Source of the DNA: an uncultured Lachnospiraceae bacterium
GTDB taxonomy: Bacteria > Bacillota > Clostridia > Lachnospirales > Lachnospiraceae
Reading direction: 5' to 3'
Length of the DNA: 64,000 nucleotides
Assembly (NCBI GenBank): GCA_947173495.1
Contig: CAMWFQ010000005.1
Span: 62,001 to 126,000, forward strand
Shown: piece after piece, positions 1 through 64,000 of the stretch
Layout: each line of letters opens with the position of its first letter
Position numbering within the stretch: position 1 is the stretch's first letter
Made by a program: the position numbers and the translations under genes
Notes under the pieces: generated by a model
Database searches by the model: none
Told to the model about the DNA's origin: nothing
Seen by the model: the letters and a program-made list of their open reading frames with translations, nothing else

Positions 1-24
1 AGTCAGGCAGCTTTTTGCAGTATA

Positions 25-72
25 CAGGCCTGTAAAGGGAAGTTTGCCGCAGAAGCAGCATGCGGGCCGCCC
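25..72 (-). repeat. Degenerate copy 1 of the dispersed hairpin repeat (module B only)
   Basis: caggcctgtaaagggaagtttgccgcagaagcagcatgcgggccgc closely matches caggcccgcataaggaaatttgctgctaacgcagcatgcgggccgc at 19031-19076; preceded by a T-run (ctttttgcag). Confidence 0.75.
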
Positions 73-96
73 GTGGGCATAAAAAAGGAACAGCAT

Positions 97-2331
97 ATGA
101 AAAAAGTGGAATTGCTGGCTCCGGCAGGAAATTATACAGCCCTGGAAGGAGCTATAAACGCTGGCGCGGATGCGATATATCTTGGAGGCGAACAATATGG
201 CGCCCGCGCCTATGCAGATAATTTTACACAGGATGAAATTTGTGCGGGGATCCGCATGGCGCATGTATTCGGAAGGAAGATTTATTTAACCGTTAACACC
301 CTGGTCAAGGAAGAAGAGCTCCGGAGACTTCCGGCTTTTCTGCAGCCTCTTTATGAGGCCGGGCTGGATGGGGTAATCCTCCAGGATCTGGGTGCCTTGC
401 GCTGTATCAGATCATATTTCCCGGGTCTGAAGCTTCATGCAAGTACTCAGATGACACTGACAGGAAAGGAAGGCGTGTCGTTTGTAAAAAAAGAAGGGAT
501 CTGCAGGATTGTCCCGGCCAGGGAGCTTTCGCTGGAAGAGCTGAAAGAGCTGAAAAAAGAAACGGGAGTGGAAGTCGAGGCATTTATTCACGGAGCTATG
601 TGCTATTGTTATTCGGGACAATGTCTGTTCAGCAGTATTCTTGGAGGACGAAGCGGCAACAGGGGAAGATGCGCGCAGCCCTGCCGTCTGCCTTATGAGG
701 CAGGAAAGGGAAGACAGCAGTACCTTTTGAGCATGCGGGATATGTGCACGATTCATTTGATTCCGGAGCTGATCGATGCGGGGATTGACTCCTTCAAAAT
801 TGAGGGAAGAATGAAAAATCCTGCCTATGGGGCGGGGGTAACCGCCGTTTATCGTAAATATATTGATCTTTATTATCAGGATAAAGATCATTATCAGGTT
901 GACAGACAGGATCTGAAAGTGCTTGAATCTTTATATATCAGAAGTGAGATCGGGGAGGGATATTATCATGATGCAAACGGAAAAAAGATGATAAGTCTTT
1001 CTTCTCCGGCTTATTCCCCTACAGAGGAAGCTCTGCTGTCTTCCATTCGGGAAAAATATATGGATAAAAAGCCCGGAATAGATGGAGTGGCCAGGCTCAC
1101 GCTTAAGGAAGAAGAGCCGGCGGAGCTTTTGCTGCAGAGCGGAGATACGACTGTCATATGCAGGGGAGACCAGGTACAAAAAGCTGTGAAACAACCACTG
1201 ACGCGGGAAAAAGTGAAAGAGCAGCTTCAAAAGACCGGAAACAGCCTGATCAAGATTCGCCGGTCAGAGATCCATATGACAGAGGGACTGTTTTTGCCGC
1301 TGAAGTCTGTAAATGAACTGCGGAGAGCCGCCGTTGCGGCTATGGAGGATGCCCTGATTTCCCGGAATGGGCTGCAGTATGAGAGCAGAAGGATTTTGGC
1401 GGATGGGACGGAGAAGATAGGGACGTTTTCCCCTGCTGCTGTAAAACGGGCACAGGAGGATGCGAAGAAGTCTCAAGGACGGCAGATTCATGTGTCTGTC
1501 CGGACGACGGAGCAGTTGGAGGCGGCGTTGGAGGCAAAGGTGAGCAGGATCTATCTGGATTACAGCTTTTTTGAGAGAGGGACGCCCGAATCCCTCAAAC
1601 ATTTTGGAGAAAGAGCTGTGAATCAGAACACAGCATTTTATATTGCCGCACCTTATATTGTAAGAAAAAAGGATTGGAATTATCTGGAGAAGATCGTAAA
1701 GCTTTTCAGGGAAGAAAAGATAAGCGGCGTCCTGGTACGGAATCTGGAGAGCTTTGGATTTCTGGAAAAAGAACTCCCTGCCCAAAAACTTGTGCTGGAT
1801 GCCAATTTGTATATCTGGAACAGTCAGGCGCTTATGTTTTGGGAGGGACGGGCGGGAGAGTTTTATCTTCCGCTGGAATGCAATGCCGGAGAATGGAGAG
1901 GAATTTTGGCGTCCTGCCACGGAAGTACAATGCAGGCCTCTGCAGTGATTTATGGCAGGCTTCCCATGATGATCACTGCAAACTGTCTGAAAAAAACTAT
2001 GGACAGGTGTGATGGAAAGCCGGAGGTTACACAGCTCAAAGACAGATACAAAAAACAATTTCCTGTTTATAATGACTGTTTATGCTGTTATAATATAATC
2101 TATAATAGTCTGCCTTTATCCCTTCACAGTTTTGCTGCCAAAGAAAGCAGTCAGGCTGTTAATTTCCGGATTGACCTTACGGTGGAAGATCAGAAAGAGG
2201 CCCTCAGAGTGATTCTGTATTTTAAGGAATTGTCGGGACGGTTTGTCCCGAAAGGAAGAGAAGAGGGAGAAAATGTCCCCTGTCCAATAAAAGAATACAC
2301 CACGGGACATTATAAAAGAGGAGTAGAATAG
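97..2331 (+). CDS. U32 family peptidase (DUF3656-type)
   Basis: MKKVELLAPAGNYTALEGAINAGADAIYLGG N-terminus and RSGNRGRCAQPCRLPY motif; ATG at 97 has an SD (aaagga), the GTG at 73 lies in repeat-derived sequence. Confidence 0.9.
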   Translation: MKKVELLAPAGNYTALEGAINAGADAIYLGGEQYGARAYADNFTQDEICAGIRMAHVFGRKIYLTVNTLVKEEELRRLPAFLQPLYEAGLDGVILQDLGALRCIRSYFPGLKLHASTQMTLTGKEGVSFVKKEGICRIVPARELSLEELKELKKETGVEVEAFIHGAMCYCYSGQCLFSSILGGRSGNRGRCAQPCRLPYEAGKGRQQYLLSMRDMCTIHLIPELIDAGIDSFKIEGRMKNPAYGAGVTAVYRKYIDLYYQDKDHYQVDRQDLKVLESLYIRSEIGEGYYHDANGKKMISLSSPAYSPTEEALLSSIREKYMDKKPGIDGVARLTLKEEEPAELLLQSGDTTVICRGDQVQKAVKQPLTREKVKEQLQKTGNSLIKIRRSEIHMTEGLFLPLKSVNELRRAAVAAMEDALISRNGLQYESRRILADGTEKIGTFSPAAVKRAQEDAKKSQGRQIHVSVRTTEQLEAALEAKVSRIYLDYSFFERGTPESLKHFGERAVNQNTAFYIAAPYIVRKKDWNYLEKIVKLFREEKISGVLVRNLESFGFLEKELPAQKLVLDANLYIWNSQALMFWEGRAGEFYLPLECNAGEWRGILASCHGSTMQASAVIYGRLPMMITANCLKKTMDRCDGKPEVTQLKDRYKKQFPVYNDCLCCYNIIYNSLPLSLHSFAAKESSQAVNFRIDLTVEDQKEALRVILYFKELSGRFVPKGREEGENVPCPIKEYTTGHYKRGVE

Positions 2332-3777
2332 ATGGAAATTTATATCAGCGAATTTTCCAAGTATGTTATTCCGCTGCTGATTACCTTATATACGCTTGAG
2401 TGCTTTGCTGTATTCAGACATGACGATGAAAAGAAACGAAACGGCATTTATACCAGACAATGTATTTTGTTGTTTGCCTTTCATTTGAGCTGTTTTATGG
2501 TGATTTGCTTTGAGACAGGAGATATGACCTATCTGTTTTTCTATGCGTTTCAGCAAATTGCCCTTTATGCATTCATGGTGCTGTATCGAATGCTTTATCC
2601 GGCATCCAACCGCCTTCTGGTGAATAATATCTGTATGCTTCTCAGTATCAGCTTTACCATACTGACGAGACTGGATCCGGCCAAGGCATTAAAGCAGTTC
2701 ATAATCAGCGCCGCCTCGCTGGCTGCGGCGCTGGCGATCCCGTTTTTTATCCATAAGTTTAAATTCTTAAAGAATTTAAGGTGGATTTATGCCCTTGTGG
2801 GAATCGGGGCGCTGGGAATTGTCATGATATTAGGACAGACAACTTACGGCAGCAAGCTTTCCTATTCAATAGCCGGCGTTACTTTTCAGCCTTCAGAGTT
2901 TGTAAAGATTTTGTTTGTTTTGTTTGTAGCCAGTGCCTTGTACCAGGCTGCGGGATTTTTTGAGGTATTCACTACGGCGGTAGTGGCGGCAGCCCATGTG
3001 GTAGCTCTGGTGATTTCCAGAGATCTGGGAAGTGCACTGATTTTTTTTGTGGTATATGTGCTGATGGTCTTTGTGGCCAGCAGAAATTTTCTGTACGTGC
3101 TGGCGGGCGCGGCGGGCGGTTCGGCTGCAGCGTTCGTGGCATACCGGGTGTTCACCCATGTACAGGTAAGAGTACAGGCATGGAAGGATCCCTGGAGTGT
3201 GATTGATGCAGAAGGATTTCAGATCACCCAGTCCCTGTTTGCAATTTCCAGCGGCGGATGGTTTGGCCTGGGCCTTTATAAGGGAACTCCGCGCTCTATT
3301 CCTTTTGTGGAGACAGACTTTGTGTTTTCGGCGATTGCAGAGGAGCTTGGTATTATCTTTGCGGTGGGACTGATTTTAATCTGCGTCAGCAGCTTTATGA
3401 TGTTTATGAAAATTGCGTCGGCTCTTGAAGACAGATTTTATCAGCTGACAGCTTTCGGACTGGGCGTTACCTATATTTTCCAGGTATTTCTCACCATTGG
3501 CGGGGGAACCAAATTTATTCCGCTTACAGGGGTCACCTTGCCGCTTGTAAGCTATGGAGGAAGTTCTATTCTTACTACACTGGTGATGTTTGCCGTAACA
3601 GAGGGGCTTTTTATCATTCGTCAGGAGGAAGAGGAGCTGCTCAGAAAGGCGGAAAGGAAAAAGCGGAAAAGGAAAGTGAAGACAGGGCGGCCGGCAGAAG
3701 GTGAAAATTTTTCTGCAGTAAGGCAGCGAAAATACATGGAAGACTTGGTGGGAGATGAAGTTGAAGACCAGGAATAA
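2332..3777 (+). CDS. FtsW/RodA/SpoVE family cell-cycle protein
   Basis: Multi-TM protein with FQPSEFVKILFVLF, RDLGSALIFF, LPLVSYGGSS motifs. Confidence 0.9.
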   Translation: MEIYISEFSKYVIPLLITLYTLECFAVFRHDDEKKRNGIYTRQCILLFAFHLSCFMVICFETGDMTYLFFYAFQQIALYAFMVLYRMLYPASNRLLVNNICMLLSISFTILTRLDPAKALKQFIISAASLAAALAIPFFIHKFKFLKNLRWIYALVGIGALGIVMILGQTTYGSKLSYSIAGVTFQPSEFVKILFVLFVASALYQAAGFFEVFTTAVVAAAHVVALVISRDLGSALIFFVVYVLMVFVASRNFLYVLAGAAGGSAAAFVAYRVFTHVQVRVQAWKDPWSVIDAEGFQITQSLFAISSGGWFGLGLYKGTPRSIPFVETDFVFSAIAEELGIIFAVGLILICVSSFMMFMKIASALEDRFYQLTAFGLGVTYIFQVFLTIGGGTKFIPLTGVTLPLVSYGGSSILTTLVMFAVTEGLFIIRQEEEELLRKAERKKRKRKVKTGRPAEGENFSAVRQRKYMEDLVGDEVEDQE

Positions 3778-5191
3778 GAAAAGAAATAAAGAGATTGCAG
3801 GGGTTATGTGGTTTTTTATCCTGCTGTTTTTCAGTCTGTCAGGATATATCACATATTATGCTGCTACACACAGGCAGGAGCTGATCAATAACAGCTATAA
3901 CGGCAGACAGCAGATGCTGATTGCGCAGAATACACGGGGGAAGATTTTATCCTCGGAAGGAGAGGTACTGGCTCAGACAGTGGAGGATGATCAGGGAAAG
4001 GAAATCAGGCAATACCCTTACCGGAATCTGTTTTCTCATGTGGTGGGATATGCCACCAACGGAAGGATGGGGGTGGAAGCGCAGGCGAATTATTACCTCA
4101 TAAACTCCAATGCTCCTCTTTCTCAGAAGGCGTCTCTGGACTTAAAAGAAGAAAAATATCCCGGAGATGATGTATATACTACGCTGAATGTAGCGCTTCA
4201 GCAGGTGGCTGACAGGGCGCTGGGGGTTTATCAGGGTGCAATACTGGTGACAGAGCCTTCAACAGGAAGGATTCTCGCCATGGTTTCAAAACCGGATTTT
4301 GATCCGGAACAGATTCCACAGATATGGGAGGAACTGATAGAAGATAAGGACAGCAGTATCCTGCTGAACAGGGTGACACAGGGGCTTTATCCGCCCGGGT
4401 CTACGTTTAAGATTATCACCTCTCTGGAATATATCAGGGAAAACCCTGATACTTATCAAAATTACAGCTACAATTGCAGCGGGGCTCTTACCAGAGGAAC
4501 GGACAGGATTCAGTGTTATCATGGAACCGTGCATGGCAGTGTGGGGTTTGAGAGATCCTTTGCCAAATCCTGTAATACTTCTTATGCAAACATTGGGCTT
4601 TCGCTGGATAAAAAAGCCTTTTCGGATACGCTTGATGAGCTCCTGTTCAATCAGAAGCTTCCGGTGGAGTTTAACTCCGGTATCAGCCGGATTGATGTGA
4701 ATGAAGAGATGACAGATCAGGATATGATGCAGGTTTCCATTGGCCAGGGAACCACCTCTATTACGCCTCTTTTGCTGAATATGATCACCTGTGCGATTGC
4801 CAATGATGGGAAACTGATGAAGCCCTATGTGGTGGAGGAGATAAAGAACAGCGCAGGAAGCAGTATTAAGACTTTTGCGCCGTCTGCTTATGGAGAACTG
4901 ATGAAGCAGCAGGAGGCGCAGATTTTGAAAGATCTGATGAAAGATGTGGTAGAGGAGGGAACCGCTTCCAGACTAAAAGGGCTTTCTTATACGGCGGCAG
5001 GAAAAACAGGATCCGCGGAATATGGTACCATAAAAGGAGAGAGTCATGCCTGGTTTACAGGATTTGCCCCGGCGGAAGAGCCTCAGGTCTGTGTGACCAT
5101 TATCATTGAAGGAGCCGGTGCGGGAGGAGATTATGCAGTTCCCATTGCCAAGCGGATTTTTGATGCATATTTTGAGGAAGGTACGCCATGA
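3755..5191 (+). CDS. Penicillin-binding transpeptidase (PbpA-like)
   Basis: GSTFKI (SxxK), KSCNTS, AAGKTGSAE (KTG) motifs; overlaps the FtsW-like gene. Confidence 0.9.
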   Translation: MKLKTRNKKRNKEIAGVMWFFILLFFSLSGYITYYAATHRQELINNSYNGRQQMLIAQNTRGKILSSEGEVLAQTVEDDQGKEIRQYPYRNLFSHVVGYATNGRMGVEAQANYYLINSNAPLSQKASLDLKEEKYPGDDVYTTLNVALQQVADRALGVYQGAILVTEPSTGRILAMVSKPDFDPEQIPQIWEELIEDKDSSILLNRVTQGLYPPGSTFKIITSLEYIRENPDTYQNYSYNCSGALTRGTDRIQCYHGTVHGSVGFERSFAKSCNTSYANIGLSLDKKAFSDTLDELLFNQKLPVEFNSGISRIDVNEEMTDQDMMQVSIGQGTTSITPLLLNMITCAIANDGKLMKPYVVEEIKNSAGSSIKTFAPSAYGELMKQQEAQILKDLMKDVVEEGTASRLKGLSYTAAGKTGSAEYGTIKGESHAWFTGFAPAEEPQVCVTIIIEGAGAGGDYAVPIAKRIFDAYFEEGTP

Positions 5192-5248
5192 GAGTAAGAG
5201 CTGGCCTGAGGGCAAAAAGGCTGATGCGGTGATGAAAAGAGGCAGGAA

Positions 5249-5563
5249 ATGAAATTTTATAAATATCTTTATATTGGCGATACTGTCACCAATCCGAAAA
5301 AGATAAAACGTAAGCTGAAGCTTCATGCAGGGGTAAATGTCTATGTGATCACGATGGCTTCGGGAAGGGATCAGCTCGAATTGTTTCACAGCGCTTATCT
5401 GAAGCAGCGATATTACCGATACCATCCTCCTGTTATTGTGGGAATCGCGTCGGATTATGGAGAGGCTGTAGGGATGATCACAATGATGACGCAGGAATGT
5501 GTAAATGCTACGGGAAGCGGTAATCTGAAGGAATATCTGAAGCAGAAAGCAGACCGGACATAA
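5249..5563 (+). CDS. Hypothetical protein (104 aa)
   Basis: Intact ORF between PBP and DUF2953-like gene, same strand. Confidence 0.65.
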   Translation: MKFYKYLYIGDTVTNPKKIKRKLKLHAGVNVYVITMASGRDQLELFHSAYLKQRYYRYHPPVIVGIASDYGEAVGMITMMTQECVNATGSGNLKEYLKQKADRT

Positions 5564-5588
5564 AGTGCAAAAGGCGCGGAAGCGTTAG

Positions 5589-6566
5589 ATGATACTTCGG
5601 GAGGGAAGTATGATTTCAACTTTGCTGACAATTTTGAAAATTTTAGCCATGATAATCCTGGTTCTGCTGGGAACGGCAGTCGTTTTCCTGATCCTGGTTC
5701 TGGCGGTTCCGGTCAGATACAGAATCTCAGTTCATCGGAGGACAGAGGAAGAAGCACCGGTTGTGGCGGATGCCAGGGTCACCTGGCTTCTGCATATTTT
5801 GAATGCCGCCTTTTTCTATCCGGAAACCCGTTTCAGAGTCAGGATCCTCTGCTTTACGTTGTTCCGCGCCCCTTCGGCCTCAAAGCCTGACACAGAAAAT
5901 AAAAAGAAGAAGCCTGCAGACGCAGCCTGCGGGAAGGGAGACGCAGAGGAAAAACCGGAGGAAAAGCAGGAAGTCCCGGAAAGCCGGAAAAAGACGCAGA
6001 ATATCCAAAAGTCAGAGACTGGGACAGAAACTGAAACAGAAACAGATACCGTATCCGATATGCAGAATGTGCGGACAGAGGAGAAGGAAGAGAAGGAGGA
6101 AAAGAGAAGCATTTTAGACTTTTTTAAGAAACTCTTTTCCGTTTTGAAAAATATTAAGTACACAATCGCACAGATATGTGATAAGATAAAACATATTGTA
6201 AATAATATCCAATATTATATAAAAGTTATAAAGAGCGATACGTTCCGGAGGGGATGGACAGTATGCTTTGGAGAGATACAGATACTGCTGAAAAAGCTTC
6301 TGCCCGGAAAGATTACAGGTCAGCTGCGAATCGGCACAGGAGATCCGGCCGGTACAGGCCAGGTGATGGCTGTCTATGGTATTTTATATCCGTTGCTTGG
6401 AAATCATATAGATATCAACCCGGATTTCGATCAGCAGGTCATAGAGGGAGAGCTCTTTATCAAGGGAAAAATAACAGTATTCCGGATATTAAAGACGGCA
6501 GGCGTGATTTATTTTAACAGGGATCTGCGCCGTCTGATCAAATTATTGAAAAGGGAGGCAATTTAA
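5589..6566 (+). CDS. DUF2953-like membrane-anchored protein
   Basis: N-terminal TM, low-complexity charged linker, C-terminal domain; directly upstream of gerW as in many spore formers. Confidence 0.7.
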   Translation: MILREGSMISTLLTILKILAMIILVLLGTAVVFLILVLAVPVRYRISVHRRTEEEAPVVADARVTWLLHILNAAFFYPETRFRVRILCFTLFRAPSASKPDTENKKKKPADAACGKGDAEEKPEEKQEVPESRKKTQNIQKSETGTETETETDTVSDMQNVRTEEKEEKEEKRSILDFFKKLFSVLKNIKYTIAQICDKIKHIVNNIQYYIKVIKSDTFRRGWTVCFGEIQILLKKLLPGKITGQLRIGTGDPAGTGQVMAVYGILYPLLGNHIDINPDFDQQVIEGELFIKGKITVFRILKTAGVIYFNRDLRRLIKLLKREAI

Positions 6567-6568
6567 AA

Positions 6569-6970
6569 ATGGCAGAGAATAATTTTACAGGAGTAATCGA
6601 GTCTTTGATGAAAGGAATGAACACCGTTTTATCCACTAAGACGGTGGTGGGAGAGGCTACGAAGATAGAAGACACCATTATACTGCCTCTTGTGGATGTT
6701 ACCTTTGGCGTGGGTGCAGGAGCTACCGCCGGGGATAAGAAGAACGGCGGCGGCGGCGGATTTTCCGGAAAGCTCACTCCCAGTGCGGTTTTGGTGATCC
6801 AGAATGGCAGCACCAAACTGGTGAACATTAAAAATCAGGATACCGTAACCAAGGTGCTGGATATGATTCCTGATATCGTTGATAAATTCACGGCTCCCAA
6901 AGAAGAAATGATGGATGATGAAAAGGCGGTGGATATTGCTTTCCCGGAAGAAAATGAGGACGTGCAATAA
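6569..6970 (+). CDS. ytfJ: GerW family sporulation protein (YtfJ)
   Basis: GVIESLMKGMNTVLSTKTVVGE and IILPLVDVTFGVGAGA...GGGGGFSGKLTPSAVLVI. Confidence 0.9.
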   Translation: MAENNFTGVIESLMKGMNTVLSTKTVVGEATKIEDTIILPLVDVTFGVGAGATAGDKKNGGGGGFSGKLTPSAVLVIQNGSTKLVNIKNQDTVTKVLDMIPDIVDKFTAPKEEMMDDEKAVDIAFPEENEDVQ

Positions 6971-7023
6971 CAGAGGCAGAACTGCATAAGATAAAGTAAG
7001 AAAAAGCATAGGCGGCATAAAGC

Positions 7024-7161
7024 ATGAAAAAACTGATCGGATTTATTGCATTTTGGATTGCAGTTGGAATGCTGCTTATGCTTTTTCTTGCCCATCATTA
7101 TCTGATCGCGCTGATAATCATCGCGCTTTTATTGCTGATCGGATATAACTGCTATCTGTAA
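7024..7161 (+). CDS. Small hydrophobic protein (45 aa), not in supplied ORF track
   Basis: Own translation MKKLIGFIAFWIAVGMLLMLFLAHHYLIALIIIALLLLIGYNCYL; plausible two-TM peptide directly after gerW. Confidence 0.5.
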   Translation: MKKLIGFIAFWIAVGMLLMLFLAHHYLIALIIIALLLLIGYNCYL

Positions 7162-7180
7162 GAATAGTAAATAGATGAAT

Positions 7181-7268
7181 CGAGTAGGGAAGAGCTATCT
7201 TCCCCTACTCGTGCGCGGGGCGCACGTTGCGTCAGCAACAATTTCCTCTGTGCGCCCCTGCGCATAAA
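7181..7268 (+). repeat. Dispersed hairpin repeat copy 2 (full: module A + module B)
   Basis: cgagtagggaaga gcta tcttcccctactcg followed by gcgcggggcgcac-gttgcgtcagcaac-aatttcctct-gtgcgcccctgcgca. Confidence 0.9.
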
Positions 7269-7269
7269 A

Positions 7270-7298
7270 GAACCGGCCCATAAAAAGGCCGGCTTTTA
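7270..7298. terminator. Bidirectional intrinsic terminator between the gerW region and rpmB
   Basis: aaccggcc cataaaaa ggccggctttt. Confidence 0.75.
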
Positions 7299-7321
7299 TG
7301 AATGCTCTCAAACTATACCTG

Positions 7322-7507
7322 TTACGCTCTCTCAACTCTCCCGGATTTCAAACAATTCGTGCAAACGTGCATTCTCTTGGAAGCTCCGTTTATTTTACAT
7401 TTTACTCTCTTAATGTTTGAATGCCAAATTCTGTTAGATCTTCTATGAGAATGGCTTACGTTGTTTCCGAAATGAGCACCTTTACCGCAAATATCACATT
7501 TAGCCAT
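7322..7507 (-). CDS. rpmB: 50S ribosomal protein L28
   Basis: MAKCDICGKGAHFGNNVSHSHRRSNRIWHSNIKRVK. Confidence 0.95.
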   Translation of the reverse strand: MAKCDICGKGAHFGNNVSHSHRRSNRIWHSNIKRVKCKINGASKRMHVCTNCLKSGRVERA

Positions 7508-7678
7508 CATTACACCTCCCAACGATTCAAAATATTCATACACAACAGTTGTATAATATCAGAAATCCGGACAGATTACAAGCTTAAATTTAATAATTTT
7601 GCAGGAAATTCATGTTTCTTTTTTTTTGATTTACGGTTATAATATGATATATATGTTCAAAATATAAGGAGGCAGCCC

Positions 7679-8053
7679 ATGAAAAATTCTTCCAGGAAGG
7701 AAACTTCCATGAATACGCATATGGGGAACATCGCAATCTATAATGATGTGATCGCCCAGTACGCTGGCAGCGTTGCCATGGAGTGTTTTGGTGTAGTAGG
7801 AATGGCAGGCATTAACATGAAGGATGGTTTTGTCAAACTGCTTAAAAAAGAAAGCATGACCAGAGGCATTAATGTTTTCATTAAAAATAACAAGCTGACA
7901 ATTAATTTTCATGTGATTGTTGCATACGGTGTGAGCATTCTCGCAGTCACCGACAATCTGATCAGCAATGTAAAGTACAAAGTAGAGGAATTCACAGGAA
8001 TCGAAGTTGAAAAAATAAACATCTTTGTTGAAGGTGTTAGAGTGATTGATTAA
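7679..8053 (+). CDS. Asp23/Gls24 family envelope stress protein
   Basis: GNIAIYNDVIAQYAGSVAMECFGVVGMAG...VAYGVSILAVTDNLISNVKYKVEEFTGIEV. Confidence 0.9.
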   Translation: MKNSSRKETSMNTHMGNIAIYNDVIAQYAGSVAMECFGVVGMAGINMKDGFVKLLKKESMTRGINVFIKNNKLTINFHVIVAYGVSILAVTDNLISNVKYKVEEFTGIEVEKINIFVEGVRVID

Positions 8054-8065
8054 GGAGGACTTGCT

Positions 8066-9721
8066 GTGACTAATACAATCGACGCTAAGATACTTGCAAA
8101 GATGTTCTTAGCCGGTGCCAAAAATCTGGAATCCAAAAAGGAATGGATCAATGACTTAAATGTTTTCCCCGTGCCGGATGGTGATACGGGTACCAATATG
8201 ACCCTTACCATTATGTCGGCCGCTAAAGACGTTGCGGCTATGAAGGATATAGACATGTTATCCCTTTGCAAGGCAATTTCATCGGGTTCCCTGAGAGGCG
8301 CAAGAGGAAACTCCGGTGTAATCTTATCTCAGCTTTTTCGTGGATTTACCAAGTCCATCCGGGAAAAGGAGCAGCTGGATATACTGATGCTGGCGGATGC
8401 CTGTGATAAGGCAGTAGAGACAGCCTATAAGGCAGTGATGAAGCCCAAGGAGGGAACCATTCTGACGGTCGCAAAGGGGATATCCGTAAAAGCCCGGGAA
8501 CTGGCGGAGGAAGGCTGCAGCGATTTTACGGTTTTCTTTGATGAAGTGATCAGGTGCGGAGACGAGGTTTTAGAGCGGACGCCTGAAATGCTTCCGGTGT
8601 TGAAGCAGGCCGGAGTTGTTGACTCGGGCGGTCAAGGCCTGATGCAGGTGCTTAAGGGAGCCTATGACGCTTTTATGGGCAAGGAGCTGGACTTAAGTAT
8701 AAGCGAGGCGCCCCATACAGAGAGCGGGAAAGCGAATGCTCAGCCGGATATTGAGATTAAATATGGGTATTGCACGGAATTTATTATCATGCTGAACCGG
8801 AATTTCAATATCAAGACAGAAATGGATTTTAAGGAATATCTGGAATCTATCGGAGATTCTATTGTAGTAGTAGCGGATGATGACGTGGTAAAGGTACATG
8901 TACATACCAACGATCCGGGACTGGCGATCCAGAGAGCGCTCAGGTATGGTTCATTGTCCAATATGAAGATTGACAATATGCGGTTGGAGCATGAAGAAAA
9001 GCTGTTTAAAGAAAGTCAGGCGGCTTCTGAAAAGGCAGCTTCAGAAGAACCGGCTCCCCATAAGGAAGTAGGATTTATTGCAGTCTCGGCAGGTGATGGG
9101 ATTAATGAGATCTTTAAAGGGCTGGGCGTGGATCATATGATTCAGGGCGGACAGACCATGAATCCCAGTACGGAAGATATGCTCAATGCGATCGAAAAAG
9201 TAAACGCAGACACAGTGTTTATCCTTCCAAACAACAAAAATATCATTCTGGCCGCCAATCAGGCACAGATGATGGTAAAGGACAAGAAAATCGTAGTGGT
9301 ACCCACTAAGACAGTTCCTCAGGGAATTACGGCGATTATCAATTATGTTCCGGATCTGTCGGCGGAAGAAAATGAAGAAAATATGAAACAGGAAATCCAC
9401 AGGGTAAAGACTGGTCAGGTGACTTATGCTGTGAGGGATACCGTGATTGAAGACAAGGAGATCAAGCAGGGCGATTACATGGGGATCGGTGACAGCGGTA
9501 TTTTATCTATTGGCGGAGATGTGTCTGACGTGGCTTTCCGTATGGTGAAAGAGATGATGGACGAGCAGCTGGAGCTGATCAGTATCTATTATGGAGAAGA
9601 TATCACTGAGAACGATGCAGAGCAGCTGAGAGCGCAGATTGAGCGGGAATATCCATCCTGCGATATCGAACTGCAGTATGGCGGTCAGCCGATCTATTAT
9701 TATATTATATCAGCAGAATAA
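8066..9721 (+). CDS. DAK2 domain protein, fatty-acid kinase FakA/YloV family
   Basis: LNVFPVPDGDTGTNMTLT, GARGNSGVILSQLFRG; C-terminal DegV-like region. Confidence 0.9.
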   Translation: MTNTIDAKILAKMFLAGAKNLESKKEWINDLNVFPVPDGDTGTNMTLTIMSAAKDVAAMKDIDMLSLCKAISSGSLRGARGNSGVILSQLFRGFTKSIREKEQLDILMLADACDKAVETAYKAVMKPKEGTILTVAKGISVKARELAEEGCSDFTVFFDEVIRCGDEVLERTPEMLPVLKQAGVVDSGGQGLMQVLKGAYDAFMGKELDLSISEAPHTESGKANAQPDIEIKYGYCTEFIIMLNRNFNIKTEMDFKEYLESIGDSIVVVADDDVVKVHVHTNDPGLAIQRALRYGSLSNMKIDNMRLEHEEKLFKESQAASEKAASEEPAPHKEVGFIAVSAGDGINEIFKGLGVDHMIQGGQTMNPSTEDMLNAIEKVNADTVFILPNNKNIILAANQAQMMVKDKKIVVVPTKTVPQGITAIINYVPDLSAEENEENMKQEIHRVKTGQVTYAVRDTVIEDKEIKQGDYMGIGDSGILSIGGDVSDVAFRMVKEMMDEQLELISIYYGEDITENDAEQLRAQIEREYPSCDIELQYGGQPIYYYIISAE

Positions 9722-9730
9722 AAGCTGCAA

Positions 9731-9760
9731 AGCGGCAAATTTTATGCGGGCCTGCGCAAA
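9731..9760 (+). repeat. Truncated repeat remnant (3' half of module B)
   Basis: agcggcaaattttatgcgggcctgcgcaaa resembles gcagcaaacttccttttgcgggcctgcgcatta of copy 10. Confidence 0.65.
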
Positions 9761-9766
9761 AAAAAA

Positions 9767-9854
9767 CGAGTAGGGAAGAGCTATCTTCCCCTACTCGCGT
9801 GCGGGGCGCACGTTGCGTCAGCAATAACTTCATCTGTGCGCCCCTGCGCATAAA
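9767..9854 (+). repeat. Dispersed hairpin repeat copy 3 (full)
   Basis: Near-identical to copy 2: cgagtagggaagagctatcttcccctactcg then ggggcgcacgttgcgtcagcaataacttcatctgtgcgcccctgcgcat. Confidence 0.9.
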
Positions 9855-9858
9855 AAAT

Positions 9859-9946
9859 CAAGTAGGGAAGAGTTATCTTCCCCTGCTTGCCGCGCGCCCC
9901 ATGTGCCGCTTTAGCGGCATACTTCTTCTGCATGGGGCTGCGCATA
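9859..9946 (+). repeat. Dispersed hairpin repeat copy 4 (full, tandem with copy 3)
   Basis: caagtagggaagagttatcttcccctgcttg (paired change G-C to A-T in stem A); gccccatg-tgccgctttagcggca-tacttcttct-gcatggggc. Confidence 0.9.
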
Positions 9947-9974
9947 AAAAGGACGGAATGCCCGTCCTTTTTGC
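9946..9974. terminator. Intrinsic terminator
   Basis: aaaaaggacgg aatgc ccgtcctttttg. Confidence 0.75.
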
Positions 9975-10028
9975 GTGAATGGAAATGTAGAAATCATATC
10001 CAGTTGTTATAGTTATGAGGAATGCCAG

Positions 10029-12119
10029 ATGAAAGGTTCAGATGACATTATAACTTTAAAGGGAATCGGGGAAAAGACAGCAAAACTGTTTTACAGAATG
10101 GGAATCCACACCGTTCAGGAGATGTTGTTTTATTACCCAAGAGATTATCAGGCGTTTAAAGCGCCAGTGAAACTCGCGGAAGCAGGTGAGGAGACAGTCA
10201 CTCTGGAGCTGTTCCTGACAGGAGATTTTAAGTGGAAAAAAATAAAAAATCTCTCTGTCGGATCCGGATATGCCAGTGATGGCTCGGACAGGGTATCTAT
10301 CACCTATTTTAATACCCCATATCTGAAAAAAAGGCTTTCTGCGGGGAGCAGCTGGCTGTTTCGGGGAAAAGTCAGATCGGACAGGGGAAAATATCATATG
10401 GACCAGCCAAAGCTTTATACCTGGGAAGAATATGAGGAGCTCTCAGGGAAGCTTTGGCCGTGTTATGGTCTGACACAGGGGCTTACCAACCGAATGGTCA
10501 TAAAGGCGGTAGAACAGGTGCTGGCAGGCTTTGTGTATGGAGACACCTCCGATTCGTATTCGGAAAATGAGTTTTGGGAGATCCTTCCGGAGGAAGTAAT
10601 CAGAAAATATAATCTTATGTCCAGGAAGGAGGCATTTGGACAGATTCATTTTCCAAGGGACAGAGATACGCTCCGTGAGGCGCGCAGGAGGCTGGCGTTT
10701 GAGGAATTCTTTTTATTTCTGATCTGTGTCAGAAGAATGAAGGATTATAATGAGACACTTATGACAGATTATTTGATGATAGAGACCGCTTTTTGCAGCC
10801 GCCTGCTGGAGGCGCTCCCTTATCGTCTGACCAATGCCCAGCTTAATGCCTGGAAGGAGATTGTACAGGATCTGACCAGCGGCAGAAGCATGAACCGGTT
10901 AATTCAGGGGGATGTGGGATCGGGGAAAACAATACTGGCATTTCTGGCGCTTTTACTTACTGTAAGCAACGGGTTTCAGGGAGCGCTGATGGCACCTACA
11001 GAGATCCTTGCAGCGCAACATTTTGAAGCTCTCAGCAATATGAAAGTGCAATACAATCTTCCCTTTAAGCCGGTTTTGTTAACAGGTTCTCTTCAGACGG
11101 CGGCCAGAAAAGAAATTTACCGTGAAATAGAAGCGGGAGAAGCCAATGTGATCATAGGAACCCATGCATTGATTCAGGAAAAGGTCAATTATCAAAATCT
11201 GGCACTGGTTATTACCGATGAACAGCACAGGTTCGGTGTCCGGCAGAGAGAGAGCTTCTGTGAGAAAGGCGGAGGAGCGCATGTCCTGGTGATGAGTGCA
11301 ACGCCAATTCCCAGAACGCTGGCCATGATTCTCTATGGAGATATGCATTTGTCGGTGATCGATGAACTGCCGGCAGGACGGATTCCTGTCAAAAACTGTG
11401 TGGTGGGGACATCGTACCGTCCCAAAGCCTATGAGTTTATTGCCAGGGAAGTGAGAAAAGGAAACCAGGCTTATGTGATCTGCCCTATGGTGGAGGCGGG
11501 GGAAGAGGAAACAGCGCTGGAGAATGTGATAGACTATGGAGAAAAGCTCCGAAAGGAGCTGCCTGCGGATATTCACGTGGAGATCCTTCACGGAAAGATG
11601 AAGGCGGCGGAAAAGAAACGGATTATGGAAGCCTTTTCGTCAGGAAATGTCCATGTTCTGGTATCGACCACAGTGATAGAGGTAGGTATCAATGTGCCGG
11701 CGGCGACGGTGATGATGATTGAAAATGCGGAAAGGTTCGGCCTTGCCCAGCTTCATCAGCTGAGAGGGAGGATCGGCAGGGGAAATGAGCAGTCTTACTG
11801 TATTTTTATCAGCGGAACGGATAATGAACAGTCGCTGGAGAGACTGAAAATACTGAACCGGTCCAACGATGGGTTTTATATTGCCCGGGAGGATCTGAAA
11901 CTGAGAGGCCCGGGAGATCTGTTCGGGATCCGGCAGAGCGGCGTTATGGACTTCCGGATCGCAGATGTCTATCAGGATGCAGAAATCCTGGAAAAAGCCA
12001 GTGACGCGGTGAATGACATTCTGGCGGCGGATCAGGCGCTGAATGCGGAAAAATACGCAGGACTGAAGCGGTACCTGAATGAAAATGCTGGAAATTTTGT
12101 TGACTTTAGAACCATCTGA
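10029..12119 (+). CDS. recG: ATP-dependent DNA helicase RecG
   Basis: IQGDVGSGKTILAFLALL, APTEILAAQH, TDEQHRFGVRQRE, MSATPIPRTLA, QLRGRIGRG. Confidence 0.95.
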   Translation: MKGSDDIITLKGIGEKTAKLFYRMGIHTVQEMLFYYPRDYQAFKAPVKLAEAGEETVTLELFLTGDFKWKKIKNLSVGSGYASDGSDRVSITYFNTPYLKKRLSAGSSWLFRGKVRSDRGKYHMDQPKLYTWEEYEELSGKLWPCYGLTQGLTNRMVIKAVEQVLAGFVYGDTSDSYSENEFWEILPEEVIRKYNLMSRKEAFGQIHFPRDRDTLREARRRLAFEEFFLFLICVRRMKDYNETLMTDYLMIETAFCSRLLEALPYRLTNAQLNAWKEIVQDLTSGRSMNRLIQGDVGSGKTILAFLALLLTVSNGFQGALMAPTEILAAQHFEALSNMKVQYNLPFKPVLLTGSLQTAARKEIYREIEAGEANVIIGTHALIQEKVNYQNLALVITDEQHRFGVRQRESFCEKGGGAHVLVMSATPIPRTLAMILYGDMHLSVIDELPAGRIPVKNCVVGTSYRPKAYEFIAREVRKGNQAYVICPMVEAGEEETALENVIDYGEKLRKELPADIHVEILHGKMKAAEKKRIMEAFSSGNVHVLVSTTVIEVGINVPAATVMMIENAERFGLAQLHQLRGRIGRGNEQSYCIFISGTDNEQSLERLKILNRSNDGFYIAREDLKLRGPGDLFGIRQSGVMDFRIADVYQDAEILEKASDAVNDILAADQALNAEKYAGLKRYLNENAGNFVDFRTI

Positions 12120-12185
12120 AAGTAAGATATACTTGCATATTCAGAAAAACATAAGAATGATATAAAACGAAAGGATTGAAATAAA

Positions 12186-13052
12186 TTGAGCAGGAAGGTT
12201 GCAGTTGTAACGGATTCCAACAGCGGAATCACACAGAAACAGGCAAAGGAAATGGGAGTTTTTGTGCTTCCCATGCCCTTTATGATCAATGAAGAAACTT
12301 TTTTTGAAGATATTACACTCGACCAGGAGGGATTTTATAAGCGGCTGGAGAGTGGTGCAAATGTGGTCACCAGCCAGCCTTCCCCGGAATCGGTAATGGA
12401 TCTGTGGAAAGAGATCCTGAAGGAATATGATGAGATTGTTCATATTCCCATGAGCAGCGGCCTTTCGGGGTCCTGTCAGAGTGCCCTGATGCTTGCGGAG
12501 GATTTCGACAAAAAGGTGCAGGTGGTGAACAATCAGAGAATTTCAGTTACCCAGAGGCAGTCTGTTATAGATGCAAAGCTTCTCTCGGAAAGAGGAATGA
12601 ATGCAGAGCAGATCAAAGAATTTCTGGAGAATGACAAATTTAATTCCAGTATCTATATCATGCTGGATACGCTGTACTATCTGAAGAAGGGCGGGAGGAT
12701 CACACCTGCAGCGGCGGCCATTGGAAGCATTCTGAGGCTGAAGCCTGTTTTGCAGATTCAGGGAGAAAAGCTGGACGCTTTCGCCAAGGCAAGGACTGCC
12801 AATCAGGGAAAATCCATCATGATAAATGCTATCAGAAACGATATGGAAAACCGGTTTGGCGGCGCGTCGGCAGACAACATCTGGCTGATGGTTGCCTATA
12901 CGAAGGATCTGGAGGCGGCGAAACAGTTTTCACAGGAACTTTTAAAAGAATTTCCGGGTTTTGATCTTGTGATCAATCCCCTTTCCTTAAGTGTGGCCTG
13001 TCATATCGGACCGGGGTCTCTGGCAGTGGCCTGCAGTAAAAAGATCCGTTAA
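12186..13052 (+). CDS. DegV family protein (FakB-like fatty acid binding)
   Basis: VAVVTDSNSGI..., TSQPSPESVMDLWKE, IPMSSGLSGSCQSA, LKKGGRITPAAAAIGSILRLKPVLQI. Confidence 0.9.
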   Translation: MSRKVAVVTDSNSGITQKQAKEMGVFVLPMPFMINEETFFEDITLDQEGFYKRLESGANVVTSQPSPESVMDLWKEILKEYDEIVHIPMSSGLSGSCQSALMLAEDFDKKVQVVNNQRISVTQRQSVIDAKLLSERGMNAEQIKEFLENDKFNSSIYIMLDTLYYLKKGGRITPAAAAIGSILRLKPVLQIQGEKLDAFAKARTANQGKSIMINAIRNDMENRFGGASADNIWLMVAYTKDLEAAKQFSQELLKEFPGFDLVINPLSLSVACHIGPGSLAVACSKKIR

Positions 13053-13091
13053 AGAACGGCCTGAATATAGGCAGAATGGAGATTAATTAGC

Positions 13092-15011
13092 ATGGCGAAG
13101 GCGGTTTATGATGCTTCAAGCATTACAGTACTGGAAGGACTGGAGGCAGTCAGAAAAAGGCCTGGGATGTATATCGGCAGTGTTTCTACCAGAGGGTTAA
13201 ACCATTTGATTTACGAGCTTGTGGATAATGCAGTGGACGAGCATCTGGCGGGATATTGTGACAGGATCAGCGTAACGCTTGAGGCGGACGGATCCGCCAC
13301 TGTGGAGGATAACGGACGGGGAATTCCTGTGGGAATGCATGAAAAGGGAGTCAGTGCAGAGCGTCTGGTATTCACGACCCTGCATGCAGGAGGCAAATTC
13401 GATGATTCTGCTTACAAAACCAGCGGAGGCCTGCACGGAGTGGGCTCCTCCGTTGTAAATGCATTGTCCACTTATTTGACTGTACAGGTCAAAAATGGCG
13501 GTTACCTTTATGAAGACCGGTATGAGCGCGGAAATCCGGTAATTGAATTAAAAGATGGGCTTCTTCCGGTACTGGGCAGAGCCAAAGGGAGCGGAACCAG
13601 AATCAACTTTCTTCCGGATGATACAATTTTTGACAAGACCCGCTTCAAAGAAGATGAAATTAAAAGCCGGATGCATGAGACTTCTTATTTGAATCCGGAA
13701 CTTACCATTGTCTTTGAGGATAAAAGGAAGGAAGAGACAGAACATATTGAATATCATGAACCGGAAGGAATTATCGGATTCATCCGGGATATGAACAAGT
13801 CTTCAGAGAGCGTCTGCGATGTCATTTATTTCAGGGGGGAGAGTGATGGAATCTCCGTAGAAGGTGCTTTTCAGTACACCAATGAGTTCCACGAAAACGT
13901 CCTGGGTTTTTGTAATAATATTTATAATTCGGAAGGGGGAACCCACCTTACCGGATTTAAGGCTTCTTTTACGAATATCATCAATACCTATGCCAGAGAA
14001 CTGAATATTCTGAAAGAAAAGGATGCAAACTTTACCGGAACGGATGTAAGGAACGGAATGACGGCGGTGATATCGTTAAAGCACCCGGATCCCCGGTTTG
14101 AGGGACAGACCAAGACCAAGCTGGATAATCAGGATGCTTCCAAAGTGGTATCCAAGGTGACAGGCGAGGAGCTGGTCCGCTATTTTGACCGGAATCTGGA
14201 AACGCTGAAAAATATTATTGGCTGTGCGGAGAAGGCGGCTAAGATCCGCAAGAGCGAGGAGAAGGCCAGAACCAACATGCTTTCGAAGCAGAAGTTCTCA
14301 TTTGACTCGAACGGAAAGCTTGCCAACTGTGAATCCAGGGATGCCAAAAAGTGCGAAATCTTTATTGTAGAGGGAGATTCTGCAGGGGGCAGTGCCAAAA
14401 ATGCGAGAAACCGCGCCTATCAGGCTATTTTACCCATTCGGGGCAAGATCCTGAATGTGGAGAAGGCAAGCATTGACAAAGTATTGGCAAATGCGGAGAT
14501 CAAGACTATGATCAATGCGTTTGGATGCGGATTCTCGGAAGGATACGGCAATGACTTTGATATTTCAAAACTTCGTTACGATAAGATCATTGTTATGGCG
14601 GATGCAGATGTGGACGGGGCGCATATTTCCAACCTTCTTCTCACCCTGTTTTACCGCTTTATGCCGGAACTGATCTATGAAGGGCATGTATATATTGCCA
14701 TGCCGCCGCTTTATAAAGTGATGCCTGCCAGGGGGAAGGAAGAGTATCTCTATGACGATAAGGCGTTAGAGCGTTACAGAAAGCGGCACAAGGGTTCCTT
14801 TACGCTGCAGAGATATAAGGGCCTTGGAGAGATGGACGCCACCCAGCTCTGGGAGACCACCCTGAATCCGGAGACGAGAATTTTAAAACAGGTTGAAATT
14901 CAGGATGCCCGCATGGCTTCGGAGGTAACAGAACTTTTGATGGGGACAGAGGTTCCGCCCCGTAAGGCATTTATCTATGAGCATGCGGTTGACGCGGAGC
15001 TTGATATATAG
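13092..15011 (+). CDS. DNA topoisomerase IV/gyrase subunit B (type IIA, ATP-hydrolysing)
   Basis: RKRPGMYIGS, VDNAVDEHLAGYCD, TLHAGGKFDDSAYKTSGGLHGVG, EGDSAGGSAK, RYKGLGEM. Confidence 0.9.
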   Translation: MAKAVYDASSITVLEGLEAVRKRPGMYIGSVSTRGLNHLIYELVDNAVDEHLAGYCDRISVTLEADGSATVEDNGRGIPVGMHEKGVSAERLVFTTLHAGGKFDDSAYKTSGGLHGVGSSVVNALSTYLTVQVKNGGYLYEDRYERGNPVIELKDGLLPVLGRAKGSGTRINFLPDDTIFDKTRFKEDEIKSRMHETSYLNPELTIVFEDKRKEETEHIEYHEPEGIIGFIRDMNKSSESVCDVIYFRGESDGISVEGAFQYTNEFHENVLGFCNNIYNSEGGTHLTGFKASFTNIINTYARELNILKEKDANFTGTDVRNGMTAVISLKHPDPRFEGQTKTKLDNQDASKVVSKVTGEELVRYFDRNLETLKNIIGCAEKAAKIRKSEEKARTNMLSKQKFSFDSNGKLANCESRDAKKCEIFIVEGDSAGGSAKNARNRAYQAILPIRGKILNVEKASIDKVLANAEIKTMINAFGCGFSEGYGNDFDISKLRYDKIIVMADADVDGAHISNLLLTLFYRFMPELIYEGHVYIAMPPLYKVMPARGKEEYLYDDKALERYRKRHKGSFTLQRYKGLGEMDATQLWETTLNPETRILKQVEIQDARMASEVTELLMGTEVPPRKAFIYEHAVDAELDI

Positions 15012-15040
15012 CAGGTAAGAGACCTGAGATGTGAGGAAAT

Positions 15041-17278
15041 ATGGAAGAAAAGATCATTAAAACCGAATATTCTGAAGTAATGCAGAAATCGTTTATTGAT
15101 TATGCCATGAGTGTGATTGTTCAGAGAGCCCTGCCGGATGCCCGGGATGGTCTTAAGCCTGTTCAGAGAAGAGTTCTGTATGATATGCATGAGCTGGGGA
15201 TCCGTTATGACAGACCTTACCGGAAGAGCGCGCGTATTGTGGGAGATACCATGGGTAAGTATCATCCCCATGGAGACAGCTCTATTTATGAAGCGCTGGT
15301 CGTAATGACCCAGGATTTCAAAAAGGGTCTTCCACTGGTGGATGGCCATGGCAATTTCGGCAATATAGAAGGGGATGGCGCTGCCGCTATGCGGTATACA
15401 GAGGCGCGTCTTGAGAAAATCACCCAGGAGGCTTTTCTGTCTGACCTTGATAAGGATGTGGTGGATTTTGCCCCTAATTTTGACGAGACAGAAAAGGAGC
15501 CTTCCGTTCTTCCTGTGAAGTTTCCGAACCTTCTGGTAAACGGGTCGGAGGGAATTGCGGTAGGGATGACGACCAGTATCCCCCCTCACAACCTGGGCGA
15601 GGTGGCGGAGGCCATGAAAGCCTATATGCTGGATGAGAACATTACTACGAAAGGGCTTATGAAATATATCAAAGGGCCGGATTTCCCTACAGGAGGTATT
15701 GTCATCAATCAAGATGATCTTCTGGAAATTTATGAAAAGGGTACCGGCAGAATCAGGCTCAGAGGCCGGGTAGAGATCGAGAAGGGAAAGGGCGGAAGAA
15801 CCAATGTGGTTATCAGTCAGATCCCCTACACGATGATCGGTGCCAATATTTCCAAGTTTCTCATGGATGTGGCGTCTCTCGCAGAGTCCAAGAAAACGCA
15901 GGACATTGTGGATATCTCCAATCAGTCTTCTAAGGAAGGGATCCGGATTGTCATCGAGCTGAAAAAAGAAGCGGATGCGGATAACTTTATCAATATGCTC
16001 TACAAAAAAACCAGGCTGGAGGATACCTTTGGCGTCAATATGCTTGCCATTGCCGAAGGACGTCCGGAAACTATGGGACTGAAGCAGATTATCCGGCATA
16101 ATGTGGAGTTTCAGTTCCAGACAGCCACCAGAAAATATACCACCCTTCTGGCCCGGGAGCGGGAGAGAAAAGAGATCCAGGAGGGATTGATCAGAGCATG
16201 CAACGTGATTGATCTGATTATCGAGATCCTGCGGGGATCCAAGGACAGGGCGATGGCGAAGAGCTGTCTGGTGGAAGGAAATGTGACGGGGATCAAATTC
16301 CGTTCCAGAGAGTCAAAGATTATGGCGGCGCAGCTGAACTTTACGGAAAAGCAGGCAAATGCCATACTGGAGATGCGTTTATATAAGCTGATTGGATTAG
16401 AGCTTGAGGCTCTGATCAATGAACATGAGGAGACGATGGCGAATATCTATCGCTATGAGGACATTCTGGACAGACGGGATTCAATGGCCCAGGTGATTAT
16501 CAATGATCTGGAGGAGATCAGAAGAAATTACAGCCGTCCTAGAAGAACCAGGATCGAAAACGCCGCCGAAGCCGTTTATGTGGAGAAGCAGGCGGAAGAA
16601 ATGGAAGTATGCTTCCTTATGGACCGGTTTGGCTATGCAAGAACCATTGATATGGCAGCTTATGAGAGGAATAAGGAAGCGGCCGACGCAGAAAACAAAT
16701 ATGTTTTTCCCTGTAAAAATACGGGCAGAGTATGTATTTTTACCAATACCGGACAGCTCTATACTCTGAAAGTGGCGGATCTCCCTTATGGAAAATTCCG
16801 GGATAAAGGAGTTCCCATCGACAATGTAAGCAATTTCAACGGAGAAAAGGAACAGGTGGTGGCGGTGGAGAGCCAGACCAGTTTAAATATTTACCGAATG
16901 ATCTTCATCACAAGACTGGGGATGATGAAGGTTGTAAATGGCGGTGAATTCGATGTTGCCAAAAGAACGGTTGCAGCCACCAAATTGCTGGAAGGCGACG
17001 AAGTGGTGAATGTGGCCGTCCTGCTGGATCAGAAGCAGATCATTCTGCAGAGCGCAGAAGGATATTTCCTGAAATTTAATGTGGAGGAAATTCCTGAAAA
17101 AAAGAAGAACGCCATTGGTGTGCGGGGGATGAAGCTGGGAGAAAAGGATGGAATAGAAGCAGTCTATTATACACGCAGCGGAGCGGAACAGATGATAGAA
17201 TATAACGGAAAGCCCCTCGACCTGAACCGGATGAAAACAGCCAGAAGAGATGGAAAGGGAACAAAAGTAAGGGTGTAA
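15041..17278 (+). CDS. DNA topoisomerase IV/gyrase subunit A
   Basis: RALPDARDGLKPVQRRVLY, KYHPHGDSSIYEALV, QNAIG-type core, beta-pinwheel CTD (GVRGMKLGEKDG). Confidence 0.9.
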   Translation: MEEKIIKTEYSEVMQKSFIDYAMSVIVQRALPDARDGLKPVQRRVLYDMHELGIRYDRPYRKSARIVGDTMGKYHPHGDSSIYEALVVMTQDFKKGLPLVDGHGNFGNIEGDGAAAMRYTEARLEKITQEAFLSDLDKDVVDFAPNFDETEKEPSVLPVKFPNLLVNGSEGIAVGMTTSIPPHNLGEVAEAMKAYMLDENITTKGLMKYIKGPDFPTGGIVINQDDLLEIYEKGTGRIRLRGRVEIEKGKGGRTNVVISQIPYTMIGANISKFLMDVASLAESKKTQDIVDISNQSSKEGIRIVIELKKEADADNFINMLYKKTRLEDTFGVNMLAIAEGRPETMGLKQIIRHNVEFQFQTATRKYTTLLARERERKEIQEGLIRACNVIDLIIEILRGSKDRAMAKSCLVEGNVTGIKFRSRESKIMAAQLNFTEKQANAILEMRLYKLIGLELEALINEHEETMANIYRYEDILDRRDSMAQVIINDLEEIRRNYSRPRRTRIENAAEAVYVEKQAEEMEVCFLMDRFGYARTIDMAAYERNKEAADAENKYVFPCKNTGRVCIFTNTGQLYTLKVADLPYGKFRDKGVPIDNVSNFNGEKEQVVAVESQTSLNIYRMIFITRLGMMKVVNGGEFDVAKRTVAATKLLEGDEVVNVAVLLDQKQIILQSAEGYFLKFNVEEIPEKKKNAIGVRGMKLGEKDGIEAVYYTRSGAEQMIEYNGKPLDLNRMKTARRDGKGTKVRV

Positions 17279-17296
17279 TGCAGAAAGGAAAAGAAG

Positions 17297-17854
17297 ATGC
17301 GTGTGATAGCAGGCAGAGCCAGAAGCCTGAAACTGAAAGCACCGGATGGAATGGATACCAGACCTACAACAGACAGGATTAAGGAGACGCTGTTCAATAT
17401 CCTTCAGGGAGAGATAGAAGGCTGTATTTTTGCAGATCTGTTTGCGGGAAGCGGAGGGATCGGCATAGAGGCCTTAAGCCGGGGAGCGGAACATGCCTAC
17501 TTTGTGGAGAACCGGAAAGAGGCGTATCTCTGTATCAGGGATAACCTTGTCTCCACGGGATTTGCAGATCAGGCTACCGTGCTGAAACAGGATGTTTTAA
17601 GTGCGCTGTATCAGATCAGAGAAAAGAATGTGGATATTATTTTTATGGATCCTCCGTATCAGCAGGGGCTTGAGGAAAGGGTTTTTGAGGCGCTTTCCCG
17701 GATGTCCTGGCTGACGGAAGAGACGTTGCTGATCCTTGAGGCGGACATAGGCAGAAACACAGACTTCCTGGCGAATCTGGGGTACCAGGTAATCAGAGAA
17801 AAGCGCTATAAAACCAACAAACATGTATTTATACGGAAAAGAGGAGATTTATGA
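17297..17854 (+). CDS. rsmD: 16S rRNA (guanine(966)-N(2))-methyltransferase RsmD
   Basis: [42 protein letters not shown]. Confidence 0.95.
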
Positions 17855-18333
17855 AATCAGCAATCTATCCCGGGAGCTTTGACCCGGTTACTTATGGACA
17901 TCTGGATGTGATAAGACGCGCTGCGGAAATATTCGATGGATTAACGGTGAGTGTTTTGAATAATAGACTAAAGACTCCATTGTTTTCTGTGGAAGAACGT
18001 GTTAAGATATTACAGGAGGCAGTCAAAGATCTTCCCAATGTAACGGTAGAATCTTTCAGCGGACTGCTTGTGGATTATACGAAATCCAGAGGAGTCCATG
18101 TAGTGATCAGAGGACTGCGTGCGATCACCGATTTTGAATATGAGCTTCAGAACGCACAGACAAATGCCAAGCTTTCAAACGGAGAGCTGGATACCGTTTT
18201 CCTTACCACCAGTCTGGAATATGCCTATTTGAGCTCCTCCAGTGTGAAAGAGATTGCAAGCTTTCAGGGCGATATTTCCATGTGTGTGCCTGATTTTGTA
18301 GCGAAGCTCGTATATCAGAAATTTGGTTTTTAA
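17851..18333 (+). CDS. coaD: Pantetheine-phosphate adenylyltransferase
   Basis: [48 protein letters not shown]. Confidence 0.95.
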
Positions 18334-18357
18334 TGAAGAGTAGACGGGGGAAAGCGC

Positions 18358-18981
18358 ATGAGCAGCAGAATCGAACAGTTAATCGACGAGATTGAGGAGT
18401 ATATTGATGGTTGCAAATATCAGCCTCTTTCCAATACTAAGATTATTGTAAATAAAGAGGAGATCGATGAACTTCTCAGGGAGCTGCGTATGAAGACCCC
18501 TGATGAGATCAAACGGTATCAGAAGATCATCAGCAATAAGGAGGCAATCTTGAGTGATGCCCGCGCCAAGGCGGAGGCTTTGATTAATGATGCCACACTG
18601 CATACCAATGAACTGATTAATGAGCATGAGATTATGCAGCAGGCTTACGCTCAGGCCAATGAGGTGGTGAAGATGGCTACCCAGCAGGCTCAGGATATTC
18701 TTGATAATGCTACGATAGAGGCCAATAATATGCGTATGGCGGCCATGCAGTATACAGATGATATTCTTGCCAATATTGATCAACTTATCAATCAGGCAAT
18801 GCGGACCACAACAGAGCATTATGAGAGCTTTTTCGGGGCGCTGAATCATTACAGCGATGTGGTCAATGCCAACAGAGTGGAGCTGAATCCTCCGGAAGCG
18901 GATGAGTATACAGGCGGAGAGGATCAAAAATCTTCGGAAGGATCCGGAGGCGGTGAGAATCTGAATCTTGATATGATCTGA
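18358..18981 (+). CDS. Coiled-coil protein (vacuolar ATPase subunit H-like/DivIVA-like)
   Basis: Alanine/glutamine-rich helical repeats (ARAKAEALINDA..., ANEVVKMATQQAQDILDNA). Confidence 0.65.
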   Translation: MSSRIEQLIDEIEEYIDGCKYQPLSNTKIIVNKEEIDELLRELRMKTPDEIKRYQKIISNKEAILSDARAKAEALINDATLHTNELINEHEIMQQAYAQANEVVKMATQQAQDILDNATIEANNMRMAAMQYTDDILANIDQLINQAMRTTTEHYESFFGALNHYSDVVNANRVELNPPEADEYTGGEDQKSSEGSGGGENLNLDMI

Positions 18982-18983
18982 TA

Positions 18984-19025
18984 GGATCTGGCTTACATTC
19001 ATTAACTGTAAGCCGGATCTTTTTT
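18984..19025 (+). terminator. Intrinsic terminator
   Basis: ggatctggcttaca ttcattaac tgtaagccggatcttttt. Confidence 0.85.
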
Positions 19026-19113
19026 ATGCGCAGGCCCGCATAAGGAAATTTGCTGCTAACGCAGCATGCGGGCCGCACGGCGAGTAGGGGAAGATAAATC
19101 TTCCCTCCTCGAT
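19026..19113 (-). repeat. Dispersed hairpin repeat copy 5 (full)
   Basis: atgcgcaggcccgcat-aaggaaatt-tgctgctaacgcagc-atgcgggccgcacgg then cgagtaggggaagataaatcttccctcctcg. Confidence 0.9.
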
Positions 19114-19114
19114 T

Positions 19115-19199
19115 GTGCAGGGGCACCCAGAGGAAAAATGTCAGCAGAAGCTGACGGGTGCCCGGGCGCGAGTAGGGGAGAAAAGCATCCCCTACTCGA
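19115..19199 (-). repeat. Dispersed hairpin repeat copy 6 (full, tandem)
   Basis: gtgcaggggcaccc-agaggaaaaat-gtcagcagaagctgac-gggtgcccgggcgcgagtaggggagaaaagcatcccctactcg. Confidence 0.9.
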
Positions 19200-19200
19200 T

Positions 19201-19283
19201 TGCGCAGGCCCGCATAAGGAAATTTGTTGCTTACGCAGCATGCGCCCCGCGCGCGAGCAGGGAGAAAGCCTTCCCTGCTCGAT
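19201..19283 (-). repeat. Dispersed hairpin repeat copy 7 (full, tandem; mixed outer-stem arms)
   Basis: tgcgcaggcccgcataaggaaatttgttgcttacgcagcatgcgccccgcgcgcgagcagggagaaagccttccctgctcg. Confidence 0.9.
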
Positions 19284-19295
19284 TTCCCTGCCTGA

Positions 19296-20222
19296 TTAAT
19301 GCGGGATTAATATCAGATAGTAAAGAACCGTGATGGCGGTAAGGATCATTTTGTGCATGATATATTCGCGGATGGACAGGTCTGTATTACGGATCATGCT
19401 GTAGGTTTGCGCAATGCAGGACAGACCGCCAAAGGGAAGGACACAGAGTACCCAGAATGGCATTGCCCCGCCGATCAGCCCGATGCCGCCGGTGATTTCC
19501 AAAAGGCAGCCGATGCTGCCAATCAGACGGTCTGAGAGTGCGTCACTTAAGGAAAGGGCTCTGGCAGCGAGAGAAGGAAGAATGAAAAGCAGATTAAAAA
19601 AGATCATATATCCTCCCAGCCGGGCGATACCGGAAAGAGCGCTGAACACAGAGTCATCTATGGAGGCAAGGAGCGGGAGGGACTTTGTCTGCTCCCAGCT
19701 GCTCCGGGAGGAGAGTGTAGTATGAAAAAGGGTGTAGCGCAGAAAAAGTCCATACAGAAAGGGCAGGGCATACATACCAAACAAAAAAGGCGCATAGTTT
19801 GTTATGCCTAATTTGGGCAATACAAAGCTGACGAAATAGACAGGACCGATATTATTGCAGAAGGAGAGAAGGAAGGAAGCTTCCTGCCGGGAGATCTGCT
19901 TCTGTTCATATAATTGCGCCGCAACATGAGCGCCCATGGGAAATCCGCACAAAAAGCCGATGACCATTCCATAAATACAGGGAGGGCTTACGCGAAAAAG
20001 TTTTCCCAGAAACGGATTCAGAATTTTTACGAAAGTACCTGTCAGGTTCATGCGGATGATAATGCCTGAGAGGACCATAAAGGGAAAGAGCGTGGGGATC
20101 ATTCTCTCAAACCACAGATTCAGGCCGTTACAGGCAAGAACAAGACAATCGGAGGGAAAGATAAGGATAATGGCGGTCAGCAGAAAGGCCGATAAAGAAT
20201 AGAAATAAAATTTCGGTTTCAT
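19296..20222 (-). CDS. ylbJ: Sporulation integral membrane protein YlbJ-like (nucleoside-recognition domain)
   Basis: CNGLNLWFERMIPTLFPFMVLSGIII, CGFPMGAHVAAQLYE, SFCNNIGPVYF, GGLSCIAQTYSMI. Confidence 0.8.
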   Translation of the reverse strand: MKPKFYFYSLSAFLLTAIILIFPSDCLVLACNGLNLWFERMIPTLFPFMVLSGIIIRMNLTGTFVKILNPFLGKLFRVSPPCIYGMVIGFLCGFPMGAHVAAQLYEQKQISRQEASFLLSFCNNIGPVYFVSFVLPKLGITNYAPFLFGMYALPFLYGLFLRYTLFHTTLSSRSSWEQTKSLPLLASIDDSVFSALSGIARLGGYMIFFNLLFILPSLAARALSLSDALSDRLIGSIGCLLEITGGIGLIGGAMPFWVLCVLPFGGLSCIAQTYSMIRNTDLSIREYIMHKMILTAITVLYYLILIPH

Positions 20223-20281
20223 GATAGGCTCTTTTCCCGTTTTGTGTTATGATAATGTTTATGAAAAACGAAAGGAAAATT

Positions 20282-20974
20282 ATGCAGGAGAAACCAAAAG
20301 AGGAAGAATTTATGCTTCAAGGGATAGAGGCGGTGTTGTTTGATCTGGATGGATCGTTAGTGGATTCCATGTGGCTTTGGCGGGAAATTGATATTGAGTA
20401 TCTTGGCAGGTTTGGAATCCCGCTGCCGGAAGGCCTTCAGGCGGATATTGAGGGAATGAGTTTTACGGAGACAGCACAGTATTTTAAGGACAGGTTTCAG
20501 ATTCCGGATCCGGTAGAACAGATGAAGAAGGACTGGAACCAAATGGCATGGGATAAGTACAGCAGTCAGGTACCGCTCAAAGCGGGAGCGAGAGAACTCA
20601 TAGAATACTGCCGGGGGAAAGGGATCCGCCTGGGAATTGCAAGCAGCAATTCCAGAGAACTGATTGAAAATGTAACTGGCGCTCACGGAATACTTTCTTA
20701 TTTTGAGACGATCGTGACAGGATGCGATGTAAACAGGGGAAAACCGTCACCGGATATTTATCTGGAGGCCGCTGGAAGATGTAAAGTCAGACCTGAAAGA
20801 TGTCTGGTATTTGAAGATATTGTGGCGGGAATCATGGCAGGGAAGGCTGCGGGGATGAAGGTCTGCGCTGTGGAGGATTTTTATTCCCGCCATCAGGATA
20901 TTGAAAAGCGGAACCTGGCAGATTACTATATTAAGAATTATTATGAGGTTTTTCAGAAGGAGAGTCCGAATTGA
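20282..20974 (+). CDS. HAD family hydrolase (beta-phosphoglucomutase-like)
   Basis: AVLFDLDGSLVDSMWLW, LGIASSNSRELIE, GKPSPDIYLEAA, VFEDIVAGI; start codon uncertain (20249/20282/20312). Confidence 0.9.
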   Translation: MQEKPKEEEFMLQGIEAVLFDLDGSLVDSMWLWREIDIEYLGRFGIPLPEGLQADIEGMSFTETAQYFKDRFQIPDPVEQMKKDWNQMAWDKYSSQVPLKAGARELIEYCRGKGIRLGIASSNSRELIENVTGAHGILSYFETIVTGCDVNRGKPSPDIYLEAAGRCKVRPERCLVFEDIVAGIMAGKAAGMKVCAVEDFYSRHQDIEKRNLADYYIKNYYEVFQKESPN

Positions 20975-21540
20975 AAATAACAGGAAAAGGAAGTTTTGGA
21001 TATATTGTGGCGAAAAGGCGGAGCACACTCATAAGAACGCTTTTGTATTTTGGAATTTCGGTGGCTCTTTTTGCCGCAGGATACATTACGACCGGACAAA
21101 AGGAAAACCTCCTGACGGTGGTGGCTGTTCTGGGATGTCTTCCGGCCAGCAAGAGCCTGGTCAATACCATTATGTTTTTCAGGGCCGGCGGATGCAGCCG
21201 GGAAGCGAAGGAGACAATAGAACCTTTAGAAGGAAGACTGGTGGGAATGTATGATATGTACTTTACTTCTTACCAGAAAAATTTCTCTCTCAGCCATATG
21301 GTAGTGGATGGCAGGGTTATCCTGGGATATACGGAAAGCCCTCAATGTGACAGAGAGGCCTGCACAGAGCATCTTCAGACGATGCTGAGGCAGGGAGGCT
21401 TTAAGGATGTAACGATTACACTGACAGATCAGATTTCCAGATACTGTGGGCAGCTGAGGAATCTCAATCAAAAGGAGCCGTCGGAAGCGTCAGGCAAAGA
21501 GGATGAGATCAGAGTGCTTCTTTATGAGATTTCTCTATGA
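20971..21540 (+). CDS. Hypothetical membrane protein (189 aa, TTG start)
   Basis: Two N-terminal hydrophobic segments; start overlaps HAD stop (TTGA). Confidence 0.65.
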   Translation: MKITGKGSFGYIVAKRRSTLIRTLLYFGISVALFAAGYITTGQKENLLTVVAVLGCLPASKSLVNTIMFFRAGGCSREAKETIEPLEGRLVGMYDMYFTSYQKNFSLSHMVVDGRVILGYTESPQCDREACTEHLQTMLRQGGFKDVTITLTDQISRYCGQLRNLNQKEPSEASGKEDEIRVLLYEISL

Positions 21541-21622
21541 AGACTCTGTGAGAAATTATTTCTTTATGAAGATTCTGAGAAACATTTGATAGATTCTGAA
21601 GTCAGGAAGGGAAAGGAGAGCC

Positions 21623-22612
21623 ATGCAGCAGATTGAAATAAGTAAAACGGAAGCCGGACAGAGGCTGGATAAATTCCTTCATAAGTATATGCCTCTGGCG
21701 CCTTCTTCCTTTTTTTATAAAATGCTTCGCAAAAAGAATATCACTTTAAACGGGAAGAAAGCGGAAGGAAAGGAAAAGCTTATTGAAAGGGATATTCTTT
21801 CCTTGTATCTCTCGGACGAAACCATAGAGAGGTTTCAGGAAAAAGAGAGCCGGCTTTGGGAATATGAAAAGGCTTACAAAGAGCTGAAAGGGATTCAGGT
21901 TATTTATGAGGATGAACATCTTGTGATTATGAATAAGCCGGCAGGTATTCTTTCCCAGAAGGCCGCCATGGAAGACGTATCCCTGAATGAATGGCTGAAC
22001 GGCTATCTTCTTCAGAAAAAAGAAACAGGACAGGAGCCGGGAGGCTATAAGCCTTCTGTCTGCAACCGGCTTGACCGGAACACGCCGGGACTTGTAATCG
22101 GAGCGAAAACCCTCGCAGGGAGCCAGGAGGTAAGCAGCCTTCTCCTTGAGCGCAGGATTGGAAAATTTTATCGGATGTTTGCCAGAGGACATATTGAGAA
22201 GGAGGATACCTTAGAGGGATATCTGGTCAAAGATGAAACAGCCAACAAAGTATTCCTTGTGAAGAAGGAGTCTTCAGAGGTATTGGAGGGAAAAAAGGTT
22301 TCCTGCATTAAAACCCGGTATTATCCGATCAGACGGTATTCAGACAGAACACTTACGGAGGCGGAGCTGATCACGGGTAAGAGCCATCAGATTCGTATTC
22401 ATATGGCGGATATAGGACATCCTCTGCTGGGAGATTACAAATATGGGGACAGGGGATGGAATGAGCGTTATAAGAAGCAATACGGGATCAGCAGTCAGCT
22501 GTTGTATGCATGCCGTCTGGAGTTTCCCAGGCTGGAGGGAACCCTTAAGAGCGTTTCTGAGAGGGTGTTTGAAGCTCCTCTTCCGGCAGAATTTCAAAAA
22601 CTGATGGAATAA
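21623..22612 (+). CDS. RluA family pseudouridine synthase
   Basis: S4-like N-terminus, NRLDRNTPGLVIGAKT, ELITGKSHQIRIHMADIGHPLLGDYKYG. Confidence 0.9.
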   Translation: MQQIEISKTEAGQRLDKFLHKYMPLAPSSFFYKMLRKKNITLNGKKAEGKEKLIERDILSLYLSDETIERFQEKESRLWEYEKAYKELKGIQVIYEDEHLVIMNKPAGILSQKAAMEDVSLNEWLNGYLLQKKETGQEPGGYKPSVCNRLDRNTPGLVIGAKTLAGSQEVSSLLLERRIGKFYRMFARGHIEKEDTLEGYLVKDETANKVFLVKKESSEVLEGKKVSCIKTRYYPIRRYSDRTLTEAELITGKSHQIRIHMADIGHPLLGDYKYGDRGWNERYKKQYGISSQLLYACRLEFPRLEGTLKSVSERVFEAPLPAEFQKLME

Positions 22613-22625
22613 GGCAGGTTGGATT

Positions 22626-23159
22626 ATGGCAACATGGTCTTCAAGAGGACTCAGAGGCTCTACCCTGGAGGAGCTGATCAACAGAACGAATGAAAAATAT
22701 CTGGAAAGCGGACTGGCACTGATCCAGAAGATTCCGACGCCCATCACACCGGTAAATATAGATAAGGCCACCAGACATATTACCCTGGCGTATTTTGAAC
22801 AGAAAAGTACAGTGGATTATATCGGGGCTGTGCAGGGAATTCCGGTATGCTTTGATGCCAAGGAGTGTGCGGTGGATCGGTTCGCTCTTCAGAATATTCA
22901 TGAGCATCAGGTGATTTTTATGGAGCAGTTTGAAAAACAGAAGGGAGTGGCATTTTTTCTGATCTATTTTTCGCACAGAGATGAATTTTACTATCTGCCT
23001 TTTGAGCATTTCAGACTGTTCTGGGACAGAGCCGCCAGGGGCGGACGCAAAAGTTTTCTTTATGAGGAGCTGAATCCGGAATATGTTCTTCCCAAAAAGC
23101 ACAGTGTTTTTGTACCTTATCTTGATATGCTGAGTAAAGATCTGGAAGAGAGAGACTAA
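22626..23159 (+). CDS. recU: Holliday junction resolvase RecU
   Basis: TWSSRGLRGSTLEELINRTNEKYLE, KSTVDYIGAVQGIPVCFDAKE. Confidence 0.92.
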   Translation: MATWSSRGLRGSTLEELINRTNEKYLESGLALIQKIPTPITPVNIDKATRHITLAYFEQKSTVDYIGAVQGIPVCFDAKECAVDRFALQNIHEHQVIFMEQFEKQKGVAFFLIYFSHRDEFYYLPFEHFRLFWDRAARGGRKSFLYEELNPEYVLPKKHSVFVPYLDMLSKDLEERD

Positions 23160-23172
23160 AAGACGATAACGT

Positions 23173-23201
23173 TTGACAAAAGAGAAGGGGTTCTGTATAC
23201 T
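23173..23201 (+). promoter_or_regulatory. Sigma-A type promoter for the his cluster
   Basis: TTGACA (23173-23178), 17-nt spacer, TATACT (23196-23201). Confidence 0.75.
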
Positions 23202-23269
23202 ATAGCGGTAATTTGTTGTATTAACTTGATGATGTGTTAGCGTGCTAAAGCGACGGAGTGAGAAACGTT

Positions 23270-24415
23270 ATGAATCGACAACTTCTGCATACACCGGAGG
23301 GTGTAAGAGACATTTATGGAAAGGAATATGCGGAAAAGCTTGCTGTGGAGCAGCTGATCCATAACAGGCTGAACCTGTATGGATATCAGGATATTCAGAC
23401 TCCGACCTTTGAATTTTTTGATGTATTTTCCAAAGAGATCGGAACCACGCCATCCAGAGAACTGTATAAGTTTTTTGATAAGGATGGAAACACGCTGGTG
23501 CTGAGACCGGATTTTACGCCTTCCATAGCCAGGTGCGCCGCTAAATATTATGTGGATGAAAAGGTTCCCATACGGCTTTGCTATATGGGAAATACCTTTA
23601 CCAATACCACCAGTCTTCAGGGAAAGCTTAAAGAGGTGACACAGATGGGCGCGGAGCTGGTCAATGATGGCAGCGTGGAGGCTGATGGAGAGATCATTGC
23701 CATGGTGGTACAGGCCCTGATTGACGCCGGTCTGACCAGATTCCAGGTGAGTATCGGCCAGATGGAATATTTTAAAGGGATCTGTGCCCAGGCAGGACTG
23801 GAGGAGGAGACAGAAAGCGAGCTGAGAGATTTAATTTCCGGCAAAAATATTTTTGGGGCCCAGGCTCTTCTTGCAGACAAAAAAGTGAATGAGTCCTTCC
23901 GTAATATACTGTTAAAGGTTTCCGAGCATTTCGGTTCGGTGAAGGTTCTGGAGGAGGCGAAGACGCTTGCAGGTAATTCCCGGTCTCTGGCATCGATTGA
24001 GCGCCTTGAAAAGCTCTATCAGGTTCTGTGTCATTATGGCGTCCAGAAATATATCTCCTTTGATCTTGGGATGCTCAGTAAATACAATTATTATACGGGG
24101 GTTATCTTTAAGGTATATACCTACGGAGTGGGCGAACCTGTTGTAAAAGGGGGGCGGTATGACCATTTGCTTTCTCATTTTGGAAAGCAGGCTCCTGCCA
24201 TAGGATTTGCAGTGGTGATTGATGATCTGTTGGCGGCTCTTGAGAGACAAAGGGATGCCGAAGGGCTGGAGAGAGTAAAAACCGGGGAAGAGCCGGTGAC
24301 GCTGATGTATGATGCTTCCGATTATGAGATGAAACTTTCGGAGGCAATGGCCTTGAGAAGAGAAGGAAAAAGTGCAGTCCTGTATCCTGTACAAAAAGGG
24401 GAGAGCGAAGAATGA
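23270..24415 (+). CDS. hisZ: ATP phosphoribosyltransferase regulatory subunit
   Basis: HisRS-like motifs [31 protein letters not shown]; followed by hisG. Confidence 0.92.
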
Positions 24416-25077
24416 TGATGGAGGAGAGATATATCACTTTTGCCCTGGGAAAGGGAAGACTTGCGGACAAGACGCTGGAGCTTTTAGAACAGATTGGCAT
24501 TACCTGTCGGGAGATGAAGGATAAAAACTCCAGAAAACTGATTTTTGTGAACGAAGAGAAACGGGTTAAATTTTTTCTTGCCAAAGGGCCGGATGTCCCC
24601 ACCTATGTGGAGTATGGGGCTGCGGATATTGGAGTTGTGGGGAAGGACACCATTCTGGAAGAAAATAGAAGGGTGTATGAGGTTCTTGATCTGGGCTTCG
24701 GCAGATGCCGTATGTGCGTGTGTGGACCTGCCAGAGCGAAAGAACTGCTTCAGCATCATGAGAGGATCCGTGTGGCGACCAAGTACCCGGTGATCGCAAA
24801 GGAGTATTTTTACAATAAGAAGCATCAGACCGTGGATATTATTAAACTGAACGGTTCTGTGGAGCTTGGTCCTATTGTAGCGCTTTCCGATGTGATTGTG
24901 GATATTGTTGAGACCGGTTCCACACTGAAAGAAAATGGCCTTGAGGTTTTAGAAGAAATCTGTCCCTTATCAGCCAGGATGATTGTGAACCAGGTCAGCA
25001 TGCAGATGGAGACAGAACGGATCAGGACTCTGATTTTGAAAATGAAAGAACTGATTCCAATCAGAGAAGGAGTGTAA
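24412..25077 (+). CDS. hisG: ATP phosphoribosyltransferase (short form)
   Basis: [52 protein letters not shown]. Confidence 0.95.
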
Positions 25078-25081
25078 ACTT

Positions 25082-26389
25082 ATGCGTATCGTAGAATTAA
25101 CGGATCAGACCAAAAGCACCCTGCTTCAGAACCTTCTTGAAAGAAACAGGACAGGGTACGGAGAATATGAACAGACTGTAAATGAGATCATCACACAGGT
25201 AAGAGAAAAAGGGGATGAAGCCCTGTTTTCCTATACGCTGAAGTTTGATGGATGCCGGATCAATGCAGAAAATATAAAAGTGACCAGGGAAGAAATAGAG
25301 GAGGCTTATCGCGCAACCGACCCGGAATTTGTCAGTGTCATGAAAGAATCTGCCGCCAATATCACGGCGTTTCACGAAAAGCAGATGCATAACAGCTGGT
25401 TTGACAGCGGAAAGGACGGGATTATTCTGGGACAGAGAATTACGCCTATCGAGATTTCAGGCGTATATGTTCCAGGCGGTAAGGCCGCTTATCCTTCCAG
25501 CGTGCTTATGAACGTTCTGCCGGCCAGGGTTGCAGGAGTGTCCAGAATTATCATGACAACCCCGCCGGGAGCGGATGGAAAAGTCAATCCCGGCACATTG
25601 GTTGCGGCTGATATTGCAGGGGTCAGAGAAATTTACAAGGCAGGAGGGGCCCAGGCCATCGCAGCCATGGCATTTGGAACAGAAACCATTCCCAGAGTGG
25701 ATAAGATCACCGGACCGGGGAATATTTTTGTAGCCCTTGCCAAAAAGGCTTGTTTTGGATTTGTGAGTATTGACTCCATAGCAGGTCCCAGTGAAATTCT
25801 TGTGCTGGCGGATGAGACTGCCAATCCCCGGTATGTAGCGGCGGACCTTCTTTCCCAGGCGGAGCATGACGAGATGGCCAGCGCTATCCTGGTTACTACC
25901 AGCAGAACGCTGGCAGAGCAGGTCTCTGAGAGCGTGGAGGCGTTTACCCAAAAGCTCTCCCGAAAGGAGATTATCGAAAAATCCCTGAAAAATTATGGCT
26001 ATATTCTGGTGGCTTCCGATATGGAGGAGGCCATAGAGGCTGCAAACGAAATTGCTTCCGAGCATCTGGAAATTATTACCCGTAATCCCTTCGATACGAT
26101 GACCAGAATCAAAAACGCAGGAGCAATTTTTCTGGGAGAATATTCGTCGGAACCTTTGGGAGATTATTTTGCAGGCCCCAACCATATACTGCCCACAAGC
26201 GGTACTGCCAGGTTCTTTTCGCCCTTAAATGTGGATGATTTTCTGAAAAAAACCAGTATCATTTCCTACTCCAGAGAGGCGCTTTCACAGGTTCATGAGC
26301 AGATTGAGCTGTTTGCGGGCAAAGAGGGACTGACGGCCCATGCAAATTCGATTAAGGTACGATTTGAAGGCGCGGATCATTCTGCCTGA
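25082..26389 (+). CDS. hisD: Histidinol dehydrogenase
   Basis: PGGKAAYPSSVLMNVLPARVAGV, DSIAGPSEILVLAD, DLLSQAEHD, GPNHILPTSGTARF. Confidence 0.95.
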   Translation: MRIVELTDQTKSTLLQNLLERNRTGYGEYEQTVNEIITQVREKGDEALFSYTLKFDGCRINAENIKVTREEIEEAYRATDPEFVSVMKESAANITAFHEKQMHNSWFDSGKDGIILGQRITPIEISGVYVPGGKAAYPSSVLMNVLPARVAGVSRIIMTTPPGADGKVNPGTLVAADIAGVREIYKAGGAQAIAAMAFGTETIPRVDKITGPGNIFVALAKKACFGFVSIDSIAGPSEILVLADETANPRYVAADLLSQAEHDEMASAILVTTSRTLAEQVSESVEAFTQKLSRKEIIEKSLKNYGYILVASDMEEAIEAANEIASEHLEIITRNPFDTMTRIKNAGAIFLGEYSSEPLGDYFAGPNHILPTSGTARFFSPLNVDDFLKKTSIISYSREALSQVHEQIELFAGKEGLTAHANSIKVRFEGADHSA

Positions 26390-26459
26390 ATGAAGGGATA
26401 AGATTATTAATATACTAATGTAAAATATGAGATTGCTATCTCAAAAAGGAAACAAGGAC

Positions 26460-27746
26460 ATGAGCGATTATAAAAAGTTTATACCCTGTATTTATCTTTT
26501 CAATAAAGAAGCGGTTGCCGGATTTAGCGATCACACGTCTGTGCGTACGGATGCGGCGGAACTTGCCGCGTTTTATGAGGAATATGATGCGGACGGGCTG
26601 ATTCTGTTCGATCTTTCTGAGGATGACGCGTCCCATGAGGCGAATCTGGATGTGATCAGAATGATCTGCAGACAGTCTCACATACCAGTGATCGGAGCCG
26701 GGAATATAAAGCGTATGGAGGATGTGAAAAAACTTCTGTATGCAGGGTGCGCGAAGGCGGCGCTTAACTATTCCAAAGAAAGCAATGTGGCTCTTACCAG
26801 AGAAGTTTCCCTGAAATTCGGCAGGGAAAAGATTATGGCCTGCGTATCCGGATGTTCCCAGATTGTGGAAAATGAAGCTCTGCTGGACGAATATGCGGAT
26901 GGGGTGATCCTGATCAATGAAAAGAACATCAAGCAGACCATCCAGGCATCCCGTTTCCCGGTGTCAGTAGTGCTCCCCGAGGTTTCGCTGGATAAGATCA
27001 TAGAGCTTTTGTCCTGTGAAAACATTGCAGGTGTGACGGGGCCCGCAATCAATGCCAATGCCAGGGAACTGGCGGACATTAAGGATCTGTGTCTTGGCAA
27101 TGGGATCAAGGTGCGGGTTTTTGAGCCGGCTGTTAAATGGGATGAGCTTACAACAGGTCCGGACGGCCTGATTCCTGTGGTGGTGCAGGATTACAGAACC
27201 TGTCAGGTGCTCATGGTTGCATATATGGATGAAAAGGCATACCTCCACACACTGCGAAGCGGACGAATGACCTATTACAGCAGAAGCCGCCGCCAGCAGT
27301 GGATCAAAGGAGAAAGCAGCGGGCATTTTCAGTATGTAAAAGAACTGACGGCAGACTGTGATAAGGATACCCTTCTTGCGAAAGTGCTGCAGGTTGGAGC
27401 AGCCTGCCATACCGGCAGCTACAGCTGCTTTTTCAATGAGATCCTGAAGAAGGAATATGAAGAGAGAAATCCGCTTATGGTATTTGAATCCGTCCTGGGC
27501 ACCATCAGAGACCGGAAGGTGCATCCGAAAGAAGGTTCTTATACCAATTATCTGTTTGATAAGGGAATCGATAAAATATTAAAGAAGCTGGGTGAGGAGG
27601 CTACTGAAATTGTGATTGCAGCCAAAAATCCCAATGCCAATGAGATCAAATATGAGATTGCTGATTTCCTTTATCATATGATGGTTCTCATGGTTGAAAG
27701 AGGGGTAAGCTGGGAAGAGATTACCGAAGAGCTGAGTAAAAGATAA
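26460..27746 (+). CDS. hisIE: HisIE with N-terminal HisF/HisA-like domain
   Basis: C-terminal HisI (LMVAYMDEKAYLHTLRSGRMTYYSRSR..W.KGESSGH) and HisE (EEATEIVIAAKN) plus an N-terminal ~225-aa barrel-like region. Confidence 0.9.
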   Translation: MSDYKKFIPCIYLFNKEAVAGFSDHTSVRTDAAELAAFYEEYDADGLILFDLSEDDASHEANLDVIRMICRQSHIPVIGAGNIKRMEDVKKLLYAGCAKAALNYSKESNVALTREVSLKFGREKIMACVSGCSQIVENEALLDEYADGVILINEKNIKQTIQASRFPVSVVLPEVSLDKIIELLSCENIAGVTGPAINANARELADIKDLCLGNGIKVRVFEPAVKWDELTTGPDGLIPVVVQDYRTCQVLMVAYMDEKAYLHTLRSGRMTYYSRSRRQQWIKGESSGHFQYVKELTADCDKDTLLAKVLQVGAACHTGSYSCFFNEILKKEYEERNPLMVFESVLGTIRDRKVHPKEGSYTNYLFDKGIDKILKKLGEEATEIVIAAKNPNANEIKYEIADFLYHMMVLMVERGVSWEEITEELSKR

Positions 27747-27767
27747 GGAAACAAAAGATGATGCTGC

Positions 27768-27805
27768 ATGCACCGCATAAAGTTTTTGTGCGGTGCATAT
27801 TTTTT
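27768..27805 (+). terminator. Intrinsic terminator after hisIE
   Basis: atgcaccgca taaagtttttg tgcggtgcat attttttt-type tail. Confidence 0.85.
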
Positions 27806-27831
27806 AGTAAGAAATTGATGGACAATGAGAA

Positions 27832-28182
27832 ATGAATAAAGTCAATACAAATAAGAAGCTGGAGCTGGTACGGGCTATCCGGATGCAGAATCACTATAAC
27901 AGACAGCTGTTCCGGTCAAGAGAGGGATTTCTGTATCCGGAACTGCCACAGTCAAGGCAGCCGGAGCTTTACAGCCTGGAAGCGGAGAATGATCCTGCTC
28001 TGACAGGAAGAGATAAGGGGGGCGGGAGCAGCTTCAGACTCCGGTTTGTGATCGCCATGGCGCTCCTTCTGTTATTTATTTTGTGTGATATCAATCAGAT
28101 AAGTTATGGAAACGAGACTACGGATACTCTTTTTGAAAAGGTGGTCAGCAGTCCGGATTTCGGGGATTTTCTTGACGGCTAG
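27832..28182 (+). CDS. Hypothetical protein with one TM segment (116 aa)
   Basis: Intact ORF; hydrophobic FVIAMALLLLFILC. Confidence 0.6.
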   Translation: MNKVNTNKKLELVRAIRMQNHYNRQLFRSREGFLYPELPQSRQPELYSLEAENDPALTGRDKGGGSSFRLRFVIAMALLLLFILCDINQISYGNETTDTLFEKVVSSPDFGDFLDG

Positions 28183-28254
28183 GACGCGGACCCGTATAAT
28201 ACCAGAAGAAGATAAAGGCGCTTCAGGCGTCAGGATGAGAAAAGGGTAAACTAT

Positions 28255-30162
28255 ATGAGAAAACTGGCACTGAGAGATGAAATACTGATGCAGGTGGAGA
28301 AGCCTGCCCGCTATATTGGCGGTGAAGTAAATGCCGTTATGAAGGACCTTTCCGAAGTGGAAGTCCGCTTTGCAATGTGTTTTCCGGATGTATATGAAAT
28401 TGGCATGTCTCATCTGGGAATCCAGATCATTTATGATATGCTGAATCAGTTTAAGGATGTGTGGTGCGAGAGGGTGTATTCTCCCTGGGTGGATCTGGAC
28501 GCCATTATGCGCAGGGAGAAGATCCCTCTGTTTGCGCTGGAATCTCAGGATCCGGTGAAAGAATTTGATTTCCTGGGGATTACCGTCCAGTATGAAATGT
28601 GCTACACCAATATCCTGCAGATACTGGATCTTGCAGGGATTCCCCTTCTGGCATCGGAGAGAGGAGAGGAGGATCCCATTGTCATTGGCGGAGGGCCCTG
28701 TACCTATAACCCGGAGCCGTTCTGCGATTTTTTTGATTTGTTTTATATCGGAGAGGGAGAAACACAGTACCGGAATCTGCTCGATCTGTATAAAGCGTGC
28801 AGAGATCAGAAAGAAAGCCGCAGCATCTTTCTGGAAAAGGCCGCCCGTATTCCCGGTATGTATGTGCCCTCTCTTTATCAGGTGACCTACAAAGAGGATG
28901 GTACCGTTTGTAAAAGGATTCCCTTAAAGGAGGATATTCCGCTCAGGATCAAAAAGGAGCTGGTCAGGGATATGACAAACACCTTCTATCCTCAAAAGCC
29001 TGTGGTTCCCTTTATCAAAGTAACCCAGGACAGGGTGGTGCTTGAGATTCAGCGGGGATGTATCAGAGGATGCCGATTCTGCCAGGCAGGACAGCTGTAC
29101 CGCCCGGTGCGGGAGCGCGATGTGGAGATGCTGAAGGAATATGGTGTGAAAATGCTGGAAAATACAGGACATGAGGAGATCTCCTTAAGTTCCTTAAGTT
29201 CCAGCGACTATTCCGCGCTTCCGCAGCTGCTGGACTTTCTTATGGATCACTGCAGAGAGAAGAAGATCAATATTTCCCTTCCCTCCCTCCGTATCGATGC
29301 CTTTGCGCTGGATGTGATGAATAAGGTGCAGGATGTGAAAAAAAGCAGCCTTACCTTTGCGCCGGAAGCCGGAAGCCAGCGTCTGAGAAATGTAATCAAC
29401 AAAGGACTGACAGAGGAAATGATTCTGGAAGGAGCGCGTCTTGCCTTTGAGGGAGGATGGACCAGAGTAAAGCTTTATTTTATGCTGGGGCTTCCTGCTG
29501 AGGAGGAAGAGGATATTGCAGGGATTGCAGAGCTGTGTAACAAAATTGCAGCTGTGTTTTATGAGACGGTTCCCAAACAGAATCGTTCCGGCAGAGTTCA
29601 GATTGTGGCAAGCACCTCTTTCTTTGTCCCCAAACCATTTACCCCTTTTCAATGGGCATCACAGTGTACAAAGGAAGAATTTCTTGATAAGGCTTATCTG
29701 ACCAGAAAGGCTGTTTCACAACAGCTTAATCAGCGCAGTATAAAATATAACTGGCATGAGGCGGATGCAAGCGTGATGGAAGGGATTTTTGCCAGAGGGG
29801 ACCGGCGCCTGAACAAAGTGATACAAAAGGCCTATGAAATGGGATGTATGTATGACGCCTGGAGTGAATATTACAAAAATGAGGTATGGATCAGGGCATT
29901 CGAGGAATGCGGGATTGATCCGGACTTTTATACGGTAAGGACCAGAGAGGATGATGAGATTTTTCCCTGGGATTTTATTGACTGCGGAGTAAGCAGGGAA
30001 TTTCTTCTCCGGGAATGGCATAAGGCCCAAAGACAGGAGGTCACGCCTAACTGTAAGGTTCAGTGCAGCGGCTGCGGGGCAGCCGGATATCGGACCGGTG
30101 TATGCATGCAGGACCGCAGTGCGAGGCGGGAAGAGGAGGTACGCTGTGAAAGTCAGGATTAA
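28255..30162 (+). CDS. TIGR03960-like B12-binding radical SAM protein
   Basis: ARYIGGEVNAV..., IQRGCIRGCRFCQAG (CxxxCxxC), APEAGSQRLRNVINKG. Confidence 0.92.
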   Translation: MRKLALRDEILMQVEKPARYIGGEVNAVMKDLSEVEVRFAMCFPDVYEIGMSHLGIQIIYDMLNQFKDVWCERVYSPWVDLDAIMRREKIPLFALESQDPVKEFDFLGITVQYEMCYTNILQILDLAGIPLLASERGEEDPIVIGGGPCTYNPEPFCDFFDLFYIGEGETQYRNLLDLYKACRDQKESRSIFLEKAARIPGMYVPSLYQVTYKEDGTVCKRIPLKEDIPLRIKKELVRDMTNTFYPQKPVVPFIKVTQDRVVLEIQRGCIRGCRFCQAGQLYRPVRERDVEMLKEYGVKMLENTGHEEISLSSLSSSDYSALPQLLDFLMDHCREKKINISLPSLRIDAFALDVMNKVQDVKKSSLTFAPEAGSQRLRNVINKGLTEEMILEGARLAFEGGWTRVKLYFMLGLPAEEEEDIAGIAELCNKIAAVFYETVPKQNRSGRVQIVASTSFFVPKPFTPFQWASQCTKEEFLDKAYLTRKAVSQQLNQRSIKYNWHEADASVMEGIFARGDRRLNKVIQKAYEMGCMYDAWSEYYKNEVWIRAFEECGIDPDFYTVRTREDDEIFPWDFIDCGVSREFLLREWHKAQRQEVTPNCKVQCSGCGAAGYRTGVCMQDRSARREEEVRCESQD

Positions 30163-30841
30163 GTTTTCCAAATATGGTGCTTTGAAGTTTATCGGACATC
30201 TGGATGTGATGCGTTATTTTCAGAAGGCGATCCGGCGCAGTGGAATTGACATTGCCTATTCGGAGGGATTCAGTCCGCATCAGATCATGTCCTTTGCCGC
30301 GCCCCTGTCTGTGGGACATACCAGTGAAGGAGAATATTTTGATATAGAGGTCATTCATTTTACAGACGAGGCGGATTTTAAGGAAAGGCTGTCTTCGGTT
30401 ATGGTAGAGGGAATTGATATTCTGAAGGTTCAGCTTCTTCCGGAGGACGAGAAAAACGCCATGGCGGAAGTGGCGGCAGCTTCTTATCTGGTGTCTTTCA
30501 GAAAAGAAGAGGATCTTCCCGAAGGGTGGCAGAAAAAACTGATGGATTTTTATGCCGGAGAAAATATACCGGTGAAAAAGAAGACGAAAAAAAGTGAAAA
30601 AGAGATTAATCTGAAGGAAAGTATCTATGATCTTCAGATCCGGGAAGAAAAGAAGATTTACATGCTTTTGAATGCCAGCAGCGGCGGGAATATCAAGCCG
30701 GCTTTTGTGCTGGAGTGCTTTTTTAAAACGTTGGAGTATGATCTGCCTGAATATGCGCTTGTGATTCACAGAATGGAAACCTTCAAAGATATTGGAACGA
30801 ACGGGATAAGAAAGCTGGTGCCGCTGATATGGGAAAAGTAA
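30146..30841 (+). CDS. TIGR03936-like radical SAM-associated protein (DUF2344)
   Basis: VKVRIKFSKYGALKFIGHLDVMRYFQKAIRRSGIDIAYSEGFSPH; GTG start with SD agaggagg. Confidence 0.88.
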   Translation: MKVRIKFSKYGALKFIGHLDVMRYFQKAIRRSGIDIAYSEGFSPHQIMSFAAPLSVGHTSEGEYFDIEVIHFTDEADFKERLSSVMVEGIDILKVQLLPEDEKNAMAEVAAASYLVSFRKEEDLPEGWQKKLMDFYAGENIPVKKKTKKSEKEINLKESIYDLQIREEKKIYMLLNASSGGNIKPAFVLECFFKTLEYDLPEYALVIHRMETFKDIGTNGIRKLVPLIWEK

Positions 30842-32019
30842 TTATTACAGAGCAAAATGACAGGGTCCTGCTATTTCTCATGGACGAATCCGGGCAGCCG
30901 CAGATGATTCAGGCTGCCTTTTGTGAGGAAGGGGAAAACATAGGAAGCATTTATATTGGCCGGGTGACAGAGGTGGCGGCAGGAATTCAGGCTGCTTTTG
31001 TGAGTATCAGCAGCAATGGAAAGGTATTTTTGCCTTTCAGTGAGTGTACCGGCCCATTTCTGACCAATCGGAGCTTTGATGGAAAGCTCAGGCAGGGAGA
31101 CGAGCTGCTGGTTCAGGTTACCAGTAAAGCGCTCAAATCCAAGCTTCCACAGGCATCGGCAAGGCTTTCTCTGACAGGGAAGTATTGTGTCTGCAAAATG
31201 GGAGGACATGATATCGCCTGCTCGGGAAAGCTGGATAAAAATACGGCGGGCAGGATCAGAAAGGCTATAAAAGAAAGAGAAATCACCGGCCGGAAGAATT
31301 ACAGTTTTATCATCAGAACCAATGCCGGTACCCTGGAAGACCTTCTGCCTCTCTTTGAGGAGATGGAAAAGTTTATTTCAATTTTTGAAGAGATACAGAA
31401 TAAATATGCATCACGCATCTACCATACCTGTCTTTACCGTTCAGAACCGGAATGGGCTGAAACGTTAAAGGGAATCCCGCAGGAAGATTATAGTGAAATC
31501 CTGACAGACAGCAGAAATATCTATGACCATTTGCGTACGGTTTCGGGGAGCAATATCAGATTTTACCAGGATCCTCAGATTTCGCTGAAGGCGTTGTACA
31601 GCCTGGAGACCCATTTGAAACGGGCGCTGGATCAAAAGGTGTGGCTTCCTTCGGGAGGGTATCTTGTGATCGAACCTACAGAGGCTATGGTGGTGATCGA
31701 CGTAAACTCCGGAAAAGCCAGCGGTGGAAAGGGAGCGGAAAAGAAGAAGCTGTATCTGCAGACCAATCTGGAAGCTTCCCGGGAGATTGCAAGGCAGCTC
31801 AGGCTGAGAAATGATTCGGGAATGATTATGGTGGATTTTATCAATCTGGAAAGCGGGCAGGAAGAGCAGATTCTGATGAAGGCTCTGGCGGAGGAGTTAC
31901 AGAAGGATAAGGTCAAAACAAGACTGGTGGATATGACGCCTCTGGGAATCGTGGAGATTACAAGGAAAAAGGTAAGCAGACCTCTGAGGGACTTTTTTGC
32001 CAGGAATTTATCATTTTAA
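30829..32019 (+). CDS. rng: Ribonuclease G/E family protein
   Basis: GSIYIGRVTEVAAGIQAAFVSI, VVIDVNSGK, IMVDFINLES, LVDMTPLGIVEITRKK. Confidence 0.9.
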   Translation: MGKVIITEQNDRVLLFLMDESGQPQMIQAAFCEEGENIGSIYIGRVTEVAAGIQAAFVSISSNGKVFLPFSECTGPFLTNRSFDGKLRQGDELLVQVTSKALKSKLPQASARLSLTGKYCVCKMGGHDIACSGKLDKNTAGRIRKAIKEREITGRKNYSFIIRTNAGTLEDLLPLFEEMEKFISIFEEIQNKYASRIYHTCLYRSEPEWAETLKGIPQEDYSEILTDSRNIYDHLRTVSGSNIRFYQDPQISLKALYSLETHLKRALDQKVWLPSGGYLVIEPTEAMVVIDVNSGKASGGKGAEKKKLYLQTNLEASREIARQLRLRNDSGMIMVDFINLESGQEEQILMKALAEELQKDKVKTRLVDMTPLGIVEITRKKVSRPLRDFFARNLSF

Positions 32020-32152
32020 ATCAGCAGGTATAAAAATAAAAAAAAATTTATAAAGTTAAACAAATCTTAAAAAAAGATTGAAAAATGCATAGTGTTAATG
32101 ATATAATATCAGATAAACGTGCAGGCACAGGAAAGGAAACAGATTTATATTT

Positions 32153-32692
32153 ATGCAGCAATATACAAGAGAAGCCGCAATCAGCCGGCTGCTGGAAGGC
32201 TACCGTGCCTACTACAATATATCGACGTTCGAAGAAGAACAGAAGCCGCTCACAGCTATCTGTGAGTTTTTTGAACATGGAGAGAAATATGTGCTCTCTA
32301 AGGCCGCGAATCTGTGGTCTGCAGACTGTGAAGAATTCGTTTATTTATTTGATATGGAGCATCTATCACGGGAAGAATTTGAAAAGTGCCGGGACTTTGC
32401 CCACGAGGATGGGATGAAGCGGGCGCATATCGGACCGGGCCATATGTACACTTACATTACCCCTGTTTTTATCTGCGATACCTGTGATGAGGATGCAAGG
32501 CGGGCACTGAAAAAGTGCCGCATTTACAAAAGTTTTCGATTTTCTCTGCACGGTTGGATGGACTTCCATACTGCTGTGCTGGAGGTTTCTGATAATAACC
32601 GGATCACCACCAACAGCAGCGGAAGATGTGTGGAGAAAGTTTTGAAAAATGTTTTATTTAAAACCAAAAAGAAAAGGAGAAGATTTTTATGA
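32153..32692 (+). CDS. Hypothetical protein (179 aa), translationally overlapped with cstA
   Basis: Intact ORF; 4-nt ATGA overlap with cstA start. Confidence 0.7.
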   Translation: MQQYTREAAISRLLEGYRAYYNISTFEEEQKPLTAICEFFEHGEKYVLSKAANLWSADCEEFVYLFDMEHLSREEFEKCRDFAHEDGMKRAHIGPGHMYTYITPVFICDTCDEDARRALKKCRIYKSFRFSLHGWMDFHTAVLEVSDNNRITTNSSGRCVEKVLKNVLFKTKKKRRRFL

Positions 32693-34404
32693 ACACATTA
32701 GTATTGGTTCTCGTCTCAGTGGCAATCCTTGTCTGCGGTTACATTTTTTACGGCGGATGGCTTTGCAGACAGTGGGGCGTAGGCGAGGGCAAGGAAGAAA
32801 CGCCTGCCCATACAATGGAAGATGGTGTTGACTATGTTCCTGCAAAAGCGCCTGTCCTTATGGGACACCATTTCTCATCCATCGCGGGTGCAGGCCCGAT
32901 TACTGGTCCGATCAACGCCGCATTATTCGGCTGGGTGCCGGTATGTCTCTGGATCCTGATAGGCGGGATTTTCTTTGGCGGCGTACATGACTTTGGAGCC
33001 CTGATCGCATCCATTCGCCATAAAGGACAGTCCATTGGCGAGGTTATCTCCGCCAATATGAGCAAGAGAGCAAAAAGACTGTTTCTGATTTTTGCGTATC
33101 TGACGCTGCTTCTGGTGGTGGCTGCATTTGCTTCTATCGTTGCCAGTACCTTCGGCGCAAAATATGATGAGGCAGGAGCTCTGGATATGGCTGCAAGCGC
33201 ATCCAATGCATCCGTTGCCATGGTATCCCTTTTGTTTATTCTGATCGCGATTGTATTTGGTTTCTGTGTATACCGCAGAAATATGCCCATGAGCATCTCC
33301 ACAGTTCTGGGGATTGTAGCCATCGTTATTATTATGGCCATTGGCATGAATTTCCATCCGCTTTATCTCTCTACCAATACATGGATGATCATTGTGGGCG
33401 TTTATATTGCCATTGCGTCTGTAGCTCCCGTATGGATTCTGCTGCAGCCCCGCGACTACTTAAGCTCTTTCCTGCTTTATGCAATGCTTGCAGTAGCGGT
33501 GATTGGCGTAGTTGGCGCACATCCCACTATTGATCCCGAGCTGTTCCCTGCCTTTACAGGTTTTGCTGTAGATAATGGAAACGGTGTGCAGTATATGTTC
33601 CCTATCCTGTTTACAACAGTTGCCTGCGGAGCGATTTCCGGTTTCCATTCGCTGGTTTCCTCCGGTACAACCTCAAAACAGCTGGATAAGGAATCCGATG
33701 CAAAGCCAATTGCATACGGCGGCATGCTCCTGGAGTGTGTTCTGGCGATCCTGACTGTCTGCGCGATTGCCTACGCAAGAGCAACCGGACATACAGCCGG
33801 CGCTACCGATATTTTTGCAGGCGGAATTGCCGCCATGGTGGCAGCGATCCCGGGACTGGCCGGACTTGAAAATGTCCTGTATACCCTTCTGGTACTTACA
33901 TATTCCGCATTCTGTCTGACATCCCTGGATACGGCAACACGTCTTGCGCGTTTCATGTTCCAGGAATTCTGGCTTGAGCCGGGACAGACAGTAGCGGACG
34001 TAAAGGAAGGACATAAAAAGCTTCTGGTGAATCCTTATTTTGCAACAGCGATTACCGTAGTGATCGGTATTTTGCTTGGTATGACAGGCTATGCAAAGAT
34101 CTGGGGCCTGTTTGGATCAGCAAATCAGCTGCTGGCAGGACTTGGACTTCTTGCCGTTGCCGCATGGCTTGCCAATATCGGCAAGAACAATAAGATGTTC
34201 CTGTTCCCTATGGCATTTATGATGGTTGTAACCATTAGTTCACTTGTTATTACCGTTATCAATCAGGCCGGCATCATTTCTGCAGGCGGAGCCGACTGGG
34301 GCCCTTATGCACAGGTTGTTCTGGCGGTTCTTCTGATCATCCTGGCGATTCTTCTTGTAATTGAAGGCGTCCAGACTCTGTTTGGAAAGAAGAAAACGGC
34401 GTAA
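32689..34404 (+). CDS. cstA: Carbon starvation CstA family transporter
   Basis: GHHFSSIAGAGPITGPINAALFGWVP, FGGVHDFGALIASIRHKGQSIGEVI; multi-TM. Confidence 0.93.
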   Translation: MNTLVLVLVSVAILVCGYIFYGGWLCRQWGVGEGKEETPAHTMEDGVDYVPAKAPVLMGHHFSSIAGAGPITGPINAALFGWVPVCLWILIGGIFFGGVHDFGALIASIRHKGQSIGEVISANMSKRAKRLFLIFAYLTLLLVVAAFASIVASTFGAKYDEAGALDMAASASNASVAMVSLLFILIAIVFGFCVYRRNMPMSISTVLGIVAIVIIMAIGMNFHPLYLSTNTWMIIVGVYIAIASVAPVWILLQPRDYLSSFLLYAMLAVAVIGVVGAHPTIDPELFPAFTGFAVDNGNGVQYMFPILFTTVACGAISGFHSLVSSGTTSKQLDKESDAKPIAYGGMLLECVLAILTVCAIAYARATGHTAGATDIFAGGIAAMVAAIPGLAGLENVLYTLLVLTYSAFCLTSLDTATRLARFMFQEFWLEPGQTVADVKEGHKKLLVNPYFATAITVVIGILLGMTGYAKIWGLFGSANQLLAGLGLLAVAAWLANIGKNNKMFLFPMAFMMVVTISSLVITVINQAGIISAGGADWGPYAQVVLAVLLIILAILLVIEGVQTLFGKKKTA

Positions 34405-34435
34405 GAAAAAGTGTAATTTTATAAAATGAATCAGA

Positions 34436-34464
34436 CCCCTGCGGAGAAATCTGCAGGGGTTTTA
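34436..34464 (+). terminator. Intrinsic terminator after cstA
   Basis: cccctgcggagaaatctgcaggggtttta. Confidence 0.8.
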
Positions 34465-34600
34465 TAAGAGTTACTTTTCAATGGTTGGCCATTAGTCCAC
34501 ACCGGGAGAAGGAATATTCCAACGTTACGTTCTTGACTGGAGATAAAAAAGTGAAATTCTTAGTTTCCCTTGCAATCTTGGCAAGTGCAACTTAAAATAC

Positions 34601-34629
34601 TTGACAGAATGCATGTTTCATGCTATAGT
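34601..34629 (+). promoter_or_regulatory. Sigma-A type promoter for rplU cluster
   Basis: TTGACA (34601-34606), 17-nt spacer, TATAGT (34624-34629). Confidence 0.75.
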
Positions 34630-34636
34630 TTATGAG

Positions 34637-34725
34637 TATGCCGCATAACGAGGCAGAAGTGTGCTCTTTTACAGGAGCCCGCCGTAGTTAGCGAGTAAAA
34701 TCAGTTCGTCTGATTAGTATAGGAG
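34637..34725 (+). ncRNA. Putative L21 leader (ribosomal protein autoregulatory leader)
   Basis: Position between promoter and rplU; tatgccgcataacgaggcagaagtgtgctcttttacaggagcccgccgtagttagcgag is typical of Firmicute L21 leaders; not checked by covariance model. Confidence 0.6.
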
Positions 34726-34732
34726 GTGCCAT

Positions 34733-35038
34733 ATGTACGCAATCATTGCAACAGGTGGAAAACAGTATAAGGTTTCCGAAGGTGATGAGATCAAGGTTGA
34801 AAAGCTTGATGTTGAGCCCGGAGCATCTGTAACATTTGACCAGGTAGTCGCAGTCAGCGATAATGAGCTTAAGGTTGCCGGAGATGTAAAGAACGCCAGC
34901 GTAACTGCTACTGTTATGGAACAGGGCAGATACCGCAAGGTTATCGTTTACAAGTACAAGAGAAAATCCGGTTATCATAAGAAAAATGGTCATAGACAAG
35001 CATACACAAAGGTTAAGATTGAAAAGATTAACGCTTAA
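34733..35038 (+). CDS. rplU: 50S ribosomal protein L21
   Basis: [25 protein letters not shown]...[15 protein letters not shown]. Confidence 0.97.
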
Positions 35039-35044
35039 AACAGT

Positions 35045-35374
35045 ATGACTTCTGTTACGATTACAAAATCAAAAAAGGGAGAATATAAGAGAGTGACCTG
35101 TGAAGGCCATGCAGGTTATGCAGACGCAGGAAATGATATTGTCTGCAGCGCTGTTTCCATGCTGGTTATTAATACTTTTAACTCGATTGAAAGGCTGACG
35201 GATACGAAGCTGACAGTGTCCAGCGATGAAAAGCGCGGATGGATCGACTGTCGGTTTGCTGAAGGTCTGGATGCAGGTGGCAGGCTTCTTCTTGACTCCA
35301 TGGTACTGGGACTTGAAAATGTTATATCCGAGTACGGTAAGAAATATTTAAAACTCAAATTCAGGGAGGTGTAA
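35045..35374 (+). CDS. prp: Ribosomal-processing cysteine protease Prp
   Basis: GHAGYADAGNDIVCSAVSML between rplU and rpmA. Confidence 0.92.
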   Translation: MTSVTITKSKKGEYKRVTCEGHAGYADAGNDIVCSAVSMLVINTFNSIERLTDTKLTVSSDEKRGWIDCRFAEGLDAGGRLLLDSMVLGLENVISEYGKKYLKLKFREV

Positions 35375-35377
35375 AAC

Positions 35378-35662
35378 ATGTTAAAGCTGAACCTTCAATT
35401 TTTTGCTCATAAAAAGGGCGTTGGTTCCACCAAGAACGGAAGAGATTCCGAAGCGAAAAGACTTGGTGCAAAAAGAGCCGATGGCCAGTTTGTAAAGGCA
35501 GGGAATATTTTGTACAAACAGCGCGGAACGAAGATTCATCCCGGCGTCAATGTAGGACGGGGCGGTGACGATACATTGTTCGCACTGGTCGACGGAGTAC
35601 TGAGATTCGAAAGAAAGGGAAGAGATAAGAAACAGGCTTCCGTATATCCTGTAGAAAAATAG
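35378..35662 (+). CDS. rpmA: 50S ribosomal protein L27 with cleavable N-terminus
   Basis: [30 protein letters not shown]. Confidence 0.97.
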
Positions 35663-35674
35663 TACGATCTGACG

Positions 35675-37043
<1,369 letters not shown>

Positions 37044-37069
37044 AGACAAGAAAGATCTTAAGGAGAACA

Positions 37070-37363
37070 ATGATGACAAGTAAACAGCGGGCATACTTAA
37101 AAGGGCTGGCGATGAAGACAGAATCCGTCTTTCAGATAGGTAAATCCGGGCTTACGCCTGAAGTGACAGAGGCTGTAAGGGAGAGCTTTCATACCAGGGA
37201 ACTGGTAAAGATTACCGTTCTGAAAAACTGTATGGAGGATCCGGGACAGGTTGCCTCTTTTATTGCAGACAGAACAGGATCTGAAGTGGTACAGGTGATC
37301 GGACGGAAAATCGTATTATATAAGGAAAGCAAAGATCATAAAAAAATTGAGCTCCCCTCATAA
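37070..37363 (+). CDS. yhbY: YhbY family ribosome assembly RNA-binding protein
   Basis: MTSKQRAYLKGLAMKTESVFQIGKSGLTPEV. Confidence 0.93.
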   Translation: MMTSKQRAYLKGLAMKTESVFQIGKSGLTPEVTEAVRESFHTRELVKITVLKNCMEDPGQVASFIADRTGSEVVQVIGRKIVLYKESKDHKKIELPS

Positions 37364-37375
37364 AAGGAAGATTAT

Positions 37376-37999
37376 ATGAAAAAAAAAGTAGGCATTATGG
37401 GCGGAACCTTTAATCCGATTCACAACGGACATCTGCTTCTGGCGGAAAACGCGCGCGAGGCATATGAGCTGGACGAGGTTCTTTTTATGCCCAGCGGATG
37501 TTCTTATATGAAGGATTCCTCTTCGGTGCTGGATAAGAGGATGCGAGCTGATATGGTATCCCTGGCGCTGGAGGGAAATCCCTGCTTTCGGCTATCTCTG
37601 ATGGAGATCGAAAGAGAAGGGAATACCTACACAAGTGATACACTCATGGAGCTGAAGGCGTTATATCCGGAAAATCAGTATTATTTTCTGATAGGAGCTG
37701 ACAATCTGGTTCGTATCGAACATTGGAGAAGGCCGGATGTGATTTTGCAGAATTGTATCATTATTGCAGCTCTCAGGGGAAATGAAACCGCAAAAAGTCT
37801 GCAGGGCGCCATCGACCAACTGGTCAGACATTATCAGGCGGATATCAGAATGCTGCCGGCAAGATATATTGATCTGTCGTCTTCAGAAATCAGAGAGAGG
37901 CTTTACAGCGAAAAATCCGTGCGTTATATGCTTCCGGAAAAGGTGTTGGAATATATCCGGGAAAAAAATTTATATCGGAAGGGCTCCAGGACGGTTTAG
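37376..37999 (+). CDS. nadD: Nicotinate-nucleotide adenylyltransferase
   Basis: VGIMGGTFNPIHNGHLLLAENAREAYELDEVLFMPSG, LSSSEIRER. Confidence 0.95.
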   Translation: MKKKVGIMGGTFNPIHNGHLLLAENAREAYELDEVLFMPSGCSYMKDSSSVLDKRMRADMVSLALEGNPCFRLSLMEIEREGNTYTSDTLMELKALYPENQYYFLIGADNLVRIEHWRRPDVILQNCIIIAALRGNETAKSLQGAIDQLVRHYQADIRMLPARYIDLSSSEIRERLYSEKSVRYMLPEKVLEYIREKNLYRKGSRTV

Positions 38000-38013
38000 A
38001 AAAGAGGTAAACG

Positions 38014-38604
38014 GTGAAAAATGTTGATGTAAGAAAAATTCGAAAAAAAATGGAAAAATCGCTTGATTCCAAGCGGTTTGAACATACGCTGGGAGTTGCT
38101 TACACAGCGTCTGCACTGGCAATGTGCCATCAGGCTGACATCGAAAAGGCCCAGATTGCCGGACTTCTTCACGATTGTGCCAAGTGTATGAGCAATGAAA
38201 AGAAGACAGATATCTGCGAAAAGCATCAAATACCTGTTACAGATATCGAAAAGCATAATCCCTTTTTACTTCATGCCAAGGTGGGACGCTATCTGGCACA
38301 AAAGCAATTTCATATTCATGATGAAGATATTTTAAACGCAATTATGAACCATACCACCGGACGACCGGAAATGTCCCGGCTTGAAAAAATCATTTATATT
38401 GCAGATTATATTGAGCCGGGCAGAAAGCAGGCTCCAGGCTTAAGTAAAGTGCGCAGACTTGCGTTTCAGGATCTGGACAGGGCGCTTCTGAAAATACTGA
38501 AGGATACTTTGGACTATCTTCAAAGTATTGACAGCCCCATCGATCCGATGACGCAGAAAACTTATGATTTCTATATCCGCGAAGCGGGAAAAGTCATTCA
38601 TTAG
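38014..38604 (+). CDS. yqeK: HD domain protein YqeK
   Basis: RFEHTLGVAYTASALA, AGLLHDCAK, IIYIADYIEPGR. Confidence 0.93.
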   Translation: MKNVDVRKIRKKMEKSLDSKRFEHTLGVAYTASALAMCHQADIEKAQIAGLLHDCAKCMSNEKKTDICEKHQIPVTDIEKHNPFLLHAKVGRYLAQKQFHIHDEDILNAIMNHTTGRPEMSRLEKIIYIADYIEPGRKQAPGLSKVRRLAFQDLDRALLKILKDTLDYLQSIDSPIDPMTQKTYDFYIREAGKVIH

Positions 38605-38617
38605 AAGGAGAAAGCAA

Positions 38618-38977
38618 ATGGCAGATCTAAGTCATATCAGAGAAATGGCAAAAGTCGCTATTTCAGCACTGGAAGAAAAAAAAGCAGACGATATCAGAGT
38701 GATCGATATCAGTCAGGTTTCCGTGATTGCCGATTATTTTATAATTGCAAACGGAAACAATCGCAATCAGATACAGACACTTTCGGATACGGTAGAGGAA
38801 GCTTTGGGCAGGGCCGGATATCCTATGAAACAAAAAGAAGGATATTCCAATGCGAATTGGGTTCTGTTGGATTTTGGGGATGTAATCATCCATATTTTTG
38901 ATAAGGAAAACAGGCTCTTTTATGATCTGGAAAGAATCTGGAGAGATGGCAAAACCATTAAAAAAGAAGAATTATAA
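38618..38977 (+). CDS. rsfS: Ribosome silencing factor RsfS
   Basis: IRVIDISQVSVIADYFIIANGNNRNQIQTLSD, GYSNANWVLLDFGDVIIHIFD. Confidence 0.95.
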   Translation: MADLSHIREMAKVAISALEEKKADDIRVIDISQVSVIADYFIIANGNNRNQIQTLSDTVEEALGRAGYPMKQKEGYSNANWVLLDFGDVIIHIFDKENRLFYDLERIWRDGKTIKKEEL

Positions 38978-38988
38978 GAATGTTTGAC

Positions 38989-39062
38989 TGCGCAGGGACG
39001 CAAAAAATCCTGTTTACGCGGATGCGCCCTGCGCGGAAAGCAGAGAAACCTCTCTACTCGAT
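38989..39062 (-). repeat. Dispersed hairpin repeat copy 8 (degenerate)
   Basis: tgcgcagggacgcaaaaaatcctgtttacgcggatgcgccctgcgcgg then agcagagaaacctctctactcgat. Confidence 0.75.
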
Positions 39063-39278
39063 TTCCCTGGTCTGTTCGGTACCGCCGGCATACATATAAA
39101 AAGAAAGCAGATAAAGTCCGCTGATGCCTACCAGGGCATATACGATTCTGGCGATCCATGACATATTGCCAAAGATAAAAGATACAAGGTCAAAGGAAAA
39201 GAAACCAATCAATCCCCAGTTGACCGCACCTATGATAGCGACTGTAAGTGCAATACAGTCAAGGTATTTATGATTCAT
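39054..39278 (-). CDS. DUF378-like small membrane protein
   Basis: MNHKYLDCIALTVAIIGAVNWGLIGFFSFDLVSFIFG...RIVYALVGISGLYLL. Confidence 0.85.
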   Translation of the reverse strand: MNHKYLDCIALTVAIIGAVNWGLIGFFSFDLVSFIFGNMSWIARIVYALVGISGLYLLSFYMYAGGTEQTREIE

Positions 39279-39379
39279 TTGAAACACCTCCCTGAAATCA
39301 TCTTGAGGCTGTTCAGCCATCAATCTTATTTTCCCCTTCAGGTTAAGATTTATAGCAATAAAATTTTTCCAGCAAATTT

Positions 39380-39997
39380 TCAGCGAAAGATGCGGAACAC
39401 GCCGAACACTTTTCCAAGGATCTGACAATCCTCAACAATAATGGGATCCATAGTATCGTTTTCCGGCTGAAGCCTGATATGGCCTTCTTCTTTATAAAAG
39501 GTTTTGACAGTTGCGGAATCATCAATAAGAGCCACAACCATATCGCCATTGCGCGCTGTACTGCAGGAATTGACGAAAATACGGTCGCCATTTAAGATTC
39601 CGGCATTAATCATAGAATCGCCTTTTACATCTAAAATAAAAGATTCGCCATGCGGGATCAGTTCAGCGGGAACCGGAAAATAGCTTTCTATGTTTTCTTC
39701 CGCAAGGATGGGAGAACCGGCTGCAACCCGGCCTACCACCGGAAGGCTAACCATCTCCGTGCGCAGCATCTGGAAATTATCGTCACATATCTCGATCGCT
39801 CTCGGTTTTGTAGGATCACGACGGATATAACCGTTTTTCTCAAGGGTCTCAAGGTGAGAATGAACAGAAGAGGTAGATTTCAGATGAACTGCTTCACAGA
39901 TTTCCCTCACTGCCGGAGGATACCCTCTGTTCAGTATTTCTTCTTTGATGTAATCAAGAATCTCCTGTTGCTTTTTGCTGATTTTTCCGTATCCCAT
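39380..39997 (-). CDS. lexA: SOS repressor LexA
   Basis: [33 protein letters not shown], cleavage [12 protein letters not shown] and ATVKTF Ser/Lys dyad. Confidence 0.96.
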
Positions 39998-40052
39998 AAA
40001 AATCTCCATTCCGGAGCGTTTGCTCAACAAGGGGCATGACTTGCTGCCGCAA

Positions 40053-40077
40053 AGCCGCAAATCTGAAATTTGCGGCT
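40053..40077. other. Perfect 10-bp inverted repeat in the lexA 5' leader
   Basis: agccgcaaat ctgaa atttgcggct. Confidence 0.6.
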
Positions 40078-40139
40078 GCCATCACACAAATTTGCGACGC
40101 TCCTGCACAATATTTGCCCTCCTTCATTTCTATATTTTG

Positions 40140-40168
40140 AGTATACCACATGAGAATATGATTGGCAA
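40140..40168 (-). promoter_or_regulatory. Sigma-A type promoter for lexA
   Basis: Minus strand TTGCCA (40168-40163), 17-nt spacer, TATACT (40145-40140). Confidence 0.65.
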
Positions 40169-40210
40169 ACATATATTCCAAATATTTGTTCGATTTTTTG
40201 AAAAATAATC

Positions 40211-40239
40211 TTGACACCTGAATGTTTGTTCGATATACT
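40211..40239 (+). promoter_or_regulatory. Sigma-A promoter of the yneA-like gene with LexA-like box in its spacer
   Basis: TTGACA (40211-40216), 17-nt spacer, TATACT (40234-40239); spacer holds GAATGTTTGTTC (40220-40231). Confidence 0.75.
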
Positions 40240-40248
40240 TTGAATTAA

Positions 40249-40260
40249 GAACAAATGTTC
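40249..40260. promoter_or_regulatory. LexA (SOS) box
   Basis: GAACAAATGTTC matches Firmicute GAACNNNNGTTC core. Confidence 0.85.
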
Positions 40261-40290
40261 GCAACTTATGTTCGTATTTATGAGAACAAT

Positions 40291-40378
40291 CGAGTAGGGA
40301 AGGCTTTTTCTCCCTACTCGCCGTGCCGGGCACCCGTCAGCGCTGCTGACATATTTCATTGGGATGCCCGTGTGCATA
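40291..40378 (+). repeat. Dispersed hairpin repeat copy 9 (full)
   Basis: cgagtagggaaggctttttctccctactcg then gccgggcaccc-gtcagcgctgctgac-atatttcatt-gggatgcccgtgtgcat. Confidence 0.9.
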
Positions 40379-40422
40379 AGAAGCGCCCGGGCAAAAGAAA
40401 AGCCCGGCAGGGAGGACACAAG

Positions 40423-40794
40423 ATGAACAGGACGGTAAGAAAAGAACAAAGAATAGGACAGAGGATTCCGGGCAATCGCATCAGGAGGAGGCGTATTCAG
40501 CGCTGTTTGACGGCCATCCTGCTTACATTTATACTGGCGCTTGGCTTTTCAACCTTTTTTTTCAGTCTGAAAATCAGAGCGCAGAACAGAAATGAAGCAG
40601 CTCAGCATAAGTGTTATAAGAGTATAGCAGTAGGATATGGAGATACGCTTTGGGACTATGCAGACAGATATGGAGATGAGGAGTACTATGAAACACATGA
40701 AGACTATATTGATGAGGTTATGAATATCAATTCACTGACCGATGACAGGATCATCAGCGGTCAGTATCTGATTGTTCCATATTATATTCCCTGA
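40423..40794 (+). CDS. LysM domain membrane protein, YneA-like SOS cell division suppressor
   Basis: TM segment then GYGDTLWDYADRYGDEEYYETHEDYIDEVMNINSLTDDRIISGQYLIVPYY; divergent from lexA with LexA boxes. Confidence 0.8.
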   Translation: MNRTVRKEQRIGQRIPGNRIRRRRIQRCLTAILLTFILALGFSTFFFSLKIRAQNRNEAAQHKCYKSIAVGYGDTLWDYADRYGDEEYYETHEDYIDEVMNINSLTDDRIISGQYLIVPYYIP

Positions 40795-40846
40795 AAGGGA
40801 TATTCCCTGGCAGGAAGGATCATGCGGCTGTGAGAAAGTCATCCTG

Positions 40847-41899
40847 CTACTTTTCACGCAGCTGAACCACTTTCGCCGCCTTCCTTCGGCGGCTGTCCTC
40901 CAGCGCAGCATAATGCTTTCTGGTCGTATTGATATCCTTATGACCCAAAACATCTGCAACCAGGTAAATATCTCCGGTCTCCTGATAGAGAGTGGTACCG
41001 TAAGTACTGCGCAGTTTATGAGGTGTGATCTTTTTCAGGCTGGTGACATTGGAGGCGTATTTCTTTACAAGATTTTCCACCGCCCGTACTGTAATACGGC
41101 GGTTTTGCATGGATAAGAACAAAGCGTTTTCATGTCCTTCAAGAGGAATCACATGATATCGTTTCTCCAGATAATCATGGAGCGCATCTTCCACTTCCTG
41201 CCCAAAGTAAACAACCGTTTCATACCCGCCCTTTCTTCTTATTTTAAGTCCGTTATTATTAAAATCCACATCATTAATATCCAGGCCCACGCATTCGGAT
41301 ACACGGATACCGGTTCCAAGCAGGAGCGTGAGAAGCGCTACATCCCGCAACTTTGTTTTTTTGTGATATTTCAGCTGGCTTTTTGTGAGTTTTTCCCCTT
41401 CCTCCACCTGATCAAGCAAGATGGCAACTTCATCCACATCCAGATGCACAATCTCTTTGTCGTGCTGTTTGGGGATTGGAACAAGAGCTGCCGGATTTGT
41501 TTTGATCAGCTCTGCACAAAAGTAATAGTTATAAAAACTTTTCAGCGCAGAAAGCTTTCTTTTTTTTCCTCTTTCATTATTAGTATACTCTTTTCCATCC
41601 TTGACATAATAGGTAATATAATCCATATATTCCTGAATATCTTCCCGTGTAATCTGATCCAGAATTGTGATGGGAAAATCGATGATCTTCATGGAGGAAC
41701 AGGCGCTGTTTCTGGTATGGATAAATTCAAAAAACACCCTCAGATCATAGGCATAGGCCAGTCTGGTGCGTGATGAGGTATATTCCTGAATTCCCCAGAA
41801 AAACTGCTTGCAGAAGGAGGGAAGAGTAGAAGCGATCTCGCGCATCCGCAGGGTATTTAAATTATTTTGTTCGTCATGATAATTTTTACTGTTTTCCAT
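40847..41899 (-). CDS. Tyrosine-type recombinase/integrase (XerS-like size and layout)
   Basis: GTGIRVSECVGLD, RRKGGYE, HKLRSTYGTTLY, VLGHKDINTTRKHY. Confidence 0.88.
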   Translation of the reverse strand: MENSKNYHDEQNNLNTLRMREIASTLPSFCKQFFWGIQEYTSSRTRLAYAYDLRVFFEFIHTRNSACSSMKIIDFPITILDQITREDIQEYMDYITYYVKDGKEYTNNERGKKRKLSALKSFYNYYFCAELIKTNPAALVPIPKQHDKEIVHLDVDEVAILLDQVEEGEKLTKSQLKYHKKTKLRDVALLTLLLGTGIRVSECVGLDINDVDFNNNGLKIRRKGGYETVVYFGQEVEDALHDYLEKRYHVIPLEGHENALFLSMQNRRITVRAVENLVKKYASNVTSLKKITPHKLRSTYGTTLYQETGDIYLVADVLGHKDINTTRKHYAALEDSRRRKAAKVVQLREK

Positions 41900-42617
41900 T
41901 GTCTTTTTTCCAGCCTTCTATTTTACTGCCCTGAATTGCGGTAAACATACGCTCTTTTACACCGGGATTCTCCTGGTTCAATTTCTGAAGAAGCGTTTTG
42001 ATGTATTCCCGTTTCGTGTGTCCGTCTGCCGGACAGGGGCTTTTCACTACAGGTATCTGATATTTATTTACAAAGCCGATCACATCAGCCTCATTCATAT
42101 ACATAAGAGGCCGGATTACTGTCATATCCATTCGGTCCAGATAGGTGACAGGACGGAAGGTATGGAATCTGCCTTCGTAAATAAGTGACATCAGCATGGT
42201 CTCTATTACATCATCTCTGTGATGAGCGTAAGCCACCTTATTACAGCCGCAGGCCTTTACTGCCTGATTCAGAGCGCCTTTCCTCATTTTGGCGCACAAG
42301 GAGCAGGGGCTTGCTTCCATGCGTTCCTTAAAGATGATATTGGCAATATCGGTTTTTACGATAGTATATTCAATGTTCAGAGTCCGGCACAGTTCTGTTA
42401 TTGCGGTCAGATCAAGGTTATCAAAGCCCAGATCTACCGTCACTGCATGAAGTTCAAAGTGTTTCGGATAAAATCGTTTCAGTCCATGAAGACCATAGAG
42501 CAGGGTAAGGCTGTCTTTTCCACCGGAAATCCCTATTGCAATTTTATCGCCGTCCTCTATCATATGATAATCATCCACAGCGCGGCGGATATAACTGAGT
42601 ACCTTCTGTAATGTCAT
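41886..42617 (-). CDS. TtcA family tRNA 2-thiolation protein
   Basis: GISGGKDSLTLLYGL PP-loop, CSLCAKMRKGAL, AYAHHRDDVIETML, SPCPADGHTKRE. Confidence 0.9.
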   Translation of the reverse strand: MTLQKVLSYIRRAVDDYHMIEDGDKIAIGISGGKDSLTLLYGLHGLKRFYPKHFELHAVTVDLGFDNLDLTAITELCRTLNIEYTIVKTDIANIIFKERMEASPCSLCAKMRKGALNQAVKACGCNKVAYAHHRDDVIETMLMSLIYEGRFHTFRPVTYLDRMDMTVIRPLMYMNEADVIGFVNKYQIPVVKSPCPADGHTKREYIKTLLQKLNQENPGVKERMFTAIQGSKIEGWKKDNGKQ

Positions 42618-42826
42618 TTACGCCTCCCGGTCAGGTATTTTATAAGTGAAAATTACATATTCTCACGGACTTTGCAACAAGGGTAAAGTCCTGGCTGAAC
42701 TGTTACCTATTCTATCACATTTCATAAAATATACATAGTATCTTCAAAAAAAAGATGTTATACTGAATGTAAATTCTTATGAGAAATATTCTTCTCAGAA
42801 GCAGAAGAGGAGGCCGGAGTTTAATC

Positions 42827-44263
42827 ATGAAATTCAAGTTCAATAAGCGTTATTTTCGTATTGGCATCACAGCATTTGCAGTCATTGCGGCATCTATCTG
42901 TTTTTACTTTCTCATTTTTCATGGTGATCGTTTTTCAGCTCAGCTGGATGCGCTGATCAGAGTTGTCAGCCCTGTTATGTATGGCATTATCTTTGCTTAT
43001 CTTATGACTCCTATGGTCAATGGGATCGAGAACCGTTTTATTTTGCCCCTTTTATCTAAAAAAAATGAAAAGACGATTTCCGCAAAGCAGCGAAAATATA
43101 TGCGCGTTTTTTCTATCATAATTACATTGTTTATTGTGGGCTATCTGATTTATGGGTTCTTTTCTATATTGATTCCCAATATTGTAAACAGTATCAAGAG
43201 CATTTCACTTCAGTTTCCAAGTTATATACAGAATCTGACAGACTGGTCAGCGAAGTTTCTGGAGGATAATCCTGATATTGAGAAAATGGTAGTATTGCTC
43301 CTGGATACTTACTCGGAAGAGTTTATGAACTACTTAAACGGCAGCATCGTTCCTCAAATGGAGACTCTGCTCAAACAGGTTTCCCTGAGTATGATCAGTC
43401 TGCTCAAAATGATGTGGAACTTTATCATCGGGATGATTATATCGATCTATGTGCTCTACAATAAAGAGCTTTTTGCAGGGCAGGCCAAGAAAATCGTTTA
43501 TGCAGTGCTGAAAACAAAGTCAGCCAATCAGTTTATTATGGATGTGCGCTTTACCAGCAATACTTTTATAGGATTTATCAGTGGTAAGATCATTGATTCA
43601 CTTATCATCGGAGTGATCTGCTTCGCAGGTACCAGCATACTGAAGATGCCTTATGCGCTGCTGATCAGTGTGATCGTGGGCGTAACCAATGTAATCCCGT
43701 TTTTTGGTCCTTATCTTGGGGCAATACCAAGCACCATTCTTATTTTAATGGTAAATCCTGTTAAATGTATTTATTTTATTATCTTTATACTGATTCTGCA
43801 GCAGGTTGACGGTAATCTGATCGGGCCTAAGATCCTGGGACAATCCACAGGTCTGTCAGGGTTCTGGGTGATTTTTTCCATAACGATTTTTGGCGGTATC
43901 ATGGGTATTCCGGGAATGATCATTGGTGTTCCGTTTTTTGCAGTTCTCTATGCGATGATTCGGCGTATGGCGAATAAAATGCTTCAGAGAAAAGGACTTC
44001 CAACAGATACGGAAAAATACCGTAATGTTAATTATATTGAAGGACATAATAAATTTGTTCCATTGGAAGAAATACAGACGCAGGAGCCTTTTTTCAGACT
44101 AAAGAAGCGTAAGATTGGCATGGACAGATTTCATTTACCTCATTTCGACAGCCATTTGCCGGAAAGGGACAATAGAAAGGAACATGATAGTTTTACAGAG
44201 CATGTTCAGGAAGAAAGGGGCGATACGGAGAACGATGAAATTTTTGATTCAGAGAGTAGATAA
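42827..44263 (+). CDS. AI-2E family transporter
   Basis: Multi-TM; VTNVIPFFGPYLGAIPS, QQVDGNLIGPKILGQSTGLSGFWVI. Confidence 0.92.
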   Translation: MKFKFNKRYFRIGITAFAVIAASICFYFLIFHGDRFSAQLDALIRVVSPVMYGIIFAYLMTPMVNGIENRFILPLLSKKNEKTISAKQRKYMRVFSIIITLFIVGYLIYGFFSILIPNIVNSIKSISLQFPSYIQNLTDWSAKFLEDNPDIEKMVVLLLDTYSEEFMNYLNGSIVPQMETLLKQVSLSMISLLKMMWNFIIGMIISIYVLYNKELFAGQAKKIVYAVLKTKSANQFIMDVRFTSNTFIGFISGKIIDSLIIGVICFAGTSILKMPYALLISVIVGVTNVIPFFGPYLGAIPSTILILMVNPVKCIYFIIFILILQQVDGNLIGPKILGQSTGLSGFWVIFSITIFGGIMGIPGMIIGVPFFAVLYAMIRRMANKMLQRKGLPTDTEKYRNVNYIEGHNKFVPLEEIQTQEPFFRLKKRKIGMDRFHLPHFDSHLPERDNRKEHDSFTEHVQEERGDTENDEIFDSESR

Positions 44264-44696
44264 GGCCAGTGTATCGGTAGATCAGCAGATAGTAGGCGAG
44301 ATTTCCAACGGGTTTCTGGTGTTTGTGGGGATCAGCAATACAGATACCCGCGAAATTGCTGATAAAATGATAAACAAACTGATTCATCTGAGAATATTTT
44401 CAGATGAAAACGGAAAAACCAATTTGGATATTAAAAGCGTAAATGGAGAAATGTTAATTATTTCACAATTTACATTATATGCCGATTGTCGAAAGGGAAA
44501 CCGCCCATCCTTTATAAATGCCGGTGATCCTCAAACCGCCAATGAGTTGTATGAATACATTCTTAAAAAGTGTTCCGGGGAGATTTCCCATGTGGCGCAC
44601 GGAATATTTGGCGCACATATGGAGGTTTCGCTTATTAATCACGGACCGTTTACTATTATGCTGGACTCTGATGAAATTATGCCTGCCAATAAATAA
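44235..44696 (+). CDS. dtd: D-aminoacyl-tRNA deacylase
   Basis: MKFLIQRVDKASVSVDQQIVGEISNGFLVFVGI, SQFTLYADCRKGNRPSF. Confidence 0.95.
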   Translation: MKFLIQRVDKASVSVDQQIVGEISNGFLVFVGISNTDTREIADKMINKLIHLRIFSDENGKTNLDIKSVNGEMLIISQFTLYADCRKGNRPSFINAGDPQTANELYEYILKKCSGEISHVAHGIFGAHMEVSLINHGPFTIMLDSDEIMPANK

Positions 44697-44729
44697 TAAA
44701 TATTTTCAAGTAAAGAATGAGGGAAAAGA

Positions 44730-45023
44730 ATGAAGGCTTTACTCCTGGTGGTTGTGTTTGTGGTGGCAGTATACATATATACCTCTATCAGAAACAAAAA
44801 AAATCGAATACACACCCAGAATATTGATACGGTAAATGAGTTCCGGAAAAGGTATCTGGAGAAAAGAACCCGTAAAACTGATGAGGAAAAGGAATATATT
44901 CAATATACGACCAAATATAACAGTTCCATCGACTTTATAGACAAGGATGAATTTATTCAGGAAGTTCAGGATACAAAATCAAAATTGTCTGAGCGTCCAT
45001 CGAAACATCAAAAGTTTACATAA
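44730..45023 (+). CDS. Small hypothetical protein, N-terminal TM
   Basis: MKALLLVVVFVVAVYIYTS; SD aggga upstream. Confidence 0.6.
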   Translation: MKALLLVVVFVVAVYIYTSIRNKKNRIHTQNIDTVNEFRKRYLEKRTRKTDEEKEYIQYTTKYNSSIDFIDKDEFIQEVQDTKSKLSERPSKHQKFT

Positions 45024-45041
45024 AATAATTATGTAAACTTT
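45011..45041. other. Perfect 13-bp inverted repeat spanning a stop codon
   Basis: aaagtttacataa aataa ttatgtaaacttt. Confidence 0.8.
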
Positions 45042-45080
45042 ACTCGCGCGGACAAGGATCCAGGCGAACATATAATAACA

Positions 45081-45138
45081 GGCCCGGAACTATTCGTTAA
45101 ACTTTGGTTTTGCGAATAGTTCTGGGCCCGGCTTTTAC
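45081..45138. terminator. Strong bidirectional intrinsic terminator between convergent genes
   Basis: ggcccggaactattcg ttaaactttggtttt gcgaatagttctgggcc. Confidence 0.85.
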
Positions 45139-45150
45139 TTATTTTCCTTT

Positions 45151-45783
45151 TCACATATTGCTGGTTCTGGACTCAAAATCTTCAACATACTGAGTAATCA
45201 GCTTCACAGTTCCTTCGATTCCAAGAACACTGCTGTTAATACACAGATCATAACTGTCGGCCCGTCCCCATTTCTTGGAGGAATAATAGTTGTAATAGCT
45301 CTGACGTTGTTTATCTTTTTTGATACACATATCTTTAGCTTTTGCGGCATCCAGATTGTATTTATTCATGATGAATTTGATCTTTTCGTCTTCATTTCCA
45401 TAAATGAAAATGTGTACACAATTTTTCATATCACTCAGAGCGTAATCTGCACACCGTCCAACAATTACGCAGGGTTCTTCATGGGCAATCTTTTTGATGG
45501 CATCAAACTGTGCCAGAAAAACCTTATGGCTGATCGGCATATCCACAAAATGAGATGAATTATAGCCAAAAGAATATGTGTCCATAACCAGATTATAGAG
45601 AAATGAGCCTGTAGGCTTTTCATCATGATTTTCCAGCATTTCTTCACAAAAACCACTTTCTTTGGCTGCTCTGGTCAAGAGCTCTTTGTCATAGAATTTG
45701 ATGTCAAAATAATTTGCAACCAATTCCCCTATCTCACGGCCGGCAGATCCAAACTGGCGGCCTATGGTAATTACTGTATTCAT
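45151..45783 (-). CDS. Cytidylate kinase-like family protein
   Basis: VITIGRQFGSAGREIGELVANYFDIKFYDKELL, CVIVGRCADY. Confidence 0.88.
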   Translation of the reverse strand: MNTVITIGRQFGSAGREIGELVANYFDIKFYDKELLTRAAKESGFCEEMLENHDEKPTGSFLYNLVMDTYSFGYNSSHFVDMPISHKVFLAQFDAIKKIAHEEPCVIVGRCADYALSDMKNCVHIFIYGNEDEKIKFIMNKYNLDAAKAKDMCIKKDKQRQSYYNYYSSKKWGRADSYDLCINSSVLGIEGTVKLITQYVEDFESRTSNM

Positions 45784-45839
45784 ATAAACGCCTCCTTTCT
45801 TATGTAAATATTATACAAAAAAAAGAAAAAAAATTCAAT

Positions 45840-46778
45840 CTACAGAATGTTTAGCAAATGGTTAAAATATTCCGGCAAGGGAGCATCTGTCTCAATGTAT
45901 TTTTGGGTACTGGGATGGAAAAATCCCAGAATCTTGGCATGAAGTGTCTGCCCGGTCAGTGAATATGGACAGTTTTTGGGGCCGTAAACATAATCTCCAA
46001 GAAGAGGATGCCCATAACAGGACATATGAACCCGGATTTGATGGGTGCGCCCTGTTTCCAACTGACACTCGATATAAGTGAACCTGTCAAAACGCGCAAT
46101 AACTTTGTAATGAGTAATGGCAGTTTTTCCTCTTACAGTGCTGCCGGTGCCGGTATCCGGAAGGACTGCCATTTTTTTTCGATTCGAGGGATCTCTTCCA
46201 ATCAGTGTGCGTATGGTACCCTCTTCCTCTTTTATAACGCCATGTACAATGGCATGATACTTCCTTACAATCGTATGCTCCTTCAACTGAGACGCGATAC
46301 TTGCATGGGCGAAATCATTTTTACAGACGATGACAGAACCTGTTGTATCTTTATCGATCCTGTGAACGATACCGGGGCGAAGCACTCCGTTAATACCGCT
46401 CAGATTTTGATTGCAGTGAAATAAAAGGGCGTTTACCAGTGTACCGCTGTAATGACCGGCGGCAGGATGCACAACCATTCCCTTAGGCTTATTGACAACA
46501 ATTACATCGTTATCTTCATATAGAATATCAAGAGGAATATCTTCAGCCAGAATATCCGGCGTAATGGCGGCGGGCAGAATAATGCGGATATTATCATCGG
46601 TCCTGACCCGGTAACTGGCTTTGACGCTCAGACCATTTACGGTAAGATCACCTTCTGAAATCAGCTTTTGAATATAAGAACGGGATAAATGCTCCATAAG
46701 AGAATCCACACATTTGTCCAGTCTCTCACCTTCCGATTGTTCAGTTACTATGAAATCAAATTCTTTCAACTCTGACAT
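45840..46778 (-). CDS. RluA family pseudouridine synthase (RluD-like)
   Basis: GERLDKCVDSL S4 domain, GIVHRIDKDTTGSVIVCKND, ETGRTHQIRVHM. Confidence 0.93.
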   Translation of the reverse strand: MSELKEFDFIVTEQSEGERLDKCVDSLMEHLSRSYIQKLISEGDLTVNGLSVKASYRVRTDDNIRIILPAAITPDILAEDIPLDILYEDNDVIVVNKPKGMVVHPAAGHYSGTLVNALLFHCNQNLSGINGVLRPGIVHRIDKDTTGSVIVCKNDFAHASIASQLKEHTIVRKYHAIVHGVIKEEEGTIRTLIGRDPSNRKKMAVLPDTGTGSTVRGKTAITHYKVIARFDRFTYIECQLETGRTHQIRVHMSCYGHPLLGDYVYGPKNCPYSLTGQTLHAKILGFFHPSTQKYIETDAPLPEYFNHLLNIL

Positions 46779-46784
46779 GCCGCT

Positions 46785-47306
46785 TTAAATCCCTGATTTT
46801 TTCTGACGGAAACTCAAAAATCCAAAATCATTTTCCTGATAGACAAAGAGCACCTGAAAAACCAGAATGGCAGCGGAAAATGTAACATACATATCCGCAA
46901 CATTGAATATCGGAAAATTAATAAGCGAAATATAGATAAAATCCACTACATAATCAAGCCGCAGCCTGTCTGCGAGATTTCCTATGGCGCCTGATGCAGT
47001 TATGATCAGGAGAATATGAAGACGGGTATATTTTGAGGCACAGGGCGCCTTGCAGAGCACGTAGACGATCACGCACAAAAAGGTGACAGATGTAAAGACA
47101 AAGAATCCTTTTTGATTCTGCAGAATACCAAAGGCCGCACCGTGGTTTTCCAGATAGCTCAGTTCCAGAATTCCTGGAATAACAGAGACAGAAGGCTGGT
47201 TTTTTAATCGAAGCACGGCAAGATGCTTGGTAAATTGATCAACCCAGACCAAGATAACCAATAATAATATATCCCAGAATAGTAATTTTGATTTATGATT
47301 TTTCAT
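46785..47306 (-). CDS. lspA: Lipoprotein signal peptidase
   Basis: VWVDQFTKHLAV, ENHGAAFGIL, GAIGNLADRLRLDYVVDFI, FPIFNVADMYVT. Confidence 0.94.
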   Translation of the reverse strand: MKNHKSKLLFWDILLLVILVWVDQFTKHLAVLRLKNQPSVSVIPGILELSYLENHGAAFGILQNQKGFFVFTSVTFLCVIVYVLCKAPCASKYTRLHILLIITASGAIGNLADRLRLDYVVDFIYISLINFPIFNVADMYVTFSAAILVFQVLFVYQENDFGFLSFRQKKSGI

Positions 47307-47314
47307 AACAGACT

Positions 47315-48418
47315 TTACTCACAATCCTCCACATAATGAATTTCCGAAATGGCATTTAAAATATCGTCATCTGTCACGGTTCTGTCGATCAGAGCCTTTC
47401 CTACTTTTTTGAGAAGAACAAATTTAATACTGCCATTCTCCATTTTTTTATCTGACTTGGTCAGACGCAGGATTTCTTCGGGATCGATATCTTCAAGAGA
47501 GATGGGAAGATTAAACGGCACAAACATATCCCTGATTTCATAATACTCTTCCATGGAAAGCCATTCATGCTCCCATGAAATGAATGCGGCGGCCACGGCT
47601 CCTAACGCAACACATTCTCCGTGGGTAAGCGTGAAATTTTTATATTTTTCAATGGCATGTCCTATTGTATGTCCGAAGTTAAGAAGAGCACGGTCTCCTT
47701 TTTCAGTAGGATCTTTTTCAACTACCAGCTTTTTGATCTTACAGCTGCGCTCTACCATTTCAAGAAGGGTATCTACGTCTCTGTCACAGATTTCATACAT
47801 ATGTTCAAGAAGCCATTCATAAAAAAGACCGTCTTTGATTAATCCGTGTTTCATAACTTCAGCAAATCCGCTGAAAAATTGACGGTCATCCAATGTCTTC
47901 AGTACACTGATATTCATGTAAACCAGTCTGGGCATATAAAAGGCGCCCACCATATTTTTATAGCCTTCGAAATCAACGCCGGTCTTTCCGCCGATACTTG
48001 AGTCAGCCTGTGCAAGAAGGGTCGTTGGAATCTGTATAAAATCAATACCACGCAGGTAGGTAGCTGCTGCAAAACCGGTAAGATCACCTGTAACGCCGCC
48101 GCCTAAGGCAATCAGCAAATCCTTTCGGTCAAATTTTTCATGGATTAAAAGCGTATAGATCTCTCTCACTGTGGACAGTGTTTTACTCTCCTCTCCTGCC
48201 TGAAAAGAAAATAAAATAATTTTCTTACATTTACCTTCCAGAAGGTTTTTTAGCTCTTCTCCATAAAGAGAGCGGACATGGGAATCCGTTATAATACAGA
48301 CTTTCCTTTCTTCAATGCCGAGCGTATCAAGCTCCCTGGAAAGTTCTTCAAAATCTGTGGAAAATACAATATCATAACAGGGTTTCTTTTCATATAAGAT
48401 CGTTAATCGACTGTCCAT
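47315..48418 (-). CDS. aroB: 3-dehydroquinate synthase
   Basis: ALGGGVTGDLTGFAAATYLRGIDFIQIPTTLLAQADSSIGGKTGVDF, NFGHTIGHAIE. Confidence 0.96.
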   Translation of the reverse strand: MDSRLTILYEKKPCYDIVFSTDFEELSRELDTLGIEERKVCIITDSHVRSLYGEELKNLLEGKCKKIILFSFQAGEESKTLSTVREIYTLLIHEKFDRKDLLIALGGGVTGDLTGFAAATYLRGIDFIQIPTTLLAQADSSIGGKTGVDFEGYKNMVGAFYMPRLVYMNISVLKTLDDRQFFSGFAEVMKHGLIKDGLFYEWLLEHMYEICDRDVDTLLEMVERSCKIKKLVVEKDPTEKGDRALLNFGHTIGHAIEKYKNFTLTHGECVALGAVAAAFISWEHEWLSMEEYYEIRDMFVPFNLPISLEDIDPEEILRLTKSDKKMENGSIKFVLLKKVGKALIDRTVTDDDILNAISEIHYVEDCE

Positions 48419-48452
48419 TTTTGATTCATATCCTTTTCGTAATATTTTGAAT

Positions 48453-48538
48453 CGAGTAGGGAAGATTTATCTTCCACTACTCGCCGCGCGGCCCGCATGC
48501 TGCTTCAGCAGCAAACTTCCTTTTGCGGGCCTGCGCAT
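48453..48538 (+). repeat. Dispersed hairpin repeat copy 10 (full)
   Basis: cgagtagggaagatttatcttccactactcg then gcgcggcccgca-tgctgcttcagcagca-aacttccttt-tgcgggcctgcgca. Confidence 0.9.
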
Positions 48539-48545
48539 TAAATTT

Positions 48546-48572
48546 AAAGCTTTCTGCTCCGGCAGAAAGCTT
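48546..48572 (-). terminator. Intrinsic terminator of sepF
   Basis: Minus strand aagctttctgc cgga gcagaaagcttt aaattt. Confidence 0.75.
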
Positions 48573-48590
48573 CAGGCATCTGATTTAAGT

Positions 48591-49091
48591 TTAAATACTG
48601 TTATTGATGGGAACATCAAAAGATCCGGACAAAATTTCCTGGAAATCACCTGAAATATCGACAACAGCCGGTGTAATAATAAAGATATAGTTGGAAATCT
48701 TCTGCAGATTTCCACTGATTGCATAACAGGAACCGGATGTGAAATCAATAATACGCTGGGCAATATCTACATCTAATCCTTCCAGATTAAGTACCACTGT
48801 TCTGTTGGCGAGTAAGGTTTCTGTGATTTCTCTTGCATCTTCAATAGAAGTAGGTTTGATCACGCAGACTTCCATGCCGGTATTGCCTTTTTTGGTCTGC
48901 CGCATTGGTGTTACCTTGCTGGGAGCTGCCTTTCGTACAGTCCTCTCTTCTTCAACTGCAGATTCTTCTCTTATTACGGGTTGTTTTTTAGGCTTTTCTT
49001 CTACGGGTTCATCATAATATTCGTCGTCATAGAAATCATCATCTTCTTCATTCAGTCTCATGTAGTTGAGAAACTTATCCATTACACTCAT
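48591..49091 (-). CDS. sepF: Cell division protein SepF
   Basis: MSVMDKFLNYMRLNEEDDDFYDDEY..., RIIDFTSGSCYAISGNLQKISNYIFIITP. Confidence 0.95.
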   Translation of the reverse strand: MSVMDKFLNYMRLNEEDDDFYDDEYYDEPVEEKPKKQPVIREESAVEEERTVRKAAPSKVTPMRQTKKGNTGMEVCVIKPTSIEDAREITETLLANRTVVLNLEGLDVDIAQRIIDFTSGSCYAISGNLQKISNYIFIITPAVVDISGDFQEILSGSFDVPINNSI

Positions 49092-49104
49092 TTTGAAGCG
49101 CTCC

Positions 49105-49800
49105 TTATTTTACCTGATATTGCCTTTCGCCGAAAATGCCTGTCCCGACCCTGATACAGGTGGCTCCCTCTTCTACGGCTATCATGTAATCCCCAGTCAT
49201 GCCCATAGATAATATACTCATGTTAACATTATCAATGTTTTTATTATTTATGTCAACAGCTAATTGCTTCAATTGTGCAAAATACTGTCGATTTTCTTCT
49301 GCTTCATCAACATAGGGAGCGATGGTCATGAGACCCTGAATACAAATTCCGGGCAGAGCTGCAATCTCACGGATCAACGCTTCTGTCTCCTGCGGTTTTA
49401 CGCCGTATTTCGTAGTTTCTCCGGCGATATTGACCTCAATCAGGATGGAAACCTCCACCTGTTTTTTCAGGGCTTCTCTGCTGATCTCTTCTGCAAGCTT
49501 TAGCGAATCCACGCTATGGATTAATACGACCTTATCAACAATATATTTTACCTTATTGCGCTGCAGGTGCCCAATCATATGCCATTTAATGTCTTTTGGC
49601 ATGAGCTCATACTTATCAAGCAGTTCCTGCACTTTGTTTTCACCGAATTCTCTGCACCCGGCATGATACGCTTCCATTAACAGAGAGACAGGTTTCGTTT
49701 TGCTGACAGCAATCAATGTCACCTGATCCGGACTTCTTCCCGCTTTTTCACATGCCCGGGAAATATTCCGACCGACCTGATCAATATTATCCCTGATCAT
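49105..49800 (-). CDS. YggS/YlmE family PLP-binding protein
   Basis: LIAVSKTKPVSLLMEAYHAGCREFGENKVQEL, WHMIGHLQRNKVKYI, SMGMTGDYMIAVEEGATCIRVGTGIFGER. Confidence 0.95.
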   Translation of the reverse strand: MIRDNIDQVGRNISRACEKAGRSPDQVTLIAVSKTKPVSLLMEAYHAGCREFGENKVQELLDKYELMPKDIKWHMIGHLQRNKVKYIVDKVVLIHSVDSLKLAEEISREALKKQVEVSILIEVNIAGETTKYGVKPQETEALIREIAALPGICIQGLMTIAPYVDEAEENRQYFAQLKQLAVDINNKNIDNVNMSILSMGMTGDYMIAVEEGATCIRVGTGIFGERQYQVK

Positions 49801-49819
49801 AAATAATAATCCTCCATTC

Positions 49820-51214
49820 CTAATTATAAATCAGCTCATCGTCAACCACAGTACTCGCGTCCAGCACAATGTAATCATATACGCTGAGTCCGTATTGGGT
49901 ATTAGATTTTACAATGGAATATTCTTCGTTATCATATAAAACGTTAATCTGCTTAAAATCAGCATATCCTTTGTTGATATTATAAACACCGGTGAGACTT
50001 CCGCGTTTGCTGAGCGCGTATTTTTCAGTTGATTCCGGTTTAATGATATATTCCCCGGTCCGTAATATCATATCATCAATATAATATTCGGTTTCCGTTT
50101 CATTATAAATGGTGGTTTCCACAAACTCAGCACTTGCGGTGCCATCCTCCGCATAAGTTTCACGCAGTACACCATCCGTATCACTGTTGCCGCCTTTGGT
50201 GACGTATTCTTTTGGAATAATAAAAAATTCCTTTTGCACTATGGAAGAATTGGGGATTTTCAGTCCTGTCTCATCTTCCAGAATTAATTCAATGTCAATA
50301 AAACGATCGGTGCAGAAAGAGACCATGGAGTTTGTAAAGGTAAGCTTAACAAAGATCTCTCCTTCCGGATTGGTATAGGTCGAAACTTCCCCCCAGGAGG
50401 TATCCTGGTTTTTAAGAAATTTAACTTTTACAAATTCCGCTTTCAGAAGCTCTTCCGCTTTCTCCTGATCTGTCTGAATCACAATAGACCAGTCTTCGTT
50501 GGTGGAAAGCTTATAAACAGGATCGCCTGCTTCTACCAGCTCATTGGTAATGAGCTGTGTTTTTTCATAGGTCTGGGTATCAAAAAGAGCGCTGGTAAAC
50601 TGTTCCAGAGTAAGCTCTTCATAGCCATCTACGGAATAGATCAAAATCCCGGTTGCAGGCGCGTTGCAGAAGGACACCAGTTCAGACAGACCGGAGCTGT
50701 TGATTTTCTGGATGTTTTCAAGAATGCTGGCATTTGCAAGCTTCAGGACAGTTCCTTTGACGCCATATTTGAAATCATAAACAGATGAAAAATATCGTGT
50801 ATCAAAATTATTGACAAAACCAAGGATTTCTGTTTTCAGTTCGGCCAGGTCGCTGCCGGAAAGGGCGCCGCCGGATGTTTCCGCATCCATATAATCCGCC
50901 AGTCTCCCGGATTCGTCCAGCGTATAGACCAGATTCCCCACACCTACGCGCTCACCCTCACGGGCGTAATAATTTACATAGCCTGCCTGAGTCGCATTGA
51001 CAATTTCTTCGTCCCGAAGAGCAATCCCTTTATAAATATTGTTGGAGGAAAGGGAACCCATCTTTACCTGATGGCCTTCGATCTGCTTTTGAGAAAAATA
51101 CATAAACACACAGATAACTGTATATATAAAAATAACAGCAAAAATCACCACCCCAATATTAATATTGAGCGGTTTTCGATATTTAACTATTTTGTTGTCT
51201 CTGCTATTTTCCAA
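49820..51214 (-). CDS. HlyD family periplasmic-adaptor-like membrane protein
   Basis: N-terminal TM, biotinyl-lipoyl-like GYVNYYAREGERVGVGNLVYTLDESG. Confidence 0.7.
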   Translation of the reverse strand: MENSRDNKIVKYRKPLNINIGVVIFAVIFIYTVICVFMYFSQKQIEGHQVKMGSLSSNNIYKGIALRDEEIVNATQAGYVNYYAREGERVGVGNLVYTLDESGRLADYMDAETSGGALSGSDLAELKTEILGFVNNFDTRYFSSVYDFKYGVKGTVLKLANASILENIQKINSSGLSELVSFCNAPATGILIYSVDGYEELTLEQFTSALFDTQTYEKTQLITNELVEAGDPVYKLSTNEDWSIVIQTDQEKAEELLKAEFVKVKFLKNQDTSWGEVSTYTNPEGEIFVKLTFTNSMVSFCTDRFIDIELILEDETGLKIPNSSIVQKEFFIIPKEYVTKGGNSDTDGVLRETYAEDGTASAEFVETTIYNETETEYYIDDMILRTGEYIIKPESTEKYALSKRGSLTGVYNINKGYADFKQINVLYDNEEYSIVKSNTQYGLSVYDYIVLDASTVVDDELIYN

Positions 51215-51264
51215 TTAATTCTCCCATATAAAAAAGATGCTGTATCGCAAAACAATTTTTCCTT

Positions 51265-51294
51265 GCGCATTTTCCTCTGGATACCCGTGTGCAT
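51265..51294 (+). repeat. Truncated repeat copy 11 (3' part of module B)
   Basis: gcgcattttcctctggatacccgtgtgcat compares with copies 6 and 9 3' arms. Confidence 0.7.
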
Positions 51295-51297
51295 GAA

Positions 51298-51328
51298 CAA
51301 ACGTCCCGGTTGATCCGGGACGTTTATG
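51298..51328. terminator. Intrinsic terminator (downstream of the minus-strand P-loop gene)
   Basis: aaacgtcccgg ttga tccgggacgttt. Confidence 0.8.
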
Positions 51329-51361
51329 AAATTCAACTGCATACTCGGAAATTGCCAGTCC

Positions 51362-51781
51362 TTAAAGGGAAACGACCACTTTATCCTTTACAGAAGCAGG
51401 AAGTGAATCTTCATCAAGCGAAATACTGATAATAAAGTCTATTTTAAAGCGCTCGCTGATTTTTTCTAATTTGTGAATAACAGGCTCGATGTCACCGCCC
51501 TCCAGAGAGGCAATCTTTAAAAAGTTGTCAAAGTATATCTGTTCCAGATCATGATCCTGGGAAATAATTCCGCTGACAAAACCAATAAATTCATCAGCGT
51601 CCGCAACCATGTAATAAGAAACATCAATTAACCGGATCTTATTGTTTAACTCATACATGTGCTTGGTATTCTTGTCCAGATATACAATGCTGCCGGATAC
51701 TTTCTGTACCTCAGTATTCACCTTATCTAATAAATATGTGGTTTTGCCTTTTCCTTTATTTCCAACTACTAATTGAACCAT
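51362..51781 (-). CDS. Small P-loop protein of unknown function (139 aa)
   Basis: Walker A-like VVGNKGKGKTTYLLD. Confidence 0.7.
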   Translation of the reverse strand: MVQLVVGNKGKGKTTYLLDKVNTEVQKVSGSIVYLDKNTKHMYELNNKIRLIDVSYYMVADADEFIGFVSGIISQDHDLEQIYFDNFLKIASLEGGDIEPVIHKLEKISERFKIDFIISISLDEDSLPASVKDKVVVSL

Positions 51782-51869
51782 TGGTAAATCCCTCCTGAAG
51801 TATATTGGCTGTATGTAATTTCAATATGCCTATTTTGATTATAAGTGATTGCAGGACAAAAAACAACTG

Positions 51870-52859
51870 CTAATTGTTTATTTCTCCTAATAAATCTGTC
51901 ATCTGTGAATACAGAAGATCCCTGGTTTCCGCCCGCATAATCACGGAAATATAGGGATTACCGGAAGAATCTCTGCACAGTAATATCAGACAGGATCTTG
52001 CAGCGTTGGTGGAACCTGTTTTTCCGCCCAGAACGGTAATACCGCCCGGCGGCTCGGCCTCTCCCCTTACATAATAATTGGTATTATTTACGGTCAGTTC
52101 CTTGGAATTGCCGTTCGTATCGGTATATACAGTGGTGTAAGAATCCATTTGAATGATTTCATTAAACAGAGAATAGTCTATGGCCGCATTCATAATCAAA
52201 TACATATCATAGACAGTTGTATAATGTTCTTCATCGGAAAGCCCGTGAGGATTGACAAAATGAGTGTTTGTGGCGCCCAGGGCGCGGGCGGTCTCGTTCA
52301 TCATCTCTGCAAAGGCATCTGTGGATCCGGCGATTCCCTCTGCAATCATAACTGCCGCATCATTGGCGGAGTTGATCAGTAAAAAATGAAGAGCCTGATC
52401 CAGCGTCATCTGATCCCCTTCTCTGATTCCGCAGACCTGCGCGCCGGATTCCAGGTTCCTTACATTCGCGCTGGCAGTCAGGATCATATCGCTGGAACCA
52501 TTCTGCATGGCGACAAGAGCGGTCATAATCTTTGTCAGACTGGCCGGATATAACTTTTCATGTACATTCCGGGCATAAAGGGTATTGCGACGGTTTACAT
52601 CAAATAATCCTGCACCGGATCCTTCTGAAAGTTCTATATTTTCAGGATGGATGTCGGAATCCACAACACAGAGACCGCTTGCAAAGGAAGCTGCGGTTTT
52701 CTGCTCCTGCGCGGGATTCACGATTCGGAAGCTGCTCACCTCATAATCAGCCTTATAAGGCATCTCAAACTGAGTCTGTCCGCAGCCGGTTAAAAACATT
52801 GCTGACAGAAATACTGACAGAAATGCTCTTGAAGAAAACTTTTTATTTATACATCTCAC
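51870..52859 (-). CDS. D-alanyl-D-alanine carboxypeptidase (S11 family)
   Basis: [15 protein letters not shown] (SxxK), [11 protein letters not shown] (SxN), GGKTGST (KTG); lipobox-like LTGCGQ. Confidence 0.93.
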
Positions 52860-53238
52860 GCCACTCTAAATCTCCTCTGTCTAAGGACTTGATTAGCAGC
52901 TCTGCAGTGGCAAGATTGGTTGCCAGCGGAATGTTGTGCATGTCGCAGAGCCTGACCACATTATTGACATCCGGTTCATGTTTTTTGGAAGTCAGAGGAT
53001 CTCTTAAAAATATAACAAGATCCATCTCGTTATGCTCGATCTGAGCACCGATCTGCTGCTCGCCGCCCAGATGTCCCGGCAAAAATTTATAGACGCTTAA
53101 ATTGGTAACTTCCTCCACAAGCCGGCCTGTCGTGCCTGTTGCATATAATTCGTGCTTACTCAAAATTCCACGGTAAGCAATGCAGAAATTCTGCATTAAT
53201 TTTTTCTTCGCATCATGTGCAATCAATGCAATATTCAT
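52843..53238 (-). CDS. mgsA: Methylglyoxal synthase
   Basis: [49 protein letters not shown]. Confidence 0.95.
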
Positions 53239-53321
53239 ATTTGACCCTCCTAAAGTAACGATTTGTACCCCTTATATGACAGACTTCTGAAAACAGCCTG
53301 CAAAACTGTTACTATTATACA

Positions 53322-54437
53322 TCATTTCTGCTTACATTGTAACCCCACATTTAAAACAAATCCGATCCCGATAAAGGAGCTCACCAGTGAAGTGAGTCCG
53401 TAACTTACAAAGGGAAGGGTAAGTCCGGTGTTTGGCAGCAGATAGGTTACGACACCTATGTTGATAAACGACTGAAAACCGATCATGGCTCCGATCCCTG
53501 CCGCAATAATGGTCCCGGCCAGATCTTTGGCCCTTCTTGCAATGAGCATACATTCCACACTGATCAGAAGAATCAGAATGATTACGGTGCAGAGGCCTAC
53601 AAAGCCGAATTCTTCTCCAATTACGGCAAAAATGAAGTCCGTCTGCTGCTCGGCAATAAAATTGGCATTTTTGACAGAACTGATCTGGTTATTTTTGTAT
53701 CCTTTTCCTGTCAGCTGACCGGATCCAATGGCCATAACGGAATATTCCTGCTGATAACCAAGAGAATTGGCATATTCCTCTTTGTTAAAAAAGGCGATGA
53801 CTCTGTTCAACTGATACATGTGTTCCTCATTGATCAGGGTCTGATCCGGCTGCAGGATCAGATACATAAAGATCATGAACGCGGGGATGACCACAGCCAG
53901 AACGCCTCCGATCACCTTCCAGCTTAATCCGCCTATAAACATTATGACGCAAAAGATCAGACAGATTACAATCGTAGTAGAAAGATCAGGCTGCTCCAGA
54001 ATAAGACCTGCGGGAAACGCAAAAAGAATCACACACAGGGCGATATACTTGAATGTGTTGAGTGTCTCCCTGTGTTTACAGATAAACTGGGCAAAAAACA
54101 GTATAATCAGTATTTTTGCCAGCTCGGAGGGCTGAAACTGGATTCCCGCAAGGTTCAGCCATCTCTGGGCGCCTTTGGCATCCTTTCCCATTACGATGAC
54201 CAGAACAAGAAGAACAATATTAAACACATACATAATCCAGTACAGATTCAGCAATACAGAGTAGTCAAAAAGGGAGATTACAAGCATCAGAAACAGACCG
54301 AAGGCAAAGCCTGCGATCTGTCTGTTCTGCAACTCCGGTTCAGCACTGCCGACTGCAAAAATTCCGATGACCGCCAGAGCAGTCACCAATAATACTAATT
54401 TAAAATCAAAATAACGTATTTTATACTGTTTCAGCAT
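53322..54437 (-). CDS. rodA: Rod shape-determining protein RodA (SEDS)
   Basis: FQPSELAKILIILFFA, QPDLSTTIV, LTGKGYKNN, LPFVSYGLTSLV. Confidence 0.92.
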   Translation of the reverse strand: MLKQYKIRYFDFKLVLLVTALAVIGIFAVGSAEPELQNRQIAGFAFGLFLMLVISLFDYSVLLNLYWIMYVFNIVLLVLVIVMGKDAKGAQRWLNLAGIQFQPSELAKILIILFFAQFICKHRETLNTFKYIALCVILFAFPAGLILEQPDLSTTIVICLIFCVIMFIGGLSWKVIGGVLAVVIPAFMIFMYLILQPDQTLINEEHMYQLNRVIAFFNKEEYANSLGYQQEYSVMAIGSGQLTGKGYKNNQISSVKNANFIAEQQTDFIFAVIGEEFGFVGLCTVIILILLISVECMLIARRAKDLAGTIIAAGIGAMIGFQSFINIGVVTYLLPNTGLTLPFVSYGLTSLVSSFIGIGFVLNVGLQCKQK

Positions 54438-54456
54438 GTAAACCTCCAAATGCTTT

Positions 54457-54729
54457 TCAGTTGATATTCTTATGTAAGTCCAGAATGGGAATATTCGCAT
54501 ACAGAGTCGGCGTTTTTCCCCGGCCTTTTCCATCTGTTTTTGCAATCTGAATTTCCATACTGTCCGCATCGATCTTCATGTATTTTGAAATCACTTTGGC
54601 GATATCCGTCTTAATCATTTCCATCATTTCAGGGGAACAGTTTACTCTGTCGGAAATGAGCAGTATTTTTAAACGGTCTTTTGCAATCTCTCTTGATTTT
54701 TTCCTGATAAAAAAGTTTCTGATTCCCAT
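54457..54729 (-). CDS. minE: Cell division topological specificity factor MinE
   Basis: AKDRLKILLISDRVNCSPEMMEMIKTDIAKVISKYMKID. Confidence 0.93.
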   Translation of the reverse strand: MGIRNFFIRKKSREIAKDRLKILLISDRVNCSPEMMEMIKTDIAKVISKYMKIDADSMEIQIAKTDGKGRGKTPTLYANIPILDLHKNIN

Positions 54730-54740
54730 ACGCTCACCCC

Positions 54741-55532
54741 CTAATTCTTATGAAAAATACCTGACACTTTGGTCCAGAAAGAAACGCCTTTCTCAAATTC
54801 CAAAAAAGGAATCTCCTTTCCGGTCACACGATAGCATATGTTCTGATATGCTTTCCCTGCCAGTGTATTGTTTCCAACAAGAGGCTCCCCCTGGTTGGTG
54901 GCGATGACAACATTTTCATCATCCGGTACAATGCCGATCAGACTAATAGCCAGAATATCCACCACATCAGCAGCGCTCATCATATCTCCGCGTTTCACCA
55001 TATCATAGCGGAGACGATTGATAATCAGATCAATCTTACCGAAGTCATTGGCTTCCAGAAGGCCAATGATTCTGTCAGCATCTCTTATGGCGGATACCTC
55101 CGGAGTGGTTACCACCAGCGCTCTGTCCGCACCTGCAATGGCGTTTTTAAATCCCTGTTCGATTCCGGCAGGACAGTCCAGAATGATATAATCAAACTGT
55201 TCTTTCAGCTGCCCGATCATTTTTACCATCTGTTCCGGGTTGACCGCAGTCTTATCCTTTGTCTGTGCGGAAGGCATGAGGTAAAGGCTCGGGAGACGCT
55301 TGTCCTTTATCAATGCCTGTTTGATCCGGCATTTTCCCTCTACCACATCCACAAGATTATACACAATGCGATTTTCCAGTCCCATGACAACATCCAGATT
55401 GCGAAGTCCGATGTCCGTGTCGATCAGTACCACACGTTTGCCCATGGCAGCAAGACCTGTTCCTATGTTTGCGGATGTGGTGGTCTTACCCACACCGCCT
55501 TTCCCTGACGTGACGACAATTACTTCACTCAT
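54741..55532 (-). CDS. minD: Septum site-determining protein MinD
   Basis: VVTSGKGGVGKTTTSANIGTGLAAMGKRVVLIDTDIGLRNLD. Confidence 0.96.
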   Translation of the reverse strand: MSEVIVVTSGKGGVGKTTTSANIGTGLAAMGKRVVLIDTDIGLRNLDVVMGLENRIVYNLVDVVEGKCRIKQALIKDKRLPSLYLMPSAQTKDKTAVNPEQMVKMIGQLKEQFDYIILDCPAGIEQGFKNAIAGADRALVVTTPEVSAIRDADRIIGLLEANDFGKIDLIINRLRYDMVKRGDMMSAADVVDILAISLIGIVPDDENVVIATNQGEPLVGNNTLAGKAYQNICYRVTGKEIPFLEFEKGVSFWTKVSGIFHKN

Positions 55533-55640
55533 ACATCTGCCTCATTTCTGCGCGGCTTTTACGCATTTTCAGGACCGGTGGTGCCGCGCGACACAAGAGC
55601 CCTGTCATGAAATTCCTATCGTCTTCTGAGAAAATCCTTA

Positions 55641-56324
55641 TTAAACAGGCAGTTCACTCAGGATATCTTTCGTGAGCGGATCAATTATGACTCTTTCGTC
55701 TTTTATATAGGCTATCTTCGGCTGTATTTTGGGTTTTATGGACCACTTGGATTTTTTTTCTCTGGATCTGTATTTGAAATCACCTATCTGTAATTTCTCA
55801 GGTGACATTTCAAGCGCTGCTACATAATGGCCTTTTCCGCCATTTCCTCCGGCATAAGCTTTTCCATAAAGGCCTCCTACCACGATGATATCTCTGGCAG
55901 AGATAATCGTAGAGCCGGGATATACATCTCCCAGAATCACGATGCTCGATTCCGTTTCCAATACCTGTCCGTTTTTCAGGGTTCCCCGGTAAAACTGGCC
56001 CTCATTTCCGTGAGACGAATCCATTAAAAGCTCTGCCTGCTGCATGGCTTTTACCAGGAGCTGCTGATCAGCGCCCTCTTCTCCCACCAGACAGATAATG
56101 TTGAGCCTTGAATTCTCTGAAATAGCGTCAAGTATCTGCTTTTCCTGCTGGCTTGTGAGCTCCCGCCCTCTGACAGATAAGGCCATTTTGGCGTCTTTGA
56201 AAAAGCTGCTGGATTCTCTGAATTTTTCCCCGATGTCTGTGAGCAGTTCCTCAAAAGGAACTTCGCTATCCAGATGAAGTACAATACCGCTCGGGAAGCT
56301 TTTGATGATTACTGAATTTTTCAA
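55641..56324 (-). CDS. minC: Septum site-determining protein MinC
   Basis: FYRGTLKNGQVLETESSIVILGDVYPGSTIISARDIIVVGGLYGKAYAG. Confidence 0.94.
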   Translation of the reverse strand: MKNSVIIKSFPSGIVLHLDSEVPFEELLTDIGEKFRESSSFFKDAKMALSVRGRELTSQQEKQILDAISENSRLNIICLVGEEGADQQLLVKAMQQAELLMDSSHGNEGQFYRGTLKNGQVLETESSIVILGDVYPGSTIISARDIIVVGGLYGKAYAGGNGGKGHYVAALEMSPEKLQIGDFKYRSREKKSKWSIKPKIQPKIAYIKDERVIIDPLTKDILSELPV

Positions 56325-56404
56325 TCTGTTTACTCCTGCCTTTCACGTTTCAGTCTGCCTGATCATGAACCTGGTTTTCAGACAGCTGCCGTCTTTGCTC
56401 TGCT

Positions 56405-59287
56405 TTAATCGACAATCTCGGTGCCTCCGGTCATTGCGCCGGCGGTTCCGGTAATCAGATTATCGGCGTTTTCCAGTTCAAAATAGTATTTGATGATATC
56501 TTTGGTAGTCTGCGCCGCGTAAGTGGAGGTATAGCCGTTTGCAATCCTGGTGGCAATAGCGATTTCCGGCTGTTCATAGGGAGCATAGCAGACGAAGACA
56601 GCGTGGTTGGCTCTGTTTGCATTTTCTTCTACGGTACCGGTTTTACCTGCCACATTCACCTCCAGATCATTATAGTAGGCTCTGCCCTCTATTACCTGAC
56701 GCATTCCCAGGTGAATAGCATCCCAGTTCTCAGCAGGCATTTCAATGGTATTTCTCACATAGGGATCCCGTGCCTCCAGCAGATTGCCGCTGTGATCCGT
56801 GATCCTGTCGATCAGCGTGAGATTATAGCAGGTACCGCTGTTTGCCAGTGTAGTTACGTATCTGGCAAGACCAACGGTGGAATAACTGTTAGATCCCTGT
56901 CCAATGGCGGAACGGACCGCATCCTCAGTGGACATCTGAGGGGCGGATTCTTCAATCTCTATTCCGGTAGTCTCTGTAAGACCATACATATCTGCATAGG
57001 TTTCCAGCTTTTTCAATCCCATGTCCGAGGAATAGGCATCTCCCACGGTCCCCAGACGATATGCCAGTTCATAGAAGAACAGGTTGCAGGAATGACGGAT
57101 TCCGCCGGTTACATTCAAAGAACCATGATGCCCCAGACAGGTGGGCGGCGGGGAAATCTTTTCAAAAATACCGTTACAGCTGAATGTGGAATAGGGAGTG
57201 ATCACATTCTCCATAAATCCGGCAGTAGCCGATACCATCTTAAAGGTGGAACCGGGAGCGATCATCTGAGTGGTTGCATAATTAATCAGCGGTTTTGACA
57301 GATCGTCCAGAAGCCGGGAATAGTATTCCGCATTGACGCCGTTTGCCATCATATTATTATCATATCCCGGATAAGTCACAAGAGCCAGGACATCTCCTGT
57401 ATTCACGTCAGTGATGACGGCGGAGGCGGAACAGGGATCCAGGGCCAGCTGTGCCGGAGTGATATCCAGATTTTTGATCCGCTCCATCAAAAAGGAATAA
57501 GCGGAAACGCCTCCTCTCTCAAACTGGGATGCTTCATCCTCCGGAATATCGACAAGCTCCTGCTCAAGGAGAATCTTACAGATCTGAGTCCCTGAGATTA
57601 CATCTTTCTTGATCATAAATCGGTAAATGCTCTTGGTAAAACTTAAATCCCCATCCAGCTGTTCAAAAATATAATCTATGATTCTGGAATATATTTTTTC
57701 CGAATCAGAGTATTGACTGTTAAGGTCAAGCCTCGTCACATCAATCCAGTTCATGGCAATGCAATAATTCAGATATTCGTTTAAACTGATCACCTCATCT
57801 TTTGTCCATGCCAGGTAGGTTGCATCTGTGGTATCCACCCGGCTTCTGACAATAATACCATTTTCATAGAGCATCTCGGCTATGTAGCTTTCATAGACCT
57901 GGTATTCCATATCAAGGTTTTCATAAGCGGTAAGCGTCTGACTGAGCTCCATGCGGAGATTATCATACACCAGAGCCTCCCGCTCCAGATAGCGCCGATA
58001 GACCTCCCGCTCGTTCTCACCCGCGTCAGGGGCATTGAAATGTGCGGTATTGATCACATTGTTATTGATAAGAGCAAAATAAACATCATAGATCGGAATT
58101 TTGATCTTACTGCTGCTGACCTCAGAGGTATTAAACTCCTTGACATTGATGATACTGGCGTATAAAATACCTGCCAGTTTTTCTTCCAGTATTTTGTATA
58201 CAGCAATCTGAAGATCTTTATCCAGAGTAAGATACAGATTGTTTCCGGCCACAGGCTCTACATAATTGGTAGTGTCCGTCACCTTTCCTACATTATCCAC
58301 AAAAATGGTTTCGCTCCCCTTAATGCCCTGAAGATAGGTTTCCATGGATTTCTCAATTCCAAGCTTTCCCACCGTATCGTTGGAATCATAGTAGTCGGCG
58401 CCCTCCTCGACAAGAGTCGTCAGTTCTTCCTGGGAAATTTTGCCGGTATAGCCTAAAATATGGGAAAAATAAATGCTGTCCACGTATTTGCGAATGGTAT
58501 CTTCTTCGATCGAAACTCCTTCCAGATCCATTTTATTTTCCATTACTACGGCAACAGTCTCTTCACTGATATCGGTAGCAACCGTTGTGGGCATATATTT
58601 CTGATAACTGTTATTATTCATGTCATAACGGATAGTGAGGATCTTAAGAACTTCCTCTTTGGTGTAGCCGTTTCCCGGAATAAAGCTGTCTTTGTCATCC
58701 TCGGCCGTATAATCGCCGATTCGGAACCGGTTCCAGCCGCAAAGATAATCCACCACCTCCGCTGCGGTAGCCGTCCGCTCTTTTTCTCCCAGCTTGTCCA
58801 CAGTGGTATAACCGTATACATCGGCCAGAAAACGATAAAGCTGGGCATCCGTCACGGAAAATGCATAGCGTCCATTGCTGTCTAAAATGATTTTGAAATC
58901 ACTCACAATGGAATCTCCGTTCTCTTCGATTATTTTGATCAGCTTATAGATGGTGGTATTCAGATTGAGATTTTTGAATCTGCCGTTTTCATATACATCT
59001 TCTATCGTCACAGAATGGGCCAGCTCATTGTAAGCCAGGAGGTTGCCGTTTCTGTCATAAATACATCCCCGGCTGCCTTTGATTGTGCGCTCCTTCATAA
59101 TTTTCATTTGAAAAGAATCCAGGTATTCTTCGCCATGCACGATCTGAAGATCAAAAACCCTGTTGATCATAATTCCGCCAAGACACAGAAAAACCACAAT
59201 AATGACAAAGATCCTGGAGGTGATCATATTTATAAAGTTTTCCCAAAATTCTTCAAACAAACTTTCTGGCACTCCTTTCTTCTGCAT
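56405..59287 (-). CDS. Penicillin-binding protein 2 (MrdA-like) with large insertion
   Basis: RGCIYDRNGNLLAYNELAHSV, GSTFKMV, RHSCN, VAGKTGTVEE; adjacent to mreDCB. Confidence 0.92.
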   Translation of the reverse strand: MQKKGVPESLFEEFWENFINMITSRIFVIIVVFLCLGGIMINRVFDLQIVHGEEYLDSFQMKIMKERTIKGSRGCIYDRNGNLLAYNELAHSVTIEDVYENGRFKNLNLNTTIYKLIKIIEENGDSIVSDFKIILDSNGRYAFSVTDAQLYRFLADVYGYTTVDKLGEKERTATAAEVVDYLCGWNRFRIGDYTAEDDKDSFIPGNGYTKEEVLKILTIRYDMNNNSYQKYMPTTVATDISEETVAVVMENKMDLEGVSIEEDTIRKYVDSIYFSHILGYTGKISQEELTTLVEEGADYYDSNDTVGKLGIEKSMETYLQGIKGSETIFVDNVGKVTDTTNYVEPVAGNNLYLTLDKDLQIAVYKILEEKLAGILYASIINVKEFNTSEVSSSKIKIPIYDVYFALINNNVINTAHFNAPDAGENEREVYRRYLEREALVYDNLRMELSQTLTAYENLDMEYQVYESYIAEMLYENGIIVRSRVDTTDATYLAWTKDEVISLNEYLNYCIAMNWIDVTRLDLNSQYSDSEKIYSRIIDYIFEQLDGDLSFTKSIYRFMIKKDVISGTQICKILLEQELVDIPEDEASQFERGGVSAYSFLMERIKNLDITPAQLALDPCSASAVITDVNTGDVLALVTYPGYDNNMMANGVNAEYYSRLLDDLSKPLINYATTQMIAPGSTFKMVSATAGFMENVITPYSTFSCNGIFEKISPPPTCLGHHGSLNVTGGIRHSCNLFFYELAYRLGTVGDAYSSDMGLKKLETYADMYGLTETTGIEIEESAPQMSTEDAVRSAIGQGSNSYSTVGLARYVTTLANSGTCYNLTLIDRITDHSGNLLEARDPYVRNTIEMPAENWDAIHLGMRQVIEGRAYYNDLEVNVAGKTGTVEENANRANHAVFVCYAPYEQPEIAIATRIANGYTSTYAAQTTKDIIKYYFELENADNLITGTAGAMTGGTEIVD

Positions 59288-59771
59288 CCTCCAGCTTTTT
59301 GTTGAGCCACAGAATCAGCGGATATAAAAGCAATGTGATCAGCAGCGTGTATACAACCTCCGGCAGTATAATGTGAAGAAAATAATAACGGATATAAAAC
59401 CGCGCCCGCATCAAAAATAACGTGATATAATATAAAAAGCCGTAGGCAAGATCACTGAACAAAATCAGACACAAAGGAAGCTTGATATCATCCGGATAAA
59501 AAATACGGTGAAATTTTCCGTTGGCGTATCCTATGTACATATAGATCATGGCGTTTAATCCAAGTACATTCCCGAAAAAAATATCTGCCAGAAATCCACA
59601 GAAAAAGCCGATGATCAATCCGGTACTTTCCCCTCTCATAAATCCGAAGGATGCGGTCAGTATAATCAGCAGATTGGGAACAATACCTCCGAATGCAATT
59701 CCTTTAAAAACGGTGGTCTGCAGCAAAAAACATATAATGATCAACAATACGGATACGATAAAGCGTCTCAA
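59253..59771 (-). CDS. mreD: Rod shape-determining protein MreD
   Basis: Multi-TM, position between mreC and PBP2. Confidence 0.88.
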   Translation of the reverse strand: MRRFIVSVLLIIICFLLQTTVFKGIAFGGIVPNLLIILTASFGFMRGESTGLIIGFFCGFLADIFFGNVLGLNAMIYMYIGYANGKFHRIFYPDDIKLPLCLILFSDLAYGFLYYITLFLMRARFYIRYYFLHIILPEVVYTLLITLLLYPLILWLNKKLEDAEERSARKFV

Positions 59772-60644
59772 TTAATTTCCTCCCGGGGGTTGTTTCAGCT
59801 GGGTGATCACCAGGACCTCCTCTAAATGTTCAAAATCCACAGCCGGAGTAATCAGGCCGGATTTGGTCAGATTATTGGAATCCACACTGATGCTGGAAAT
59901 ATATCCAATTAAGATACCGGGCAGATACTTGTCACTGATATTGGATGTAACGATTTTGTCCCCCTCGACTACCCGGTCCGCGCTGTCAATCAGTTTCTCG
60001 AAGCTGATGACGCCTTCTGCGTAAAGCCTGAGATCACCGCTCACGATTAAATTGTCGGAGGTGGAAAGCACCATTCCGCTGGTATTGGAGTTATCATCAA
60101 TAATAGACATGACCTTGGACCAGTTAGGCCCTACGTCCACGATCCGCCCTACCAGGCCGCTGCCGGCCATCACATTCATGTCAATCGCCAGTCCATGCTC
60201 GGTTCCCTTATTGATCTCAAAAGAATGAAACCAGTTTCCGGAGTCCCTCGCAATGATACGTGCCCCTACTTTTTCATATTCATCATACTGCGCGTCCAGG
60301 TCATACAGCTCTCTCAAATTAGTGAGCTCATACCGATCCTGCTGAAGCCGGATATTTTCCATGGTAAGCTCGTCAATTTCCGCCCGGAGCTTTTCGTTTT
60401 CTTCCAGAAGACTGCGGATCTGCACCAGTTCCCTGGAACGGGTGGAAAGCCAGCTTCCGGCTTTACTGATTCCCTCCTGGAGCGGAGCAATAACGGCTCC
60501 TCCCAGCGCGCTGACAGGTTCGCTCAAAAAATTGGTATTAAAGGTTATCACAATCAAACCCGTACATAATAATGTTAAAATAAAAAGGAGATATTTACCG
60601 GGTAATGTAAACTTCTCTCCTTTTTTCTTTACGATTGGACTCAT
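59772..60644 (-). CDS. mreC: Rod shape-determining protein MreC
   Basis: PLQEGISKAGSWLSTR...coiled coil...IARDSGNWFHSFEINKGTEHGL. Confidence 0.92.
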   Translation of the reverse strand: MSPIVKKKGEKFTLPGKYLLFILTLLCTGLIVITFNTNFLSEPVSALGGAVIAPLQEGISKAGSWLSTRSRELVQIRSLLEENEKLRAEIDELTMENIRLQQDRYELTNLRELYDLDAQYDEYEKVGARIIARDSGNWFHSFEINKGTEHGLAIDMNVMAGSGLVGRIVDVGPNWSKVMSIIDDNSNTSGMVLSTSDNLIVSGDLRLYAEGVISFEKLIDSADRVVEGDKIVTSNISDKYLPGILIGYISSISVDSNNLTKSGLITPAVDFEHLEEVLVITQLKQPPGGN

Positions 60645-61651
60645 TTGCTCATTCCTTCAATTGCATAGGCAACCGATTTGTAATTGTCATCCTTGATAAT
60701 CTTGGAAAGCCCCAGCGCCACGCTGGTCACAGGATTTTCAGATACATTGACTTTAAGTCCCGTTCCCGACTGTATCAGTTCAGCCAGATGATTTACGGAA
60801 GAAGCGCCGCCGGTCAGGTAAAGACCGTGGCGGTAAATATCGGCTGCAAGCTCCGGCGGCGTTCTCTCAAGAATCACCTTAATATTGTCTATGATCGTAT
60901 AAAAATGTTCAATCAGGGAATCGTCAATCATCTTCGTGGGAAGTTCACGTTCAACCGGAAGACCGGTAACAATGTCCCGCCCGTAAACAACAGCCCCCCG
61001 GCCTTCTTTTTCCAGATCACACAGGGACATTTTGACATTTTCCGCTGTCTTTCCGCCAATGATCAGACTGAACTCATGGCGTACGGCAGCACGGATGGCA
61101 TCGTCGAATTTCTGGCCGCCCACTTTGATCAGACGGCTCAGTACGATACCGCCCAGGGAAAGAATCGAAATTTCCGTGGTATCAAATCCTACATTGACGA
61201 TCAGGACACCCTGGGAATTTTTGACGTCAATATCCAGTCCAAGTCCATCCGCCACAGCCTTTTCAACCATCATGATCTTCCGGGCCTTTACTCCCGAATC
61301 ACGGATCAGATCATAGAACGATCTTTTTTCCACGCCTGTGACATCTGTGGGAACCGCAATATAATAATCGGCGGATTTGGAATTGCCCTTGGTCATATTG
61401 CTGATAAAATATTTGACGAGCAGCTCCATATTCCGGATATCAGCAATGACACCATTCGTTAAAGGATAGGAAATATGAATGTTTCCCGGCGCCTTTTCGT
61501 ACATCTCAAAAGCAGAATCCCCGTATGCAAACAAGGTATCCTTGTTCTCGATGGCAATCATGTTTTTTTCGACCAGGATGGAATCATCCGATCGATTGTA
61601 AATTTTGATGTTGCTGGTACCAAGATCAATACCAAATGCGTTGTTAGACAA
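60641..61651 (-). CDS. MreB-family actin-like protein
   Basis: FGIDLGTSNIKIYNRSDD, PGNIHISYPLTNGVIADI, LTGGASSVNHLAELI. Confidence 0.9.
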   Translation of the reverse strand: MSNNAFGIDLGTSNIKIYNRSDDSILVEKNMIAIENKDTLFAYGDSAFEMYEKAPGNIHISYPLTNGVIADIRNMELLVKYFISNMTKGNSKSADYYIAVPTDVTGVEKRSFYDLIRDSGVKARKIMMVEKAVADGLGLDIDVKNSQGVLIVNVGFDTTEISILSLGGIVLSRLIKVGGQKFDDAIRAAVRHEFSLIIGGKTAENVKMSLCDLEKEGRGAVVYGRDIVTGLPVERELPTKMIDDSLIEHFYTIIDNIKVILERTPPELAADIYRHGLYLTGGASSVNHLAELIQSGTGLKVNVSENPVTSVALGLSKIIKDDNYKSVAYAIEGMSK

Positions 61652-61666
61652 AGTAAATACCCCTTT

Positions 61667-62353
61667 CTATAATAGATCTTCTTCCTTCAAACTCATGTAA
61701 TGGTTATCTCCCAGGATAATATGATCCACCAAAGGGATGTCCATCAGTTTTCCGGCTTCTTTTATCTTTTGAGTGATATTGATATCCTCTCTGCTTGGAT
61801 ACGGATCGCCGCTTGGATGATTGTGCAGCAGCATCAGATAACATGCCCGGCACCTGAGCGCCTCTACAAATACTTCACGCGGAGACAAAAGGGAGGCCCT
61901 GACGGTTCCCTGGGATATCATATATTCTCCAATCAGATTCAGCTTATTATCCAGCAATAACAGCAATATGATCTCTTTTTCCAAATGCCGCATCCGTTCC
62001 ATGTAGTAATCTGCCACTGTATCCGGACGGTCAAAACGCAGGGAAAAAGAAGCCTTCTGCCGCGCCATTCTTATTGCCAGTTCTGCAAGACATTTAATCT
62101 TTACGGCTTTTACCTCTCCGATCCCCGGAATGGTCATCAGCTCTTTCACCGACAAATGGTGAAGGCTGTTAAGCCCCTGTTCGCTGCCCTTCCCAAGAGA
62201 AAGTACCTTCTGCGCCAGTTCCAGAGCCGGACAGCTCCGGGTACCCGTCCGCAGAATGATGGCGATCAGCTCCGCTTCTGTGAGTGCTTCCGCTCCCAGA
62301 GACAGGAATCTCTCATACGGCAGTTCAGACTTTTCGGTAATAGTTTTTGTCAT
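61667..62353 (-). CDS. radC: RadC/JAB domain protein
   Basis: LPYERFLSLGAEALTEAELIAIILRTG, ALRCRACYLMLLHNHPSGDPYPSREDI, LVDHIILGDNHYMSL. Confidence 0.95.
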   Translation of the reverse strand: MTKTITEKSELPYERFLSLGAEALTEAELIAIILRTGTRSCPALELAQKVLSLGKGSEQGLNSLHHLSVKELMTIPGIGEVKAVKIKCLAELAIRMARQKASFSLRFDRPDTVADYYMERMRHLEKEIILLLLLDNKLNLIGEYMISQGTVRASLLSPREVFVEALRCRACYLMLLHNHPSGDPYPSREDINITQKIKEAGKLMDIPLVDHIILGDNHYMSLKEEDLL

Positions 62354-62422
62354 TCAGATCCTTTCCAATCCCTTCTCTCAATGACAGAAAAACCGCCGGC
62401 CTCTGTCAGGAATATGGAAGAT

Positions 62423-62659
62423 CTATATAAAGCGGTAAATAACCAACGCGATCACGATACCGATTATGCTGGCGACAGTGATCTTGATGGTGAGACCAAA
62501 GGTAATGCACAAAATACCCAGATCAAATACGATGGGGGCGGACAGTCCGAAGGTCTGTCCATAATTGAGCCAGGTGCCCGGAATAAGATTCCCGATCAGG
62601 CCGCCGATCACAATACCTGCCAGAACAAGCAGAAAGCAGGCCCATTTATTTTTACGCAT
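62423..62659 (-). CDS. Small membrane protein (DUF4321-like)
   Basis: 78 aa, two to three hydrophobic segments, adjacent to radC. Confidence 0.7.
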   Translation of the reverse strand: MRKNKWACFLLVLAGIVIGGLIGNLIPGTWLNYGQTFGLSAPIVFDLGILCITFGLTIKITVASIIGIVIALVIYRFI

Positions 62660-62739
62660 GATACACCTCCGCGACCAACCATAGCCAATATTTATATTAG
62701 CACAGTTGGAAATTTATGTATACAAATTTAATGGATTTT

Positions 62740-64000
62740 TTATAAGTTTTGTTTGTCAAAATCTTCCAGGATAATCCCTTTTTCCACTAATTTCTGTAAG
62801 GTTTTCATGATGCCCAGCTTACCGTGCTGCCAGGTCAGCCCTCCCTGAAAGTATACGGCATAGGGCTCTTTGATAGGGCCGTCCGCTGAAAGTTCAATAG
62901 AGGAGCCGGATACGAAAGCGCCGGCAGCCATGATTACGGGACTGTCATATCCGGGCATATCCCAGGGAACCGGAAGCACATGGCCGTCCACCGGAGCCGC
63001 CTGCTGAATTCCTTCACAGAAGGCGATCACACCTTCCGGAGAGCCGAATGTGACTGCCTGAATAATATCAAATCGTTCCTCTTCAGCGCCGGGGGTAACC
63101 TGAAATCCCAGTTCTTCGTATAGTCTGGCGGCAAATATGGCGGCCTTCAGGGCGTTTGCAGTGACAGACGGAGCAAGGAAAAGCCCCTGATAAAAAGCCG
63201 GAAGTACATGGAGTGACGCGCCCACTTCCTTGCTCAGTCCCGGGGAAATAAGCCGGCAGGCGGCGTTGGCGATACATTCCTTTGTGCCGGCAAGATATCC
63301 GCCTATGGGAGCCAGCCCTCCTCCGGGGTTCTTGATGAGAGAACCTACGACAAGATCAGCGCCGGCATCGGATGGCTCTGTTTTTTCCGTAAACTCTCCG
63401 TAACAATTGTCAACCATACAGATTACATCCGGCTTGATTCCTTTAATATAGGAAATCAGCTCGCCAATCCGCCCCACAGATAAGGTGGGTCTGGTCTGAT
63501 ACCCTTTGGAACGCTGTATTGTCACCAGACGGGTTTTTTCATTGACAGCAGCCCGGATTCCCTCATAGTCAAAACTGCCATCGGGCAAAAGATCTACCTG
63601 CCGGTAGCTGATCCCATACTCTTGTAACGAGCCTCTGGAGGGACGGATGCCGATTACTTCTTCCAGCGTGTCATAAGGCTTTCCTACCGGCGAAAGCAGT
63701 TCGTCACCCGGCCGCAGGTTACTCATCAGAGCAAGCGCAAGGGCGTGTGTACCGCATGTGATCTGGGGGCGTACCAGAGCGTCTTCTGTGTGAAAAATAT
63801 CGGCATAGACCCTCTCCAGCGTATCTCTTCCCAGATCATTATAGCCATAGCCGGTAGTCCCCATCAGACAGGCCTCACTGACCTGATTCTTCTGCATGGC
63901 CTTTATGACTTTCAGCTGATTGTATTCGGAGAGGGCATCAATTCTTTCCCATCTGTCCTTCAGAGAACGCCATACCCGTTCTCCGTGAAGATATACCCGG
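62740..64000 (-). CDS. Methionine gamma-lyase family / aluminium resistance-like PLP protein (5' end outside window)
   Basis: Reading frame stays open from the ATG at 63897 to the window edge (..RVYLHGERVWRSLKDRWERIDALSEYNQLKVIKA-MQKN..); GTTGYGYNDLGRDTLERVYADIF, SLIKNPGGGLAPIGGYLAG. Confidence 0.88.
   Translation of the reverse strand, partial: RVYLHGERVWRSLKDRWERIDALSEYNQLKVIKAMQKNQVSEACLMGTTGYGYNDLGRDTLERVYADIFHTEDALVRPQITCGTHALALALMSNLRPGDELLSPVGKPYDTLEEVIGIRPSRGSLQEYGISYRQVDLLPDGSFDYEGIRAAVNEKTRLVTIQRSKGYQTRPTLSVGRIGELISYIKGIKPDVICMVDNCYGEFTEKTEPSDAGADLVVGSLIKNPGGGLAPIGGYLAGTKECIANAACRLISPGLSKEVGASLHVLPAFYQGLFLAPSVTANALKAAIFAARLYEELGFQVTPGAEEERFDIIQAVTFGSPEGVIAFCEGIQQAAPVDGHVLPVPWDMPGYDSPVIMAAGAFVSGSSIELSADGPIKEPYAVYFQGGLTWQHGKLGIMKTLQKLVEKGIILEDFDKQNL

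Follow-up and report, generated by a model that had tools for sequence, protein, structure and literature searches.

We report a family of small structured interspersed repeats that falls into no named family tested, and whose copies follow a rule absent from the earlier note on this DNA: they lie in a fixed orientation directly downstream of intrinsic terminators and are stacked there in head-to-tail, polarised arrays. We consider it fairly probable that the repeat is a mobile hairpin element, non-autonomous and copied in trans, that has been directed to terminators again and again in one orientation; the remark of the earlier note that any mobility would be in trans is then presumably right. 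The family has a precise landing rule, and it is abundant in common gut bacteria, apparently without an earlier description.

The window, i.e., the whole stretch of 64,000 nucleotides that was analysed, holds 8 full units and at least three remnants, where about nine full copies plus remnants had been counted before; the remnants stand and the full count is corrected. The junctions between tandem copies, at which CTGCGCA is followed by ATCGAG, define the unit as ATCGAG...CTGCGCA, with a length of about 86-87 nt. A repeated unit is indeed present at 7181-7268, as had been noted, with its length of about 88 nt to be shortened, because the trailing TAAAA/ATAAAA is mostly flank, the complement of the T-tract of the neighbouring terminator. 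The unit is composed of two adjacent hairpins, hairpin A of 31 nt and hairpin B, about 52 nt long and with an internal loop on one side only, and on the target strand it is spelled GCGCAGG-B-GCGCG-A-CTCGATT. The one-sided loop that was described as conserved exists, but it is less constant than described, taking the forms AATTTCATCT, AATTTCCTTA, ACTTCATCT and others. Similarly, modules A and B are real, but the free modularity read into them is weak: the covariance-model search of the genome gave few B-only matches, the two modules being almost always together as a single unit. The two ends of the unit, ATCGAG and CTGCGCA, do not form an inverted-repeat pair, so that it lacks the terminal inverted repeats of a MITE. 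The near-invariant AT at the 5' end is retained in copies whose 3' side differs, and it thus belongs to the unit, which speaks against reading the AT at both ends as a 2-bp target duplication.

Beyond the window the repeat is dispersed genome-wide, as the earlier note supposed, with 65 BLAST matches to unit 1 in the 4.58-Mb genome and at least 150 matches to a covariance model built from 36 copies. That note did not recognise the family, and indeed no existing Rfam family matches it: none reached its gathering score in the window, and a permissive Rfam search of 7100-10100 gave chance-level matches only. Searches of phage, plasmid and viral collections gave no match. Literature searches for the repeat in Lachnospiraceae, covering main texts, gave nothing relevant, although it may have an unnamed entry in a microbiome RNA-motif catalogue (e.g., PMC8040213). 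The copies in the window and their neighbours are as follows.

16-98, minus strand: remnant.
7179..7264 (7178-7269 in the count of full units), plus strand: unit 1 (ATCGAG...CTGCGCA), the genome's best covariance-model match with 112 bits; also from the fold.
7181-7211, plus strand: hairpin A of unit 1, from the fold.
7212-7264, plus strand: hairpin B of unit 1, from the fold.
7265..7297, minus strand: AAAAGAACCGGCC...GGCCGGCTTTTAT, an intrinsic terminator of bidirectional form that touches unit 1; from sequence and fold.
7322-7543, read on the minus strand: small gene (ORF) ended by the terminator at 7265..7297, which we take by eye to be L28-like.
About 9722..9760, plus strand: decayed module-B remnant upstream of unit 2, from sequence.
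9764..9855, plus strand: unit 2, an array member, 105 bits.
9856..9949, plus strand: unit 3, terminator-proximal, outer stem GCCCCATG/CATGGGGC, 91 bits.
9946..9972, unstranded: terminator hairpin AAAAAGGACGGAATGCCCGTCCTTTTT beside unit 3, its A/T tracts symmetrical; from sequence.
18984..19026, plus strand: intrinsic terminator (hairpin + TTTTTTAT) of the gene at 18358-18981, from sequence and fold.
19022..19114, minus strand: terminator-proximal unit of a three-unit array, type GGCCCGCA/TGCGGGCC, 102 bits.
About 19110..19200, minus strand: second unit of the same array, type GGGCACCC/GGGTGCCC, from alignment.
About 19197..19284, minus strand: distal unit of the same array, outer stem partly broken (GGGGCGCAT vs ATGCGGGCC), 80 bits.
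38984..39063, minus strand: decayed copy, 36 bits and from sequence.
40288..40381, plus strand: full unit of the GGGCACCC type, 70 bits.
47315..48418, minus strand: aroB (DHQ synthase), the next gene downstream of sepF.
48450..48542, plus strand: full unit between sepF and aroB, 96 bits.
48547..48572, minus strand: sepF terminator hairpin abutting that unit; relatives without the element also have a terminator here.
48591..49091, minus strand: sepF (PF04472), whose terminator carries the element.

The usual order at the sites is gene stop, terminator hairpin, TTTTTAT and then GCGCAGG-hairpin B-hairpin A-CTCGATT, which means that the CTGCGCA end of the unit or array abuts the T-tract of an intrinsic terminator on the opposite strand. 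The clearest case in the window is the three-unit array that starts straight after the T-tract of the terminator at 18984-19026. A strong hairpin, defined by a score of at least 12, is present beside the CTGCGCA end in 59% of cases in this genome (99 sites) and in 72% of cases in other Lachnospiraceae (82 sites), compared with 1-2% in shuffles and 0-4% at 150 nt away; with the score used, the hairpin is weak or absent at about 20-40% of the sites. The gap between the unit and the hairpin is A-rich (70-72% A) and T makes up 30-33% beyond the hairpin, implying a terminator that is read on the opposite strand. At 75 of the 94 callable sites the adjacent gene has its end facing the element, and among the approximately 19 sites without a called gene ending towards it, some have small genes that the ORF caller missed (e.g., 7322-7543).

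It could be argued that insertion is near-random and that only the harmless copies behind terminators survive, the arrays then growing by unequal recombination. The places behind terminators are neutral, and some arrays do have identical neighbours (C2:298923-299184), both of which agree with this explanation. However, it predicts neither the fixed orientation nor the contact with the hairpin, which lies mostly 0-11 nt from the hairpin base, and many arrays mix stem types instead of duplicating one, as seen in the array 19022-19284 and the pair 9764-9949 in the window. We regard such neutral survival as unlikely.

The polarity of the head-to-tail arrays is seen in both sequence and folding. 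In 24 of 26 arrays (Wilcoxon p = 1.6e-5) it is the terminator-proximal unit that stands nearer to copies elsewhere, and the folding energies of the proximal and distal units in the 26 arrays of this genome are -48.6 vs -39.4 kcal/mol, the distal units being decayed; in the small sample from other Lachnospiraceae, 7 of 8 arrays have the better-folding unit at the proximal place. It is noted that the models used to find the sites came largely from terminal units, a bias towards proximal units, but this bias is unlikely to make up the whole polarity effect because of the nearest-neighbour identity and because, among about 100 listed hits, only 4 had a further, unlisted unit after them. As judged from column frequencies, a CCTGYGC-like end left by an older unit stands before about two-thirds of the terminal units. 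We infer that the polarity reflects the age of the units. At a contig end of this genome (G000:C2:298836-299184), four tandem units follow one another almost unchanged with a period of 87 nt, which is probably the result of a recent tandem duplication.

The stems covary, as the earlier note stated, and they do so beyond every control, both in the genome and in other Lachnospiraceae, when judged by shuffles and slid registers. For the 36 genome copies, 96.8% of the cells are paired vs 90.5% in the shuffled ones, and 14 pairs have double changes vs 6.6, with 0 of 500 shuffles as high. For 87 distinct copies from other Lachnospiraceae, the corresponding values are 97.0% vs 84.2% in the control and 21 double-change pairs vs 12.6, together with 315 double-change cells vs 89 (again 0 of 500); such counts are inflated by subfamily ancestry, yet several pairs in the wider set have 4-6 standard pair types. 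The compensatory changes in hairpins A and B are matched by no shuffle and no slid register. One of them, seen in copies from other Lachnospiraceae, turns the GTT/AAC of the inner hairpin into GCT/AGC, so that there is no fixed recombination core, and an integron attC-like site is ruled out. As to the selection on structure that had been suggested, the pairing of the stems is kept, but its RNA-level character does not follow: G.U wobbles number 96 on the strand of the earlier note vs 72 on the opposite strand, a ratio too even for the functional strand to be named, and the structure may be maintained in DNA with the same likelihood as in RNA.

The repeat is present in many Lachnospiraceae records (mouse, rumen and other guts) among the matches listed, and within the genus the copy number ranges from 0 to at least 67. 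Units identical over 93 bp lie between unrelated genes, at loci that differ in their flanks (L035, L036), and the near-identity of copies extends to the loops. Two orthologous places were compared. Between sepF and aroB most relatives have the terminator without the element, while G000 has one copy directly behind the terminator; behind a gene that we take by eye to be phosphofructokinase-like, the terminator is likewise present and the element absent in most relatives, and G000 again has the element. These data bear on the proposal that the element has a selected function at gene ends (processing of transcript ends, backup termination or insulation of the gene that follows) and that copies are retained at the places where they are useful. 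The covarying stems, the strict location at gene ends and the fixed orientation would be expected on that proposal. It is difficult to reconcile, however, with the patchy copy number within one genus, with orthologous housekeeping-gene terminators doing without the element, with the decay of the distal units, with the lack of a clear strand preference of the wobble pairs and with a near-identity that reaches into the loops, and we consider it quite unlikely. The copies would rather have been made by insertion, i.e., by transposition of the element, than by gene conversion, which could nevertheless homogenise them.

A second repeat, AATAAGCTGRCTCGCGAAGCGYGGCAGCGTTTGTTAC, is found in relatives. 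It forms one hairpin, its units are about 37-39 nt long, and it lies in tandem or singly behind the sepF terminator of G005, G001 and G012. The matches number at least 40 in G005, at least 32 in G001, at least 17 in G012 and at least 7 in G021, with none in G000, and most of the copies inspected by eye come after a T-rich tract (L287-L306, L259). In G005 the phosphofructokinase terminator is followed by a stack of a related form, ACATAAGGATGTCTGGCGGAGCCTGTCATCCGTTGTTTG (L329), and there a reverse-complement copy of the second family lies on the opposite side of the terminator.

In the mobile-element model, the element would be copied in trans and placed directly downstream of the T-tract of an intrinsic terminator in a single orientation. 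The target, i.e., the hairpin and the T-tract, would be left intact and remain beside the newest copy, so that head-to-tail arrays would grow by repeated hits, with the youngest unit in contact with the terminator and the older ones pushed away and decaying. The stems would probably stay paired because the mobilising enzyme recognises the element in its folded state, be it single-stranded DNA, a cruciform or RNA, and a dedicated enzyme may recognise both the two hairpins and the terminator. No matching target duplication was seen in the set of fresh sites, which still included array members, and searches of the high-copy draft genomes for Y1 transposase, RVT_1 and domain V gave no mobilising gene for the repeat. 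If insertion is driven by an enzyme, this enzyme has terminators as its targets, avoids genes and promoters and works in one orientation; the order of insertion would be preserved in the arrays, which also place strong hairpins between the ends of many genes and the promoter that follows. A wider proposal, possible but doubtful, is that Lachnospiraceae possess a machinery able to recognise intrinsic terminators and to write cassettes of hairpins beside them, the newest at the terminator, and that at least two unrelated families use this machinery or equivalents of it. If this proposal is true, terminators are landing sites for time-ordered arrays, like the CRISPR leader or the integron attI site.

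As to the mover, the earlier note pointed to REP/BIME elements, which would imply mobilisation by a RAYT or another IS200-type Y1 transposase. The small imperfect extragenic hairpins, many in number, the tandem arrangement and the patchy copy number are all traits that the repeat has. The GTAG-like tetranucleotide 5' of each hairpin is lacking before hairpin B, and GTAG occurs only inside stem A, within CGAGTAG, where it varies to GCAG. Moreover, PF01797 had 0 matches in the drafts G000, G021 and G013 (97%, 94% and 59% complete), all with many copies, in a search that was positive in 5 control genomes and several low-copy relatives, and the Y1 genes found in relatives are in no case shown flanked by the element. 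The link to a Y1 transposase is thus disfavoured, and we judge it very unlikely.

Another candidate is a retro-mobilised element borrowing group IIC-like intron machinery, which would account for the same target site and the fixed orientation, as group IIC introns insert at intrinsic terminators (PMC4424553). By contrast, the unit has no domain V, and searches of the draft G021, with at least 67 copies, gave nothing for RVT_1 and, for domain V, one match below threshold. A single group II intron was found in G000 (L152:2045-4585, on G000:C8); it encodes a protein of 577 aa and interrupts a DNA polymerase III alpha-like coding sequence, presumably dnaE, named by eye. This machinery is probably not the mover, and we judge its involvement very unlikely. 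It is also noted that a reverse-transcriptase domain in a 935-aa open frame is present at L311 (G000:C5:212140-212760) and L312 (G013) and absent from G021.

Compared with known systems, the repeat resembles REP/BIME elements with their RAYT (TnpA_REP) in its short extragenic imperfect hairpins, its hundreds of copies, its tandem groups and its probable mobilisation in trans, and differs from them in its two-hairpin 87-nt unit, anchored one way to a T-tract, and in having no Y1 gene in three high-copy genomes. The BOX, RUP and SPRITE elements of Streptococcus pneumoniae are interspersed and highly base-paired and are thought to be non-autonomous mobile elements (PMC3049150). The present repeat is likewise interspersed and highly base-paired; unlike BOX it has no A-B-C modularity with a variable number of B, the boxA-boxB(n)-boxC order being lacking in a layout where whole units repeat, and whereas SPRITE itself resembles a terminator, the present repeat sits after the host terminator. 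The second repeat of the relatives, about 37-39 nt long with a single hairpin, has no evident sequence similarity to the 87-nt element and is absent from G000, but the two are alike in lying directly downstream of terminator T-tracts, in being tandem and in using the same sepF-aroB terminator and others. Finally, compared with group IIC introns, the repeat has only 87 nt and no ribozyme domains, and no reverse transcriptase was found in at least one high-copy draft, but it shares with these introns and their derivatives the insertion at intrinsic terminators in a fixed orientation.

Follow-up and report, generated by a model that had tools for sequence, protein, structure and literature searches.

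A repeat of approximately 84-88 nt is found directly behind intrinsic terminators in the genome of an uncultured Lachnospiraceae bacterium, with a fixed polarity relative to the terminator. The repeat is most probably a short non-autonomous mobile element that inserts in one orientation after intrinsic terminators. The window, which is the whole stretch of 64,000 nucleotides that was analyzed, corresponds to positions 62001-126000 of contig C5 in a genome of 4.58 Mb and 52 contigs. We aligned copies of the repeat taken from 30 loci in this genome.

Along the upstream transcript, the order is terminator hairpin, T-run, AT, GCRCA, stem A, GCGC, stem B, and GATT. The unit itself comprises the part from GCRCA to GATT, and its full 3' end is CTCGATT. 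Stem A is an imperfect hairpin that contains a purine-rich bulge as well as a bulged A, and stem B is a second hairpin. Stem A begins at the first base of the unit, and no obvious guide lies 5' of the two hairpins. The ends of the unit, GCRCA and GATT, are not inverted repeats. In the alignment, GTAG is present only as paired bases within stem B, and no unpaired GTAG/CGTC tag is seen at the foot of a hairpin. The 5' flank has T at -1 in 94/95 and A at -2 in 88/95. The structure is supported by covariation in 101 copies from other species. Compensatory changes occur at 24 of the 28 pairs, and the covariation score is 0.382, compared with at most 0.063 for slid partners; this evidence comes mostly from stem A, because the copies were aligned to the model and the loci had been found by means of stem B. 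In some copies, the 3' end is kept and the 5' part is missing, and copies without stem B also exist. Neither the window nor five other loci gave an Rfam match for the repeat.

Related structures are seen near and apart from the repeat. A second repeat has the stem A architecture (GGATGCGCACGG..AAGGAAA..GCGC), with the palindrome TATAGTAAACGACA..TGTCGTTTACTATAA in place of stem B. It is found at L186 and L187 and in the window's genome at C1:66659-66745 and C2:149068-149163, and is probably a sister family with a different end. Free-standing stem B-like hairpins (for example, CGGGCAGGG..CCCTGCCCGATT) occur without stem A in G000 at about C1:28050, C1:347850, C2:19470, and C18:51810. The recurrent hairpin TATCATAGGAAATTGCGTCCTATGATA adjoins several copies (L061, L078, and upstream of C1:112232-112311) and has the appearance of a palindromic repeat of its own.

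The copies in the window and their terminators are listed below, with covariance-model matches in bits. Features given without a model match, and the neighbors of copies 3 and 9, were read from the sequence.

48448..48540, (-): copy 10, stem A of the GGCCCGCA class plus stem B, GCGCA...CTCGATT, 113 bits
48541..48575, (-): sepF terminator hairpin with a degenerate T-tract, immediately 5' of copy 10
7176..7267, (-): copy 2, GGGGCGCAC class, 96.4 bits
7268..7297, (-): terminator CCGGCCTTTTTATGGGCCGGTTCTTTTAT touching copy 2
9854..9947, (-): copy 4, GCCCCATG class, which opens an array, 94.5 bits
9948..9980 (junction from 9946), (-): terminator AAAGGACGGGCATTCCGTCCTTTTTAT touching copy 4
9762..9853, (-): copy 3, GGGGCGCAC class, right behind stem B and TTTTTTAT of copy 4, 84.8 bits
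9722..9760, (-): remnant of a further unit (GCGCAGGCCCGCATAAAATTTGCCGCTTTGCAGC) in the copy 3/4 array
18984..19025, (+): terminator GATCTGGCTTAC..GTAAGCCGGATCTTTTTTAT touching the copy 5 array
19024..19116, (+): copy 5, GGCCCGCA class, 107.8 bits
19117..19200, (+): middle unit of the copy 5 array, GGGGCACCC class, stem B GAGTAGGGGAGAAAAGCATCCCCTACTCGATT
19198..19286, (+): third unit of the copy 5 array, GGCCCGCA class, 79.8 bits
40286..40379, (-): copy 9, CGGGCATCC class, touching a GC hairpin with a poor T-run, 56.9 bits
38986..39065, (+): copy 8, weak or decayed, no terminator upstream, 32.8 bits
51255..51296, (-): copy 11, truncated, under the model threshold
51297..51330, (-): terminator ACGTCCCGGATCAACCGGGACGTTTGTTCAT touching copy 11
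21..73, (+): copy 1, truncated, stem A only, partial model match

The original prediction had a terminator T-tract running straight into the repeat in most cases. This is seen at nearly all of the places that it named, and the junctions of hairpin, T-run, and AT/GCGCA are clean at 7268-7297, 9946-9980, and 18986-19025. Copy 10 and its adjoining hairpin are present as claimed. The product of the gene at this terminator is SepF (Pfam PF04472), and the hairpin AAGCTTTCTGC..GCAGAAAGCTT is followed by TAAATTTA, a degenerate T-tract. The junction GTTTGTTCAT/GCACACGG at copy 11 is weaker than the clean ones. A T-run before copy 1 had also been claimed; it is weak evidence, since this copy is a truncated remnant. 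The GC hairpin at copy 9 was found, and copy 8 does lack a terminator.

Adjacency to terminators was measured in a 1.19 Mb sample of the window's genome, consisting of contigs 1, 2, 4, 11, and 18 and the window. Genes in the sample were called by a simple ORF heuristic, terminators were predicted, and model E-values are rough. The strict test required a hairpin of -6 kcal/mol or lower and at least five T in eight positions, ending at the repeat boundary. A strict terminator lies at the 5' boundary of 40 of the 65 copies that stand first in an array, and of 28 of the 36 strong ones (at least 70 bits). At matched distances downstream of gene 3' ends, 18 of 500 control positions (3.6%) passed the test (Fisher p ~3e-30 for the enrichment), as did 11 of 500 random intergenic positions (2.2%). 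The far end of the copies on the opposite strand passed in only 2 of 82 cases (2.4%). The original prediction, which named a genome-wide lack of enrichment or orientation bias as its refutation, is not refuted by these results, and the polarity relative to the terminator is fixed. The hairpin mostly lies 4-8 nt from the boundary, with a mode of 5 nt. About a quarter to a third of the copies lack a strong hairpin, though many of these still stand behind a T-run. Other Lachnospiraceae show the same pattern, with terminators at 71 of 95 first units versus 17 of 800 random positions (2.1%). Copies also lie just behind the terminators of T-box leaders (L031, L039, and L046), an FMN riboswitch (L278), and tRNA genes (L047, L076, L084, and L204). 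Several occupy a 5' leader, where they separate a regulatory terminator from the gene under its control.

Occupancy depends on both the hairpin and the T-run. Among T4AT sites, a hairpin is present at 27 of 28 occupied ones versus 54 of 363 unoccupied intergenic ones (15%) and 295 of 1427 in coding sequence. A plain preference for T-runs irrespective of the hairpin is rejected by this comparison. In the 1.19 Mb sample, 25 of 171 strong predicted terminators (approximately 15%) are occupied, and AT directly follows the T-run at 20 of these 25 compared with 29 of the 146 unoccupied ones. Of the two parts, the T-run is probably the harder to dispense with, because some copies in other species that lack a strong hairpin still come after a T-run and A.

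Orthologous terminators can stand alone. At sepF, a hairpin and T-run are found at the equivalent place with no repeat in all 20 of the relatives examined. Four other species (L040 and its near-identical counterparts) carry the repeat at a second site, which is empty in the window's genome. Only one empty site, with approximately 90% identity, is close enough to be read at the level of single bases. In this case, a copy behind TTTTTTAT in COE1 (G435) has an empty counterpart in G459, with flanks that are 88-91% identical. The empty site reads CCTGCATTTTTTAT/TGCGTATTC, and the filled site reads CCTGCATTTTTTAT/GCACA...CTCGATT/TACGTATTC. This is a clean gain of 84 bp after hairpin-T6-AT with no target duplication, and the AT is already present in the empty site. 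At an FMN riboswitch site in relatives (L315 and L316), a terminator whose counterpart in COE1 is filled carries short relics (GTGCACAGACGCGGAAAGGAAGTCGATT and similar), in which the start and sometimes the end are kept and the middle is gone. The enrichment over controls, the empty orthologous terminators, the precise empty site, and the copies at riboswitch and tRNA terminators strongly support the targeting of insertion to the terminator hairpin and T-tract, which was one of the two roles offered in the original prediction.

Copies also stand head-to-tail in arrays. The junction GATT/GCRCA is exact in 44 of 48 cases. Array neighbors share a stem A class in 11 of the 48 cases; approximately 24 of the remaining 37 are of clearly different class, and the others precede only a remnant of the start motif. 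In the copy 5 array, the class changes from GGCCCGCA to GGGGCACCC and back to GGCCCGCA. Such mixed classes argue against tandem duplication, and we infer that the arrays arise by repeated insertion behind stem B. Stem B with GATT again has the form of a hairpin and T's, and it apparently serves as a substitute target; this would account for arrays that are head-to-tail and mixed in class. Copies that lack a whole downstream unit often have GCACA or GCGCA straight after GATT (e.g., L017, L077, L084, L088, and L104), which looks like the leading bases of an otherwise missing unit.

The repeat is abundant and patchily distributed. With the covariance model, at least 150 copies are detected in the window's genome, and the copy number within one genus ranges from this value through 70, 27, and a few to 0 in several members. 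Seven of 197 genomes of the order carry the repeat. The stem B pattern, run against 85,488 species genomes, yielded 90 stretches, and the titles of nearly all of them name Lachnospiraceae or uncultured gut bacteria related to these. DNA matching gave no copy in phage, plasmid, or viral collections. No earlier description was found in the literature searched, which did not include preprints or most subscription journals. Several kb around one repeat (L040, L058, L066, and L095) agree to >99% among four assemblies that differ considerably in size, which suggests transfer or assembly mixing. An integrative element was considered for this shared block and rejected, the flanking genes being widespread in the order.

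According to the proposed mechanism, the target would be the end of the terminator T-run, in which a hairpin, T4-8, and AT are followed by GCRCA, and no target duplication would be made. New units would land behind old ones at stem B plus GATT, giving arrays of the same polarity with different stem classes. A trans-acting enzyme would presumably recognize the folded single strand, either as single-stranded DNA in an HUH-like manner or as RNA. Candidates for this enzyme were sought by protein family. Neither Y1 (PF01797) nor Y2 (PF04986) HUH transposases were found in the window's genome, which is 97% complete, or in the copy-bearing genomes G021, G013, and G459. A Y1/IS200-like transposase as the mobilizer is rejected: it is absent here, and the genes in some copy-rich relatives have other ends and do not track copy number. 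A Y2 transposase, present in 4 of 22 genomes with no relation to copy number, is rejected as well. The window's genome has no group II maturase and only two RVT_1 proteins, one beside Cas1 and the other lacking a maturase domain. The former is a fusion of a reverse transcriptase and a primase-polymerase (AEP) that adjoins Cas1 outside the window (G000:C5:210640-214260, L121), which suggests RNA spacer acquisition in a CRISPR system. The latter is a 404-aa reverse transcriptase (G000:C12:103816-107475, L122) beside small phage-like-looking genes, and its nearest named models are well under their cut-offs. An autonomous relative of greater length with the ends of the element was not present in the loci examined. 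The mover may have been lost, may lie in the missing 3% of the assembly, or may be of an undescribed kind.

Two explanations do without a targeted mobile element. A host element that aids 3'-end formation, transcript stability, or insulation of transcription units is consistent with the placement behind terminators, the fixed polarity, and the conserved RNA-like structure. However, lone terminators at sepF in 20/20 relatives, the absence of copies from several members of the genus, and the copies between riboswitch or T-box attenuators and the controlled genes render it very unlikely. The repeat is most probably not a conserved 3'-end or insulator element. Terminators stand without it, its copy number is patchy, and copies occur in 5' leaders; therefore, a host role in 3'-end formation or insulation, the other proposal of the original prediction, finds no support. 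A secondary effect on the host is possible. The alternative is that insertion occurs anywhere and only insertions behind terminators are tolerated. General reasoning favors such a filter, as insertions in genes would be lost and those at the rear of terminators would be the least harmful. Nevertheless, other intergenic positions at equal distance from genes rarely lie behind a terminator (the 3.6% control), and the hairpin spacing of mostly 4-8 nt, the AT flank, and the hairpin dependence at equal T-runs need a targeting rule. Survivor bias is disfavored on these grounds and is extremely improbable.

Within the preferred reading of a terminator-targeted mobile element, several routes can be envisaged. 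One such mechanism is transposition of single-stranded DNA, with an HUH enzyme of the IS200/IS605, REP-transposase, or rolling-circle type; TTAT would be the 5' target, GATT the right end, and stems A and B the end hairpins. This route would explain the two subterminal imperfect hairpins, the lack of inverted repeats, and the lack of target duplication, and it agrees with the fixed short 5' flank and the exact right-end/left-end junctions in arrays. Set against it are the missing Y1 and Y2 transposases in the four genomes searched and the position of stem A at the very start of the unit, with no unpaired guide or GTAG tag evident 5' of it. We regard it as a serious possibility that falls somewhat short of even chances. 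An RNA-copying route is rather unlikely. Here, a trans-acting reverse transcriptase would insert structured RNA behind terminator hairpins, as for group IIC introns, which insert after intrinsic terminators (PMC4424553), and the repeat would be a stripped-down passenger. Copies that have the 3' end and lack the 5' part point in this direction. When three odd pairs are set aside, the strand that matches the upstream transcript shows 75 G-U pairs versus 38 A-C mismatches, although the alignment is biased toward this outcome. However, the only reverse transcriptases in the genome are the two described above, the repeat does not start with GTGYG, Rfam gave no match in the window or a subset of loci, and copies without stem B exist. 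It is similarly doubtful that a minimal element, perhaps one that no known transposase family serves specifically, seeks out the places where transcription ends. In that case, recognition of the hairpin, T-run, and AT would take place either on a folded single strand or where the transcript pauses or terminates, and the terminator-like hairpin of the element would let it colonize itself. If true, this would be a mode of transposition tied to termination, with an undescribed enzyme.

The repeat shares features with several classes of small mobile DNA. Like REP/BIME sequences and the REPINs moved by TnpA-REP, it is high-copy, intergenic, hairpin-forming, non-autonomous, clustered, and patchy between related genomes. 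Unlike them, it consists of two different hairpins in a fixed head-to-tail order, is targeted to terminators, and has no unpaired GTAG/CGTC tag, and its genome has no Y1 transposase. PATEs, the non-autonomous derivatives of IS200/IS605, also have subterminal imperfect palindromes, lack inverted repeats and target duplication, and insert 3' of a short T-rich motif. However, the repeat has no evident guide 5' of its hairpins, and no cognate TnpA with matching ends was found. MITEs such as Correia elements are likewise short, high-copy, intergenic, and non-autonomous, but the repeat lacks the terminal inverted repeats and the target duplication. It differs from rolling-circle elements (IS91/Helitron-like) in that the window's genome has no Y2 HUH transposase.

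A review (PMC4424553) describes group IIC introns as inserting at intrinsic terminator motifs by structure and not by a long homing site (Robart et al. 2007, cited there). The repeat resembles these introns in lying directly behind intrinsic terminators in one orientation. However, it measures approximately 85 nt, as opposed to a whole ribozyme plus reverse transcriptase. It has no ribozyme domains, starts with GCRCA instead of GTGYG, has no Rfam match, and makes head-to-tail arrays in a genome devoid of group II maturases. By these features, the repeat fits neither the HUH-type elements nor the group IIC introns: its genome has no Y1 or Y2 transposase and no group II maturase, a guide or GTAG tag is not evident, and an Rfam match is lacking. 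Strongly covarying, conserved hairpins behind terminators in such genomes can be selfish DNA and not regulatory RNA, which calls for caution. The copies provide a ready data set on how terminator structure is read as a landing site. They also mark a safe-harbor strategy for mobile DNA and point to an enzyme still to be found. Among known mobile elements, it is, to our knowledge, the group IIC introns that aim at intrinsic terminators; here, a protein-less element of approximately 85 nt hits terminators at high copy number across Lachnospiraceae.
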